A DNA stretch of 64,000 bases from Deltaproteobacteria bacterium (lineage in GTDB: Bacteria > Myxococcota_A > UBA796 > SXON01). Both the position numbers and the translations under genes were made by a program. Positions within the stretch are counted from its first letter, which is position 1, and the number at the start of each line of letters is the position of its first letter. The notes beneath the pieces are model-generated. The model saw only the letters and a list, made by a program, of their open reading frames with translations. It was not told the DNA's origin and did not search any database. The stretch is from contig CANFCK010000002.1 in the NCBI GenBank assembly GCA_947445035.1, positions 1-64,000 of the forward strand, given 5' to 3'. Below, piece by piece: positions 1 through 64,000 of the stretch.

Positions 1-922
1 CGAGTTGCCCCTCGTCGACGGCCACACGGACCGCCACGGTGTCCGCATCTACGCCGGCGAGGGCACCGAAGACCTTTGTGTCGAGGCCAGTGCGCGCCTG
101 GGAGGTGAGCCCCAGCCGCCGGCCGGCCTCGATGAGCATGAGCCGGGCGGCGCTGCCGCGCCGCAGCCGGGCGTGGTTCTGGAAGACCGCCAAAACGGCC
201 TCCGGGTCGTCCAGGTCAAGCCAGGCGCGGGCCCGCAGCCGATCGAATTCATCGTCGTCGCGACCGTCCCGCGTCCAGATCGCGTCGATCGTATCGAAGG
301 TGTCGAGGTCCCCGCGGCGCAATGCGAGCGCGGCTTCGGCGAAAGCGGACTCGTCCCGCCGCGCGTCGACAACCCACAGGAGCTCGATGGCGACGCGGCT
401 GAGGACGGGGTCGCCGACCCGGTCCGCGTCGAGCGCGAGGCGCGTAAGCGCTCCGGTCGACGTACGGCGCATCTCCAGGGCCCGAAGGTCCATGGCCACC
501 GCTTCGTCAAAACGGCCTTGGCGATCGAGGCAGGTGGCGGTGGCCAGCGCGACCTTCGGCCCGAAGGCGAGCGCGTGCGTCCACGGCAGGAGGTGTTCCA
601 GCGCGCCAGCGCAGCGCCCCGCACGGGCGCGGGCCATCCCGAGCCCGACGTGCGCTTCGGCATCGGCAGGATCGCGCGCCAGCGCCTTCTGGAAGGCGCT
701 GGCGGCCGCGTGCGGCATGCCGCTCCGCAACATCGAGTTTCCCTGGCGCAATGCGGGGCGCATCCCGCCGCCAGGACCGCCAGGACCGGTCATGGGCCCG
801 GCCTGCTGGCCTTGCCCAGGCCCGCGGCGGCCGCCCTTCTTGGCCTTCCCTTCTGGCCCCGCAAAGGCGGCGCCAACGGTCAGAACACAGACTGCCAACA
901 CCCCAAGCAGACGATGACTCAC
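1..922 (-). CDS. Secreted TPR-like protein, partial (runs off left edge)
   Basis: GTG start at 922 overlapping the TGA stop of the upstream gene (GTGA). Reads VSHRLLGVLAVCVLTVGAAFAGPEGKAKKGG... (signal peptide) then Ala-rich TPR-like helices; no stop to the window edge. Confidence 0.7.
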   Translation of the reverse strand, partial: MSHRLLGVLAVCVLTVGAAFAGPEGKAKKGGRRGPGQGQQAGPMTGPGGPGGGMRPALRQGNSMLRSGMPHAAASAFQKALARDPADAEAHVGLGMARARAGRCAGALEHLLPWTHALAFGPKVALATATCLDRQGRFDEAVAMDLRALEMRRTSTGALTRLALDADRVGDPVLSRVAIELLWVVDARRDESAFAEAALALRRGDLDTFDTIDAIWTRDGRDDDEFDRLRARAWLDLDDPEAVLAVFQNHARLRRGSAARLMLIEAGRRLGLTSQARTGLDTKVFGALAGVDADTVAVRVAVDEGQL

Positions 923-3210
923 TTTCCACCCGGTCGAGCGACGACGTTGGACCCACCAGGGACCGCCGGCTTTGCCGGCACTGCCGCCTCGCCCTGGCCG
1001 GTCCGCGCTTTGTGCAGGGCTTCGGCCTTGAGGAAAAGTGCGCGCCCCGCTTCGGGCTGGCCCTGCTTCTCCAGGAGGTTGGCCTGTAATAGGAGAATGT
1101 CCGGGTTCTCCGGAGCCAGCGATTCGGCTTCGGACAGGATGGGCCCGGCCGCTGCGAAGTCCCCCTGGTTGAACAGGCACTGCGCCAGCGCCAGCCGAGC
1201 TGGAGCCGACTCCGGCTCCAGCGTGACCACCCTGCGCGCGGCCACGAGCTGGGACTGGTAGTCGCGTTCGTCGGCATACACCCTCGACAGGGCTCGCCAG
1301 GCCTCCACGCTCTGGGGGTGGTCGCCCAACTCGGCCTCCAGGAGCGTCACCGCCTCCGCAGCGCGACCGGTGCCACCCAGCACCGCTGCGAGCTGTATGC
1401 GCGCGGACGCGTTCGGATTCGCGCCTGCTGACGCGGCGCGCAAGTACACTTCGGCCCGGGCGAACTCCCCGCGCCGCATCCAATAGTTTCCCAGCACCGC
1501 CGCCAGACCCAGGTTGTCCGGGTCCTCTTCGAACCAGGTGGTCCCCGCGGTGATCGCATCCTCGTCCAGCCCCACCAAAAGCTGGCAGGTGACCGAGACC
1601 TCGCGCGCGGTGCGATCCTTGGGGTCGACATCGAGCGCCTGGCCCGCGAGCTCGAGGGCCCGAACCGGATTTTCCCGTTGGGTGACCGCGGCCAGCTGCG
1701 CGAAGGGGCGCGGGTCGTCCGGAAACAGCCGGGTGGTCTCGGCCAGGAAGATCTTGGCCTCGTCCATCCGTTGGGACTTCATCAAAAGCCCAGACATCCG
1801 CATCCGCAGCTCGTAGGCGTCGGGCTTGAGTTTGAGCAGTCGTTTCAGGGCCTTGATGGTGTCTTTGGACTCCTTCGTGCGCTGCCGCTCCATCTCGTTG
1901 ATGCCCGACATCAACTGTGGGTAGTCGAGCGGATCGGGGAGCGAGAACGGATCAACCGCGCCCGTGGCTCCAGAGACGTAGCCAAGGGCCTCGAGCTGGG
2001 CGACCGTGGCCGCGTCGAGGCTACCCCCGCGCGTGGGCGGGGTGGCGCCGAGACCATCGAGCAGGCCGGTCAGCCGGGTGACGTCATCGGGGCGCAGCTC
2101 CGCGAGGTTGGTCCGCTCGCCCGGATCGGCAACGATGTCGTAGAGCTCGGGGCGGGGCTTGACGATGAGCTTCAGCGTGCCTTCGGCCACCATCCGGTGC
2201 GGGGCGAGGCGCAGCCGATCGGAAAGCTGATAGCTCTCCGCGTACGGTACGGTCGGCGTTCCGGGCTGTACCTTCCCGTCGAGTCCCGCGGGCGCGTCGA
2301 GCCCCGCGAGCGACAGCACGGTGGGCATGAAATCCGCACCGGACACCGGCTGGGCGACCACCCCCGGCTTGACACCCGCACCGCTCAGAATCCACGGGAC
2401 ACGTTGGGTGGCGTCGTAGGTGTAGAGGCCGTGCTCGCCCTCGTCGTGCTCCCCCAACGACTCCCCATGGTCGCCGATGAGCGCGAACAGGGTGGACCGA
2501 TCGGCGAAGGCGTCCACGAGGCGGCCGACCTGGTCATCGACATAGGCCAGCTCGGCATCGTAGGGGCGACCGGGCTGAAGCTTCGCGTAGCTGTCCGGCG
2601 GGCGATAGGGCAGGTGCGCGTCGTACAGGTGCACCCAGAGGAAGACAGGTTTTTCCTCGGGGACGGTGGCCAACCACGCCAACGCGTCGCCCACCACCAG
2701 CTCGCCAGGGCGCTCAGAGTGCCAGTAGTTCTGGGCGGCCTTGGCCTGTTCCACACGCGGCGGCATCTCGTCGAAGTAGGCGTCAAAACCCTGGGCAAAA
2801 CCCCATTGCCGCGTGGTCACGAAGGCGGCGGCGCTGCCCGCCGTGGCGTAGCCCGCACCCTGAAAAACTTCGGCCAACGTGGTGAAACGTTCGTGCAGGG
2901 GGGTTGCGCCGTTGTCCCGGACCTCGGTGTGGAACGGGAAAAGGCCGGTGAAAAGCGTGGCATGCGCGGGGATGGTCAGCGGCACCACGCTGTAGGCGTG
3001 ATCGAAGCGGAGGCCCGCGGCCGCCAACGCATCGATGCTGTCGGTGCGGGCGGAGGCGTGGCCATAGGCGCCGAGGCGGTCCGCCCGTGTGGTGTCCAGG
3101 GTGATGACGACCACGTCCGGACGCGCGCGAGGAGCAGCGGCCGGCGCGGTCACGACCGCCGGCTTGGCGACCTCACCGAACTCACACGCAATGCTGAGCC
3201 ACAACCACAC
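919..3210 (-). CDS. Sulfatase/alkaline-phosphatase-superfamily protein with C-terminal TPR repeats
   Basis: DVVVITLDTTRADRLGAYG, IPAHATLFTG, DHGESLGEH metal-site motifs, followed by a long TPR region. Confidence 0.85.
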   Translation of the reverse strand: MWLWLSIACEFGEVAKPAVVTAPAAAPRARPDVVVITLDTTRADRLGAYGHASARTDSIDALAAAGLRFDHAYSVVPLTIPAHATLFTGLFPFHTEVRDNGATPLHERFTTLAEVFQGAGYATAGSAAAFVTTRQWGFAQGFDAYFDEMPPRVEQAKAAQNYWHSERPGELVVGDALAWLATVPEEKPVFLWVHLYDAHLPYRPPDSYAKLQPGRPYDAELAYVDDQVGRLVDAFADRSTLFALIGDHGESLGEHDEGEHGLYTYDATQRVPWILSGAGVKPGVVAQPVSGADFMPTVLSLAGLDAPAGLDGKVQPGTPTVPYAESYQLSDRLRLAPHRMVAEGTLKLIVKPRPELYDIVADPGERTNLAELRPDDVTRLTGLLDGLGATPPTRGGSLDAATVAQLEALGYVSGATGAVDPFSLPDPLDYPQLMSGINEMERQRTKESKDTIKALKRLLKLKPDAYELRMRMSGLLMKSQRMDEAKIFLAETTRLFPDDPRPFAQLAAVTQRENPVRALELAGQALDVDPKDRTAREVSVTCQLLVGLDEDAITAGTTWFEEDPDNLGLAAVLGNYWMRRGEFARAEVYLRAASAGANPNASARIQLAAVLGGTGRAAEAVTLLEAELGDHPQSVEAWRALSRVYADERDYQSQLVAARRVVTLEPESAPARLALAQCLFNQGDFAAAGPILSEAESLAPENPDILLLQANLLEKQGQPEAGRALFLKAEALHKARTGQGEAAVPAKPAVPGGSNVVARPGGK

Positions 3211-3317
3211 GGGGCGCTCCGAAGGGCGCCACCCTACCGCCGGTTGACCGATCGGGCAACGACCGTAGGGTCAGGGATTGTCCGTGCCTGGCCCGCTCCT
3301 GCCGGATATCCCGAGGC

Positions 3318-4001
3318 GTGCTCGTGCTCCTGGCCACCGCGGCCGCAAGCCCGCCCCTGCCACAGCTTGCCGACGAAGGCTTCGCCGTGGGGCTTGCCGC
3401 CTCCGCCAGCACGGTCACCGACGTCCTGATCGATCCCGACTGCGAAACCGAGAGCGCATGCGACGCCCACCGCCACCGGGGCGGCTACGGCGGTGCGCTG
3501 TTGCTTCAGGTCGCCCCATTTGTCGGCGCGTGGCTGGCCGTCGACGCCGAGACCGTGACCATCAGCCAGGCAGACTACGAGGCAGCCGGCGTCGCCCTTG
3601 CAGGGGGGGTCACGGTGAATCTACGGCCTCAGCAGGACATGGGCGCGCTGGCCTGGGTAGCCGGCGCCTACGGGACCAGCGGCGCGGATGGCGCGGACCG
3701 GGCCCAGCGGTGGAACGTCCGTGCCGGGGGTGCCGCGCGCTTCGGGCAGCCCGACGATCAGGCCAGCGGCTGGGTCGGCGGCGAACTGTTGATCCCCGGG
3801 CGCGACCTCACGGAAGTGCTCGGCGGCACGCTGGAGGTCACCCTCGCGCCGATCGTCCCGATCTCGGCCACGGCGGGATTTGTCCTCTGGAGTCCGCCGC
3901 TGGGGGTCTCCACGCGCGACGTGCCCCGAGTCTTCTTCAGCGGCCATGCGTCGTTGGGCGCGGAAAACGGCTTCGGCGCCGGCGTGGGCGCCACGTTCTG
4001 A
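3318..4001 (+). CDS. Putative outer-membrane beta-barrel/secreted hypothetical protein
   Basis: Signal peptide MLVLLATAAASPP, alternating Gly/aromatic strands, C-terminal ...GAGVGATF. Confidence 0.6.
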   Translation: MLVLLATAAASPPLPQLADEGFAVGLAASASTVTDVLIDPDCETESACDAHRHRGGYGGALLLQVAPFVGAWLAVDAETVTISQADYEAAGVALAGGVTVNLRPQQDMGALAWVAGAYGTSGADGADRAQRWNVRAGGAARFGQPDDQASGWVGGELLIPGRDLTEVLGGTLEVTLAPIVPISATAGFVLWSPPLGVSTRDVPRVFFSGHASLGAENGFGAGVGATF

Positions 4002-4017
4002 AACGCAGACCGCGCCG

Positions 4018-8312
<4,295 letters not shown>

Positions 8313-8338
8313 CGGCCGCTTCTGCCTCCGAGGGTCCC

Positions 8339-8590
8339 ATGAAAGCTGACATCCACCCCGCGCTCCTCCCCGTCGTCTTCGTCGATGTCGGGGCCGGCAC
8401 CGAGTTCGTGACGCGATCCACGATGACCTCGAAGCACACCCGTGACATTGACGGCGTGCTGCACCAGGTCGTCCAGGTCGACATCAGTTCCAGCAGCCAT
8501 CCCTTTTACACTGGCAAGCAGCGCGCGATCAGCGTGGCGGGCCGCGTCGAGCGCTTCAACAAGAAGTACGGCGTCGCCAAGTCAGAGTAG
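8339..8590 (+). CDS. rpmE: 50S ribosomal protein L31 (Cys-free form)
   Basis: [29 protein letters not shown]...[25 protein letters not shown]; lacks the zinc-binding Cys residues. Confidence 0.9.
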
Positions 8591-8595
8591 GGTCA

Positions 8596-9687
8596 GTGTT
8601 CCGACTCGACGAGTTCGAGGCCCGCCTCGGCGAGCTGGACCGTCAGCTCATGGACCCGGCGATGGCCGGCCAGCGGACCAAATTCAAAGAGACGAGCCGC
8701 GAGCACGCGCAAGTCACGCGCATGGTCGATCTTGCGCGCGAAGTCGCGAAGCTTGAGGTCGAACGGGCGGATCTCAAGGAAATGCTGGCTGACCCCGACA
8801 TGCGGGAAGAGGCCGAGGTCGAAAAGGCGCGTATCGACGCCCGGATCCCGGAGCTCGAAACCAACCTCCGGCTCTTGATGCTGCCGTCGGACCCCTACGA
8901 GGGCCGGCCGCTGCTCCTGGAAATCCGAGCGGGAACAGGTGGCGATGAAGCTGCACTTTTCGCAGCCGACCTCTTCCGCATGTACAGCAGGTACGCCGAC
9001 CAGATGCGCTGGCGTCTGGAAATCATGTCGATGCACGAGGTGTACGTCGGGGGCACGGCGACCGGATTCAAGGAGGTCATCGCGTCGTTGACCGGCGAGA
9101 CGGCCTACCGCTTCCTCAAGTATGAAGCCGGGGTTCACCGAGTGCAGCGCGTGCCGCTTACGGAGACCCAAGGGCGCATCCACACCTCCGCCGCCACGGT
9201 GGCGATCCTGCCCGAGCCGGAAGAAGTGGAGATCAAGATCGGCGAGAAGGACCTGCGGATCGACGTCTTCCGGGCCGGCGGTCCGGGCGGCCAGTCGGTC
9301 AACACCACCGACTCTGCGGTTCGGCTCACCCACATTCCTACCGGCCTCGTCGTCATCTGCCAGGACGAAAAGTCACAGACCAAGAACAAGGCCAAGGCCC
9401 TCAAAGTGCTGATGGCGCGCCTCTTGGAGAAGGAGCGCTCCGAACGCGACGCCGCCGAAGCCGCCGACCGTCGCTCGCAGGTGGGCACCGGCGATCGCAG
9501 CGAGCGCATCCGCACGTACAACTTCCCGCAGAACCGGGTCACCGACCACCGCGTGACCGGCTCGGATGGCAGCACCTTCACGCTGTACAAGCTCGACAAG
9601 GTCATCGCGGGAGACCTCGACGAGCTCTTAGGGGGCGTCGGCGGCTTCTTCCAGGCCGAGGCCTTGCGGTTGGCGGAAGGGCGCTAA
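8596..9687 (+). CDS. prfA: Peptide chain release factor 1
   Basis: [26 protein letters not shown] and [26 protein letters not shown] (GGQ motif). GTG start. Confidence 0.96.
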
Positions 9688-9695
9688 GCGCAAAG

Positions 9696-10538
9696 ATGAA
9701 GCCCCTCGTCGAGGTTCTCCTGGCGACGACGGAGTTCTTCAAGGGGCGGGGCATTCCTTCGGCACGCCTGGACGCCGAGCTGCTCATCGGCGACGCGCTC
9801 GGGCTCGATCGGGTGCACGTGTATCTTGCCTTCGACCGTCCGCTTTTGGACGCTGAGCTGAGCGATATCCGCACCCGCGTTCGCCGCCGGGGGGCGCGCG
9901 AGCCGTTGGCGTGGATTGTCGGCCACAAAGAGTTCTACGGTCGCGAGTTCGCGGTGGGGCCAGGGGTGCTGGTGCCGCGCCCCGACACCGAAACCCTCAT
10001 CGAGACGATGTTGCCTCTGTGCCGCGAGGCCGATCCCATCTACGTCGCAGACGTAGGCAGCGGCTCCGGCTGCATCGGGCTGACGTTGGCCGCGGAGGTC
10101 CCGGGCCTCCGGCTCTACGCCATCGACATCGGCGAGGCGCCGCTCGCGTTTACAAGACAGAACACCGAGAGCCTGGGCCTGCAAGACCGGGTCGCCATCC
10201 TTCGCGGGCCGCTGCTGGATGCGGTGCCCCCCTCCCGACCGCTGGACTGGGTCGTCAGCAACCCGCCCTACGTCCCCCGGGGCGACCTGGCCGGCTGCGA
10301 ACCCGAGGTGCGTGACCATGAGCCGCGGCTGGCGCTCGACGGGGGGCCCGACGGGCTCGACGTATACCGGGCGTTGATCCCGGTTGCGGCCGCGCGCGCG
10401 CGGGTCGGCGTAGCCGTCGAGGTCGGCATCGGACAGAGCGGCGCCGTCGCGGCGCTGATGGCGGCGGCTGGGCTGCGGGGCGTGGAGACCCACAAGGATC
10501 TAGGCGGGGTCGAGCGCGTGGTGATCGGCCGGCGGTGA
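9696..10538 (+). CDS. prmC: Release factor glutamine methyltransferase PrmC/HemK
   Basis: VADVGSGSGCIGLTLA SAM motif and SNPPYVPRGDL (NPPY). Confidence 0.93.
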   Translation: MKPLVEVLLATTEFFKGRGIPSARLDAELLIGDALGLDRVHVYLAFDRPLLDAELSDIRTRVRRRGAREPLAWIVGHKEFYGREFAVGPGVLVPRPDTETLIETMLPLCREADPIYVADVGSGSGCIGLTLAAEVPGLRLYAIDIGEAPLAFTRQNTESLGLQDRVAILRGPLLDAVPPSRPLDWVVSNPPYVPRGDLAGCEPEVRDHEPRLALDGGPDGLDVYRALIPVAAARARVGVAVEVGIGQSGAVAALMAAAGLRGVETHKDLGGVERVVIGRR

Positions 10539-11651
10539 CTAGCCCCGATACGTCCGACTCGCCCGCCACTCATCAAGCGCCCAGGCGCCGATCACCGCGA
10601 GCGCGGCGGTGACAGGCACGGCGATGATGATGCCGACGATGCCGAAGACGTTGCCACCGACCAAGATCGCCAGCATCACCACCATCGGGTGCAGACCCAC
10701 ACGATCGCCGACCAAGAGCGGCGTGAGCACGGCTCCTTCGAGGGCCTGGGCCACGATGAGCGTGCCGACGACGGCGCCGACGTGCCAGTCCCCGCCGAAC
10801 TTCAAGAGCGCCAGCGAGACCGCCAGGGCGCCGGTGATGAGCGGACCGATGTAGGGCAGCAAGAAGAGCGCGCCGCCTAGAAGCCCAATGGTGACGGAGA
10901 GATCGATGCCTGAAAGGCGGAACCCGATCGAGTACAGCACCCCGAGGACCACGGCGACCGTCAGCTGCCCCCGCACCCACCCGGCCAGCCGCGCGTCAAT
11001 CTCCGCGGCCAACAGGATGGTCGTGGGCTGAGCACGGAGGGGCACCAACCGCCCCACGAAGGCGACGAGCGCCGGCCAGTCGCGAAGGAGCAAGAACGTG
11101 AAAAGGGGCAGCAGCGACAACGACAAGACCGCCAACAACAGCGACAACCCTCCGCTGGCCGCGCCGGTGAGCCACGCTTGGATGTGAGAGCGCACGTCCG
11201 GCGTCAACTTCTTGAGGTACTCCGGCGCCAAAACGCCGAGTTCGCTGACGTCGACCGGAAGATCGATGCCAAAGCGCCGCTCGAGCCGCGCGACGAAGGG
11301 GCCGAATTCGGTCGCGACCCGCTCCAGATAGGGCTTCAGGTTCTCGGCCAGGTGGGCGATCTGGCGCGCGGCGTCGGGCACGACCCACACCGCAACGACG
11401 GCGACCGCCACAAAAAATGCAAGTGAAACCAAGGCGATGCCGAAGTCGCGCGACGCCCCCCGCGCCTGGATGGCGCTGACCGGCCGGTCGAGCAACCACG
11501 CGAAGACCGCGGAGGTGAAGCAGATCGACACGACGGACCGCGTGACCCAGAGGGTGCCGCCGACGACCACCAGCCCGACGATCGCCCACGCGAGGACCGA
11601 CCAGGACCCCCCGCGCCGCTCGGGCCGACGTATTGGCAGTGGATGGTTCAC
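10539..11651 (-). CDS. AI-2E family transporter (PerM/UPF0118-like)
   Basis: Multi-TM; GFRLSGIDLSVTIGLLGGALFLLPYIGPLITGALAV typical of the family. Confidence 0.85.
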   Translation of the reverse strand: MNHPLPIRRPERRGGSWSVLAWAIVGLVVVGGTLWVTRSVVSICFTSAVFAWLLDRPVSAIQARGASRDFGIALVSLAFFVAVAVVAVWVVPDAARQIAHLAENLKPYLERVATEFGPFVARLERRFGIDLPVDVSELGVLAPEYLKKLTPDVRSHIQAWLTGAASGGLSLLLAVLSLSLLPLFTFLLLRDWPALVAFVGRLVPLRAQPTTILLAAEIDARLAGWVRGQLTVAVVLGVLYSIGFRLSGIDLSVTIGLLGGALFLLPYIGPLITGALAVSLALLKFGGDWHVGAVVGTLIVAQALEGAVLTPLLVGDRVGLHPMVVMLAILVGGNVFGIVGIIIAVPVTAALAVIGAWALDEWRASRTYRG

Positions 11652-12418
11652 GGCGAGGTCACCACGACCACGTTGCCGAACAACAACAGGTCACTCGCGT
11701 CGGCAGCAGCCCGGAGTTCGGCGGCCGCGGCGGCGTCGAACACCAGATCCGTGCCGTTCTGCACCGAGGCCGGGCGCAAAAAAATCGGGACCTCCCCCGC
11801 TCGGCGCGCGGCGATCGGGTCGGCAGGGTCAGAAACGTAGACCACCGGACCGTGCTGACTCGCGGCGTAGGCGGTCATGTCCCCGATTCCGTACAGGTGG
11901 CCCAGCGCGGCATCGAAGAACTCCGGGGCCAGCGCACACTTGAGGTCCAGCCCGCGCGCGTCGACGATGAGCCCCGACGAGCCGCCTTGGCGCGGTGGGC
12001 GTTCGGCGGCGTGAAGGAAGCTCACCAGGGCGGGCCGCAACCAGGTCTGCAACGAAAGTGCCGCGTCGAGCTCGACGGTGCCGCCCTTGTGGTAGCGGGC
12101 CTCGAAGACTTCCCAGGCGCTCAGGTTCGCCTCCAGGCGATCCGCCACCGCATCGGCCGCATCGAGCAGCTCGCCGGCAAGGCGACTACGGTCGACTCGC
12201 ACCGCGCGGGCGAGCGCCTGGACCCGAGGCTCGAGTTGCTGGCGAGCGTCGCCCTCGGCGGCTTCGAGGTTGTTCATCGCGCCGGTGCTGCCGCCGCCGG
12301 TGCCGTGGACGACCAGCCGCATGTTGGTCCAGTCGATGGCGCCCCCGGCGACCCGCTCCAAAACGGGTTCGACCGCTGCCGCGCCAGGGATGAGGAGACT
12401 GGTGAGCAGGACGATCAT
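11648..12418 (-). CDS. Secreted hypothetical protein (LPP20/FlgT-like)
   Basis: Signal peptide MIVLLTSLLIPGAAA; GLIVDARGLDLKCALAPEFFD...LYG pattern seen in FlgT/LPP20-like proteins. Confidence 0.5.
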   Translation of the reverse strand: MIVLLTSLLIPGAAAVEPVLERVAGGAIDWTNMRLVVHGTGGGSTGAMNNLEAAEGDARQQLEPRVQALARAVRVDRSRLAGELLDAADAVADRLEANLSAWEVFEARYHKGGTVELDAALSLQTWLRPALVSFLHAAERPPRQGGSSGLIVDARGLDLKCALAPEFFDAALGHLYGIGDMTAYAASQHGPVVYVSDPADPIAARRAGEVPIFLRPASVQNGTDLVFDAAAAAELRAAADASDLLLFGNVVVVTSP

Positions 12419-15400
12419 GGAGTCAACACCAGGGCGTCAGCCCGCCCGAAAAGGGAACGTACCCCGTCCACGAGCTTGGGCGTGGCCTTGACTTGCCAAG
12501 CCCGACTCACGCGTAACTCCGCCTCGAACTGGCCCGGCTCCGAAACCACCACGCGCGTCCGACAAGGGCCCGGGTTCTGGACCACCAGCTCCTTCAGCAG
12601 CCTCAACTGCTCGTCACCCAGCTCGTCGACGCGCACGCGCAGCTCGACCTTGCCGATCATCCGCTCGCGCACATCCTCCATCGGCTCGCAGCCCTCCAAT
12701 CGCAGGGAGCGCGGCTTGTCCGGTTGCTGTTCGACCTTGGCGCGAATCGCGAGTGGTTTGCCACAGTCGAGCACGTTGGTGAAGCGGGCCAGTGTGTCTT
12801 TGAACAAGACGGCGTCAATGCTTCCGGAGGGGTCCTCGAAGGTGACAAAGGCCATCGGGTCGCCCTTCTTGTTCCGGATCACCCGCTTGCCGGTGACGAT
12901 GGCGCACAGGCTCAACTCGCGCGCATTGCGAGAAAATCCAACCTCGACCTCCACATACGCGAGGTCAGCGATCGTCTTGTAGCCAAAACCTACGATCTCG
13001 TCGCCAAAGTCGGTGCACGGATGACCGGTGAGGAAGAAGCCGAGCGCTTCCTTCTCCATCTTCATCCGCTCGCCCACCGTCCATTCACCGACGTTCGGGA
13101 GCCGGAAGACCGGCGCAGTCATCGCCGATCCACCGAAGAGCGAGGTCTGACCTGACGCTTTCTGAGCCTGCTCATCTGAGGCCGCCGCCATCGCGTCCTC
13201 GAGGGCCGCGTTGAGTCGAGCGCGAGGCTGACCGAAGCTGTCCATGGCGCCGCAACGAATCAGCGCCTCCCAGACCTTCTTGTTGGCCTTGCGGGCATCG
13301 ACCCGACGCAGGACGTCCATGAAGTCGGTGAACGGCCCGCGGGCGGTTCGTGCCTCTACAATAGCGCCAACAGCGCTCTCACCGACGCCCTTGACCGCGT
13401 GAAGCCCATACCGGATCGCCCCGCGATTGTCGGGACGGACATCGAACCGCCCCACGCTCTGGTTGATCTCCGGGGGCAAAAGTTCGAGCTTCGCGCGGCG
13501 GCAATCGCCACAATACAACAGCACCTTGTCGGAGTTCCCGGCGTCGATGCTCATCAACGCGGCCATGTATTCGGCCCGGTGGTTGGCCTTGAGCCACGCC
13601 GTCTGGTACGAGATGAACCCGTACGCGGCCGAGTGGCTTTTGTTGAAGCCGTATTCGGCGAACTTCGCCAACAAGTCGAAGAGGTCACTCGCCGGCTTCT
13701 CGGGGTGGCTTCGAGCCACTGCACCCTCGACAAAGCGTGCCTTCTGCCTGCCCATTTCGGCGGTGTCCTTCTTGCCCATCGCCCGCCGCAAAAGGTCCGC
13801 CTCGCCCAGGCTGTACCCGGCGAGCACCTGCGCGCACTGCATGACCTGTTCCTGGTACACGATCGTGCCGTAGGTGTTCGCGAGGATCGGTTCGAGCTCG
13901 GCGAAGGGGTACTCCACCGCTTTGCGACCGTGTTTTCGGTCGATGAAGTCGTCGACCATGCCCGAACTGAGCGGTCCGGGGCGGTATAGCGCAACCAGCG
14001 CGACGAGATCGTCGAGACAGTTGGGCTTGAGCTTGGTCAAAAGCCCGCGCATGCCGTCGGACTCGACCTGGAAGACACCGAGGGCGTCCCCGCGGATGAG
14101 CATCTGCCAGGTAGCGGCGTCCTCTTCAGGAACGCGCGCGATGTCGATGCGCTCACCGGTGTTGGCCTCGATCATCGCCACCGCGTCGCGAATCTGATCG
14201 AGGGTCTTGAGGCCCAAGAAATCGAACTTGATGAGCCCGATGGTCTCGGCGGATTTCATGTCGTATTGAACGACGGGGCCACCCTCCGGTGAGTCCCGGT
14301 ACAGCGGGGCCAACTGCACCAGCGGACGGTCCGCAATCACGACGCCCGCCGCGTGGATGCCGGTCTGCCGAACCGCGCCCTCGATGCCGCGCGCCAACGC
14401 AACCACCCGTCGCACTTTGGGGTCACTTTGGATGAGCGCCGCCAGCCTGGGCTCGTCCTTGATCGCGTCGGCGATCGTGATGTTGAGCCGCTCTGGCACC
14501 AACTTGGTGATGCGGTCTGACTCCGGGAAGCTCATGTCGCAGACGCGAGCAACGTCTTTGAGCGCCGCTTTGGCCTGGAGTTTGCCGTAGGTGATGATCT
14601 GGCTGACCAGCGGCGCGCCGTACTTGTCGCGGACGTGCTCGATCACTTCTTCGCGGCGATCCTGGGCGAAGTCGACGTCGATGTCCGGCATCGAGATGCG
14701 CTCGGGGTTCAAAAACCGCTCGAACAACAGGGCAAAGCGCACCGGGTCGATGTCGGTGATGCGCATGGCCCACGCCACCACGCTGCCCGCCGCGCTGCCT
14801 CGACCCGGGCCGACCGGAATGCCTCGATCCTTGGACCAGTTGATGAACTCGGCGACGATGAGAAGATAAGCAGGAAAGCCCATCTTCACGATCATGTCCA
14901 GCTCGTGCTCCAGCCGTTCCAGGTACGGTGGGTGGGCGCCGGCGTCGAGATAGGTCAGGCGTAGCCCCAGCCCGGCGCGGCCATACCAGCGGAAGTACCC
15001 GTCCAGCGTGCCGCTGCCTTGGGGCCGCGGCGAGGGCTGAGGAAAGTCGGCAGCCGGCGGGAAGGCGTCGAGGAAGAAGGCCCAATTGGCGTCGGTGTCG
15101 TCGTCCTTGTCGGGGGGAACCGACGCCGGAAAGTAGTAGACGCCGGTCGGGAAGACGTACTGACAACGCGCGGCCAAGACCTCCGTCAGTTCGATGGCGT
15201 CCAGGTCATCGGGAAAAAGCTCTCGGAGCTCGGCCTCACTCTTGAGGAATTGCTGGTCGGTCTGTTGCCGCGGCCGCTTGGGGTCGGCAAGCGACGCGCC
15301 CATCGCGACGGAGTTGAGCAGGTCGAGCTCGACGACGTCGGTGTTCTTGAGGTAACGAACCTGGTTGGTGACGACGGTCTTGATCCCGAATTTGGAGGAG

Positions 15401-15954
15401 AGCCGGCGGACCTCGGCGTTGGCGGCGGGCTGCCCATCGACACCGTGGTCCATCAGCTCGCCGAAGAGCCGTTCCGATCCGAAGATCTCGCCGAGCGCGG
15501 CCACCCGATCCTCGCCGCCATGGCTACGGACGGCGCCGGTTTCGCCGTTCCCGGTAAGGCAGAAAAGGCCGGCGGCGTGGGCGCGGAGCAGATCGAGGTC
15601 CACGCGCGGCCGGTGGTAGACGCCGTCGAAGATCGCGCGGGTGACCAACTCGCACAGGTTTCGGTAGCCAACGTCGTTCTCGACCAGCAGGACCACCGCA
15701 TAGGCCGCCCCCAGTCCGCCTTCCCGCGTGGCAATGCCGCGAGGATCGACCCACAACTCGGCCCCGAGCACCGGATGGAGCTTGGTTTCCTTGCAGGCCT
15801 TCACCAGTTCGACCGCGCCGTACAGGTTGGCGGTGTCGGTCAGCGCAATCGAGTGCATGCCCAATTCGGCCGCCCGAGCCACCAGCTTCTTCGGCGCCGG
15901 CACGCCATTGAGCACCGAGAACTGGGAGTGGACGTGGAGGTGGGCGAAGGCCAT
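12415..15954 (-). CDS. dnaE: DNA polymerase III alpha subunit
   Basis: N-terminal PHP domain FAHLHVHSQFSVLNG; VGPGRGSAAGSVVAWAMRITDIDP; PDIDVDFAQDRREEVIEHVRDKYG. Confidence 0.97.
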   Translation of the reverse strand: MAFAHLHVHSQFSVLNGVPAPKKLVARAAELGMHSIALTDTANLYGAVELVKACKETKLHPVLGAELWVDPRGIATREGGLGAAYAVVLLVENDVGYRNLCELVTRAIFDGVYHRPRVDLDLLRAHAAGLFCLTGNGETGAVRSHGGEDRVAALGEIFGSERLFGELMDHGVDGQPAANAEVRRLSSKFGIKTVVTNQVRYLKNTDVVELDLLNSVAMGASLADPKRPRQQTDQQFLKSEAELRELFPDDLDAIELTEVLAARCQYVFPTGVYYFPASVPPDKDDDTDANWAFFLDAFPPAADFPQPSPRPQGSGTLDGYFRWYGRAGLGLRLTYLDAGAHPPYLERLEHELDMIVKMGFPAYLLIVAEFINWSKDRGIPVGPGRGSAAGSVVAWAMRITDIDPVRFALLFERFLNPERISMPDIDVDFAQDRREEVIEHVRDKYGAPLVSQIITYGKLQAKAALKDVARVCDMSFPESDRITKLVPERLNITIADAIKDEPRLAALIQSDPKVRRVVALARGIEGAVRQTGIHAAGVVIADRPLVQLAPLYRDSPEGGPVVQYDMKSAETIGLIKFDFLGLKTLDQIRDAVAMIEANTGERIDIARVPEEDAATWQMLIRGDALGVFQVESDGMRGLLTKLKPNCLDDLVALVALYRPGPLSSGMVDDFIDRKHGRKAVEYPFAELEPILANTYGTIVYQEQVMQCAQVLAGYSLGEADLLRRAMGKKDTAEMGRQKARFVEGAVARSHPEKPASDLFDLLAKFAEYGFNKSHSAAYGFISYQTAWLKANHRAEYMAALMSIDAGNSDKVLLYCGDCRRAKLELLPPEINQSVGRFDVRPDNRGAIRYGLHAVKGVGESAVGAIVEARTARGPFTDFMDVLRRVDARKANKKVWEALIRCGAMDSFGQPRARLNAALEDAMAAASDEQAQKASGQTSLFGGSAMTAPVFRLPNVGEWTVGERMKMEKEALGFFLTGHPCTDFGDEIVGFGYKTIADLAYVEVEVGFSRNARELSLCAIVTGKRVIRNKKGDPMAFVTFEDPSGSIDAVLFKDTLARFTNVLDCGKPLAIRAKVEQQPDKPRSLRLEGCEPMEDVRERMIGKVELRVRVDELGDEQLRLLKELVVQNPGPCRTRVVVSEPGQFEAELRVSRAWQVKATPKLVDGVRSLFGRADALVLTP

Positions 15955-15975
15955 CGCGGGCCCAGGCTATAGCCC

Positions 15976-17607
15976 GTGGTGGTGACCGCCGACCGCCTTC
16001 GCCGCGTGCTCGTTGCTGCCGCGATCACGGCGGTGGCGTTTCTGCGGGTGCTCGCCAACCCCGGCAGCCTCGTCGGCCGACCCGAGGGAGAACTGCGGGA
16101 TCACGCATGGTTGGCGTGGGTGTTTTCGCGGGAGGTGTGGTCGGGGTCCTCGCCGCTGGAGAGCACGCTGGGCGGCGCGCCTGAAGGGATGCGCGTCTAC
16201 CCCCTGGACCCCCTTCACCAGCTCATCATCGTGCTCGTAGAGCCGATCGCTGGCGTCGTCAGTGGCCTCAATGTCCAGGCGGCGCTCTCTTTCTTCGCGC
16301 TGGCGTACGGGGCGCAGAAGCTCGCAGCGGGGCGCGGCGTGTGGATTGAGCTCACGATGGCCGTGCTCGCGGCGTTGTCGCCGGCCTTCCTTGGTGCGTT
16401 CACCGACACCCAGACTGAGGGCATGTCCGCGGGGTGGCTGCTCTGCTTCTTGAGCGAGCTGTACGGGGAGCGACCGCGGCCGTGGCGCGCCGCCGCCTGG
16501 GGTGCCGTACTCCTGATGACGGGCCCCTACCTCGCCCATGGCATCGCGTTGGTCGCGGTGGCCACCTGGCTGGTTCGCCGCTTGCCGGTGCTCCCCACGC
16601 TGCCTGTCATCGCCCTTGCCGCCACGCTCGGTGGAGCGATGTGGTTCACCGAATTCGCCGAAGGTGGCGCGTTGACAGCGCGGGCCGAGCAGATGAGGGA
16701 TGCGACCCGCCCCCCTCGTTCCACACCCCTGGGCGTCCGGGCGCCCCCGCCGCTTCCGGACACCGGCGTCGTCCGCCACCTCTCCGACTACCCGGGAGCC
16801 AGCGAAACCGGACCGCGTCGGGCCGCACCTTGGTGCCTGGGCGCATTGGTGGTGCTCGCCCTTGGAGAGCGCCGGGCCCGGGTCCCCGCAACGTTGGCGG
16901 CCGGCTACGCGCTTGTGGCCCTCGGCAACCGCTGGGGCGCGACCCAGCTTGAGTTCACCACCCCGTACGACCTGTTCTGGCGGTGGTATCCGCTGGCCCA
17001 CTACGCCTGGAAGCCAGCCCAGTATGCAGTCCCGGCCACCGCGTTTGCGCTCCTGGCTGTGGCCCGCGGACTGCCGAGCCTCGCCGGGCGCTGGCGGAGC
17101 GCCGGGTTTTTGCTCGCGGTCGGCGCCGTGATCGAGCTGGTGGCGCGCTCCCCGACACCGTTGCCGCTGCCCGCGTCGTCGCTGGTGCCGCGAGAGGTAT
17201 GGACCGCGCTTGCGCCCGGGGGTCGGCTTGTCGAGTTCCCCTGTCGCGACCGGAGCCCGCCGGGCGTGCCGCCCGTTTCGGACGTGCTCCTCGGCCCCTT
17301 GTGGCACGGTCGGGCGCTGGGAGAAACCAATCGCGCATCGCGTGGCGTCCATCTCCGCCTCCTGGACGCGCTTGAGCGAGGCGCCGCCGGGAATCCGGGC
17401 TCGTCGTTCGGCGCGGCCGTACAGGCCGCCACGGACGGCGGATTCACCGACCTCCTCGTGCTCGGCGCGCGCTTGGGTGAAGGGGCGACCCGTCGCCTCG
17501 ACCAGGCGTTGGTGGCCACCGGCGCCACCCCGATCGTGGCGCCCGGCGGCGGAACGGCATGGCCGGATGGGGTGGTCCACTACCGGTTCGGCACCGCGTC
17601 CCGTTGA
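15976..17607 (+). CDS. Polytopic membrane protein of unknown function
   Basis: 543 aa, multiple TM segments; no recognised motif. C-terminal soluble region resembles that of 43466-44929. Confidence 0.65.
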   Translation: MVVTADRLRRVLVAAAITAVAFLRVLANPGSLVGRPEGELRDHAWLAWVFSREVWSGSSPLESTLGGAPEGMRVYPLDPLHQLIIVLVEPIAGVVSGLNVQAALSFFALAYGAQKLAAGRGVWIELTMAVLAALSPAFLGAFTDTQTEGMSAGWLLCFLSELYGERPRPWRAAAWGAVLLMTGPYLAHGIALVAVATWLVRRLPVLPTLPVIALAATLGGAMWFTEFAEGGALTARAEQMRDATRPPRSTPLGVRAPPPLPDTGVVRHLSDYPGASETGPRRAAPWCLGALVVLALGERRARVPATLAAGYALVALGNRWGATQLEFTTPYDLFWRWYPLAHYAWKPAQYAVPATAFALLAVARGLPSLAGRWRSAGFLLAVGAVIELVARSPTPLPLPASSLVPREVWTALAPGGRLVEFPCRDRSPPGVPPVSDVLLGPLWHGRALGETNRASRGVHLRLLDALERGAAGNPGSSFGAAVQAATDGGFTDLLVLGARLGEGATRRLDQALVATGATPIVAPGGGTAWPDGVVHYRFGTASR

Positions 17608-17804
17608 TGCCCCACGAAATGTGATCGACCCTCAAGCCGATCCCGCCCCCCGCCGATTCCGGATTGGACTCCGGAGCGGCGTTGGTCACCCTGGCCCGGC
17701 GTCTGGTTCAGCAAGTCGCGCCTGGGCTCGCTTCGCACCCGGCCCTCGTGGCCCCGCCGACGCCCCCTCCCGCAGCCGGGACAAGCCCAGCGGCGTAGCC
17801 GCCC

Positions 17805-18497
17805 CTACCCTGCAAACGCCCACGCCTCACGCAGTAGCGACCGCCCTCCACTGACGACGATCTCACCGTGGCTCACCACGATGCGGTCGATGTCCCAGGC
17901 GTCGGCCATCACGCGGATGCTGCGCCCCGCCGCCGCGGCATCCTTGATATACTGGGAGCGCGCCAACCGGGTCACGCAGTAGCGATCGTTGGCGTTGTTC
18001 AGCCACATTGCAAACCGGGTCAGGCCCGTGAGCCCGTGCAGGTTGAAGTTGAGATCGACCGCGAGGAGGGTGCGAGTGGCGGGCAGGAAAAAGATGCGCT
18101 CGTCGACAAGAGGGCAGCCCTCCCACACCAACATTTCCGCCACTCCCGCGAATACACTCGGCACTGATTGGCCCAAAACATTGTCCACCCGGAGTCCCGG
18201 AACCTTGGTCGCGACACCCGGCGCTGCAAAGACCCGCGCCTCGGGAAACGCGGCAGCGGCGCGGGCGGCGAATCCAGTGTGGAGGAGGTTCGGGAAGATG
18301 AGCGCCGACACCGTTCCCAAGGTTCGGACCGCCGCAAGCTCTGTCGCGTCGAGGGGGCCCGGCGCGTGTAACGCCAGCGAACCGTCGGGGAGCCGCACCA
18401 CGTTGGACCGGGTGCCGATCTGCAGGCCGCCGATCGAAAACTCCCGGTGGTGGATGGTCCAGAGGCCGTCGCAGACGAGATTGAGGGTGGCGCTCAT
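17805..18497 (-). CDS. DUF4336-like (metallo-hydrolase-fold-like) protein
   Basis: MSATLNLVCDGLWTIHHREFSIGGLQIGTRSNVVRLPDGSLALHAPGPLD... typical DUF4336 pattern. Start possibly 18518 (MIHSRVN) or 18497. Confidence 0.65.
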   Translation of the reverse strand: MSATLNLVCDGLWTIHHREFSIGGLQIGTRSNVVRLPDGSLALHAPGPLDATELAAVRTLGTVSALIFPNLLHTGFAARAAAAFPEARVFAAPGVATKVPGLRVDNVLGQSVPSVFAGVAEMLVWEGCPLVDERIFFLPATRTLLAVDLNFNLHGLTGLTRFAMWLNNANDRYCVTRLARSQYIKDAAAAGRSIRVMADAWDIDRIVVSHGEIVVSGGRSLLREAWAFAG

Positions 18498-18510
18498 GTT
18501 GACTCGGGAG

Positions 18511-18572
18511 TGGATCAATAGTAAAGCAACTTGACCAGTTCGTCAAGGAGCTTGACTTTGTCCCCACCCGCG
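18511..18572. promoter_or_regulatory. Candidate MarR operator array between divergent genes
   Basis: CTTGACCAGTTCGTCAAG and GTCAAGGAGCTTGAC interlocked inverted repeats (CTTGAC/GTCAAG/CTTGAC) at the divergent start region. Confidence 0.55.
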
Positions 18573-19028
18573 GTCCCCGATGCCACGCTTCGCGCAAGCC
18601 TGGGCCAGGTCCTCTTCCGCGCTGCTCGGCTGTACAACGAAGCGGCGCTCCGGCGCGTGCAGGCGGGGGCTGCACCAGACCTCCGCTTCGCCCACACCCA
18701 ACTTTTCCCGCACCTCACCACGTCGGGCACCCGGTCGAGCGCGCTGGCCAAACGTCTTGGCGTCTCGAAACAGGCCGTTGGGCCACTGCTGGACGATCTC
18801 GTCGCGTGGGCGCTGGTCGAGCGCGTGGTGGATCCGACCGACCGCCGCGCCTCGATCGTGCGGCTCACGCCACGCGGCGGCGAGGCGATCGTGCACGGGC
18901 TCGTGGTGCTCGGGGAGATCGAGGCCGACCTCCGGCGCGAGCTCGGGCACGGGGAGTTGGATCGACTCCACGCCACGCTCTTGCAGTTGACCGAGCTCCT
19001 GGCACGGGGCGACGATCGAAGCGGGTAG
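18531..19028 (+). CDS. MarR-family transcriptional regulator
   Basis: GTRSSALAKRLGVSKQAVGPLLDDLVAWALVERVVDPTDRRASIVRLTPRG winged-helix pattern. Start uncertain (TTG at 18531 or downstream). Confidence 0.85.
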   Translation: MTSSSRSLTLSPPAVPDATLRASLGQVLFRAARLYNEAALRRVQAGAAPDLRFAHTQLFPHLTTSGTRSSALAKRLGVSKQAVGPLLDDLVAWALVERVVDPTDRRASIVRLTPRGGEAIVHGLVVLGEIEADLRRELGHGELDRLHATLLQLTELLARGDDRSG

Positions 19029-19031
19029 GTT

Positions 19032-19673
19032 GTGCCGGTGATCGCGCTTCCGATTTTCATCGTCGCCGGGCTCGAGGGTTGGGTGGCCACGCTGCTCCCC
19101 CTTTGGGCGGCCGTCTGGGTGTACTGGACGGCCGCCTCGACCGCTTTGGTGGGGTTGGCCTACCTCCTGCGGCGCCCGCGGTGGCTCTTGAAGGAGCGGG
19201 GGTCGCGCGGGCTGCTGCTGCCAGTGCTGCTCTTTTCGAGCGCGGTCGCCGCCGCGGCCCAGCGCTTCGGCCTCTCCGAGCGCCAGGAGGTCGTTCCGGG
19301 ATTGTGGGTCGGCGCCTGGCCGCGTCGCGGGGCCCCCGGCTTCGCCCAGCTGGACCTCACCGCCGAGCTTCCCCGCCGGGGTGACGCCGACCATTATCGC
19401 AACATCCCCATGCTCGATGGCGCGGGGCCTCGACGCGAAGACTGGGAGGCGGCGGTAGACCAGGTGGTGGCGTGGCGACAACAGGGCGCCTCGGTGCTGG
19501 TGCACTGCGCGTACGGCCACGGGCGTAGCGTCGCAGTGATCATGGGGGTGCTGGTCCGTGAGCGGCTCGCGCACGACGCGCCGAGCGCGCTGGCGATCGT
19601 GAGGCGGGTGCGGCCGCGGGCGAGGCTGGCTCCCGGGCAGCGGCAGCTGATGAAGGAGCTGCTCGGCGGGTGA
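19032..19673 (+). CDS. Membrane-anchored dual-specificity-type protein phosphatase
   Basis: N-terminal TM helices; catalytic loop VLVHCAYGHGRSVAVIMGVLV (HCx5RS). Confidence 0.8.
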   Translation: MPVIALPIFIVAGLEGWVATLLPLWAAVWVYWTAASTALVGLAYLLRRPRWLLKERGSRGLLLPVLLFSSAVAAAAQRFGLSERQEVVPGLWVGAWPRRGAPGFAQLDLTAELPRRGDADHYRNIPMLDGAGPRREDWEAAVDQVVAWRQQGASVLVHCAYGHGRSVAVIMGVLVRERLAHDAPSALAIVRRVRPRARLAPGQRQLMKELLGG

Positions 19674-19693
19674 TGGGGCCGCTCGGCCACCCC

Positions 19694-20502
19694 TCACCGC
19701 CCCCCCATCACCCCCCCGAGCTCCCTCGCCGCCCGCTCCGGAAAGACGCCATGCCCGGGCAAGCCCACGGCCTCGGTGGCGAGTCCCAAGCGCAACCGCG
19801 GGCGCAGAACGATCCGCCAGGGGCTCCCCCACTCCACGGTCATCCACACCTCAGGGCCGCCCAGCCACGCCACCATGGCCGCGAGCACCCCCTCCGCGAG
19901 TTGGCCGACAGCGCCAACCTGCGCAGGAAACTCCCCCCCCCGGCTTCCGGCAGCACCCAGACTTCAAAGGGAGCCACCGGCGCCCAGGCCGCGATCGCCA
20001 CGGCGCCATCGACACGGGCCAGTACGCGGCGCCCATCCAGAAGCTCGTCGTCCCGCCAAGCCCGGCCGTCCGTTGGCGCGAGGTCCGTCGGAATCGCAAA
20101 GAGTTCCCAAGCGGGGTGCCGGCCCGGCGCGGCCCGGCGGAGGAGCGAGAACCCGCGAAGACGGCGATCGCGTCGTAAGTCGTCGATACGCTCGGATGCC
20201 AAGAGGAGGCTGTCAGGATCGGCTTCGTCATGCCGGCCAAAAAGCAACTCATGCACGCCCACCGCGTCACGACGAACACCCGGCCGTTCGGCTTTTGGGC
20301 GCACCTCGCCCTCGATCCCCAGCGCAGGCACCGGGTGCGGCACGGCCACAACCCCACCTCGCCGTGCGAGCACCGGACCGGGGTTTCCGCAGGACCAGCA
20401 AGGTGCCACCGGAGCCACCGCCGGCAGGGGCGCGTCGGGCCATGCGTCGTTGATGAGGACAACGACGCCGGTCACTGGGCAGGTGCGGAGCTCCCGCGGC
20501 AT
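19694..20502 (-). pseudogene. GalT/HIT-superfamily-like gene, frameshifted at a G9 tract
   Basis: MPRELRTCPVTGVVVLINDAW...CWSCGNPG...VAVPHPVPALGIEGE...GRHPAWELFAIP...APFEVWVLPEAGG; frame continues after +1 at 19933-19941 as EFPAQVGAVGQLAEGVLAAMVAWLGGPEVWMTVEWGSPWRIVLRPRLRLGL. Confidence 0.55.
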
Positions 20503-20522
20503 CTAGGTCAAACCCCGGGGAC

Positions 20523-22190
20523 TCAACTCCACCACGCCAGGTCCAGGTCCTCAAAACACGAGTCGTGCAGCCTGATCTCGTCGAGCTCGGCGAGCGCGAC
20601 CGCGTCATCCGGCACCCCGCGGGCCCTGGCGTCGGCGATGGTCGCGGCTTGGTCGAACCGCGCGAGGTGCTGGCAGAAGCGGCGGTAGCCGTAGTCCACC
20701 GCGCCGCCGGTGTGGATGACGAACTGCCAGTCACTGGCCTGGAGCAGCAGCAGCTCCCTGGCCGCCAGCCGCAACGGCCCCGCGATCAGCTCGCTGCCGC
20801 GCCAATCGAGCCGACCCAACAGATCAAAGAGGCGATCCTCGGCGCCGTGCGCGGCCTCCCACATCCAGCGGCTCTGGTCGTTGAGCCATACGCGGTGGTC
20901 GCCGCCTTCGCCCCAGCTGCCCTCGGGCATCGACACGACCTTGTCGGCCGGCCAATCGGCGAGCAGCGACGAGACCGTGCGGGGGCGCACCGAATCATCG
21001 GCCGCGAAGGCCTTCATCACCTCGCGGATAAACCGCGGCCCCTCATGCCACCAGTGGCCGAAAAGCTCGGCGTCGAAGGGCGCGACCACAACCCCGTGCC
21101 GTCCGGTGCGCTCATGGTACCGACGCAAGATGCTCCGGACCACCGCCACGAAGTGCTGGGCGTGGGTGTAGAGCGCCGATTCGACCTCGGCCGGCTGGTA
21201 GGGCTCCTTGGCCCCCAGGTCGGTGCTCGGCGCCGTGACTCGCCAATAGCGGAGCCCGTCGCGACCGTGACGCTTGTGGAACTCCAAGTAGCGGCCATCG
21301 CCGGGGTAGCCGACCTCGCCGCTCCACACCTGCTCGCTGACCTCCGGGTGCCGCGCAAGCGCAACCAGCCGCCCGGGCCCACCGTCGCTGCTGACCAGGT
21401 GGGGCTCGAGTACGCTGCGCCAGCCCCGTTTGTCGTCCCAGGTGCTCTGATCCCACGCGACCTTGGTGAAGCCGGCGGGGGTCTGGGTTCCTTCGCTGCG
21501 GGCCCCCGCGAAAAGGTGGGCATCCACAATGAAATAGCCCACGCCCTCGTGCGCGAAGACCTCTTCGACGCCGGCGCGGGGGCGCACGCTGCGGTCTCCC
21601 ACGGGCGGTGACCACGGCCCCCCTGGCCGATAGGCACACTCGGGAAGCCAGGCCCCCGCCGGCCGACGCCCCAGATGTTTGCGGCTGGTGTGCACGCCGG
21701 CGCGGACCTGCGCGCGCGCCGAGCGATCGTCGCGCAAAAGCGGCATGTACGCGTGCGTGGCATTGCTGGTCATCAACTCGATGACGCCGGTGTCTGCGAG
21801 CCTGGCAAACGCCTTTGGCAGGTCACGATCCAACGCTTCGAACCGCGCCGCGAGCACCACGAACTGAGCCTCCGCGCGCTCGGCCAACCACGCCAGGTGC
21901 AGTTCGCCGCGCCCCGCCATCTCGGCACGGTCCGCCACCGCCCGGGCGCGCATCTGCTCGAGCCACCTCGGAAAGCCGTCTTTGAACCGCGGATGACCGA
22001 GCTGCTCCAAAAGAACCGGTGTGAGGCCAAGGGTGACCGGACACAGGCCATCGGAAAAGGCCTCCAAAAGCGGCATCCAGCTTTCCGCGGCGGCTTCGTA
22101 GAGCCAGACCTCCCCGTGGGGCCAGTGTCCGTGGTGCAAAACCCACGGCAGGTGGCCGTGCAGCACCAAACAGAAGCTACCGTGCGCCAC
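20523..22190 (-). CDS. Glycoside hydrolase family 57, 1,4-alpha-glucan branching-enzyme type (DUF1957)
   Basis: LVLHGHLPWVLHHG, GAWLPECAYRPGG (catalytic E), APFDAELFGHWWHEGP (catalytic D). Confidence 0.9.
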   Translation of the reverse strand: MAHGSFCLVLHGHLPWVLHHGHWPHGEVWLYEAAAESWMPLLEAFSDGLCPVTLGLTPVLLEQLGHPRFKDGFPRWLEQMRARAVADRAEMAGRGELHLAWLAERAEAQFVVLAARFEALDRDLPKAFARLADTGVIELMTSNATHAYMPLLRDDRSARAQVRAGVHTSRKHLGRRPAGAWLPECAYRPGGPWSPPVGDRSVRPRAGVEEVFAHEGVGYFIVDAHLFAGARSEGTQTPAGFTKVAWDQSTWDDKRGWRSVLEPHLVSSDGGPGRLVALARHPEVSEQVWSGEVGYPGDGRYLEFHKRHGRDGLRYWRVTAPSTDLGAKEPYQPAEVESALYTHAQHFVAVVRSILRRYHERTGRHGVVVAPFDAELFGHWWHEGPRFIREVMKAFAADDSVRPRTVSSLLADWPADKVVSMPEGSWGEGGDHRVWLNDQSRWMWEAAHGAEDRLFDLLGRLDWRGSELIAGPLRLAARELLLLQASDWQFVIHTGGAVDYGYRRFCQHLARFDQAATIADARARGVPDDAVALAELDEIRLHDSCFEDLDLAWWS

Positions 22191-24419
22191 TCACGCGTCC
22201 ACGGAGACGCCAATCTCGACGCGGCGTTTCTCCTGGCCCCACAGCTCCATCGGCCACCAGAAATACAACGCGACCCCCTGAAAAAGGGGCATGACCCCGG
22301 CCGGCGATCGGCTCACCGTCTCGATGGGGAAGTGCCACACGCGCGCGGCCTGCCGCGGGCTGAGGGTGATCCGGTAGCCCCGGTTGGCGTCCACCAACGA
22401 CAGCTTCGTGATCTCGTCAAGCTCGCCGATCTGATCCAAGGGCACCCGAACGCCGCGGCCGGTTTCGAGGAAGGTGTCGGGGCCGAGGACCGAGTCCAGG
22501 TTCAGGTCGATGCCGACGGCGAAGCGCGTGCGCACCGGCTCGTGGTAACGGTTGGCGATCTCATACCGAACTTCAAAGCTTGGGAGATCGGCGTTGAACA
22601 CAAAACGCTTCACCAAGCGGATGAGCCGGAGCGCCGAGCCCTCGACGACATTGCCGTCGCGCGCAAGGTTGACGCTCACCTCAGCCGGGTCCTCGTCCTC
22701 GACCGCGAGCAGCTGGTAGTCGGCGCCGACGAAGTCACCGGCCTCGGCATAGCGCCCGGTCCGGAGGTTCTCGAGCGTCGTCTCCGGCCCGAAAAAGTGG
22801 TCTACGAACGCGCCCCGCACGTGCCGATCGTAGTGCAGCCGGCCCGCGAGGTTGACCCCGGCCATCCGGACCAGGCGGTCACTCTCATCCACGGTGGTCT
22901 CGTCGGTATCGTCTTCGTCGTCGATGATGACCGTGGTCAGCTCGGGCGACGTCTCGATCACCTGGGGCAACTCTTCGCCGCGGATCACCGCATCGTGGTG
23001 AGGCTCGCCCAGGCGGGTGCGGACGTTGAGGATGTTGCCGGGGAGCGCCCAGGTGTCGAGCTCGAAGAGCGAGCCCCCCTGCGAGGGCGACACGAACGCA
23101 CAGAATGTGGGTGTACGAACGATGATCTCGTTGCGACCGTCACCATCGTGGTCGGTCTGCTCGACCACCAGCCGTCCAGCGTCGCCGAGGGCGATGTGCA
23201 CCGCGTACTCGGCGCGGATCAGGTTCGCCCACGCTTGATGGCGAATGTCGCCGAGCTGGGCGCCGATGTCGATGCCGTGGGCGTAGGCGCTTCCGTTCTG
23301 GCCACGGTAGAGCGCCGCCGTGGCCTCCGCAAGGGCGTCGACCATGCCATCGCCGTCTTCGCGGGGGCGTCCATCGGGACGCAACATTGAGCGGAGGCGG
23401 GCCACTTCGCGCGACGTACGCAGCATTCGTCGGTGCAGGCGCAGCACTTCCGGGTACGACGCCAGCGTCGCTTCCCAACCCGGGATGCGCAGAAAAGGCG
23501 CGGCCCGGGCCAGCGAGGGATCGGTGCCACGCCGGATGTCGGCGACGAGGGTTTGCCAGGCCGAACCGGCAGCCCCACCCAGCGCGGCGGCCGCGACCGA
23601 GGATTGAACGCTGGCCGGGGGGTACACCCGGCCCGAGGGCCGGACCCGGTCGAGCACCGTGCCGAAGTGGACCCCTTTGAGCCAGGGCGACGCGTCGTTG
23701 AGCGCGGCGAAGAAACGACGGACCCACGCACGCTCCCCCCCGAACGAACGGGTGGACGAACTGTCGATGGCGGCGCCGAAGTCTTCGCCCTGGACCGAGA
23801 CGGTCAGCACTCGGTGGCCGAGTCGGGAGCGCGAGGCAATCTCGTCGATGATTCGCGCCGGCGAAGCGTTGGGGATCATCCTACTCAAAAGCGGGTCGAC
23901 CCCGAAGAGCGCAAGAATGTTGCCTTCTCGCTCGGCCAGCCAATAGCCGTCGCCGGTGGCGCCGGTGCCGAGCTGCGCCACTTCCAACGCCGAGAACTGC
24001 ACACCAAGTCGACCGAAGATCCTCGGCGCCACCGGGTCCCAGGCGTAACAAGGGAGCCAAGCGCCGCGCACCCGCAGGTCCGCGTGTTGACGCCACCAAC
24101 GCAGCGAAAGCTGCATCTGCCCGACCGCGTCGCGTTCGGGGAGGCTCGGCAGAAGCGCCCCTCCGTGAAGTCCACCCAGGATTTCGATGCGACCGCTGCG
24201 GGCCAGCTTCAGCAGCTGTTCCAGCCGGTCCGGCGCGTGCATCTCCATCCATTCGAGCAGCTGGCCGCTCCAGTGCATCGACACCCGGATCGTCGCGTAC
24301 TCGTCGAGCAGATCGAGCAAGGGGAAGTAGGCACGATCGCACGCCCGTCGCACGTCGGGACCGGTTGCGCCCGGGGGCTGGGTGTTCGCGATGCACAGGA
24401 CGAGCCCGAGATTCTGCAC
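22191..24419 (-). CDS. GH57 alpha-amylase/4-alpha-glucanotransferase-like protein with DUF1926-like C-terminal domains; catalytic residues appear replaced
   Basis: HWSGQLLEWMEMHAPDRLEQLLKLARSGRIEILGG, LLPSLPERDAVGQM, GAWLPCYAWDP (family usually WLTERVWEP), SVQGEDFG (family usually DDGEKFG). Confidence 0.8.
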   Translation of the reverse strand: MQNLGLVLCIANTQPPGATGPDVRRACDRAYFPLLDLLDEYATIRVSMHWSGQLLEWMEMHAPDRLEQLLKLARSGRIEILGGLHGGALLPSLPERDAVGQMQLSLRWWRQHADLRVRGAWLPCYAWDPVAPRIFGRLGVQFSALEVAQLGTGATGDGYWLAEREGNILALFGVDPLLSRMIPNASPARIIDEIASRSRLGHRVLTVSVQGEDFGAAIDSSSTRSFGGERAWVRRFFAALNDASPWLKGVHFGTVLDRVRPSGRVYPPASVQSSVAAAALGGAAGSAWQTLVADIRRGTDPSLARAAPFLRIPGWEATLASYPEVLRLHRRMLRTSREVARLRSMLRPDGRPREDGDGMVDALAEATAALYRGQNGSAYAHGIDIGAQLGDIRHQAWANLIRAEYAVHIALGDAGRLVVEQTDHDGDGRNEIIVRTPTFCAFVSPSQGGSLFELDTWALPGNILNVRTRLGEPHHDAVIRGEELPQVIETSPELTTVIIDDEDDTDETTVDESDRLVRMAGVNLAGRLHYDRHVRGAFVDHFFGPETTLENLRTGRYAEAGDFVGADYQLLAVEDEDPAEVSVNLARDGNVVEGSALRLIRLVKRFVFNADLPSFEVRYEIANRYHEPVRTRFAVGIDLNLDSVLGPDTFLETGRGVRVPLDQIGELDEITKLSLVDANRGYRITLSPRQAARVWHFPIETVSRSPAGVMPLFQGVALYFWWPMELWGQEKRRVEIGVSVDA

Positions 24420-24449
24420 GCTGGTGGGCCTATGCCGACAGTCGCCGCC

Positions 24450-25634
24450 CTACAACCCCCGCGCCCAGGCCACGATCACCGCGCGTTCTTCGTCTGTCAT
24501 CCCGGTGAGGTTGCCGAGCGGCATGACCCGCGCTTCGACCTGGCTGGCGATCTTCTCGTGATTGGCCAGGATCGTAGCGCGGTCCTCGAGAGCGAGCCCC
24601 TTGGGCGGCGCCACGAACCCTGGCAGCGTCGGCTCGGTGGCGTGGCAGGGCATGCATCGTGTCGCGATGATTGCTTGCGCTTGGGTCGTCGACACCGGTG
24701 GCGCCCCGCTCTCAGAGGCGGCGGGCCCTGGACGCAACGTCGCCAACGCCACCAGGCAGAGCCCCCCCGCGCCAATCCACGAGACGACGAACGGCCGTGA
24801 GCGGCCCTGCCCGCGCAGATTGAAGCCGTGCCGGACGAGCACCCCGCACACGCAGAGCGCGAGCACGATGAGCCAGCCCCAGTCGCCGCTCCACGCGGCC
24901 GGGTAGTGGTTGCTGACCATCACCAAAAGCACCGGAAGCGTGAGGTAGTTGTTGTGAAGGCTGCGCAATGCGCCCGCGGCACCGGCGCCAAGCGGCGGGG
25001 CGCGCCCCGCGACCATCGCGTCCACCATCGCTCGCTGGCCGGGGATGATGACGAAGAGCACGTTCGCCGCCATGATCGTGCCCAACATCGCGCCGACATG
25101 CATCGCCGCGGCCCGAGGTGCCAGGACCTCAAAGAGCGCACAGGTGCCGGCGACCAAAAGCGCCGAGCCGATGCCCGCCAGCAGGGTGGGACGCTGCCCG
25201 ATCGGTGAGCGGCAGAGCCCATCGTAGAGCAGCCACCCCCCGAGGAGCGAGGCGGCGCCGACGCCGATCGCCGCACCACTGCTGAGCGCGCGCACCGCCG
25301 GATCGACCATCATCGCCGCGGCGTCGTACCAGTAGGTCGTGCCGAGGAGCAAAAAGCCGGTGATCCACGTAAAATAGGCTTCCCACTTGAACCAATGCAG
25401 GATGGCCGGCAAGCGGGCCGGCGCCCCTTCGTACTTGGACACCCGGTAGAATGCGCCGCCGTGGATGGCGAACACCTCGCCTTTGACCGCGGGGTCGGGA
25501 TCGTCACCCCCGGCTGGCCGGATATTGTTGTTCAACCAGTTGAAGTAGAACGACGCCCCGATCCAGGCCGCGCCGGTGACGAGGTGAAACCAGCGCAGGT
25601 TGACCGAGAGCCACTGGAGGAGCTGGGCGTCCAT
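24450..25634 (-). CDS. puuD: Urate hydroxylase PuuD with C-terminal cytochrome c-like domain
   Basis: LLQWLSVNLRWFHLVTGAAWIGASFYFNWLNNN...FKWEAYFTWITGFLLLGTTYW...; C-terminal CMPCH haem motif. Confidence 0.88.
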   Translation of the reverse strand: MDAQLLQWLSVNLRWFHLVTGAAWIGASFYFNWLNNNIRPAGGDDPDPAVKGEVFAIHGGAFYRVSKYEGAPARLPAILHWFKWEAYFTWITGFLLLGTTYWYDAAAMMVDPAVRALSSGAAIGVGAASLLGGWLLYDGLCRSPIGQRPTLLAGIGSALLVAGTCALFEVLAPRAAAMHVGAMLGTIMAANVLFVIIPGQRAMVDAMVAGRAPPLGAGAAGALRSLHNNYLTLPVLLVMVSNHYPAAWSGDWGWLIVLALCVCGVLVRHGFNLRGQGRSRPFVVSWIGAGGLCLVALATLRPGPAASESGAPPVSTTQAQAIIATRCMPCHATEPTLPGFVAPPKGLALEDRATILANHEKIASQVEARVMPLGNLTGMTDEERAVIVAWARGL

Positions 25635-25647
25635 CAGAGGCACGGTA

Positions 25648-25830
25648 TCAGTCGCACCGCTCCCCCGTCCACGCCTCCAAGGCAAGGCGGCGCAGCTGGT
25701 GATGCCCTACCGAGGTGGGGTGGGCGCAATCATCGCTCACCCAGCTGTCCCGGCTGTCGATCCCGTTTCCGCAGAACCACCCGTGATAATCCAGTAGTTC
25801 TACGCGTTCCGAGGCGGCGGCGTCGGCGAG
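25648..25830 (-). pseudogene. SGNH-hydrolase C-terminal remnant
   Basis: RVELLDYHGWFCGNGIDSRDSWVSDDCAHPTSVGHHQLRRLALEAW; DxxHP..GH C-terminal block with no catalytic N-terminus. Confidence 0.4.
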
Positions 25831-25919
25831 GGGATCGGGCATCAGCGCCAAACCCCGCGCGCCCACGAACGAACGAGATGCGCTTCCGTCGTCCGGCCAA
25901 GATACTTTGGCGCCAGATG

Positions 25920-26675
25920 TCGACGGCTCGAAAGATGCTCCGGGTCGGTGTGGCGCTGGTTTCCACACCGTTCTCGCTCGGTCTGATCGAAGGCTACTTG
26001 CGATTGGCGCGACCCGGAAGCGTCGACGTGCTCCACAGCGCGGCGTTCACCAGGGTTTCGGTACGGCCCGGACAAATGACCGAACTGATTCCGGGCGCCA
26101 CCAAGGGCCACTTCATCGGCGGCGCTGTCCGCATCCATGAGCTGGGGTTCAGGGGGGTCGACGTTGCAACCGCGAAGTCGCCGGGCACGTGAGGCCGTGC
26201 CCCGCCGCGCGGGCGCGCGAAGGCCGATCACGCCGCGTGGAATTTGCTTCGCCGCTCCTGCCTCCTGACGGCCGGCTTTCAGCAACTCAAGGGCTGGTTG
26301 TACGCCCTGCGGGTGCTCAACCTCGAGGACAGCCCGGGATACCGATTCTTACCGTTGGAGGAGCCCTCCGAGCAAAACGAACGCGGCTGGAGCACGAGCC
26401 TGGCGCTCTTGGATGCGACAGTGGCTGAGTCTCAGCGATGCGGGGCGCCCATGGCGGTCACGGTTTTTCCCGTGGAGTTGCAGCTCAGCGAGGAGGCCCT
26501 CGCGATGTATCGGGAGGGAATCGGGGTGCCGCTTGCGGCCACCGCCAGCGATCCCTCCCCACAGCGCCGGCTTCGGGAGTGGGCGGCAGCGCGCGCCGTT
26601 CCGCTCGGCCACCGACGCGCCGCCGAGACGCTGGAGTCCGAGCTGACGAGGCTGGGCTTGCTCGGCGGAGACTGA
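25920..26675 (+). pseudogene. SGNH-hydrolase-like remnant with in-frame stop and missing catalytic blocks
   Basis: LGLIEGYLRLARPGS...IHELGFRGVDVATAKSPGT then TGA at 26190-26192; same frame continues to ...LLTAGFQQLKGWLYALRVLNLEDSPGYRF...GHRRAAETLESELTRLGL. No GDS block. Confidence 0.5.
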
Positions 26676-26706
26676 CCGGTCCCCGGCCGCCGGGTTACAG
26701 CAACCC

Positions 26707-28053
26707 ATGTCAGACCGCGTGCTCGCCAGTCGCCGCGTCCTCTGGGACGGCCAACTCATCCGCGGGGCGGTCACCGTACGGGGCGGCATCATCACGGCGG
26801 TAGAGCCCGGTCCGGCGCCGCAGCGCTCCCTGGACCTCGGCCACGACGTGCTGATGGCGGGCTTGGTCGACACGCATGTGCATGTCAACGAGCCGGGGCG
26901 CACCGACTGGGAAGGGTTTCGTTCGGCAACCCTGGCGGCGGCCGCCGGAGGGATCACCACGCTGGTGGACATGCCGCTCAACACGACCCCGGTCACCACG
27001 ACCGTGCAGGCGCTCCACACCAAGATCGCGGCGACGGACGGCCAGCTTTTCGTGGACATGGCCTTCTGGGGCGGCGTCGTGCCGGGCAACGCCGCCGAGC
27101 TCGTCCCGATGGTCACCGCCGGTGCGCGCGGCTTCAAGGCCTTTCTCTGCCCCAGCGGCATCGATGACTTTCCCGCGGTTACCGAGGCTCATCTTCGCGA
27201 GGTCATGCCCATCCTGCGCGGTGCGGGCGTGCCCCTCCTGGTCCACGCCGAGCTTGAAGGCGAGCTGTCCTCGGTCGCGTCCGACGCCGACCCTCGCGCC
27301 TACGCCACCTACCTGCACAGCCGCCCCAAGGAGCTCGAGGATCGAGCGGTTGCGCTGATCGTAGGGCTGGTCCGGGAGACCGGGTGCCGCGCCCACATCG
27401 TCCACTTGTCGTCAGCCACCGCGTTGGACATCGTGCGCGCCGCCAAGGCCGAGGGCCTGCCGCTGACCGCGGAGACCTGCCCGCACTACCTGTGCCTGCG
27501 CGCGGAAGAGATCCCGGACGGCGCCACCGCCTACAAGTGTGCGCCCCCCATTCGCGAAGACGCCAACCGGGACGCGCTGTGGGCCGCGCTTGCGGACGGC
27601 ACCTTGGACTTCGTGGTCACCGACCACAGCCCGTGTACACCGGCGCTCAAGCGGCTCGACAGCGGCAGCTTCACCGACGCCTGGGGTGGCATCGCGTCGC
27701 TGCAGTTGGGCCTGCGCGCCGTTTGGACCGAAGCCCACCGCCGTGGCATCGGGCAGACGATCCTGGGCAAGTGGATGGCGGTCGGGCCGGCGGCGTTGGC
27801 AGGCTTCCCCGACCGCGGCAACCTGAAGGTCGGGGCGCGCGCGGACCTCTTGCGGTGGCGGCCCGAGTCTGGGGGGGTGGTCGATTCTGCGTCGCTCCTG
27901 CACAAGCACCCCACCACCCCGTACGCGGGCCTGCACCTGGACGGCGAGATCGTCGACGTCTGGCTGGCCGGCGACCGCATCGTGGAAAACGGGGCCCCGC
28001 TGGGCCGACCGCGCGGACGGCCGCTCCTCCATCCGCGCGGCACCCGCGGCTAG
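26707..28053 (+). CDS. allB: Allantoinase
   Basis: GLVDTHVHVNEPGRTDWEGFRSATLAAAAGGITTLVDMPLNTTPVTT; GFKAFLCPSGIDDFP; VTDHSPC. Confidence 0.93.
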   Translation: MSDRVLASRRVLWDGQLIRGAVTVRGGIITAVEPGPAPQRSLDLGHDVLMAGLVDTHVHVNEPGRTDWEGFRSATLAAAAGGITTLVDMPLNTTPVTTTVQALHTKIAATDGQLFVDMAFWGGVVPGNAAELVPMVTAGARGFKAFLCPSGIDDFPAVTEAHLREVMPILRGAGVPLLVHAELEGELSSVASDADPRAYATYLHSRPKELEDRAVALIVGLVRETGCRAHIVHLSSATALDIVRAAKAEGLPLTAETCPHYLCLRAEEIPDGATAYKCAPPIREDANRDALWAALADGTLDFVVTDHSPCTPALKRLDSGSFTDAWGGIASLQLGLRAVWTEAHRRGIGQTILGKWMAVGPAALAGFPDRGNLKVGARADLLRWRPESGGVVDSASLLHKHPTTPYAGLHLDGEIVDVWLAGDRIVENGAPLGRPRGRPLLHPRGTRG

Positions 28054-28065
28054 ACCGGAGTCCTC

Positions 28066-29598
28066 ATGGCCGAAGTCCTCGGAGCCCCTGCCCTGTTCAC
28101 CGGGCTTGTCGATCTGGCTTCGGCGCAGCTCGGCGGGGTTGCACTTTTGAGCAGCGATGACTTCTTTGCCGACGCCGGCCGTTTGCTCCTGCGCGAACCC
28201 GCGGCCTTCGACCCCAGCACGTACACCGACCGCGGCAAGGAGATGGACGGGTGGGAGTCCCGGCGCAAGCGAGTGCCCGGTCACGACTGGTGCATCATCC
28301 GGCTCGGCGTGCCGGGGCGCATCCGGGCGGTCGACATCGACACCGCGCACTTCCTCGGCAACCACGCTCCTTTTGCCTCGGTCGATGCCTGTGACGTGCC
28401 CGCGGACACCACCCCCGACGCCCTTCGCGATTCGACGCCGTGGACCAACCTCTTTGCCGAAACGCCGCTCAAGCGTGGGTCCAGCAACGTGCAGGCCGTG
28501 GCCTCGGACCGCGTCTGGACCCACGTGCGCCTCAACATGATCCCCGACGGCGGCATCGCCCGGCTGCGCATCTACGGCGAGCCCGCTCCCACCGTGCTTT
28601 CAGGGCAGATCGACCTTGCCGCGATCGAGCGCGGAGGCGTCCCCCTGGTGGCAAGTGACAGCTTCTTTTCGCCGATGACCAACCTCGTCCTCCCCGGCGA
28701 ATCGCCGATCATGAGCAACGGGTGGGAAACGCGGCGCAGCCGTCCCCCGGGAATGGACTGGATCATCCTCCGTCTCGGCCAGGCGGGCGTGCTCAGCCGG
28801 CTGACGCTCCAGACCCACCATTTCAAGGGCAACTACCCGGATCGTGCCGCGGTGGACGCCTTGCACTGGCCCGGCGCTCCCCCGTCGAAGCTGGTCGATC
28901 ACCCTGATTGGACCGAGATCCTTCCCCTCTCTCGTCTGCGCGCGCATGACAGTCGCGACTTCGAGCTTCAGGGCAGCGGCCCATGGACCCATTTGCGGCT
29001 CCGCATCGTGCCGGACGGCGGCATCTCCCGCCTGCGGGCGTTCGGCACGCCTTCGGTGGCGCCGGGCCCTGACCCGTGGGGGTTGGTGGCGCACCTCAAC
29101 GCCCTATCGAGCGAAGCGGCCCGTGAAGCGCTCGCCCGCGCGTGCGGCAGTCGCCGTTGGGTCGAAGCCATGTTGGCGCTGCGCCCATTTTCGTCGGAAA
29201 CCCAGATCTTCGGCGAGGCCGACAACGTCTGGTGGCACCTCGGGGACGGCGACTGGCGAGAAGCGTTCTCGCACCACCCGAAGCTCGGCGCCGATGTCAC
29301 GGCCCTCCGCGAAAAGTTCGCCGCGACCGCTGCCTGGAGCGCGGCCGAGCAGGCGGGCGTCGCGGCGGCATCCGAAGAGACCCTCGAGGTGCTGGCTGCC
29401 GGGAACGCCGCCTATGAAGCGCGCTTCGGGATGATCTTCATCGTCTGCGCCTCGGGGTTGAGCGCCGAGCAGATGCTGGACCGGCTGGACGACCGCATCG
29501 ACAACGAGCCGGCTGCCGAGCTGCGAATTGCCGCGGGCGAGCAGGCGAAGATCACCCGACTCCGCCTGGCCCGGTTGGTTCGCGGCGATGCGTCGTGA
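28066..29598 (+). CDS. Allantoicase fused to OHCU decarboxylase
   Basis: Two allantoicase repeats (DGWESRRKR...HDWCIIRLG; NGWETRRSRPPGMDWIILRLG) followed by a UraD-like domain (FSHHPKLGAD, EQAGVAAASEETLEVLAAGNAAYEARFGMIFIVCASGLS). Confidence 0.9.
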   Translation: MAEVLGAPALFTGLVDLASAQLGGVALLSSDDFFADAGRLLLREPAAFDPSTYTDRGKEMDGWESRRKRVPGHDWCIIRLGVPGRIRAVDIDTAHFLGNHAPFASVDACDVPADTTPDALRDSTPWTNLFAETPLKRGSSNVQAVASDRVWTHVRLNMIPDGGIARLRIYGEPAPTVLSGQIDLAAIERGGVPLVASDSFFSPMTNLVLPGESPIMSNGWETRRSRPPGMDWIILRLGQAGVLSRLTLQTHHFKGNYPDRAAVDALHWPGAPPSKLVDHPDWTEILPLSRLRAHDSRDFELQGSGPWTHLRLRIVPDGGISRLRAFGTPSVAPGPDPWGLVAHLNALSSEAAREALARACGSRRWVEAMLALRPFSSETQIFGEADNVWWHLGDGDWREAFSHHPKLGADVTALREKFAATAAWSAAEQAGVAAASEETLEVLAAGNAAYEARFGMIFIVCASGLSAEQMLDRLDDRIDNEPAAELRIAAGEQAKITRLRLARLVRGDAS

Positions 29599-30317
29599 CG
29601 CGACCGGCGGGCACCCTGCCCTTGGACCAGTTGCTCCAACACGAAGGCTTCGGCACGCGCCGCACCTGCCGGGCGATGGTCTGGTCAGACCGGGTCACCG
29701 TAGCGGGGGTGCTCGCCGAGAACCCCGATGTCCGCGTGCTTGCAGAGGGTACGCCCTACGCCGTGGACGGCGTGGAGTGGGTCAGCCGCGAGCGCGTCTA
29801 TCTTGCGATGCACAAACCCCTCGGCCACGAAGTGTCACGCAAGCCGCAGCACCACGCCAGCGTGTTCGCGCTTTTGCCGCCCGAGCTGGACGCGCGCGGG
29901 GTGCAGCCAGTGGGGCGGCTGGACGCCGACAGCACCGGGCTCCTGATCTTCTCGGACGATGGCAACTTCATTCATCACCTGGGCTCCCCGCGGCACGCGG
30001 TCACCAAAACCTACGTGGCCACGCTCGCCGAGCCGGGGACGAGCGCGTTCGTCCACGCCCTGCGGACCGGGGTCCAGCTCCGCGACGAGCGTGTTCCCGT
30101 GGCGGCCGCTTCCGCCGAGCTGCTGGCCGCTGACACGCTCCGCATCGTGCTGACAGAGGGGAAATACCACCAGGTGCGCCGCATGGTCGCGGCGGCGGGC
30201 AACCACGTCCTGACGCTGCACCGCCCTGCGATCGGCAGCCTCGCGATCGACGAGCGGCTGCCGGAGGGATCGTGGCGCTATCTGGAGGCCGGTGAGGTGG
30301 CGGAGTTGGGGGGGTGA
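29595..30317 (+). CDS. 16S rRNA pseudouridine synthase, RsuA-like
   Basis: S4-like N-terminus, YLAMHKPLGHEVSRK, VGRLDADSTGLLIFSDDG, KTYVATLAEP, EGKYHQVRRMVAAAGN. Confidence 0.9.
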   Translation: MTRPAGTLPLDQLLQHEGFGTRRTCRAMVWSDRVTVAGVLAENPDVRVLAEGTPYAVDGVEWVSRERVYLAMHKPLGHEVSRKPQHHASVFALLPPELDARGVQPVGRLDADSTGLLIFSDDGNFIHHLGSPRHAVTKTYVATLAEPGTSAFVHALRTGVQLRDERVPVAAASAELLAADTLRIVLTEGKYHQVRRMVAAAGNHVLTLHRPAIGSLAIDERLPEGSWRYLEAGEVAELGG

Positions 30318-30431
30318 ACGAGGAGCAGCGGCAACCGGCCGCCGCTGACGCGCCACCCTGTGGACCGCCCCATCGGCCCCGTCGAGACCTGCGCGTACGG
30401 CGGAACCTGCGACGGCCGAACCCGCGTGACG

Positions 30432-30911
30432 CTACCAGGGCTCGGGTGGGGTGGCCGCCTTGCGCTTCGGAGGCCGAACTTTGGGCTTTTTCCCCTTGAC
30501 CGGCAGCGCGGCCGCCCACGCGAGCGCTTCGGCGGCCAGCGCGCGGAGAACCTCGGTTGGTTCGGTGGCTTGGACCTGGACATAGTCGGCCCAAGGTGCA
30601 TTTTCGCGAGGGCTGAACACCTGGCGGCCGGGCTCGGTGCTGACGGCCGCGACGCGCGCCCCGCCGAGCCGTACCACCAACGTGTCGTCGAAGGTGCCGA
30701 AGAACATCTGCCGGTTCACGAAGGCACAAGGCATGCCGAACATCTTCTTGGTCACGATGCGTGGATCGCCAGGCAGGGCGGCTGCGAAGGCCGCGACGGC
30801 GGCGGGGGTGGGTTCCAGGGGCTTCTCCGGGGTGGGATTGCGCCTAACCGCACTGGAAGCACTTGGTGCTCTACCCCCGCTTGCGAATGCGACAGACAAA
30901 AAACCCTTCAA
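30432..30911 (-). CDS. TfoX N-terminal-domain-like protein
   Basis: VTKKMFGMPCAFVNRQMFFGTFDDTLVVRLG; matches TfoX-N pattern. Exact start uncertain. Confidence 0.65.
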   Translation of the reverse strand: MKGFLSVAFASGGRAPSASSAVRRNPTPEKPLEPTPAAVAAFAAALPGDPRIVTKKMFGMPCAFVNRQMFFGTFDDTLVVRLGGARVAAVSTEPGRQVFSPRENAPWADYVQVQATEPTEVLRALAAEALAWAAALPVKGKKPKVRPPKRKAATPPEPW

Positions 30912-31809
30912 AATCGTCGGACGGGGCCAAACGCAAGGCGCCCGCGAGCGAAGGGTTGAAGCTCTCGCCGTCCCAACGCAGGACCGCCGGACGCCGCCCC
31001 GGAATCGGGAGATCGATGGCCTCCACCGCGGCCTCGGGGCGATGCATCAACAAGTGGTGCAGCGGGGCCTCGTTCTCTTCTGGCGCGAAGGTGCACGTGC
31101 TGTAGACCAGCAAGCCGCCGGGTGAAAGCAGGCGCCAGGCCGCCTGGAGCATGCTGCGCTGGAGGTGGTGGTACTTCTTGATGCGCGCCAGCGACCAGAA
31201 GCGGAAGGGTTGCGAGTGCCGAAGGTCGATCATGCCCTCACCGCCACACTGCGCGTCCAGCAGCACCCGTTCGAAGGGGCCTTCCACGAACTTGTCGATG
31301 TACTGGCCGGGGTGGCGGGTGATGCTGTCCGAGCGGACGCCGAGCAGCGCGGTGACCTCCGCGAGCTTGTCGGCGCGCAAGGCGTCGTTGAGGTGCAGCG
31401 AAGCAGCATTGTCGACCAGCGCGGCGACGTGCGCCGACTTGCCGCCGGGCGCCGCACACACATCGAGGATGCGCTGGCCGCGTTCGGGGGCGAGGACCAC
31501 GGGCGGGACGAAGCTCGAGGCATTCTGGAGGAACAGGTGCCCCTCTTGGAAAAGAGGCGACGCGACCAGCGCGGCCTTGTCGCCTTCGAAGTGAAAGCAG
31601 TGCGCGGCCCACGGGATCGCGGTCAGCGCCATCCCCAGGGCGCGCGCGGCCGCTTCGGTGGCGGCGACGTCGGCACGCAGCGGGTTGAGTCGGACGCTTG
31701 ACCGGAGCGACCGCGAAAGCCGGCCCTCGACATCGCCGACCGGCAGCGAGAGCGCACGGCTGGTGCGCTCCAGGAAGCAGGCGCGGTCGGGGTCGCGGGG
31801 GCGGGCCAT
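30871..31809 (-). CDS. RsmB/RsmF (NOL1/NOP2/Sun)-family RNA m5C methyltransferase
   Basis: ILDVCAAPGGKSAHVAALVDN, LLDAQCGGEG, LLVYSTCTFAPEENE. Start set to ATG at 31809. Confidence 0.85.
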   Translation of the reverse strand: MARPRDPDRACFLERTSRALSLPVGDVEGRLSRSLRSSVRLNPLRADVAATEAAARALGMALTAIPWAAHCFHFEGDKAALVASPLFQEGHLFLQNASSFVPPVVLAPERGQRILDVCAAPGGKSAHVAALVDNAASLHLNDALRADKLAEVTALLGVRSDSITRHPGQYIDKFVEGPFERVLLDAQCGGEGMIDLRHSQPFRFWSLARIKKYHHLQRSMLQAAWRLLSPGGLLVYSTCTFAPEENEAPLHHLLMHRPEAAVEAIDLPIPGRRPAVLRWDGESFNPSLAGALRLAPSDDFEGFFVCRIRKRG

Positions 31810-32069
31810 CGTTTGGCCGGGCCTATCCTCGGGCGCTGAGAACCCTGAAAAAAATGCACAGCAGCGCGCGCCGACTGCGGCACAATGCCGCACACGACCA
31901 ATTGCGGACGATGTCGGTGGACGGCTCTGGATTCGGCCGCAATTTACGCCGCGACGCGGAATAGGTGGAAACACGTAGTGCCCAGTGCCCGCGCCGCACT
32001 GTTTCGCACCGGCGCCCTCAAGTGCGACATTTCGCCACCCGATGAAGGGTACAGAACGGAGACGCTCCC

Positions 32070-32709
32070 ATGCCTACCCACCCCGTCATCACCAAGGTCG
32101 AACGCCATCAATGCGCTCCTCGACCTGGTCGACGGGAGCCGACGCGAGCTCATCGCCACGCTCGAAGCGGCGGCTGACGGTCGATACCATCGCCGGTTCA
32201 TCGAGCGCGCCTGGACCGGCACCTTCGCGGTCGGCGCTCGCCAATGCAACACCGCGTTGACCACTTTTGCAGGACGTGACGGCGAGCCCCAGGCGATGGC
32301 CTCCGAGCGCCGCGACATGGCTCTTACACTTCAAACCGGCGTTCAGGCTCGGACTGTTACCTTGGCGGGGGCAGCAACCGAGCTTGACGCCGGTTCCAAG
32401 AGCCTGAACCACAGCTTTGCCACGACCGGCGAGACTATCCCCGGCGGCCGCAGCGCCGCGGACAGCACCGTAGCCAACATCCAGGCCGTCGCCGCCGAGG
32501 AGTTCTCCTCATCCATCCTTGAAATCTCGCGCCACGCAGAACAGTCGAGTGGCTCGACGAAGGCAGCCCCGGGCGAGTGGTCGAGAGGTGCTACCGAACT
32601 CGCCGTGCAGAGGCATCGTGAGGAGGATCTCCCTGATGCTCGCCCGCAATCCGGCCGGGGTTCCGGGGCATGCTTCCCGGCCGACGACGACGGCATGGCA
32701 GAGGGTTAG
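32070..32709 (+). pseudogene. Truncated methyl-accepting chemotaxis protein remnant
   Basis: NAINALLDLVDG...GTFAVGARQCNTALTTF...GAATELDAGSKSLNHSFATTGETIPGGRSAADSTVANIQAVAAEEFSSSILEISRHAEQSSGSTKAA then loss of the conserved signalling tip; ATG frame is shifted relative to this frame. Confidence 0.5.
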
Positions 32710-32717
32710 AAGGGCCC

Positions 32718-33095
32718 ATGTCCCTCCCCCCATCTCCGCCGGTCCATCCCGCGGCCGCCCTCACCCGTGCCACAAAGCACGCCGACACCGTTGCCGAGGT
32801 CGCCGCGGCCGTCGCTTCCGACGCGTTCGTCGTCGTCGGGATGGGCTGGAACCCGTCCGTGGGGAGGGCCCGTCGTGCGCTGACGGCCGCCGGCGTTTCG
32901 CACACCTACTTGGGCTATGGCAACTACGCGGTCGGCTGGCGCAAGCGGCTGGCGATCAAGCTGTGGGCGGGCTGGCCCACCTACCCAATGGTGTTTGTGA
33001 ACGGGCAGCTGGTCGGGGGGGCTTCCGACCTTCAGAAGCTGGTCACCAACGGCGAATTCGCGGCGCTCGTGGCGGCGGGCCGCCCACCGGCTTGA
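32718..33095 (+). CDS. Glutaredoxin-fold protein lacking active-site cysteines
   Basis: FVVVGMGWNPSVGRARRALTAAGVSHTYLGYG...GWPTYPMVFVNGQLVGGASDLQKLVTNGEFAAL; Grx landmarks present, no CxxC. Confidence 0.7.
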   Translation: MSLPPSPPVHPAAALTRATKHADTVAEVAAAVASDAFVVVGMGWNPSVGRARRALTAAGVSHTYLGYGNYAVGWRKRLAIKLWAGWPTYPMVFVNGQLVGGASDLQKLVTNGEFAALVAAGRPPA

Positions 33096-33140
33096 CGCGA
33101 CCTAGCCGCGACGCGGTCGGCACGCAGGATAAGCGCGCAC

Positions 33141-34568
33141 GTGCCCCGTCGCCTCCGTCCCTCCCCGTCGCTGGAGCTCTCCGAACGGGAGATGCGCGCG
33201 ATGGTGGCGCACTCGATGGATCGGCTCGTCCCGTTCATCGCCGCCCTGCCGACCGCGCCGAACCACCACATGGATGGCGCGCAGAAGCTCGTCCGCTCCC
33301 TCCGCGAGCCGCTCCCGGAAGCGGGCGTGCCCTTTCGGCGCTTGCTGGGCCAACTGTTCGAACGGATCATCCCCTTTGGGCTGAATACGGCCGGGCCCGG
33401 ATACCTGGCGTACATCCCGGGGGGCGGGCTGTTCCACGCGGCGGTGGGTGATTTGTTGGCCGGCGCGGTCAACCGGTATGTCGGCATCTGGCAGGCGGCG
33501 CCGGGACTTGTGCAGCTTGAGACCAACGTCATTCGCTGGTTCGCCGACCTGCTTGGGCTACCGCCCGGCGCGGGCGGGCTGCTCACCACCGGAGGGTCGC
33601 TGGCCAACCTCGCGGCGGTGGTGGCCGCCCGCCACGACCGGCTGGGGGAGCGCTTCGCAGACGGGACAATCTACACCTCGTCGCTGGTGCACCACTCGGT
33701 CTATAAGGCCGCCCGCGTCGCGGGCTTCCGCGCCGATCAGGTGCGCAGCGTACCGGTCGATGCCCACTTTCGGCTCGATGCGAACGCGCTCGCAGCGATA
33801 ATCACCGCCGACCGGGCCGCTGGTCTCCGCCCGGCGATGGTCGTCGCTTCGGCCGGCACGACGGCGACGGGCGCGGTCGACCCCCTCCCCGCGCTCGCCG
33901 CGTTGTGCGCCCGTGAAAATCTGTGGTTTCACGTCGATGCCGCCTACGGCGGGTTCTTCGCCTTCACCGAGCGGGGCCGCGCCGCGCTCGTCGGCATCGA
34001 CCGCGCCGACTCGGTCACCCTCGACCCGCACAAGGGCCTCTTCCTCCCCTATGGCACCGGCTGCATCCTCGTGCGTGACCTGCAAACCCTCCGCGCGGCC
34101 CATCAGATCACCGCCTCGTACCTGCCCACCAGCGAAAGTGACCCTGAGTGTTGGGACTTCGCCGACCTGGGCCCCGAGCTCTCGCGCGACAATCGTGGGC
34201 TCCGCGTCTGGCTGCCGCTCAAAATGCACGGCGCCGCCGGTTTCCGTCGTGACCTGGACGAGAAGCTCGACCTCGCACTCGACGCGCACGCCCGCATCGC
34301 GGCGCTCCCCCAGATCGACATGGTAGCGCCGCCGGACCTCTCGCTTTTCGCCTTCCGCGTGCGCGCGTCTACGCCCGAGTTGGGCGATGATGCCACACGG
34401 CGACTGGCGCAGGCGATCAACGATCGCGGCCATGTATTGGTCACCGGCGTCGAGGTCGATGGGCGCTGGCTGCTCCGCGTCTGTGTGCTTTCGTTCCGCA
34501 CCCACCAGCAACAGATCGATGAGTTGGTGGCGGACCTGGAATCGGCCCTGGCGGCGTCGCCTTGTTGA
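33141..34568 (+). CDS. PLP-dependent group II amino acid decarboxylase
   Basis: FHVDAAYGGFFAFTERGR, SVTLDPHKGLFLPYGTGCILVRD (PLP Lys). Confidence 0.88.
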   Translation: MPRRLRPSPSLELSEREMRAMVAHSMDRLVPFIAALPTAPNHHMDGAQKLVRSLREPLPEAGVPFRRLLGQLFERIIPFGLNTAGPGYLAYIPGGGLFHAAVGDLLAGAVNRYVGIWQAAPGLVQLETNVIRWFADLLGLPPGAGGLLTTGGSLANLAAVVAARHDRLGERFADGTIYTSSLVHHSVYKAARVAGFRADQVRSVPVDAHFRLDANALAAIITADRAAGLRPAMVVASAGTTATGAVDPLPALAALCARENLWFHVDAAYGGFFAFTERGRAALVGIDRADSVTLDPHKGLFLPYGTGCILVRDLQTLRAAHQITASYLPTSESDPECWDFADLGPELSRDNRGLRVWLPLKMHGAAGFRRDLDEKLDLALDAHARIAALPQIDMVAPPDLSLFAFRVRASTPELGDDATRRLAQAINDRGHVLVTGVEVDGRWLLRVCVLSFRTHQQQIDELVADLESALAASPC

Positions 34569-35554
34569 TCCGGGAGCTGCGCCTTCCGGTCACGTTGGTC
34601 ATCGCCGTGCTGCTGGTGGGAATCCTCGGCTTTCGCGTCATCGAAGGCTGGACCTGGCTCGAGAGCGCGTGGATGGCGCTGATCACCATGACCACCATCG
34701 GTTTTGGCGAGGTGCATCCCCTGTCGCCGGCCGGACGCCTGTTCGGGATGGTCTACATCCTCGCCGCCGTCGGCACCGGTGGGTACGCGGTCGCGCACCT
34801 GTCCGCGTACCTGATGGACGGCCGCTTCGCGCTCCACCTCCGCAAACAACAACGGGCGAGGCTGATGAAAGCACTTCGAAACCACTACATCGTCATTGGC
34901 TACGGGCGCCTGGGGCAAGAAGTGGTCGAGGACCTGCGCCACCACCGTTGCCAGGTCGTCGTCGTCGACACCGAAGATCGCGCCCTGGAGGACCTTGGCG
35001 TCGGCGTACATCACCTTCGCGGCGATGGGAGCTCGGATGCGGTGCTCCGCGAGGCCGGCGTCGAACACGCACGTGCCATCGCTGTCGCCACGCCATCGAC
35101 CGCGGTCAACGTCTACATCACGCTTTCGGCCCGGCAACTCAACCCGAAGCTGTACATCTCGACCCGGATCGAGGAGCACGGCGCGGACGAAAAAGCGAGA
35201 CGCGCCGGGGCCAATGCTATCGTGTCACCCTTCGCCAGCGCGGGCAGCCAGATGGCCCACCGGCTGATGCACCCCCACGCGGCCGAGTTCCTGGAGCAGC
35301 TCCTGAACCGCGCCAACCCCGAGCTGGTGATCGACGACATCCGGGTCCGGTCGGGCTCGAAGCTCGCGGGGCGCCTCGCTGATCTCCGACTGCGGGAACG
35401 ATTCAGCGTGGGCATCATCGCGATCCGCCGCCCGGACGGCGTGCTGGAGACCGTCCCCGGCAGCCAATCGATGCTCAATGTCGACGACGTGGCCGTGGTT
35501 GCGGGTTCCGAGGATTCGGTCGCGAAGCTCAGAGCGGCCTTCAAAGGCGGCTGA
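34562..35554 (+). CDS. Potassium channel with TrkA-N (RCK) and TrkA-C domains
   Basis: Pore TMTTIGFGEVHPL; HYIVIGYGRLGQEVVEDLRHH Rossmann. Confidence 0.9.
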   Translation: MLIRELRLPVTLVIAVLLVGILGFRVIEGWTWLESAWMALITMTTIGFGEVHPLSPAGRLFGMVYILAAVGTGGYAVAHLSAYLMDGRFALHLRKQQRARLMKALRNHYIVIGYGRLGQEVVEDLRHHRCQVVVVDTEDRALEDLGVGVHHLRGDGSSDAVLREAGVEHARAIAVATPSTAVNVYITLSARQLNPKLYISTRIEEHGADEKARRAGANAIVSPFASAGSQMAHRLMHPHAAEFLEQLLNRANPELVIDDIRVRSGSKLAGRLADLRLRERFSVGIIAIRRPDGVLETVPGSQSMLNVDDVAVVAGSEDSVAKLRAAFKGG

Positions 35555-36793
35555 TCAGGCAAGGAGCGCCTTCATCGCCCCGACGAAGACATCCAGCTCT
35601 TCGAAGGTGGTGTAGACACTCGGTGTCACGCGGATGCCGTTGAATTGGGCGTGCACAATCGGCGTGGCGAGGATGCGCCACCGCTCCCACAACGCGCCGG
35701 TAAGCACGAGTGGATCAGCACCCTCTACGCTTACGACCCCGATGGCGCCTGACCATTGGGGGCTCTCGGGCGTGATGAGCTTGACGCGCGGGTGGCCGCG
35801 CAGCGGCTCCGCCCAGCGACGCCGGAGTGTCAACAACCGTGCGTGCTTGCGCGCGGTGCCGATGCCGCGGTGAAAGACCAGGGCCTCGGCGATCGCGTTG
35901 TGGTTGGCGGCCGGGTGCGTTCCGATTTCCTCGAACTTGCGAATGTCGGCCTTCTTGATTTCCGGCGCGGGTTGCAGCGGCCAGTGTCCGGCGATCCGGT
36001 CCTTGCGCACATACAGAAATCCAGTTCCGACTGGTGCCATCAGCCACTTGTGCAGACTCACGCCGTAAAAATCACACCCGATCTCGTCGAGGCGATAGGG
36101 AAAGTGCGCAAACGCGTGGGCCCCATCGATGATGGTGGTGATGCCACGGGCGCGGGCCATGGCGCACACCTCCCGCACCGGAAGAATCTGACCCGTGATG
36201 TTCACGATGTGACACACGTGGATCACCTTGGTGCGCGGGGTGATCGCGGCTTCGATTTTCCGAACGAACTCTTGGGGATCGATCAACGGAACCGCAAACG
36301 CCAGCTTGGTCAGCACGATGCCGTTTCGTGCCACTCGTTGTTGCCAGGTGTCGAGCATGCGGCCGTAGTCCTGGTCAGTGGTCAGGACCTCGTCGCCAGC
36401 TTGCAGATCGAGGCCGAGCTGCGCGATCTGGAGCGCCTCGGAGCTGTTGCGCGTGATCGCCAGCTCCTCAGGATCGCAGCCGGCCTCTTTGGCCAGCTCG
36501 CGGCGCACCGCTTCGATTCCAGGCTCGAGCGTGTGCCACATGAAGTGGACGGGCGCCTGGTTGGAGTGGTCGAGGTAGCGGACGAGCGCCTCGTGCACGA
36601 CGCGGGGAGAGGCGGAACACCCCCCGTTGTTCAGGTTGATCACGGTGCGATCGAGCGTGAACGAGGACTGTATCTCCCGCCAGAACGCCTCGTCGTCGGG
36701 GGCGACGAGGGTCGCTGACGCGCTCGGTGACTTGGCGTGGGCCAGAGTCGGGAGCAGTGCGGCGGCGGCGATCAGATTACGACGACTGAGCAT
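35555..36793 (-). CDS. Tat-exported aminotransferase class V/isopenicillin-N-epimerase-like protein
   Basis: MLSRRNLIAAAALLPTLAHAKS twin-arginine signal; GVSLHKWLMAPVGTGFLYV PLP Lys site. Confidence 0.85.
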   Translation of the reverse strand: MLSRRNLIAAAALLPTLAHAKSPSASATLVAPDDEAFWREIQSSFTLDRTVINLNNGGCSASPRVVHEALVRYLDHSNQAPVHFMWHTLEPGIEAVRRELAKEAGCDPEELAITRNSSEALQIAQLGLDLQAGDEVLTTDQDYGRMLDTWQQRVARNGIVLTKLAFAVPLIDPQEFVRKIEAAITPRTKVIHVCHIVNITGQILPVREVCAMARARGITTIIDGAHAFAHFPYRLDEIGCDFYGVSLHKWLMAPVGTGFLYVRKDRIAGHWPLQPAPEIKKADIRKFEEIGTHPAANHNAIAEALVFHRGIGTARKHARLLTLRRRWAEPLRGHPRVKLITPESPQWSGAIGVVSVEGADPLVLTGALWERWRILATPIVHAQFNGIRVTPSVYTTFEELDVFVGAMKALLA

Positions 36794-36824
36794 CCAGCCA
36801 TTGAACCACGAACCGAGGCCTCCG

Positions 36825-37313
36825 ATGCTCGACGCTCCCGAGATCATCACCACCACCGCCGAGACCACGGCCATCATCCGGCTGACCATCCCGCGCGCGC
36901 AGATTCACGCGCTGATGGGGCCCGCCATCGGAGAGCTTATCGCGACCGTTTCGGCGCAACGCATCGGTCCTACAGGGCCGCTGTATTCGCACCACTTGCG
37001 GCTGGACCCGGAGGTCTTCGACTTCGAGATCGGCGTGCCCGTCAGCGGCGAGGTGGTGCCGACGGGGCGCGTCGTCGCCGGGGCGCTCCCCGCGGCGCGC
37101 GTCGTTCGCACCATCTACCGCGGACCCTACGAGGGGCTCGGCGCCGCCTGGGGCGCGTTTGACAAGTGGATGGTGGAGAAGGGCCTGGTTGGCGGGCCCG
37201 ACTTGTGGGAGTGCTACGCCAAGGGGCCCGAGTCGGGCAACGATCCGACGTTGTGGCAGACGGTCTTGAATCGGCCGTTGGGGGCCCTACCCCCCATACC
37301 AGCGCCCGATTAG
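36825..37313 (+). CDS. GyrI-like effector-binding-domain protein
   Basis: VVAGALPAARVVRTIYRGPYEGLGAAWGAFDKWMVEKGL...WECYAKGPESGNDPTLWQT. Confidence 0.75.
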   Translation: MLDAPEIITTTAETTAIIRLTIPRAQIHALMGPAIGELIATVSAQRIGPTGPLYSHHLRLDPEVFDFEIGVPVSGEVVPTGRVVAGALPAARVVRTIYRGPYEGLGAAWGAFDKWMVEKGLVGGPDLWECYAKGPESGNDPTLWQTVLNRPLGALPPIPAPD

Positions 37314-38039
37314 CCGCCGCTCCAACCAGACGATGCCCGCCCCCAGCGCCAACGCCAGGCCACCCGCCGCGATCACCGCCGCAAAAGCAAGGTCCGCCCT
37401 CGCCCCGCGACTGGCGAAAAGCACCGTGTAGCCTAGGGTCGGTGGCGCGTTGTTGCTGCCGATGAACTCACCGACGATCGCACCGATGACCGCGAGCCCA
37501 GCGGCGGTGCGCAGCCCGGAGAAAAGCGCGGGGAGCGCTGCCCAAGCGCGCAGCCGAAAGAGCTCCTGCCAGCGGGAAGCCCCGTACAACCGGAACAGGT
37601 CGACAAGGTCCCGAGCCGGCGCGGCCAGCCCGGTCTCCGCGGCAGAGTACACCGGATAAAAGGCCGCGATCGCCGCGGTCACGGTCGCCACCCCGCGCCC
37701 GTAGCCCAGCCAGACCACCAACATCGGCGCGATCGCGACGATCGGCACCACCTGGACCAGCACCGTCCACGGCCGCAACGAGAGCCGCGCCGTTGGGCTA
37801 AACCAGCTCACCGCGGCCGCGAAAACGCCGAGCGCGGCCGCGGACACCAGCCCGGCGAGCGAGGCGACGCCGGTCTGATAGAGCGCCGACGCAAGTCTCG
37901 TGCGCTCGCTCCACAGCGCCAGCGCCACGGCATCCGGCCGCGGCAGCAGCAACGGTCCGGCCCGATCAGCCACCAGCCACCAGCCCGCGACGCCGACGCC
38001 AACCGACACCAGCGCGACCGGCCACGACGCCCGCTTCAC
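37287..38039 (-). CDS. ABC transporter permease (nitrate/taurine/thiamine-type)
   Basis: VPIVAIAPMLVVWLGYGRGVATVTAAIAAFYPVY; GLAVIGAIVGEFIGSNNAPPTLGY. GTG start at 38039 overlaps ATPase stop. Confidence 0.85.
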   Translation of the reverse strand: MKRASWPVALVSVGVGVAGWWLVADRAGPLLLPRPDAVALALWSERTRLASALYQTGVASLAGLVSAAALGVFAAAVSWFSPTARLSLRPWTVLVQVVPIVAIAPMLVVWLGYGRGVATVTAAIAAFYPVYSAAETGLAAPARDLVDLFRLYGASRWQELFRLRAWAALPALFSGLRTAAGLAVIGAIVGEFIGSNNAPPTLGYTVLFASRGARADLAFAAVIAAGGLALALGAGIVWLERRLIGRWYGG

Positions 38040-38716
38040 GCGCACTCCAACGCGCGTACCACCGTGGCGACATCGTCCGGTGAGCGCGGCCTCGATGCCG
38101 AAACGGCGACGTCGGCGACCACCCGAAGCGGGGGTCCGTCCACGCGGAGTACGCGGTCGGCGAGCCGCGCCGCATCGGCAACATCGTGGGTCACCAGCAC
38201 CGTGGTGCACCCCAGCGAGGCGTGTGCGTCGAGCACCAGCCGCTGCATCTCCCGCCGGGTCGCCAAGTCCAGGGCCGCAAACGGCTCGTCCAAAAACAAC
38301 AGCTCCGGACGGGTCAACAGCGCGCGGGCCAGGCTCACCCGCATCCGCTGCCCCCCGGAGAGCGCCGACGGGAGTTTATCGGCGTGTCCTCCGAGGCCCA
38401 CCGCCTCGATCGCAGCCTCAATCGCGCCTTTTTCTGTCACGACGCCGAGCTCGGCAGGGAGCGCCAGATTCTGGCGAACGCTGCGCCACGGGAGGAGCGC
38501 CGGGTCCTGAAAGACGAAGCCGACGCGAGCGGCTCGCCCGGTGATCGAGCCCCCGTCCAACGCGCGAACGCCCGCCAAAAGCCGTAAAAGCGAGGACTTC
38601 CCGCAGCCGGACGGACCGAGGACCGCAGTGACGCGGCCGGGCTCCAGCGAGAGGTCGAAGCCCTCGATGATCGAGGCGCCATCGGGCCGCCAGCACGCCC
38701 CGGCGACGGTGAGCAA
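38036..38716 (-). CDS. ABC transporter ATP-binding protein
   Basis: VLGPSGCGKSSLLRLLAG Walker A; LSGGQRMRVSLARALLTRPELLFLDEPFAALD. Confidence 0.92.
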   Translation of the reverse strand: MLTVAGACWRPDGASIIEGFDLSLEPGRVTAVLGPSGCGKSSLLRLLAGVRALDGGSITGRAARVGFVFQDPALLPWRSVRQNLALPAELGVVTEKGAIEAAIEAVGLGGHADKLPSALSGGQRMRVSLARALLTRPELLFLDEPFAALDLATRREMQRLVLDAHASLGCTTVLVTHDVADAARLADRVLRVDGPPLRVVADVAVSASRPRSPDDVATVVRALECA

Positions 38717-38721
38717 GGGCG

Positions 38722-39246
38722 TCAGGGGTTGGCGCTGAACAGGCCAGCGCTGCCGCTGCCGCTGCCCCGCCGCGCCACGGTCACAATCTCGCCGGTGGAC
38801 TCCACCCCGCGCATCTCCATGCAGAGCTGCCGTGCGCGGACCCGCACTGCGACCGGAGCGCCGAGCGCGACGTGCAGATGCTCCGCGAGCTGCGCCCCAA
38901 GCCGCTCCTGCAGCTGCGGTTGCCGCGAGAAGTGACGCACCGCCCGCGCAATGGCGCCCAGCCCGGCGATGCGCTCAACTGGGAGGTAGACCACATCCAC
39001 CGTACCGAAGAACGGCAACAGATGATGAGCGCACAAGCTGTAGAACGGGAGGGCGAGCAGCTGAACCTCGTCACCGGCAGCGGGCGCCGCGAAGGTGTCG
39101 AGCGTGGGGAGCGGCTGACCCGGAGCGAAGTCGCGCAGCACCGTCAGCAGCCGCGCCGGAGTGTCGGCAGACTCGGGGTCGGTATCGTAGCCCAGCGCGC
39201 TCAGAACCCCGCGGAGCGCGGCCACATCCTGCGCGTTGATGCTCAC
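38722..39246 (-). CDS. folE: GTP cyclohydrolase I
   Basis: LPFYSLCAHHLLPFFGTVDVVYLPVERIAGLGAIARAVRHFSRQPQLQERLGAQLAEHL...LCMEMRGV; zinc ligands present. Confidence 0.92.
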   Translation of the reverse strand: MSINAQDVAALRGVLSALGYDTDPESADTPARLLTVLRDFAPGQPLPTLDTFAAPAAGDEVQLLALPFYSLCAHHLLPFFGTVDVVYLPVERIAGLGAIARAVRHFSRQPQLQERLGAQLAEHLHVALGAPVAVRVRARQLCMEMRGVESTGEIVTVARRGSGSGSAGLFSANP

Positions 39247-39281
39247 GGCGGCAGGTTAACCCGCCGCTCCCGGGAGGCTGC

Positions 39282-40541
39282 GTGTCCGACAGTGGTGAAG
39301 GCGCCAAGGCGCTGCACGAGGCAATGACGCGGCTACAGAAGGGGGAACTGCCGCAGGTGTACGCGCTCGCGCTCTCCGCGCTCGAAGCCTTCTCCGGGGA
39401 CCAGGACCGCACCGGGGCCGCGGCGGCGCACCAGGTCGCGGCGATCGCGTGCGTGGGCATGAACCGCTACCCCGACGCCGTCCAACACGTGGACGCGGGC
39501 ATCGTCCTGCGGGAAAGCACCGGGGACCTTGAAGGCGTCGCGTCGTTGTGGCAAGAACGCATGGAGCTGTGTCTGCGGGCCGGCGACCTCAAAAATGCCC
39601 GCCTCGCCGCCGAAGCGCAGGTGCAGGCGTGGGAACGAACCACCGACAGCGAGGGGCTCGCCCACGCGCGCCACCAGCTCGCCCAATTGCTCTTGGAGCT
39701 TGGTGATGACGGAGTTGCAGAGGCGACCGTGCAGAATGCGCTCGGGGCGCTCGACCCCACCGCCCACGCCCGCGCCCGCTCGGCGCTCTTGCTTTTGTAC
39801 AGCAACATCTGGTTGTCGCGTCGCGAGCCAGTCCGCGCCCTCGACAAAGCCCGCGAGGGCCTGGACATGGCCCGCAACGCCAAGAGCCGCGCCGCGGAGA
39901 TCGACGCCCTTCAACAATGCGGCATCGTGCTGGCGGCGGGCGGCGACTGGACGCAAGCCCGACGCGCGCTCACCGAAGCGCTGGTTGGCCGCGAGCTGTT
40001 GAAGGACCTGCCGGGACGGGCCGCCACCCTGCGCGAGCTTGCCGCGGCAGAGCTGGCGTTGGGCCTGGTGGATGACGCGATTGAGCACCTCGGCTACGCC
40101 GCGCGCACCCTCGGCCAGATCGGTAATCTCGCCGGTCAGATCGCGATGCTGCAAGCGCTCGCCGAAGCCGCCGATGGCGCCGGCAAGGCCGACGTCGCCC
40201 TGGGCGCCGCTCGCGAGTTGGTCACCGCCGCCACCCAGACCGGGGACCGTGAAGCCGAGGCCGGCGCGTGGTTCATGCTCGCGACCCGGGCCGCCGGTGC
40301 CGGCGATCTGGCCACGGCAACAGGGGCGTTCCGTACGGCCAACGAGATCCAAGAGGTGCTTGGCCTGGCCCACGAAGCCGCCGTCAGCCAGGGAATGCTC
40401 GGGCAGGTGCTCGCGGCCAACGGCGACGTGGTTGACGGTCGCGTCGCGCTGGAAGCCGCCCTGGTGCGGCTCGACGCCCTCGGCAGCGAAGCGGCCGAGA
40501 CCGTGCGCGAGGTGCTTGCCGAGCTGGACAGCCTCGGGTGA
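39282..40541 (+). CDS. TPR-repeat protein
   Basis: 419 aa alpha-helical repeats throughout; 4-bp overlap with the next gene. Confidence 0.75.
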   Translation: MSDSGEGAKALHEAMTRLQKGELPQVYALALSALEAFSGDQDRTGAAAAHQVAAIACVGMNRYPDAVQHVDAGIVLRESTGDLEGVASLWQERMELCLRAGDLKNARLAAEAQVQAWERTTDSEGLAHARHQLAQLLLELGDDGVAEATVQNALGALDPTAHARARSALLLLYSNIWLSRREPVRALDKAREGLDMARNAKSRAAEIDALQQCGIVLAAGGDWTQARRALTEALVGRELLKDLPGRAATLRELAAAELALGLVDDAIEHLGYAARTLGQIGNLAGQIAMLQALAEAADGAGKADVALGAARELVTAATQTGDREAEAGAWFMLATRAAGAGDLATATGAFRTANEIQEVLGLAHEAAVSQGMLGQVLAANGDVVDGRVALEAALVRLDALGSEAAETVREVLAELDSLG

Positions 40542-41173
40542 GCCTGCGCCCCGCCCTCGTCACCGCGGGCGGCACCCGCAACCCGATCGACGCCATCCGC
40601 GCGCTCAGCGCCGGCTCCACGGGACTCACCGGCATCGACCTCGCCGAACGGCTCACCGGCCAGTTCGACGTACGCCTTCTGGGCAGCACGGAGGCCTGCC
40701 TGCGGGCCCGTCTGGCCAGTCCGGCGCTTGCGCACAGCGAGTTCGGCTCGACCCGGGACCTGATGGTCAAGATGGAGGAGGCGCTTCGCACCCGACCCGG
40801 AGGGGTGCTCATCCATAGCGCCGCGGTGGGCGACTACGAAGCCGCTGCCACCGACCAGAAGTTGCCCAGCGGCCAGGCCGAAATGCTGCTGCGGCTGACG
40901 CCCGCCCCCAAGATCGTCGACCACGTCCGCGAGTGGGACCCCGGCCTCTTCCTGGTCAGCTTCAAGGCCGGAAGTCCGGGCTGGAGCGACGAACACCTGG
41001 AGGCGGTGGCCCGCGCGCAGTTGGAGCGTACCGGCAGCGACCTCGTGTTTGCCAATCGCCTCGGCCAGCTCGGATCGAGCTGCATGCTGTTGGATGGCTC
41101 TGGAACCCGGCGTTTCGCGGGGCGTGATGCAGCGCTGGCGGCGTTGGCCGAGCGGGTGATCGAAGCGCGCTGA
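40538..41173 (+). CDS. Standalone CoaB/DFP-C-terminal-like (phosphopantothenoylcysteine synthetase-like) protein
   Basis: ALVTAGGTRNPIDAIRALSAGSTGLTG; IHSAAVGDYEA; PKIVDHVREWDPGLFLVSFKAG; DLVFANR. Confidence 0.8.
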   Translation: MSLRPALVTAGGTRNPIDAIRALSAGSTGLTGIDLAERLTGQFDVRLLGSTEACLRARLASPALAHSEFGSTRDLMVKMEEALRTRPGGVLIHSAAVGDYEAAATDQKLPSGQAEMLLRLTPAPKIVDHVREWDPGLFLVSFKAGSPGWSDEHLEAVARAQLERTGSDLVFANRLGQLGSSCMLLDGSGTRRFAGRDAALAALAERVIEAR

Positions 41174-41192
41174 CGGGCGGTTACTCGGGAGG

Positions 41193-41405
41193 ATGCTCCC
41201 CACCATCCTCGCTGCCGCGATCCACTACCTGGCCCTCGGCATCGGGCTTACCGGCGTGCGGATTCGGGGCCGCGGCTTCCACTCCGGCGAGTTGGACCCC
41301 TCCCGCCTCCTCATGTTCGCCAAGATCAACACCGTCGAGCTCGGCTTGGTGATGCTGATCCCGTTCGTCGCGAGCGCGATGGCGCGGGGGTGGACGTTCT
41401 GCTGA
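41193..41405 (+). pseudogene. Short DUF2214-like membrane remnant
   Basis: MLPTILAAAIHYLALGIGLTGVRIRGRG...FAKINTVELGLVMLIPFVASAMARG; N- and C-terminal parts with the middle apparently missing. Confidence 0.35.
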
Positions 41406-41809
41406 ACCGCCGCAACTTCCTGGCCGCCGGGGTGCTGGCTCCCGTGTTCTTCGCCATCCCCTGCTCAGTGCGGCCTCTCGTCAGGCATCCCCTCCTGGAT
41501 GCGGGGCGCGCGCGCCCGAGGCAGGGGACGGAACGGAGAAAATCGGCGTTGGTTCGTCCGCCGACCGTCGCCATCCGCGGCTCGTTGGCGTCGAAGCCGC
41601 ATCTGGACCGACTTGCCTCTGCTGACGCCGCATCTGGCGGGGATGCCTCGCGCGGAACCCTCGCTACCTCACCTCCCCACCATCGTTGGTGTCCGCGGTG
41701 TCCGCAGTGTCGGCGGTGTCGCTGGCGCGGGCGGGTTCCGCGCCTGTGTTCCGGCCGGACTCACCGCGCCCAGCGCCCTCGCAACCCAGTAGGCCGGCCA
41801 GAGCCGCGA

Positions 41810-42751
41810 CTACCCCTCCCAGAGCACACCGTCGCTCGTCTCGACCACCTCGCACGCGGCGCTGATGCTGAATGGCGTAAAGACGATGGCCATGTTGCAC
41901 ATCTCGTCGGTCGACAACAGCCCGTAGTTCACCGGTGCGTCGCCATCATTGAACCAGCTACACGTGAACTCGAAGCCTTGGCCGGCGGGAACGACCAGCG
42001 GCGCGACGTACTGGGTGATGAGCGGGTCATGCCAATCGTAGTTTTCGTAGAAGACGGGGCCGGTGGTGACCCCATCGAACGGGGCGATGGTGAAGGCCGT
42101 CGCCTGCGCATGCGTGTGCGAAGCAAGGAACTGCACCTCGACGTCCTCGTTCATCACGCACCGGCTCCACTCTGTATGCTCGGCGCCTACGGGAATCTCG
42201 AGGTTCTCGTCGCGCACGCTCCCGCCCCAAATGCCGTCCACAACGTCCTCTTGGGGGATGGTGAGGCCGTTGAGGTAGGAGTAGATCGCCACGTCGTTGT
42301 CGGTCGTGTTGACGTAGTGCACCTCGTGCAGGATTTGAATCCCGGCCGGCAGGTTGGCCGCGACCCCCACGGGCAGGGTGAGGGTGCCTTCCGCCTCCCC
42401 CTGGTTGCCGAACATCATCACCACATCCTCCATCACGGTGGTGTCGGCGTACAGATCGGCGCAGTCGTAGTCGCCCGAGGCGATCGGGGTGTCGCCCAGC
42501 GCCGTGGTCGACAGCGTCATGTGGTGGGTGCCCGGAGTCTGGAGGTACTCGACCCGGTTGACCGCGGCGGCCTCGGTGGTCGGGAGGTCATAGACCGAGC
42601 ACAACCAGACCTCGGTGTGGGCCGGAGCCGTGCCGAACATGGTGAGTTGGAACCCGTCGCAAGCGGCGGGCGGCGCCAGCACGGGGAGCGCTTCGGCATC
42701 GGCGCTGTCGGTGGGGGCAGTCGAACAGGAGAGGACCAGTGCGAGGAGCAT
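41810..42751 (-). CDS. Lipoprotein with PHM-like Cu(II) ascorbate-dependent monooxygenase domain
   Basis: Lipobox MLLALVLSCS; GTHHMTL, ILHEVHYVN, FLASHTHAQATAF, STDEMCNM correspond to the PHM copper ligands. Confidence 0.75.
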   Translation of the reverse strand: MLLALVLSCSTAPTDSADAEALPVLAPPAACDGFQLTMFGTAPAHTEVWLCSVYDLPTTEAAAVNRVEYLQTPGTHHMTLSTTALGDTPIASGDYDCADLYADTTVMEDVVMMFGNQGEAEGTLTLPVGVAANLPAGIQILHEVHYVNTTDNDVAIYSYLNGLTIPQEDVVDGIWGGSVRDENLEIPVGAEHTEWSRCVMNEDVEVQFLASHTHAQATAFTIAPFDGVTTGPVFYENYDWHDPLITQYVAPLVVPAGQGFEFTCSWFNDGDAPVNYGLLSTDEMCNMAIVFTPFSISAACEVVETSDGVLWEG

Positions 42752-42783
42752 GATGGCGGAGGGCTAACTCCGCAAGTGGCTCG

Positions 42784-43395
42784 CTACCGCTTGATGATGC
42801 CGGCCGCGACCAGCTGATCGAGAATCTGCATCGCGCACTGGTCCACCGAACCCTCACCGGTCTTGATGAGCATCTCGGGCGTGAGCGGCTCCTCGTATGG
42901 GGCGCTGATGCCGGTGAACTCAGGGATCTGCCCGGCGCGGGCCTTCTTGTAGAGCCCCTTGGGGTCGCGCTCTTCGCAGACTTCGAGCGAAGCGTGGACG
43001 TAGGCTTCAAAGAAGCTACCCGCCGGCATGATCGCGCGGACCGCATCCCGATCGGCGCGGTAGGGCGAGATGAAAGCGGTCAGGGTGATGACGCAGCCAT
43101 CGGCGAAAAGCTTGGCCACCTCGCCAATCCGGCGGATGTTCTCGGTGCGGTCGGCGGGCGAGAAGCCGAGGTCCTTGTTCAGGCCGAAGCGAACGTTGTC
43201 GCCATCGAGCACGTAGCAGACGTGGCCACGCTCCAAGAGGAGCTGCTCGGCGCGGCGGGCGATCGTGCTCTTGCCCGAGGCGCTCAATCCGGTGAGCCAC
43301 ACCACGGCGCCCTTTTGGCCAACGGTAGCCTCGCGTTCTTCGGGGGTGACGATGGCGCCGTGAAAGGTGATGTTCTTGCTGGTGGGCTCGGCCAT
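42784..43395 (-). CDS. cysC: Adenylylsulfate kinase
   Basis: VVWLTGLSASGKSTIARRAEQLL; LDGDNVRFGLNKDLGFSPADRTENIRRIGEVAKLFADG; FISPYRADRD. Confidence 0.95.
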   Translation of the reverse strand: MAEPTSKNITFHGAIVTPEEREATVGQKGAVVWLTGLSASGKSTIARRAEQLLLERGHVCYVLDGDNVRFGLNKDLGFSPADRTENIRRIGEVAKLFADGCVITLTAFISPYRADRDAVRAIMPAGSFFEAYVHASLEVCEERDPKGLYKKARAGQIPEFTGISAPYEEPLTPEMLIKTGEGSVDQCAMQILDQLVAAGIIKR

Positions 43396-43465
43396 GGGGA
43401 AATCCTGGGGTGGCGCCAGCTACTGCATCGGCAGGGGCTCCGCAAGGGTGACGGTGCCGCGATAG

Positions 43466-44929
43466 TTGGCCACGGTGAGATGGTCAGTCCTCGGATACGC
43501 CGCGGTCGGCGCGGCGGTGTGCTTGGCCGTGGGACTGCGCGGCTTCGCGGCCGACGCGGCGGCGCTCTTCGACGGGAAACCGCCGATGGCGATGGTGGCA
43601 CGCACCCTCGCCGGCTGGGTCGGTGAGCATCCAGCCCTGTTGATTCTCGCCGCGGTTGGCGGCGCCGCGTCTGGCGGCGGGCTCGGGTGGTCGCTCGGCG
43701 GGCTCGGTTCCCGCCAGCGGGGGTTGGCGCTGGCTACGCTCTTGGCACCTGCACTTTTGACCGGCACCGAGCACGGGTTGTGGGCGTCCTGGTGCGTAGG
43801 GCTCGCGGCAGGAACGCTCGCCACCTGGCCCAAAGCGCCCCTGCGGGCGGCGGGGCTCACGGCGGTTGTCGCGCTGCTGTCCCCGCCCGTCGCCGTCGCG
43901 TGTGCGATCGCCGGGTTCGTCTTGCGCCCGAGCGCCGGTCCGCTGGTGCTCGCGGTCTGGTGCGCCACGCTCGGAGAAGGCGGCGCCATCGACGTCAACG
44001 GGCTCGCTCCGCTCCGGGTATGGCGGAGCGACAGCGGCCTCGGCACCGCGGGTCTCCTCTTGATCCCGGCGCTCCTGGCCATCGGCGGTCCCTGGCGGTT
44101 GCGCATCGCTGGGATGGTCGCCGCCGTCCTCGCCTACGGCCCCTTGGTGGTCCCGCCCAGCGCCAGCGGCCACGCGCTGCCGATTCCCCTCCCCGCCCTC
44201 CCCTTCGCGCTCCTCGGCGCCGAAACCGGCTGGATGGGCGCTGGCGTCGTGGCCGTCGCCGCACTTGCCCTGGCCGCGATGGCGGCGCCCCCACGGCGAG
44301 CCGCCTTTTGCGTGGCGCTCGTGGCCGCCGAGGGCCTGGCGTCCGTCGCGCGCCCGCCCTCCCCACTCCCGCTCACGACGCCCGTTGCGATCAGCGCCCT
44401 CGCCGAGCGCACCGGGGTGATCCTCTACCTCCCCGTAGGGCTGGTCTCGGTCAGCGCTCCGGCCCGCGCCCCGTTGTGGCGTCATCAGGCAAAAACACAC
44501 GGACGCCTCCTCTATGCCGATGCCCGCTCGGTCACAGACGTCGATCCCATCCTGGGAGAGCCCGGTGTTATCGCGTTGTCGTCGCTGCTCAACCCGGCGG
44601 CCGGCTGGCTCATCCCGCCGCTCGACGGCGGCACGGTGCTGCGGGCGCTCGGCGTGACCGAGCTGGTGCTCGACCGCGCCGCGCTCGATCGCGCCTCGCT
44701 CGCCCGCCTCGACCCGGTGCTCGCGCGCCTTTACGGGCCCCCTCAGCGCGATGTTGCCGCGGGCATCGACCTGTGGCGCATCGAAGCGGTGGGCGAACAC
44801 ACCCTTTCAAACCCTCCGCACTTACGACGGGATGGCGATGACGGGACGACGACCTGGCTTACCGTGGAGGAGCTCCTGGCCAGCGGCCGGCAGCCCACGC
44901 CGCCGACGGCGATGGAGGAGGGGCAGTGA
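43466..44929 (+). CDS. Polytopic membrane protein of unknown function
   Basis: 487 aa with many TM segments and a C-terminal soluble part (GVTELVLDRAALDRASLARLDPVLARLYG). Confidence 0.65.
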   Translation: MATVRWSVLGYAAVGAAVCLAVGLRGFAADAAALFDGKPPMAMVARTLAGWVGEHPALLILAAVGGAASGGGLGWSLGGLGSRQRGLALATLLAPALLTGTEHGLWASWCVGLAAGTLATWPKAPLRAAGLTAVVALLSPPVAVACAIAGFVLRPSAGPLVLAVWCATLGEGGAIDVNGLAPLRVWRSDSGLGTAGLLLIPALLAIGGPWRLRIAGMVAAVLAYGPLVVPPSASGHALPIPLPALPFALLGAETGWMGAGVVAVAALALAAMAAPPRRAAFCVALVAAEGLASVARPPSPLPLTTPVAISALAERTGVILYLPVGLVSVSAPARAPLWRHQAKTHGRLLYADARSVTDVDPILGEPGVIALSSLLNPAAGWLIPPLDGGTVLRALGVTELVLDRAALDRASLARLDPVLARLYGPPQRDVAAGIDLWRIEAVGEHTLSNPPHLRRDGDDGTTTWLTVEELLASGRQPTPPTAMEEGQ

Positions 44930-44952
44930 CCCGGACGTGTTAGCCGCGCCAA

Positions 44953-45771
44953 ATGTCTGACACTGACCCCCGCCTCGCGCGGATCGATGCCGCCGCCGCG
45001 GCCCTCCGCGCCGCTTTCGGCGACCCTGTAGACGTGGTGATCGTGCTCGGCAGCGGCCTCGGCGACGTGGCCCAGCGCGTCGCCGACCCGACCGTGACCG
45101 ACTACGCCACGCTCGGCCTTCCCAGCAGCGGAGTCAGCGGCCACGCCGGCAGGGCCGTATACGGCCGGCTTGGCGGTCGGCGCGTGCTGCTGCTGCAGGG
45201 GCGCGCGCACGTCTACGAGGGCCATCCGCTCGACACTGTGGTGCTCGCGGTTCGTGCCTGTGCCCGTTGGGGCGTCAAGGGGCTCATCCTGACCAGCGCG
45301 GTCGGCGGCGTGGATCCGACCCTGCTCCCCGGCAGCATCACCCTGGTGTCCGACCACCTCAATCTCTCCGGCGCCAACCCGCTGCAAGGGCCCAACCTCG
45401 ACGCAATCGGGATTCGGTTTCCCGACCTCACTCACCTGTACTCCCCTCGCCTGCGGGGCATCGCCCAGGCGGCCAGCCCAACCCCCCTGCCCGAGGGCGT
45501 CTATGCGTGCATGCGCGGCCCTTCGTACGAGACGCCGGCGGAGATCCGGATGCTCGCCGGCCTCGGCTCCAACGTCGTCGGGATGAGCATGGTGCACGAG
45601 TCGATCGCGGCTCGGCACGCCGGCATGGAGGTGCTCGGCCTGGCGGTGGTGTCCAATGCCGCCGCCGGCCTGTCCGCTGCGGAGCTGACCCACGTCGAGG
45701 TCACCGAAGCCAGCCGCCAAGCAGCCGGACGGCTCGGCGCCCTGCTGGTGCGCGTGGTGGAAAAATGGTGA
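44953..45771 (+). CDS. punA: Purine nucleoside phosphorylase
   Basis: VIVLGSGLGDVA, LLQGRAHVYEGH, LILTSAVGGVDPTLLPGSITLVSDHLNLSGANPL, VYACMRGPSYETPAEIRML, GMSMVHESIAARHAGMEVLG. Confidence 0.95.
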   Translation: MSDTDPRLARIDAAAAALRAAFGDPVDVVIVLGSGLGDVAQRVADPTVTDYATLGLPSSGVSGHAGRAVYGRLGGRRVLLLQGRAHVYEGHPLDTVVLAVRACARWGVKGLILTSAVGGVDPTLLPGSITLVSDHLNLSGANPLQGPNLDAIGIRFPDLTHLYSPRLRGIAQAASPTPLPEGVYACMRGPSYETPAEIRMLAGLGSNVVGMSMVHESIAARHAGMEVLGLAVVSNAAAGLSAAELTHVEVTEASRQAAGRLGALLVRVVEKW

Positions 45772-46163
45772 CCGACGCGGAGCTCGTCGCGCGCGCCGCA
45801 GCCGTTCGAGAGCACGCGTACGCGCCCTACAGCCGCTTCAAGGTCGGCGCCGCGCTCATCGCCGGCTCCGGTGCCGTGTATGTGGGCTGCAACGTGGAGA
45901 ACGCCAGCTACCCGCTCTGTGTTTGCGCCGAGCGCACCGCCATCGGCACCGCCATCGCCGCAGGCGAGACGCGGATCGTGCGCATCGCCGTGATCACCGA
46001 CACCGAACCGCCGGCCAGCCCCTGCGGCGGGTGTCGGCAGGTCATCTGGGAGTTCGGCCCCGACGCCGAGGTGATCGTGGCGTCGGTCAGCGGGCTCGTT
46101 CAGGTCACCTCGATCCGGACGCTGCTGCCCGCGGGGTTTGACGGGGGGGTGCTTCTGCGGTGA
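45765..46163 (+). CDS. cdd: Cytidine deaminase
   Basis: YAPYSRFKVGAALIAGSGAVYVGCNVENASYPLCVCAERTAIGTAIA; SPCGGCRQVIWEF. Confidence 0.95.
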   Translation: MVTDAELVARAAAVREHAYAPYSRFKVGAALIAGSGAVYVGCNVENASYPLCVCAERTAIGTAIAAGETRIVRIAVITDTEPPASPCGGCRQVIWEFGPDAEVIVASVSGLVQVTSIRTLLPAGFDGGVLLR

Positions 46164-46181
46164 GGGGGGCGCGACGCGCCG

Positions 46182-47492
46182 TCAGACCGGCTGGCCGCCC
46201 TCGTCAACTCCGACTCCCGACGCGACCCCGTCGTCCGCCTCAACCCCTTCCGTCGTCGCACCCCCCCCCCGCGGCCCGCGACGACGGCGGCGAGGCGCGG
46301 GAGCATCCCCCTCCTCCGCCGGCTCAACCGCCGGCCCCGAACCGAGCACGCGCGCGATGATCTCCAACCAAGCGGTGCCGTACAGTTCGGCCTGCCAGCG
46401 GCGCACGTCGGGCACGGCGGCCAGCTCGTCCAGGGTCTGGGGCGCCACACGAACCAGCTCTTTGAGCACGCCGTTGCTGACCACCGCAATCGGCGGAAGC
46501 CCACTGTTCGAGACCTGCGCGTTGCGCCAGTCCTTGAGCGCGCCCATCAATCGTTCGGCGCGCGGACCGCGAAGGCCGGGCTCGCGCTTGGCCGCCTGCG
46601 GAGGCGAAGGCAGCGGTTCGTCGTCGGCCAGACCCTCGGAGACGGCGAGGGCAAGCGCCTCACCATAGCGGCGAACGAATGGCGCATTACGACGAAAACA
46701 CGCGGTGAGCGCCTCCAGAGAGTCGGGCCGCCGAAAGGCGATCTCCAACATGATCTCTTCGGGAAGCACCTTGAAGCCAGGGCGATCCTGGGCCTCCGCC
46801 TCGCGCTCGCGCAAACGGTACACCGCGCGGAGCACACGGAGCCCCTCGTGATCCAGCTCGCGACAGCCCTTTACGCGGTAGAAGTCGGCGGGATCGCTGC
46901 GCGGACGAAGCCATTCGCGGCCTTCGAGCGCGATGCACTCTTCCGCGACGTGCTCCAGCCGGCCGGCCTGCGTAAGGCGCAGTTGGAAGATGTCGCGCAG
47001 CGCGGGGAGCCAGTGGCTGTCGCCCCGGGCGTAGTCCAGGTGCTCCTCCAAGAGCGGCCGGGCCGCCCAATCGTGGCGCTGCCACTTCTTGTCGATCGTC
47101 CAGCCCCACCAGTTCTTGATCAGGTCGGCGAGGCCGAAGCGGGGAAACCCGAGGAACTGCGCGGCGATCATCGTATCGAAGATGCCGTGGAACTCGAACT
47201 TGAAGTCCCGCTTCAGGCAGACGACGTCGTAGTCCGCCCCGTGAAAGACCTTGATGATGGCGGGATTGGCCATGATCGCCGCCAGCGGCGACAGGTCGGG
47301 AACGTAAATGGGGTCGATCACGAAATCGGTGTGAAGGTCGCTGATCTGGATCAGGCAGACCTTCTCGCGAAAGTGATGCATGCTGTCCGACTCGGTGTCC
47401 ACGCCGATGACGCGGGCACGGGAGAGCTGGGCGGCACAGGCGGCGAGCGCTTCGGGCGTCTCTACCAAAACAAGGGGGGTCGAGCCAAACAT
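46182..47492 (-). CDS. rnd: Ribonuclease D-like 3'-5' exonuclease with HRDC domain
   Basis: VIGVDTESDSMHHFREKVCLIQIS; VFHGADYDVVCLKRDF; FDTMIAAQFLGF; LDYARGDSHWL. Arg/Gly-rich tail. Confidence 0.9.
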   Translation of the reverse strand: MFGSTPLVLVETPEALAACAAQLSRARVIGVDTESDSMHHFREKVCLIQISDLHTDFVIDPIYVPDLSPLAAIMANPAIIKVFHGADYDVVCLKRDFKFEFHGIFDTMIAAQFLGFPRFGLADLIKNWWGWTIDKKWQRHDWAARPLLEEHLDYARGDSHWLPALRDIFQLRLTQAGRLEHVAEECIALEGREWLRPRSDPADFYRVKGCRELDHEGLRVLRAVYRLREREAEAQDRPGFKVLPEEIMLEIAFRRPDSLEALTACFRRNAPFVRRYGEALALAVSEGLADDEPLPSPPQAAKREPGLRGPRAERLMGALKDWRNAQVSNSGLPPIAVVSNGVLKELVRVAPQTLDELAAVPDVRRWQAELYGTAWLEIIARVLGSGPAVEPAEEGDAPAPRRRRRGPRGGGATTEGVEADDGVASGVGVDEGGQPV

Positions 47493-47503
47493 CGGGCCAG
47501 GGC

Positions 47504-47908
47504 CTAACGCGGCCCCACCGACGCGGGGGGCGGACTGACCGCAGCCACACAATCGATCTCCACCCGGACGTCCTTCGGCAGCCCGGCGACCGCCACGGTG
47601 GCGCGCGCGGGCTTGGTGGAGCCGAAAAAGGCGGTGTACTCCGCGTTCATGGCTGCAAAGTCCGCCATGTCCCGGAGGTAGACCGTCGTCTTCAGGACGT
47701 GCTCGCGCTCGCTGCCCGCGGCGATGAGCACCGCGTCCAGGTTGGCCAGCACCCGTCGTGTCTGCTCAGCGACACCCCCCTCTACGACCACGCCCGTAGC
47801 GGGGTCCAAGGCGATCTGGCCGCTACACCACGCGAGGCCGGCGTGCACCATCGCCTGACTGTACGGGCCGATCGCGGCGGGGGCGAGCGTTGTCGAGATC
47901 GGTGTCAT
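47504..47908 (-). CDS. ridA: RidA-family enamine/imine deaminase
   Basis: APAAIGPYSQAMVHAGLAWCSGQIALDPATG; KTTVYLRDMADFAAMNAEY; PARATVAVAGLPKDVRVEIDCVA. Confidence 0.92.
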   Translation of the reverse strand: MTPISTTLAPAAIGPYSQAMVHAGLAWCSGQIALDPATGVVVEGGVAEQTRRVLANLDAVLIAAGSEREHVLKTTVYLRDMADFAAMNAEYTAFFGSTKPARATVAVAGLPKDVRVEIDCVAAVSPPPASVGPR

Positions 47909-48044
47909 CGCCACTCCATAGCCCGGCGGCGAGCGCACCTTGGGGGCGATGCTCGAACGCTGGCCGCCTCAGCCAGAACGGGGCAGGACCGCACCGCGTC
48001 GCGCCTTTGGCGCCTCCAGCACCGCGCCAACCGCGCGCCTCACA

Positions 48045-48566
48045 TCAGGGCTGGTAAACCGCCACAAAAGGCAGGTTGCGGTAGAGCTCACCGAGATCGA
48101 GCCCGTAGCCGACCACGAACTCGTCGGGGATCGTGAAGCCGACGTAGTCGACCTGCACGTCGGTCTCGCGATTTCCCGGCTTGTCGAGGAGACAAGCGAC
48201 CTTCAGTGAGCGCGGCCCACGCACGGCCAGCGTGCGCAAGAGGTAGTCCATCGTCAGCCCGGTATCGACAATGTCCTCGACGATGACGCAGGCCTGCCCC
48301 TCGATCGAGGCGCGAAGGTCCTGGGTAATCTGCACTGCGCCGCTAGACGAGGTGCCGCCGTGGTAGCTGGCGACCCCCAAAAACTCCAGGCGTACATCAC
48401 CGGAAATGGCCCGAGCGAGGTCGGCGAGGAAAAGCACGCTCCCCTTGAGCACCGCGATCAGGGTGATGGTCTGGTCGGGGTGGTCCGCACGAAGCTGGAG
48501 GCCCAGCTCGGCGACGCGAGACGCAATCTGTTCGGCGGGAAAAAGGACCTTGAGGTTGGCTGACAT
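48045..48566 (-). CDS. hpt: Hypoxanthine phosphoribosyltransferase
   Basis: VLKGSVLFLADLARAI; VIVEDIVDTGLTMDYLL; VDYVGFTIPDEFVVGYGLDLGELYRNLP. Confidence 0.95.
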   Translation of the reverse strand: MSANLKVLFPAEQIASRVAELGLQLRADHPDQTITLIAVLKGSVLFLADLARAISGDVRLEFLGVASYHGGTSSSGAVQITQDLRASIEGQACVIVEDIVDTGLTMDYLLRTLAVRGPRSLKVACLLDKPGNRETDVQVDYVGFTIPDEFVVGYGLDLGELYRNLPFVAVYQP

Positions 48567-48567
48567 G

Positions 48568-49383
48568 TCACACCCAGGAGTTGTTGAGGACTTCACCCAG
48601 GCCGCCGGCGCCGGGCACGATGTACTGATGGTCGTCGAGGCCGCTTTCTTCGGCGCGGAGCACCCCAGAAGGCGACGCGAGCGCGGCGGCGCTGGAGTGG
48701 CCACGGTCCAGGCGGACCGCGTGTACACGCACCTCCGGATGGCGGGCGTGGACATTCCGAACGTACTCGGGGGTGACGATCAGGTGTACGAAGACCACCC
48801 GCGCCGGCCGGCCGTACCCCGCGCGCAGGTAGTGATCCAGCACCTCACAGAGCGATCCGCCGGTCGCGCCCATCGGGTCCGGGATGACCAGAACCGCGCC
48901 TTCGATGGTACCGCCGATCTTCGCACCACCCACGGCGCTGCCGGTCACGGTCCCGGCGGCATCGGTCACCCGACTGACGAACATGTGGTCCTGGCGCACG
49001 CCCGCCGGCTCCAGAAGCTCGTTGAATCGATCGTAGAATATCTGGGAAGGGAGAATGCCGGCCCGTGCCACATCGACCACCACGACGCGCTGCCGCGGCG
49101 CAATCACCACGCCTTCGTAGGCCTGGTCGGGGTGCTTCGCGGTCATCCGGGTGGGAACGCGGGCGATCACCGTCGGCAACTCGACGCTCGCGACCTTGGT
49201 AAACAGGTAGTCGAAAAGCCGCGTGGCGATGCGCCCGACCTCAGGCTGGTGCGCGTCCGCGTGGCAGAGTCGGGCCAGCAGGGTCAGCGGCCAGGGCTCG
49301 CCGTGCAAAAGGAGATTCTCACCCCACGCGTGGGGCGTGCCCGCGGTCGGGCGCAAGGGGGTCTGCCAGGTACAATCAGACAT
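48568..49383 (-). CDS. upp: Uracil phosphoribosyltransferase family protein
   Basis: VVVDVARAGILPSQIFYDRF; VLVIPDPMGATGGSLCEVLDHY; IVPGAGGLGEVLNN. Confidence 0.85.
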   Translation of the reverse strand: MSDCTWQTPLRPTAGTPHAWGENLLLHGEPWPLTLLARLCHADAHQPEVGRIATRLFDYLFTKVASVELPTVIARVPTRMTAKHPDQAYEGVVIAPRQRVVVVDVARAGILPSQIFYDRFNELLEPAGVRQDHMFVSRVTDAAGTVTGSAVGGAKIGGTIEGAVLVIPDPMGATGGSLCEVLDHYLRAGYGRPARVVFVHLIVTPEYVRNVHARHPEVRVHAVRLDRGHSSAAALASPSGVLRAEESGLDDHQYIVPGAGGLGEVLNNSWV

Positions 49384-51268
49384 CATCACCTCCGAGGAGC
49401 GGTGCAAAGAGCGCCAGGGTGTCGAACAGGATGGGCAGGGTGCCCCCGACGTACAGCTGGGCGAGCCAGGGGAGCGGCCCTGGATTGGTGAGTTCCGTGG
49501 TGGTGAGCGCGGCGCGGACGTCGTCGTTTTCGAGCACTTCGGCCAGGGGGCGCACCACCTGGTCGTCCTCCAAGAGCGCAGCGGTCATCGTGAGCACGGA
49601 CAGCCCGGGGTCGGCATCGACGAGCTCCCGCAAGCGCGGCAGCAGCTGACTTGTAGCGGTGTCCGCCCGATTGAGGAGTCGCTCGGAATTCGCGACCGCA
49701 TCCCAGGTGCTCTCACGCTCTACCATCGTGCCGACGAGCGGCTGCAGGCGCTCCCACGTGTCGGCGTCGCCGACGGCCATCATCAACTCGCAGGCGACGT
49801 GGACGTCGACTGGGCGCACGCCGGCAGGGAAAAGGGCCGTGGCCTGGCGCAGGTCCGGGTCCAAGAACGCAGGAATCGCGGCCAGCAAGGCGCGGCTCGC
49901 CGAGGTGCTACCCACGTCGTACAGCAATTCTTCCAGCGGATCGACAAGGCCGCCTTCGTGGAGCGCGCCTGCCGTGTCGGCCACCGCCGCAATGTGCTCG
50001 TCGGTAGCGACCAGCAAGCGGAGGAGGGAGCGTAGCAGGTCCTCCGCCGAGGGGTCGCTCAGCCGATCCAGTGACTCCAGGTCGTCGACCAGCTCGGCGT
50101 CGATCACCGGACACGCGCCGGAGTCGGCCACCAGGTCGAGGATCGCGGTGGTGAGCGGGTAGCCGAGCGCGTCGCCAAGGACGTCGATCCCGCCCGACGC
50201 GGTGTCGGGGTCGATCTTGGCCATCGCCTCCAGGATCGCGACGGCCAGGTTGCCCAGGTCCACGTGCAAGTCGGTCACCAGCAGGTCGACCGAGCACTCA
50301 ACGGGTTGGTTGGCGTCATGCAACAGGCGCACGAGGCCGACGAGCGCGCTGTCCTCGCCGTCGTCGAGGTGCCCCCCTTCGCGATCGACCCCCGCCAGGT
50401 ACGCCAGCCCGGCATCCAGGCGCGCCCAGCGACCGGCCGCTTCCTCGTCTTCTACCCAGGCCGCCAGCGCATCGCGCGTGTGGTCGTCCTCCAGAATCGG
50501 CGCGGCCGCCGCGACCAGCTCGATCAGCGCGTCCCCGCGGGTCAGCGCCACCAAGCCGTCGCGAAGAGAGTTCCCGGTGGCGCCCGGATCGTGATCGTTG
50601 GTGGAGTTCGCGGTCGCTTCGATGATCGTCGCCACGATGGCGGGCCACTGCTCCGCGAGCGTCTGCAAGGCGGGATCCGCGGCCTCCGGCAAAAGCGCCA
50701 ACGTCCAGACCCATCGTGGCGCCTCGGCGGACCGGAGCGCCTCGGACACCGGCGCCAGCGGGTCGAGACCGCCGTCGAGCGCGACGCCAGCGAGCGCCGA
50801 AACGGTCTCCAGCGCGGGCAGCAGCACCCCCGACGACAACGACGCGGTGCTGTTCACCGAGACGCCCATCCCGAGTTCGGGGACCGCCGCCGCGTAGGTA
50901 AGCTCGAGGAAAAGTCGCGACGCGTCAAGCGCCGCATCGCGGTCCTCCACTACGAAGACCGCGGCTTTCACCAGCGCCGACAGCGACAGGCCGTCATGAG
51001 CGGCCAGCGCCGAAAGCCCGGTCACCGCGGAGCCGCCAACGGTCCCCGAGCGCGTTGGGCTGTCCAGCGCCACGTCAAGCCGACTCAAGGGATCAACCGT
51101 CCCCTGGCGGTTCAGGCAGGCAAAAGCCGCGTGCAGCTCAGCGTTGTCCGCTGCGTCCACGCCGTCCGCGAAGTTGAACGCGTAGCAGGGGCCCCCCGGA
51201 ACGAACGCATCGCCCCAACGGGGCCCGTTGTCGACGGGGACGCAGGCCCAGAGGAGGAAGAGCACCAC
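49376..51268 (-). CDS. Large helical-repeat lipoprotein of unknown function
   Basis: MVLFLLWACVPVDNGPRWGDAF lipobox; 630 aa, Leu/Ala/Asp-rich helical periodicity; overlaps upp start by 8 bp. Confidence 0.7.
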   Translation of the reverse strand: MVLFLLWACVPVDNGPRWGDAFVPGGPCYAFNFADGVDAADNAELHAAFACLNRQGTVDPLSRLDVALDSPTRSGTVGGSAVTGLSALAAHDGLSLSALVKAAVFVVEDRDAALDASRLFLELTYAAAVPELGMGVSVNSTASLSSGVLLPALETVSALAGVALDGGLDPLAPVSEALRSAEAPRWVWTLALLPEAADPALQTLAEQWPAIVATIIEATANSTNDHDPGATGNSLRDGLVALTRGDALIELVAAAAPILEDDHTRDALAAWVEDEEAAGRWARLDAGLAYLAGVDREGGHLDDGEDSALVGLVRLLHDANQPVECSVDLLVTDLHVDLGNLAVAILEAMAKIDPDTASGGIDVLGDALGYPLTTAILDLVADSGACPVIDAELVDDLESLDRLSDPSAEDLLRSLLRLLVATDEHIAAVADTAGALHEGGLVDPLEELLYDVGSTSASRALLAAIPAFLDPDLRQATALFPAGVRPVDVHVACELMMAVGDADTWERLQPLVGTMVERESTWDAVANSERLLNRADTATSQLLPRLRELVDADPGLSVLTMTAALLEDDQVVRPLAEVLENDDVRAALTTTELTNPGPLPWLAQLYVGGTLPILFDTLALFAPLLGGDDV

Positions 51269-51271
51269 GGC

Positions 51272-51844
51272 TCAGTCGAAGAGGTACCGGATCCCGGCCG
51301 TCATCTCTGCCGACGGGAAGACGCGCTTGCGGTAGCGGATGCCCCCCACGACCTCGGCGTGCGCCTGCATGCGGCGCGCGAAGGTATAGGTGAAGCCCAC
51401 CCCGGCGTTGGCCCGAAAGAACTCCGTCTGGTCGACCGTCATGATCGCCGATCCGAGGATGCCGAGGATGCAGAACTGGAAGGCCTGAGGATCGCCGACC
51501 ACGCCGAACTGGATGCCCGCGTCCACAACGCCGAGGTTCCGCCATTCTTCAGTACGCAGGTTGAAGGTGTACTTCTCCGCGTCGGGCGGGGCCTGCACCG
51601 GCGCGTCGGCCATGTAGTAGACGCGCAGGAAGGCGTTGATCTTGTAGTCCTTGTCGCCCAGAACAAGCTCGAACCCGCCGCCGGCATCCATGTTCATCTG
51701 GTCGATCGGGTCCTGCTGCTGCGCTTCGCCGATCGAGTTTTCGGCGTAGTAGTAGACGCGATCACCGTGGTAGCCGCCGCGACCGATGAGGCCGATGCCG
51801 CCGGCCAGAGCGGGAGAGGCGAGAAGCGCGAGGGCAGAGAGCAT
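51272..51844 (-). CDS. Outer-membrane beta-barrel-like protein
   Basis: Signal peptide MLSALALLASPALAGGIGLIG; alternating-strand pattern to C-terminal ...AGIRYLFD; 3 bp upstream of the next gene. Confidence 0.65.
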   Translation of the reverse strand: MLSALALLASPALAGGIGLIGRGGYHGDRVYYYAENSIGEAQQQDPIDQMNMDAGGGFELVLGDKDYKINAFLRVYYMADAPVQAPPDAEKYTFNLRTEEWRNLGVVDAGIQFGVVGDPQAFQFCILGILGSAIMTVDQTEFFRANAGVGFTYTFARRMQAHAEVVGGIRYRKRVFPSAEMTAGIRYLFD

Positions 51845-51989
51845 TTGGGGGGGTGCTCCAGGGGCAAGAGGGGCGCCCTTCCTACCTTAGCGGCGGGCGC
51901 TCGGCAACCCAATCGCAGCCCGGCACCGACACGTGGCCGGACCCGACGCCGGCCGCTTCGTAGCTCACGCTACACTTATGCAAGTCCCA

Positions 51990-52205
51990 AGCGGCCGGCC
52001 AGTCGTTTGCGCCGTCAAGAGGTGTGCCGCTGTGACCTCGATCTCATCAAGCTTTTGTGGAATATTGATTCCTAAGCACCTGTTTTTATTCATTGTTGCG
52101 GATTTTTCATATCGACTTCGACATCCCATACCCTCAATCTACTCGTCCGTAGGCTCCTGATCGAGGTGGTCGATCGCTTGCTCTCTCGAGCAGATTTTGC
52201 TATTG
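51990..52205. promoter_or_regulatory. AT-rich non-coding leader upstream of HU gene
   Basis: Conspicuously AT-rich stretch (...CTTTTGTGGAATATTGATTCCTAAGCACCTGTTTTTATTCATTGTTGCGGATTTTTCATATCG...) in a high-GC window. Confidence 0.5.
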
Positions 52206-52269
52206 ATGGCAGGTCGTCGCGAGCCTGTTTGCCCGCTCGACATCTCCCCCCCATCCTCCGGAGCCTCCC

Positions 52270-52563
52270 ATGAACAAGAAAGAACTGATCGCCAAGCTCG
52301 CCAAGTCCACCGGCCTGTCCCAGGCCAAGGCCGGCGACGTCCTCAACGCGCTCTTCGCGGCCGACTCCGGCAAGGGCATCATCGCCGTCGAGCTCGACGC
52401 CGGCCACAAGGTCACCATCCCCGGCTTCGGCACCTTCGGCAGCAAGAAGCGCCCCGCCCGCACCGGCACCAACCCCGCCAACGGCAAGAAGATCAGCATC
52501 GGTGCCCGCACCTACGCCTTCTTCAAGCCCGGCAAGACCCTCCGCGAGCGCGTCTCCAAGTAG
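52270..52563 (+). CDS. HU-family DNA-binding protein
   Basis: MNKKELIAKLAKSTGLSQAKAGDVLNALFAADSGKGIIAVELDAGHKVTIPGFGTFGSKKRPARTGTNPANGKKISIGARTYAFFKPGKTLRERVSK. Confidence 0.97.
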   Translation: MNKKELIAKLAKSTGLSQAKAGDVLNALFAADSGKGIIAVELDAGHKVTIPGFGTFGSKKRPARTGTNPANGKKISIGARTYAFFKPGKTLRERVSK

Positions 52564-52592
52564 TCGCCTCGGCGAGGTCACTCGCCCCTGAG

Positions 52593-52626
52593 AAACAGCG
52601 TCGACCCGCGAGGGTCGACGCTGTTT
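52593..52626 (+). terminator. Strong intrinsic-terminator-like hairpin after HU
   Basis: AAACAGCGTCGACCC-GCGA-GGGTCGACGCTGTTT: perfect 15-bp stem, 4-nt loop, short T-run within the 3' arm; preceded by a smaller hairpin GGCGAG-GTCA-CTCGCC at 52571-52586. Confidence 0.85.
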
Positions 52627-52828
52627 CAATTCCGGCTGAGGCCGATAGCAATCAGCCAGCGAATCAAGTCGCACTCGCGACCAATGGAGCGCGCGAAGCC
52701 CACAACGCAGATGGTTCTGGCCGGCGGCGTGGGGCGCGCGGTGGAGGCTGACCTCGTGAGCGTCGGGCGCGTTCCGAGCCGCCGGGAGGCGGCGGCGCGC
52801 GCCGTGAGCGCTTGGAATGGCTGCTTCC

Positions 52829-53278
52829 CTACTCCCCCGTATCGCCGCTGTCCCCGGTATCCCCCGCGGTATCCGCCTCGCTCACTGCGAATTCCGACCG
52901 CGCTGACGCCCCGTGAATGTTGGTGATCGTGACGGCCGCGGTGCCGATGGCGACGTCGGGAACGACGAAGGTAACGGTCTCAACGCATGGGGTGCAGTCG
53001 ATGATGCAGTCCGGACAGGCATCACAGGAGGTGCACTCGGCGGCGGCGCGGCAGCTGTCGCACTCGTCGCACGTGGCCCGGGTGACGTCGGTCACCACGG
53101 CGGCGGTGGACCCCATCCGGACCGAGGTGTCCCAGAGCTCGGTGAGCGGGCCGGTGGTCGCCACGACCTCGGTGCCCGGCGCCCCGGACGGGGGGGTCAA
53201 GAGGGCCGCGGGCAGCTCGCAGTGCAAGGAGACCAGCTCCGACGAGGTGCTGCACGCGAGAATCAGGAAAAACACCAT
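52829..53278 (-). CDS. Cys-rich lipoprotein with IPT/TIG-like fold and DTGDT-type tail
   Basis: MVFFLILACSTSS lipobox; TCDECDSCRAAAECTSCDACPDCIIDCTPC; ...EADTAGDTGDSGDTGE C-terminus. ATG overlaps the TGA of PBP1A. Confidence 0.65.
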   Translation of the reverse strand: MVFFLILACSTSSELVSLHCELPAALLTPPSGAPGTEVVATTGPLTELWDTSVRMGSTAAVVTDVTRATCDECDSCRAAAECTSCDACPDCIIDCTPCVETVTFVVPDVAIGTAAVTITNIHGASARSEFAVSEADTAGDTGDSGDTGE

Positions 53279-56199
53279 CACCACTCCGTCGTCAACAGGT
53301 CTTCGGTCGTCTTCTGGCCCGCGGCCGCCGCTTGGCCGCCGGGAACCGTGCCTGGCAAGAAGGGCATCGCCCGCCCGCCAGCCATCGGCCGGCCCGAGGC
53401 CTCGTCGATCCCGACGAACGCCGCGTTGCCCCCGCCCGGCCACTCTCGGTCGGTGTCTTTGGGCACCGCGCGGGCCATATACTGCATCCAGATCGGCAGC
53501 GCCGTGTGCCCCCCGGTCGCCTGGGCGCCGAGGGTCTTCGGCGTGTCGTAGCCAACCCAGACCACCGTCAAAACCGTAGGGGTGTAGCCGGCGAACCAGG
53601 CGTCGCGATTTTCGTTGGTGGTTCCGGTCTTACCGGCCACACGCAACCCTAACTTCTGCGCCTTGGCCGCCGTGCCGTTGCTCGCCACCTCGATGAGCAT
53701 CCAGTTCATGATCTGGGCCACCGACGGATCCAAGACCTTTTCCCACTCTGCGGGCTGCACGAACTGCTCGAGCACCACGCCGTCGCGGTCGGTGACCTTG
53801 TCGACATAGTGTGGTTCTACGCGGTGACCGACCGTCGCGAAGGCGCTGTAGGCCCGGGCCAGCTCGGGGATGGTCAGCGAGGCCGAGCCGAGGCCCATCG
53901 ACAGGTCCACATCCATGTGGCTTTCGATGCCCAGCCGTCGAGACAGCGCCACCACCGGATCGAGGCCGATCACGTCCAGGACGCGCACGGTGACGACGTT
54001 GCGGGAGAGCGCCAGCGCTTTGCGGAGGGTGATGTCACCCAGGTAGTCCTCGCCATAGTTGGCGGGCTTCCACAGCTGATTGCGCAGGGTGTTGTAGACC
54101 AGCGGCGCGTCCTGAACGATCGTCGCGGTGGTGAACTTCTTCGACTCGATGGCCGCCGCGTAGACGATGGGCTTGAAGGTGCTGCCCACCTGCCGCTGCG
54201 CTTGGGTGGCGCGGTTGAACTGGGTGTCTTGGAAATCGACACCCCCGACCATCGCGATCACCGCGCCATCATCGAGCCGATAGCTCCACAGCGCCCCCTG
54301 GATCTCCGGCTTCTGGAAAAGGCTGACCGCCGCCAACGGCCCCTCCCCCGCATCCGCGTACTTGGCCAGCGCCTCGCTCTTGCGGAAGTCCTGAGCTTCG
54401 ACCTCGATGGTCACCACGTCGCCAACCCGGAGCGCCCGCGCCATGTCGTCGATCTTCCGGCCCTTGCGCGGCTCTTCCGGCGTCACGGGGTACGCCCAAT
54501 TGGTCCAGGACAACGGCATGATCCCGATGACCCCGCCAAGGTCGACCAGCGCGTGCTTCTTGTGAACCTCGGTGACGACGCCGGTGTAGAACTCCCCTTC
54601 GACAACCGCAGTCAGCTTGGTGGCGAGGGCCTTCCGACGCTCGGCCATGGCCCCACTGTCGAGATGCTCCACCGCACCCCGCCACCCGCCAATCTTTTCC
54701 TCCGCGTCGCCCACGCCGCCGGTGATGGCGCGCTGCGCTTCTTGCTGCAAGGCCAGATCGCAAGTGCTTTGTACGACGAGCCCGTCGTTGTACACCCGAT
54801 CCTGCCCGTACTTTTCTACGAGGTACCGCCGGATATGCTCGGTGAACCAAGGCGCCTTGACGAGGAACTCATTCTTCCTGGCGACGATGACCACCTCCGC
54901 GGCAAAGGCCGCATCGCCCTCTTCTTTGGTGATGATCCCATTCTCGGTCATCTGGTCCAGCACATAGCGCTGCCGCGTCTTGGCCTTTTCGAAGTGACGG
55001 TGGGGGCTGTAGTCGCTGGGGCGTTGGGGCAGCCCGGCGATCATCGCCGCCTCAGCGAGCGTGAGGTCGGCGACGTGTTTGTCGAAGTAGACGCGCGCGG
55101 CCGCCTCGACCCCGTAGGCGCCCGAACCGAGGTATATCTGGTTCAAATACAGGTAGAGGATGTGCTTTTTGTCGAAGGCCTCTTCCACCCGCCACGCCAG
55201 GAGAACCTCCTTGATCTTGCGGGTGAAGGTCTTTTCGTTGGTGAGCAAGAAGGCGCGGGCCACCTGTTGGGTGATCGTCGATGCGCCCTGGGCCTTCTTT
55301 CCGGCGAGTGTGTTGCGCCCCACGGCCCTCACGATCCCCATGTAGTCGATGCCACCGTGCTCGTAGAAGGACGCATCCTCTGCCGAGATGAACGCATCGA
55401 GCAGGACCTGCGGCATGGCGTCCAGCTCCACCACGTAGCGGCGCTTCTCGTATATCTCTCCCATCAGCTCGCCGTGCTGATCGTAGACCACGGTCACGGT
55501 GGGGGGGCGGTAGGCGCCGAGCGTTTCGACGCTGGGCAGCTCACGCGAATAGTACCAGCCGGCCCCGAAGATGCCGATCGCGCAGCCGAGGGCAACCACC
55601 ACGCCGAAGGTCGCGGTGCCGGCGAAGCCCGCGGAGAGCCAGCGTCGTAGCCAGCTGCGGGGCTTTCCCTTCGGCGGCGGCGGTTTCTTTCCAGGCCGGG
55701 ACAGGGATGAAGCGGGCGGGAGCGGCCGCACGCCGCCGCCCGGCGGCGCGATGATCGGCCGGACGGGACGCGGGCGAGGCGGCGGCAACGGCGTGCCCAT
55801 CTGGGTCAGGTCATCGCCGTCTCCATCGACATCGGCCGCCGGAATCGGCCGCCCGAGCCCCGTCGCCGAGGTGCCCGGCATCGCCATGACCTCGGACTCG
55901 GTGCGCGCGGGCGGCGGTACCCCAAGGGGCGGAGCCACCCGCGTCGGCGCAACGGGGGTCGGTTCCGCGCGGACCGACCGCAGAGGCGGCTTCGGCAGGG
56001 GCGTGGCGCGGGCAGCGGCCGGGACCGGGTCGTCCGCGAAGCGGGCGCCTCGACCGCGCAGAAGCTCCATCATTCCAACGGGATAGCTCACCAGGAGGGG
56101 ACGACCGCACGCACATTGCCGTTCCGTGCCAGGGAGCGGATACGGCTCCCCCAGCCGGGTCTTCGTTGCGCAGTGGGGGCAGGTGACGCTGAGTGCCAT
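53278..56199 (-). CDS. Penicillin-binding protein 1A with N-terminal zinc-ribbon and proline-rich region
   Basis: VTCPHCATKTRLGE...CACGRP; transglycosylase FISAEDASFYEHGGIDYMGIVRA...GASTITQQVAR; transpeptidase GSTFKPIVYAAA, KTGTTNENRDAWF. Confidence 0.94.
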   Translation of the reverse strand: MALSVTCPHCATKTRLGEPYPLPGTERQCACGRPLLVSYPVGMMELLRGRGARFADDPVPAAARATPLPKPPLRSVRAEPTPVAPTRVAPPLGVPPPARTESEVMAMPGTSATGLGRPIPAADVDGDGDDLTQMGTPLPPPRPRPVRPIIAPPGGGVRPLPPASSLSRPGKKPPPPKGKPRSWLRRWLSAGFAGTATFGVVVALGCAIGIFGAGWYYSRELPSVETLGAYRPPTVTVVYDQHGELMGEIYEKRRYVVELDAMPQVLLDAFISAEDASFYEHGGIDYMGIVRAVGRNTLAGKKAQGASTITQQVARAFLLTNEKTFTRKIKEVLLAWRVEEAFDKKHILYLYLNQIYLGSGAYGVEAAARVYFDKHVADLTLAEAAMIAGLPQRPSDYSPHRHFEKAKTRQRYVLDQMTENGIITKEEGDAAFAAEVVIVARKNEFLVKAPWFTEHIRRYLVEKYGQDRVYNDGLVVQSTCDLALQQEAQRAITGGVGDAEEKIGGWRGAVEHLDSGAMAERRKALATKLTAVVEGEFYTGVVTEVHKKHALVDLGGVIGIMPLSWTNWAYPVTPEEPRKGRKIDDMARALRVGDVVTIEVEAQDFRKSEALAKYADAGEGPLAAVSLFQKPEIQGALWSYRLDDGAVIAMVGGVDFQDTQFNRATQAQRQVGSTFKPIVYAAAIESKKFTTATIVQDAPLVYNTLRNQLWKPANYGEDYLGDITLRKALALSRNVVTVRVLDVIGLDPVVALSRRLGIESHMDVDLSMGLGSASLTIPELARAYSAFATVGHRVEPHYVDKVTDRDGVVLEQFVQPAEWEKVLDPSVAQIMNWMLIEVASNGTAAKAQKLGLRVAGKTGTTNENRDAWFAGYTPTVLTVVWVGYDTPKTLGAQATGGHTALPIWMQYMARAVPKDTDREWPGGGNAAFVGIDEASGRPMAGGRAMPFLPGTVPGGQAAAAGQKTTEDLLTTEW

Positions 56200-56274
56200 C
56201 CGTCAGGATTCGTCCCCGCCTATCTTCTCTGGCTTGCGCATGGAACCGCTGGCGCCTAATCTCGACAAACCAGC

Positions 56275-59133
56275 ATGCGCAAATTCCGAATTCTCCTGAC
56301 CCTGAGCGGGCTCGGGATCATCGCCCTCGGCGGCTACCACGTCGCCGCCCGAGCCAGTACCTTCGTCGCTTCGACGATCCTCCCGATCGAGGTGGAGGGG
56401 GACTTTGTCGACCGCTTCCCCGACATGTCGATGCGGCGGTACGAGTTGGCGCAGCTCGCCATCTTGCGCCAAACGCTCGGCGAGGTCTCCGAGCGCTACG
56501 TCGATCCTGATCGCATCGACTACCCGGCGATGTTTCAGGCCGGACTGGAGGCCGTTGAGCGCTTTTGCCCAGAGGTCGTGCTGCGCCTCGACGGGGAGCG
56601 CCTTCACGTCATGGTGGACCGCTACACCACCATGCTGCAGGTGCGTCCGCTCGACACGCCCGAGGACGTGGTCAGTGAAGCCCAGCGCATCGCCCAGATC
56701 CTCGAGAGCCAACTTCCAGCCGGCGAGTACGCGTTTCCGGAGATCGAGTACGCGTTGGTCAACGGCATGCTCTCGACTTTGGACCCTCACACCATGCTCA
56801 TGCCGCCCGTCGCGGCCCGAAAGATGCAGGAGGACAACGAGGGCAGCTTTGGCGGGCTCGGCATCAGCATCAAAATGGAGAAGGGCGAGCTGAGGATCGA
56901 GTTCCCGATGGCGGGCACGCCAGCGGCCCGTGCCGGACTCAAGCCCCAGGACAAAATCGTGAAGATCGAGGGTGAAGGCACCTTCAACATGGACATCGAC
57001 GACGCCGTCGCCAAGATGCGCGGACCCGCCGGTACGCCCATCACCATCTCGGTCACACGACAGGGCATGGACATCCCCCGCGACGTCAAGATGATCCGCG
57101 CCGAAATCCGCCAAGCAGCGGTGTGGGGGGAGTTGCTCGACGGCAACATCGCCTACGTCGAAATTCCCCAGTTTCACGCGCTCGTCGACACGCAACTCGA
57201 CGCCGAGCTCGCTGCCCTCGCCCGCAAAGCAAGCCCAGGCGGCCTCAAAGGGCTGGTGCTGGACATGCGCGACAACCCCGGCGGCTACCTGGAGCAGGCC
57301 ATCAAGGTCGGCGACAAGTTCCTTTCGCAGGGCGTCGTCGTCGCGACCGTGGGACCCCACGGGTCGGACCGGGAAGAGCGCTCGGCACAAGATTCGGGGA
57401 CCGAGCCGAAGTACCCCATCATCGTGATCATGAGCGGGAATTCAGCGTCCGCGGCGGAGATCGTCGCTGGCGCGTTGAAGAACCAGGAGCGCGCCGCCAT
57501 CCTCGGCGAACGCAGCTTCGGCAAAGGCTCGGTGCAGGAGATCAACAAGTTCACCGGCGACGCCCAGCTCAAGCTCACGGTGCGTAGCTACCTGACCCCG
57601 GGCGACCACTCCATCCAAGAGATCGGCATTCCCCCGGACATCGAACTGAAGCGCGCCTACGTCTCGCCGCCGCGAAAGATCGAGGGGTACGACGTGATGA
57701 GCGGCCCGGTGATCTCGATGTTCGCGCGGGAAAATCTGACCCGCGAGGCCAATCTCAGCGGACACTTCACCAACACTGTGAACCTCGAAACGCCGCCGGT
57801 CTACAGCCTTCGCTACCTCGCGCCGGTACTCGACGACTCCGCGAAGTCCGACCGAAAAGACGTGAAACAGGACTTCGAAGTCCAGCTCGCTCGCGATGTG
57901 CTGCTCGCCACCCAGGGCGCCCGACGCGCCGACGTCCTGCGGGGCGCCGAAAGCGTGATGGCAGCGCGCCAGCGGACGCAGCAGGCCGCGATCAGCGTGG
58001 CGTTTGCAGCCCAGAAGATGGACTGGTCCGCTTGCAACGCCGCGGCCCCGGCTCAAGCCGACGTGGCGCTGGACTTCGCGGTGACAGGCACAAGTGACTG
58101 GGGGAACAGCCTCATTCCGGGTGCGTGGACCGACGTTCGCGCCACCGTCTTCAATCACGGTACGACGCCCATCTGCCAGACCCTCGCCCGCGCCGAAAGC
58201 CCGAAGGGCAACGACATCGTCGACGGCACCGAGTTCTACTTCGGGAAGGTTCAGCCTGGTGAAGTGCGCACCTACACCGCACGCATCAAGGTGCCGGCGG
58301 GCTATCCGACCGAGGTTGCGCCGGTGCGCCTGCTGCTCACCGACATGACCGGCAGCACATTGGCGGAAAAGACGGTCGAAATCAACACCGCGGGCCACGA
58401 ACTTCCGGCGTACGCCTGGGACTGGGCGCTCTCCGACAAAGACGGCGGCAACGGCAACGGCCTCCCCGAAGTGGGCGAGACCGTGAGCCTGAAGCTCAAG
58501 GTGACCAACGTCGGCCTTGGCAAGGGCGGAGAAGGCACCTTCAATCTACGCAAAACGGGAGACATGGGAAAAACCGTCGAGTTGAAGGAAGCGCGACTGG
58601 TGCACACCGGGTTGGCGCCGGGTCAGTCGGTCGAGGGGACCCTCAGCTTCCGCATCGCCGCCGAGCCGCCGGAGGGCAAGCTCAGCTTCGAGCTGACGGT
58701 TCGCGACAACGAACGGTATGACTACGCCGCCATCACCAGAGGTGGGTACTACGAATACTACGTCGCGACCGAAAAAATCGCGATGAGCCTCGGCAAACCT
58801 GTCGCGCCCGTGCATCGCCAGCCCCCGCGCATCGAGATCACCCGCGCCCCCAGCCCGGCCGGGGACGACGGTCAGTCCACCGTGTCTGGCGTCGCGAGCG
58901 ATGACATTGGAATTCGCAACGTGATCGTCTATCACGCTCAGCAGAAGCTGGCGTACGCCGGGGGTGGCGACGCCGCTCACCCCGCGCCCACCGTCCCGTT
59001 CACCGCGACCGCGGAGCTTGACGAGGGCAACAACCTGATCGTCATCGCCGCGCGTGATGGGGATGGACTCACCACGACACGCACCCTCAGCATCCTCCGC
59101 CGCCCCGCGCTGGCACAGGCGCCGAAGCCGTAG
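56275..59133 (+). CDS. S41-family C-terminal processing peptidase with PDZ and CARDB-like C-terminal domains
   Basis: PDZ-like LGISIKMEKGELRIEFPMAGTPAARAGLKPQDKIVKIEG; GNSASAAEIVAGALKNQERAAILGERSFGKGSVQ. Confidence 0.92.
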   Translation: MRKFRILLTLSGLGIIALGGYHVAARASTFVASTILPIEVEGDFVDRFPDMSMRRYELAQLAILRQTLGEVSERYVDPDRIDYPAMFQAGLEAVERFCPEVVLRLDGERLHVMVDRYTTMLQVRPLDTPEDVVSEAQRIAQILESQLPAGEYAFPEIEYALVNGMLSTLDPHTMLMPPVAARKMQEDNEGSFGGLGISIKMEKGELRIEFPMAGTPAARAGLKPQDKIVKIEGEGTFNMDIDDAVAKMRGPAGTPITISVTRQGMDIPRDVKMIRAEIRQAAVWGELLDGNIAYVEIPQFHALVDTQLDAELAALARKASPGGLKGLVLDMRDNPGGYLEQAIKVGDKFLSQGVVVATVGPHGSDREERSAQDSGTEPKYPIIVIMSGNSASAAEIVAGALKNQERAAILGERSFGKGSVQEINKFTGDAQLKLTVRSYLTPGDHSIQEIGIPPDIELKRAYVSPPRKIEGYDVMSGPVISMFARENLTREANLSGHFTNTVNLETPPVYSLRYLAPVLDDSAKSDRKDVKQDFEVQLARDVLLATQGARRADVLRGAESVMAARQRTQQAAISVAFAAQKMDWSACNAAAPAQADVALDFAVTGTSDWGNSLIPGAWTDVRATVFNHGTTPICQTLARAESPKGNDIVDGTEFYFGKVQPGEVRTYTARIKVPAGYPTEVAPVRLLLTDMTGSTLAEKTVEINTAGHELPAYAWDWALSDKDGGNGNGLPEVGETVSLKLKVTNVGLGKGGEGTFNLRKTGDMGKTVELKEARLVHTGLAPGQSVEGTLSFRIAAEPPEGKLSFELTVRDNERYDYAAITRGGYYEYYVATEKIAMSLGKPVAPVHRQPPRIEITRAPSPAGDDGQSTVSGVASDDIGIRNVIVYHAQQKLAYAGGGDAAHPAPTVPFTATAELDEGNNLIVIAARDGDGLTTTRTLSILRRPALAQAPKP

Positions 59134-59151
59134 TCGGATTACCCTAAGGCC

Positions 59152-59823
59152 ATGCTGCCCAACCTGAAGCTTCCCGCCCAGGTCTCGATCGTCCACGCGG
59201 CGTCGGTGCCTCCCCTGCTCGTCAAGGGGCGTTGCGTCAAACAGACCGGCGACGAGCTGTCCATCGAGGTGCCCCAGGGCACCGAGCTACCCGCCAATGT
59301 GCAGCTGATCGTGGACTTCGCGGGTGAGCCGGGCGTGAGTCGGGCCATCGTCACCGTGCTCGGACATCGCGACGGACGCCTGTTGGTGCAGGTGCTGCGG
59401 GTGCCCACGTCCGACAAGCGGGAATACCCCCGCATGCACGGCGGCATCACCTTGCGGTACCACCTGCTGCCCCGGGCCACGGCGCTCGATGCGGCGGATA
59501 CGTGGATGCGCGGCGGCGCGCCGGTCGGGCCGGAGTACGAACCCGACCCGTTCATGAATTTCTCGGTCACGGGCCTCGCGTTCCACGATGTGGTCACCTG
59601 TCAGGAAGACGACCTGCTCGGCATCCTGATGAAGGTCCCCGGGGTCGATCACACGTGGCGCGGGGTGGCTTCGGTCATCCGGGTGTCGAAGATCCCGATC
59701 GACGAGCACGACGACTCGATCCCCGCCACCCACCGCATCGCGGTCAATTTCCACGAGATCCCCGATGAAGCGCGCGTCGCCCTCGGCAAACACACTGAGC
59801 GCATCCAGGAGGCGTGGTTGTGA
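59152..59823 (+). CDS. PilZ-domain-like protein
   Basis: DKREYPRMHGGITLRYHLLP...PFMNFSVTGLAFHDV...RIAVNFHEIPDEARVALGKHTERIQ; PilZ-like layout. Confidence 0.7.
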   Translation: MLPNLKLPAQVSIVHAASVPPLLVKGRCVKQTGDELSIEVPQGTELPANVQLIVDFAGEPGVSRAIVTVLGHRDGRLLVQVLRVPTSDKREYPRMHGGITLRYHLLPRATALDAADTWMRGGAPVGPEYEPDPFMNFSVTGLAFHDVVTCQEDDLLGILMKVPGVDHTWRGVASVIRVSKIPIDEHDDSIPATHRIAVNFHEIPDEARVALGKHTERIQEAWL

Positions 59824-60491
59824 TTCGTGATCGACTCAAGGGCGCGGTCAAAAAGGCGGCGATCAAATTCTTCGGCATGGAGTGGGACGCGGAAGAGCTC
59901 GCCCCCAACGACGGCAATACCAAGCTCGACGGCCCCCAGACCTTCGATCCCAACCTGATCCCGCGGGTGGTGGATGGGTCGGGCGATACCCCAGGCCCCA
60001 AGCATCGCGAACGAATCGGCCGAACCTGGCTGGCCTCGCAGGTGATCAGCGGCGTCCCTGGGGTGCTCATCGACCTGCGCCACCCGCGCGAGGTGGTGGC
60101 CGGGCTCATTCCCCAGGCGATTCTCATCCCGGGGGACCAGCTCCGCACCCAACTTGACCGGTTGCCTGCGAAAGACGTGCGCATCACGCTCTACGATCAA
60201 ACCGGGGGCGACGCGGGAGAGGTCATGGCCACCTGGCTGCGCGAACAGGGCTGGGGCGTCGCCCGCTTCCTGCAGGGGGGCTACGCCGAGTGGATCCAGC
60301 ACGACGAGCCCGTCGCGCTGCCCCAACCGCCACCGGGCGGCCGCTTTCACCTCGGCAATCCGGTAGAACTCAAGGCCGGCGGCCGCGGGTATGTACAGGA
60401 GGTTTCGGCGGAGGGCACGCCCCGCTATGCGGTGCTGCTCGACTCCGGCGAGGTCCGCACCGCAGTGGCGGAGGCCGAGCTCGTCGGGTGA
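59820..60491 (+). CDS. Rhodanese-like protein lacking the catalytic Cys
   Basis: GVLIDLRHPREVVAGLIPQAILIPGDQL...VRITLYDQTGGDAGEVMATWLREQGWGVARFLQGGYAEW. Confidence 0.75.
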   Translation: MIRDRLKGAVKKAAIKFFGMEWDAEELAPNDGNTKLDGPQTFDPNLIPRVVDGSGDTPGPKHRERIGRTWLASQVISGVPGVLIDLRHPREVVAGLIPQAILIPGDQLRTQLDRLPAKDVRITLYDQTGGDAGEVMATWLREQGWGVARFLQGGYAEWIQHDEPVALPQPPPGGRFHLGNPVELKAGGRGYVQEVSAEGTPRYAVLLDSGEVRTAVAEAELVG

Positions 60492-60495
60492 TTCG

Positions 60496-63048
60496 GTGAG
60501 GGCAGCACCGGCGCTCCGGCGCGCGACCCTCGGGCTCACCATGCTCTGGCTGGGCGCTGCGCTGGCCCTGGCGAACGATGCTCCCGGCACAGTCTTGCCG
60601 CGGGCGCCGACCACCCCACCGGGGCGCGCCGCGGCGGTCGCCCAAGATTCCCTGGCAGCGGCGATCGAAGCCAGGATGCAGGGGGACCTGCGCCGATCGG
60701 CGTGGCACTACGAAAAGTTTCTCGCTGGGAAGTCGGGGAGCAGCGGCGCGCGTGCCGGCGCCCAGGTTGCCCTCGGCGTGGTGTACATGGACCTCGGTGA
60801 GCCCAACGCTGCGAGCGCGCTCTTTTCCAAAGTGCGCTCGGGTGGCGGCCCCGTCGCTCCGTGGGGCGCGTGGTTCGAGGCGCTGGCCGACCACCACCGC
60901 GGACGGCACAGCGTCGCCGCGAGCGAGTGCGCAGCGTATCGAAAGAACTGGCCAACGGGTCCGCATGCCGATGAGTGTCTGGTGCTGATGGGTGACGCCT
61001 ACGTCGCCGCGGGGCTCAGGGGCCCGGCAATCGGCGCGTACTCCGCCTACCTGGAGGCCCATCCCGACTCCCCGCGCGATGAACCTCTGCGGCTGGGCAT
61101 CGCACTCGCCGTGAGCACCACCGATCAGAAGTCGGCAATTCCGATGCTTCAGCGACTGGTTCTGGACCACCAGTACCACTCGACCGGGGACACCGCCCAG
61201 CGCCGCCTGGACGAACTGGCCAAAGAAGGCTTCGCCACGGCGCTCCCCAACGACGGCGTGACCGCGTGCCGGATCGCGGCCGAACGCAAACGCTGCGGGT
61301 ACGAGGCCGACGCCTGGGAGCGCTTTCAGGCACTCGAGGTCCGCGCCGTCGACGACCCCGCCATCGCCGCATGGATCGAGGATCACGCCGACCAGTTCCG
61401 GTGGGGTACCAGCCAGTACCTGAAGGTCGCCGAGGTGCTGGCCGAACGCTACGCAAAAAAACCGAGCGCGGACCTCGCGTGGCAGCGGTTCCGTGCCCTC
61501 GCGCGCGGCGGCGACTGGGTGTCAGCCGAAAAACAACTCGTCCACGGGGCGACTGCACATGGCGGCCGCCTGAAGAGCAAGGAAGAACTGGCGCGGGCGC
61601 AGCTTTTGTCGGGAAACTACCTCGGCGCGCGCGACACCTGGACCGCCCTCGGCAAGGGCGGCGGCGCCTTCGGGCGCGAAGCCCGTTGGTTGGCCGCCTT
61701 TGCGGCCTACCGCGCCGGAGATGACGCCGACGCGCTGGCGCGGCTGGACAAGCTGGTCGGCGGCGACGAGTGGACGTCGGAGGCGGCGCGGTACTACCGC
61801 GTGCGGACGCTGCAACGCCTCGGCCGACTCGATGAGGCGGCGGCGCAGCGCGACGCCATCTACAAGGCCGATCCGTGGAGCTGGTACGCAGCGCTCTTGC
61901 AGAACGACACCGCGCCCGAAACGACCGAGGTCGCCCGCGACGGGACGTGGCCTGGACCCGTGGCCGCCGTGCTCCCGAGCCTGCGTGCCCCAACCACCGC
62001 CGGCGCGGCGCTCGCGACGCCCGCTTCGGTATCCCGCTCGAGCGCCACCCCGGTCAACTGGTCCGCCCTCACCTGGACCGGGGCCGGCTTCGCAGGGGCA
62101 GCCGCGGGCACGCGACTGCCGACACCGCCGCCCGCGGCACCTGGGGCGCCATCGGGTCGCGACTGGGATCGTCGCCCAGACAGCTATGGATCAGGAATTG
62201 TCGATGTCGCAGAGGGGGCGCGGCTGTTGGAACGGCTGCAGACCGAACATCCCGACCTTTTCCCCCACGCCCAAGCGGCCGCGGACCTCGCGCGGGGCGG
62301 TGCGTTCGAACTGGCGGCACCGCTGGTGGCACGGATGTACGACGCAATCGACCCAGCGGTGGGGGGCACCGCGCACCCAGAGGTGACGTTGACCGTCAGC
62401 GAGTGGCGGCAGGTCTTCTTGTTGGCCCGCGACAACTACCATGTCGCGCGCTTTTCCTGGGGGCTGCACAAGGGCGCGAACACCCCCGAAGCGAAGGTCG
62501 CTGCTTGGCGGCTTTCGTACCCCTCGGCCGAAGCCGACGCGCTCTGGCGACACGGCCAGCACTACGACGTCGACCCGCTGATGGCGCTGGGGCTGATGCG
62601 CCAGGAGAGCGTGTACCGACAGTGGGCGCTGTCCGCGACCGGCGCCATCGGCCTGATGCAGGTGATGCCCCGCACCGGCGCGCGCATCGCCGCACGCATC
62701 GGCGACCGCACCTACAGCCCCGACATCCTCGAATCCCCCTCGACGAACGTGCGCTATGGCATGTGGTACCTCCACGTTTTGATGGACCGCTTCGGGGGCG
62801 CGTGGCCGTTGGCGGTGGCGAGCTACAACGGCGGCCCCCACAACGTCTCGGCGTGGTTGCACCCCTGGGGCGACAATATCCGCATCGACGACTTCGTCGA
62901 GCAGATGCCCTACACCGAGACGCGCGACTACGTCAAGAAGGTCACCGGCTGGTACATGGCCTACGTGGCGCTGTACGGTACGCCCGAGGATCGCGTGCGG
63001 ATCCCGCTCACCGTCACGCGCGACGACCCGACGCTCGTCAACTTCTGA
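60496..63048 (+). CDS. Soluble lytic murein transglycosylase (Slt-like) with long helical N-terminus
   Basis: DPLMALGLMRQESVYRQWALSATGAIGLMQVMPRTGARIA...YGMWYLHVLMDRFGGAWPLAVASYNGGPHNVSAWL. Confidence 0.92.
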   Translation: MRAAPALRRATLGLTMLWLGAALALANDAPGTVLPRAPTTPPGRAAAVAQDSLAAAIEARMQGDLRRSAWHYEKFLAGKSGSSGARAGAQVALGVVYMDLGEPNAASALFSKVRSGGGPVAPWGAWFEALADHHRGRHSVAASECAAYRKNWPTGPHADECLVLMGDAYVAAGLRGPAIGAYSAYLEAHPDSPRDEPLRLGIALAVSTTDQKSAIPMLQRLVLDHQYHSTGDTAQRRLDELAKEGFATALPNDGVTACRIAAERKRCGYEADAWERFQALEVRAVDDPAIAAWIEDHADQFRWGTSQYLKVAEVLAERYAKKPSADLAWQRFRALARGGDWVSAEKQLVHGATAHGGRLKSKEELARAQLLSGNYLGARDTWTALGKGGGAFGREARWLAAFAAYRAGDDADALARLDKLVGGDEWTSEAARYYRVRTLQRLGRLDEAAAQRDAIYKADPWSWYAALLQNDTAPETTEVARDGTWPGPVAAVLPSLRAPTTAGAALATPASVSRSSATPVNWSALTWTGAGFAGAAAGTRLPTPPPAAPGAPSGRDWDRRPDSYGSGIVDVAEGARLLERLQTEHPDLFPHAQAAADLARGGAFELAAPLVARMYDAIDPAVGGTAHPEVTLTVSEWRQVFLLARDNYHVARFSWGLHKGANTPEAKVAAWRLSYPSAEADALWRHGQHYDVDPLMALGLMRQESVYRQWALSATGAIGLMQVMPRTGARIAARIGDRTYSPDILESPSTNVRYGMWYLHVLMDRFGGAWPLAVASYNGGPHNVSAWLHPWGDNIRIDDFVEQMPYTETRDYVKKVTGWYMAYVALYGTPEDRVRIPLTVTRDDPTLVNF

Positions 63049-64000
63049 TGGCTGAGCCGTTCAAGAATCTGGTGAGCGCGGCGAGCATCCGCCGGCTGGG
63101 CGAGGCGGTGGCCGCGGTCGTACCGTTGGACGTCGACGCCTTCGAGGCGGAGGCCCTCCGTGGCCTCGATGCGCTCGAGCTCAAAGCAAGGGTCGCCCAA
63201 GTAGCGGCATGCTTGCAGCCGCGGCTGCCCGCCTCCTGGGAGGCAGCGGTGGAGGTGCTGGTGGCCGCGCTGCCGCCGCGCGATCCCGCCCTGCTCGGGC
63301 ACGCCTGGTTGTGGCCCATGCTGCGGGTCGTTGAGGTTTTCGGCGCCGACGCGCCCGAAACGAGCCTCCCCGCCTTGCGTCAGATGACCTCCCGTTTCTC
63401 CGCCGAGTTCGCCATCCGGCCGCTCATCGCGCGCCACCCGCGCGCCGCCTACGAGGCGCTGAGCCAGTGGTGTACCGACCCCGATGAGCACGTCCGCAGG
63501 CTGGTTTCGGAGGGGAGCCGCCCGCGACTCCCGTGGGGGATGCAGCTCCGCGACGCGGTCGCCGACCCCACGCCAGGGCTGGCGCTCTTGGAGCGCCTCG
63601 TGGACGACCCCTCCGCCTACGTGCGGCGATCAGTCGCCAACCACCTGGGCGACGTGGCCAAAGACCATGCCGAGCGCGCGATTCAGGTCGCGACCCGGTG
63701 GCTGTCCGAGCGGCCCAACCGGCTGAAGCTGCTGCGCCACGCGCTTCGCGACCCGCTGAAGAAGGGGCATCCGCAGGCGCTCGCGCTTTTCGGGAACACC
63801 CAGACGCCGGTCGCGGTGTCGCGACTATCGGTCAGCCCGGACACCGCACGAGTCGGGGAAGCGGTCGTCGTGACGGCGGACCTTCACGGCGAGGGCAAGG
63901 TGCGCGTGGACGTGATCTGGCAGTGGCCAGCGGCGCGCGGCGGGTGGGCCAGCAAGACCTTCACCGGCGCGGAGCGCACGCTCACGAGCGAGCAATCGTG
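63048..64000 (+). CDS. DNA alkylation repair protein, AlkC-like HEAT-repeat family, partial (runs off right edge)
   Basis: DEHVRRLVSEGSRPRLPWGMQLRDAVADPTPGLALLERLVDDPSAYVRRSVANHLGDVAKDH; ATG overlaps slt TGA. Confidence 0.8.
   Translation, partial: MAEPFKNLVSAASIRRLGEAVAAVVPLDVDAFEAEALRGLDALELKARVAQVAACLQPRLPASWEAAVEVLVAALPPRDPALLGHAWLWPMLRVVEVFGADAPETSLPALRQMTSRFSAEFAIRPLIARHPRAAYEALSQWCTDPDEHVRRLVSEGSRPRLPWGMQLRDAVADPTPGLALLERLVDDPSAYVRRSVANHLGDVAKDHAERAIQVATRWLSERPNRLKLLRHALRDPLKKGHPQALALFGNTQTPVAVSRLSVSPDTARVGEAVVVTADLHGEGKVRVDVIWQWPAARGGWASKTFTGAERTLTSEQS

Follow-up and report, generated by a model that had tools for sequence, protein, structure and literature searches.

It is not settled why cells retain glycan enzymes that have lost their activity; plant ISA2 is a well-studied case. 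A locus of uncultured myxobacteria-like bacteria raises the question again: a GH57 protein lacking both catalytic residues of its family is encoded directly upstream of an intact GH57 branching enzyme, followed by a further dead protein. A sequence-only reading of the locus had proposed that the GH57 protein is catalytically dead and serves the branching enzyme as a glycan-binding scaffold or regulator. Coordinates below refer to the window, the whole 64,000-nucleotide stretch of DNA that was analyzed.

Fold and active site of the GH57 protein

The open reading frame, its coordinates, its strand and the motifs quoted in the sequence-only reading were all found in the sequence. The features of this gene are as follows.

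22191-24419, minus strand: GH57 4-alpha-glucanotransferase-like pseudoenzyme, 742 aa (Pfam, PDB match, AF2 model, tree)
24381-24389, minus strand: codons of A11-N12-T13, which align with the invariant HNH/HxH motif (TLGT H11, H13; alignment)
24048-24050, minus strand: codon of C124, which aligns with the GH57 nucleophile Glu (TLGT E123; alignment, sequence)
23790-23792, minus strand: codon of Q210, which aligns with the GH57 acid/base Asp (TLGT D214; alignment)

The protein is laid out as a GH57 barrel, a middle domain and an AmyA-gluTrfs_C beta-sandwich. Pfam assigned the barrel to PF03065 (57 bits against a cut-off of 21.2) and the C-terminal domain to PF09095 of 4-alpha-glucanotransferases (160 bits), while the middle domain matched PF09094 at 24.8 bits, slightly below its cut-off of 27. 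Residues 3-725 aligned by phmmer with the 4-alpha-glucanotransferase of T. litoralis (TLGT; PDB 1k1w, E = 8.8e-52). An AlphaFold (AF2) model, built on an alignment of 22 homologues, had a mean pLDDT of 79 and a pTM of 0.74, and Foldseek matched it to 1k1x with TM scores of 0.79 (query) and 0.91 (target). The above-threshold Pfam match and the succession of barrel, helical and beta-sandwich domains place the protein in GH57 at the level of fold, and the three-part fold is shared with TLGT (1k1w/1k1x/1k1y) over the full length. An overlay on the T. litoralis enzyme had been suggested as a check on the loss of E123 and D214; the model matches 1k1x, and the equivalents of both residues are gone in the sequence alignment.

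The difference from TLGT lies in the residues that a 4-alpha-glucanotransferase needs: the protein lacks equivalents of E123, D214, H11, H13, W221 and W357. The nucleophile Glu of CSR-3 (WLTERVW) is C124, the acid/base Asp of CSR-4 (DDGEKFG) is Q210, and HxHQP of CSR-1 has become A11/T13; the phmmer alignment sets W221 opposite A217 and W357 opposite A380. The proposed loss of the two catalytic residues was thus borne out, and the damage proved broader, with the HxH motif and acceptor-site aromatics gone as well.

We surveyed these positions in 20 proteins from the taxonomic family and in 40 intact relatives. At the position of H13, all 20 family members carry Thr where all 40 relatives carry His, and W221 is replaced by Ala throughout the family (Trp in 37 of the 40 relatives). 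The W357 position holds Val or Ala in 20/20, and Y183, F187 and Y272 of TLGT are likewise replaced. The old acid/base position carries R, P, A, Q, L or S, and the nucleophile position is Y in 11 members, F in five, C in two, H in one and Q in one. The Glu-to-Cys change reported in the sequence-only reading therefore holds for C124 here, but with 2/20 Cys is not a family feature; a conserved catalytic Cys was ruled out, the position being mostly Tyr or Phe. Other residues are fixed: the equivalents of H49, E79, W120, W126 and E216 (E212 in this protein) are invariant, and T13, G86, A217 and V380 are newly fixed in the family.

Chance or misread motifs were ruled out by the full-length alignment, the model and the homologue survey, and sequencing error at the catalytic codons by the same class of losses in relatives from independent assemblies. 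To judge from its sequence, the protein is a pseudoenzyme whose pocket has been rebuilt. The acceptor of a Pyrococcus relative is bound by the aromatics Y181, F185 and W219, and the W219A substitution kills activity (PMC9582752); by their numbering, Y183, F187 and W221 of TLGT would be the counterparts of these residues. It is doubtful that glucan binds in the canonical cleft, because H13, Y183, F187, W221, Y272 and W357 have been exchanged, in several cases for the same residue throughout. The idea of a glycan-binding scaffold consequently fared poorly, since the residues with which 4-alpha-glucanotransferases hold glucan are replaced and the classical cleft is stripped.

A single clade under purifying selection

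A homologue of the dead GH57 protein was present in 34 of 38 sampled relatives, and every same-family homologue whose gene covers that part lacks both catalytic residues, which argues that the catalytic loss is not due to chance. In trees built without the catalytic columns, dead and intact GH57 proteins were split with 100/99 support (28 versus 20 rows), and with 95/90 support in a wider sample (32 versus 26 rows). Sister clades of the dead proteins carry different remnants of the catalytic pair (LD, YD, HD and ES). Decay within the clade seems to have been stepwise and parallel, because sub-branches keep either the Glu without the Asp or the Asp without the Glu.

Nei-Gojobori estimates of dN/dS for the dead barrel ranged from 0.036 to 0.22 against relatives at 95 to 60% identity, and those for the live branching enzyme covered a similar range (0.064-0.22); because dS nears saturation in the more distant pairs, these ratios are precise only for the closest ones. 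Purifying selection on the dead barrel thus appears equal in strength to that on the adjoining live enzyme. The description of the protein as a catalytically dead GH57 can accordingly be extended to that of a conserved pseudoenzyme, one clade in which the whole active site has been dismantled under apparent purifying selection.

These data bear on two alternative readings. The gene might be a functionless, decaying relic of a former operon enzyme, as the relaxed catalytic positions, the supply of the reaction by a GH77 enzyme and the frameshift in the adjoining GalT-like gene in the window (both described below) would allow. We consider this very improbable: reading frames in the family are open at full length, apart from fragments at contig edges; dN/dS over the whole protein (0.04-0.25) strongly disfavors a relic; and the newly fixed residues are not noise. 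Alternatively, the protein might still be an enzyme that acts, perhaps on a different substrate, through another catalytic apparatus (e.g., E79, E212 or a new pair). The strength of purifying selection and the retention of E79 and E212 in all 20 family members are compatible with this reading, but the old nucleophile and acid/base positions vary freely within the family, no other Glu/Asp pair is conserved at the two catalytic positions, and the remnants in the sister clades resemble catalytic decay. An altered enzyme is, in our assessment, improbable, if less so than a relic.

GH77 and the glycogen enzymes of the genomes

All 31 genomes with a scorable dead GH57 encoded a GH77 amylomaltase, and none of the nine with a canonical live copy did, a contrast that amounts to a comparison across a single evolutionary event and not 40 independent ones, since the dead copies form one clade. 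GH77 was also present in three more genomes with an atypical ED-type GH57 protein, and absent from one genome with a mere fragment of the GH57 gene. On the strength of this distribution, GH77 probably took over the former 4-alpha-glucanotransferase reaction, a point absent from the sequence-only reading. Three 4-alpha-glucanotransferase homologues of another family (L146, L148 and L149, family f13) keep Glu and Asp, have the aberrant motifs YGHGH and AGDVxRL, and likewise occur with GH77; they are perhaps another altered line.

The genome that contains the window encodes GlgA, an alpha-glucan phosphorylase, a GlgX-like debranching enzyme and MalQ. A search of this assembly, which is 92% complete, found no GlgB-type C-terminal domain, and the GH57 branching enzyme may for this reason be the sole brancher of the genome. 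A third GH57 protein of the same genome (L040, 1680-3434; 584 aa), with the motifs HMHQP, PSEGS and LDGENPWE, is apparently a different, live, amylase-type enzyme.

The adjoining branching enzyme

The gene that follows the pseudoenzyme encodes the live member of the locus.

20523-22190, minus strand: GH57 1,4-alpha-glucan branching enzyme (P0002), 555 aa, catalytic Glu and Asp intact (Pfam, PDB, motifs)

Its GTG start at 22190 abuts the TGA of the pseudoenzyme gene (22193-22191) with zero intergenic bases. The protein contains PF03065 and PF09210 (BE_C), matches PDB 5wu7/3p0b with E of about 1e-106, and carries both catalytic motifs intact (WLPECAYRP and FDAELFGHWW); it resembles the GH57 branching enzymes of Thermus thermophilus (3p0b/1ufa) and Pyrococcus horikoshii (5wu7) closely along its full sequence. 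The two catalytic residues together with the BE_C domain identify it as a GH57 glycogen branching enzyme, with bit scores below the NCBIfam equivalog cut-offs (429 bits against 920 for the Thermus-type model). Both residues are kept in its homologues wherever the motifs align, including every locus with a dead partner; the sequence-only reading was correct in calling this neighbor intact, and the motif survey of homologues ruled out that the branching enzyme is dead as well. A stretch at 21390-21560 (about ARSEGTQTPAGFTKVAWDQSTWDDKRGWRS) is extended relative to the characterized GH57 branching enzymes, where it is shorter, and is a possible contact site for a partner.

A conserved trio of genes

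Throughout the taxonomic family, the dead GH57 and an intact GH57 branching enzyme stay paired, the branching enzyme gene following directly in nearly all loci, and this conservation supports the earlier proposal that the dead protein is a partner of the branching enzyme. Across 18 family loci, the dead-live-dead trio comprised the only recurrent gene families; other neighbors vary between genera, and further conserved operon genes were sought in these loci and rejected. The complete trio was found in 17 of 63 named loci, besides the window, where the third gene is frameshifted, and L024. In L043 and L063 the third gene is absent though the contig continues, and several more loci are truncated at contig ends. 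In one close relative, the family member L044, a 3.8-kb insertion (10230-14006) separates the dead GH57 and branching enzyme genes; it holds opposite-strand genes for DxDxDG-repeat proteins.

The dead GH57 does not adjoin the branching enzyme in L026, L027, L029, L034, L071 and L133-L137, loci from other families within the order and class, so a branching enzyme neighbor is not obligatory by position. Still other groups have a live 4-alpha-glucanotransferase gene, with a branching enzyme gene behind it in L068, L085 and L094 and a live GalT homologue in L074 and L076, which shows that the gene order predates the catalytic loss.

The third gene encodes a GalT-fold protein

The last member of the trio is encoded downstream of the branching enzyme.

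19694-20502, minus strand: ADP-glucose-phosphorylase/GalT-fold protein, catalytic HxH changed to HPA, second pseudoenzyme (profile, fold, motif survey)
19933-19941, minus strand: run of nine G (C on the plus strand) at which the GalT-like reading frame changes (sequence, comparison with relatives)

The gene begins as an open reading frame at 19840-20502 and continues to 19694 in another frame. Relatives read through the site of the nine-G run in a single unbroken frame, and the change in the window is either an assembly error or a real mutation. A direct search of the protein gave no Pfam match, and a search of the genome (assembly 92% complete) gave no GalT Pfam match. Profile-profile comparison nevertheless linked the family to GalT homologues from live-4-alpha-glucanotransferase loci (probability 99.8, E = 8e-30), the family profile matched the Arabidopsis ADP-glucose phosphorylase (1z84/2h39; E = 1e-10), and the model of a close relative's protein (pLDDT 81) had as its nearest folds in Foldseek 1z84 (TM 0.73) and 1zwj (about 0.7). 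The GalT-type fold is hence assigned from the profile and the model of relatives, the window copy being frameshifted.

The third-protein family resembles the Arabidopsis enzyme At5g18200 (1z84, 2h39) and GalT in fold and profile but differs in its catalytic residues: the nucleophile His (His186 of HSH/HPH) is found in 0 of 16 aligned relatives, the window reading HPA, and the zinc-site Cys pair is kept in 12 of the 16 and gone in four. The GalT homologues that adjoin live 4-alpha-glucanotransferases (L074, L076) keep HPH or HSH. The third gene thus encodes a second pseudoenzyme, of which the sequence-only reading made no mention.

A predicted branching complex with dead subunits

We propose that the live GH57 branching enzyme and the two dead accessory proteins form a three-gene module in which the dead GH57 acts as a non-catalytic partner, a proposal for and against which we see about equal weight. 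Fold, catalytic losses, conservation, purifying selection and the synteny of the trio are observed; what they suggest is a complex for glycogen synthesis whose inactive subunits probably have a regulatory or structural role. Both the complex and its function are predicted on the grounds of synteny and of ISA1/ISA2 in plants. The two dead proteins would descend from a GH57 4-alpha-glucanotransferase and an ADP-glucose-phosphorylase/GalT-fold protein, the former perhaps having lost catalysis because GH77 amylomaltase assumed its reaction. By analogy with ISA1/ISA2, the dead GH57 would bind the branching enzyme as a non-catalytic subunit and might set its stability, its chain-length preference or its placement on the growing glucan, and the dead GalT-like protein would possibly sense a nucleotide sugar (ADP-glucose). 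A fuller version, put forward tentatively and with well under an even chance of being right, is a bacterial branching complex of a live GH57 enzyme, a glucan-side subunit (formerly 4-alpha-glucanotransferase) and a nucleotide-sugar-side subunit (formerly ADP-glucose phosphorylase). Such a complex would adjust branching to chain length and to the supply of ADP-glucose, and its origin would date from the point at which GH77 made the old reaction dispensable.

The main competitor is that the dead GH57 is a stand-alone sensor or binding protein for alpha-glucan or oligosaccharides and shares the operon for co-expression only. Its sugar pocket may partly remain, given the invariant equivalents of E79, H49, W120, W126 and E216, and the gene stands without the branching enzyme in several families. 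However, the acceptor and donor aromatics W221, W357, Y183, F187 and Y272 are gone, and the pair stays adjacent within the family while all other neighbors change. We regard a stand-alone sensor as possible but rather unlikely.

Relation to known systems

Proteins of this kind were named in 2018 as "4AGT-like proteins", bacterial GH57 proteins near 4-alpha-glucanotransferases with one or both catalytic residues missing, which the authors expected to be non-functional as enzymes (Martinovicova and Janecek 2018, PMC6037648). The dead GH57 described here is similarly placed and has lost both residues, but is 742 aa long against 623 aa for that group of 63 published sequences, to which it is likened by description; the published text contains no operon, partner or selection analysis. 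In plant starch synthesis, the non-catalytic ISA2 works with ISA1 (PMC12510319), and the two cases share an alpha-glucan enzyme with a non-catalytic paralogue retained by selection. In plants the enzyme is a GH13 debranching enzyme and the complex has been demonstrated, whereas here it is a bacterial GH57 branching enzyme with two different dead proteins as predicted partners. A GH57 protein of the myxobacterial Sandaracinus keeps both residues and has no conserved synteny (PMC5010890).

Among open-licence papers, conservation of the trio, its second dead member, the evidence for selection and the GH77 contrast seem to be new. We know of no description of GH57 glycogen branching enzymes with pseudoenzyme partners. 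Domain-based annotation would label the dead GH57 a 4-alpha-glucanotransferase and overlook the third protein entirely. The system is compact and allows a live enzyme to be compared with two dead partners, with live ancestral relatives that share the gene order and with the likely GH77 replacement; the trio therefore offers cheap tests of whether dead carbohydrate enzymes serve as subunits of living ones.

Neighboring genes in the window

On the downstream side of the trio, positions 19032-19673 encode a dual-specificity phosphatase-like domain after a hydrophobic N-terminal stretch, adjoining a MarR-type regulator (18531-19028). Upstream of the module lie purine-degradation genes (24450-29598): a PuuD-type urate oxidase with a C-terminal cytochrome-like stretch (24450-25685, minus strand), an allantoinase-like amidohydrolase (26707-28053, plus strand), and an allantoicase and OHCU decarboxylase fused in one 510-aa open reading frame (28066-29598, plus strand).
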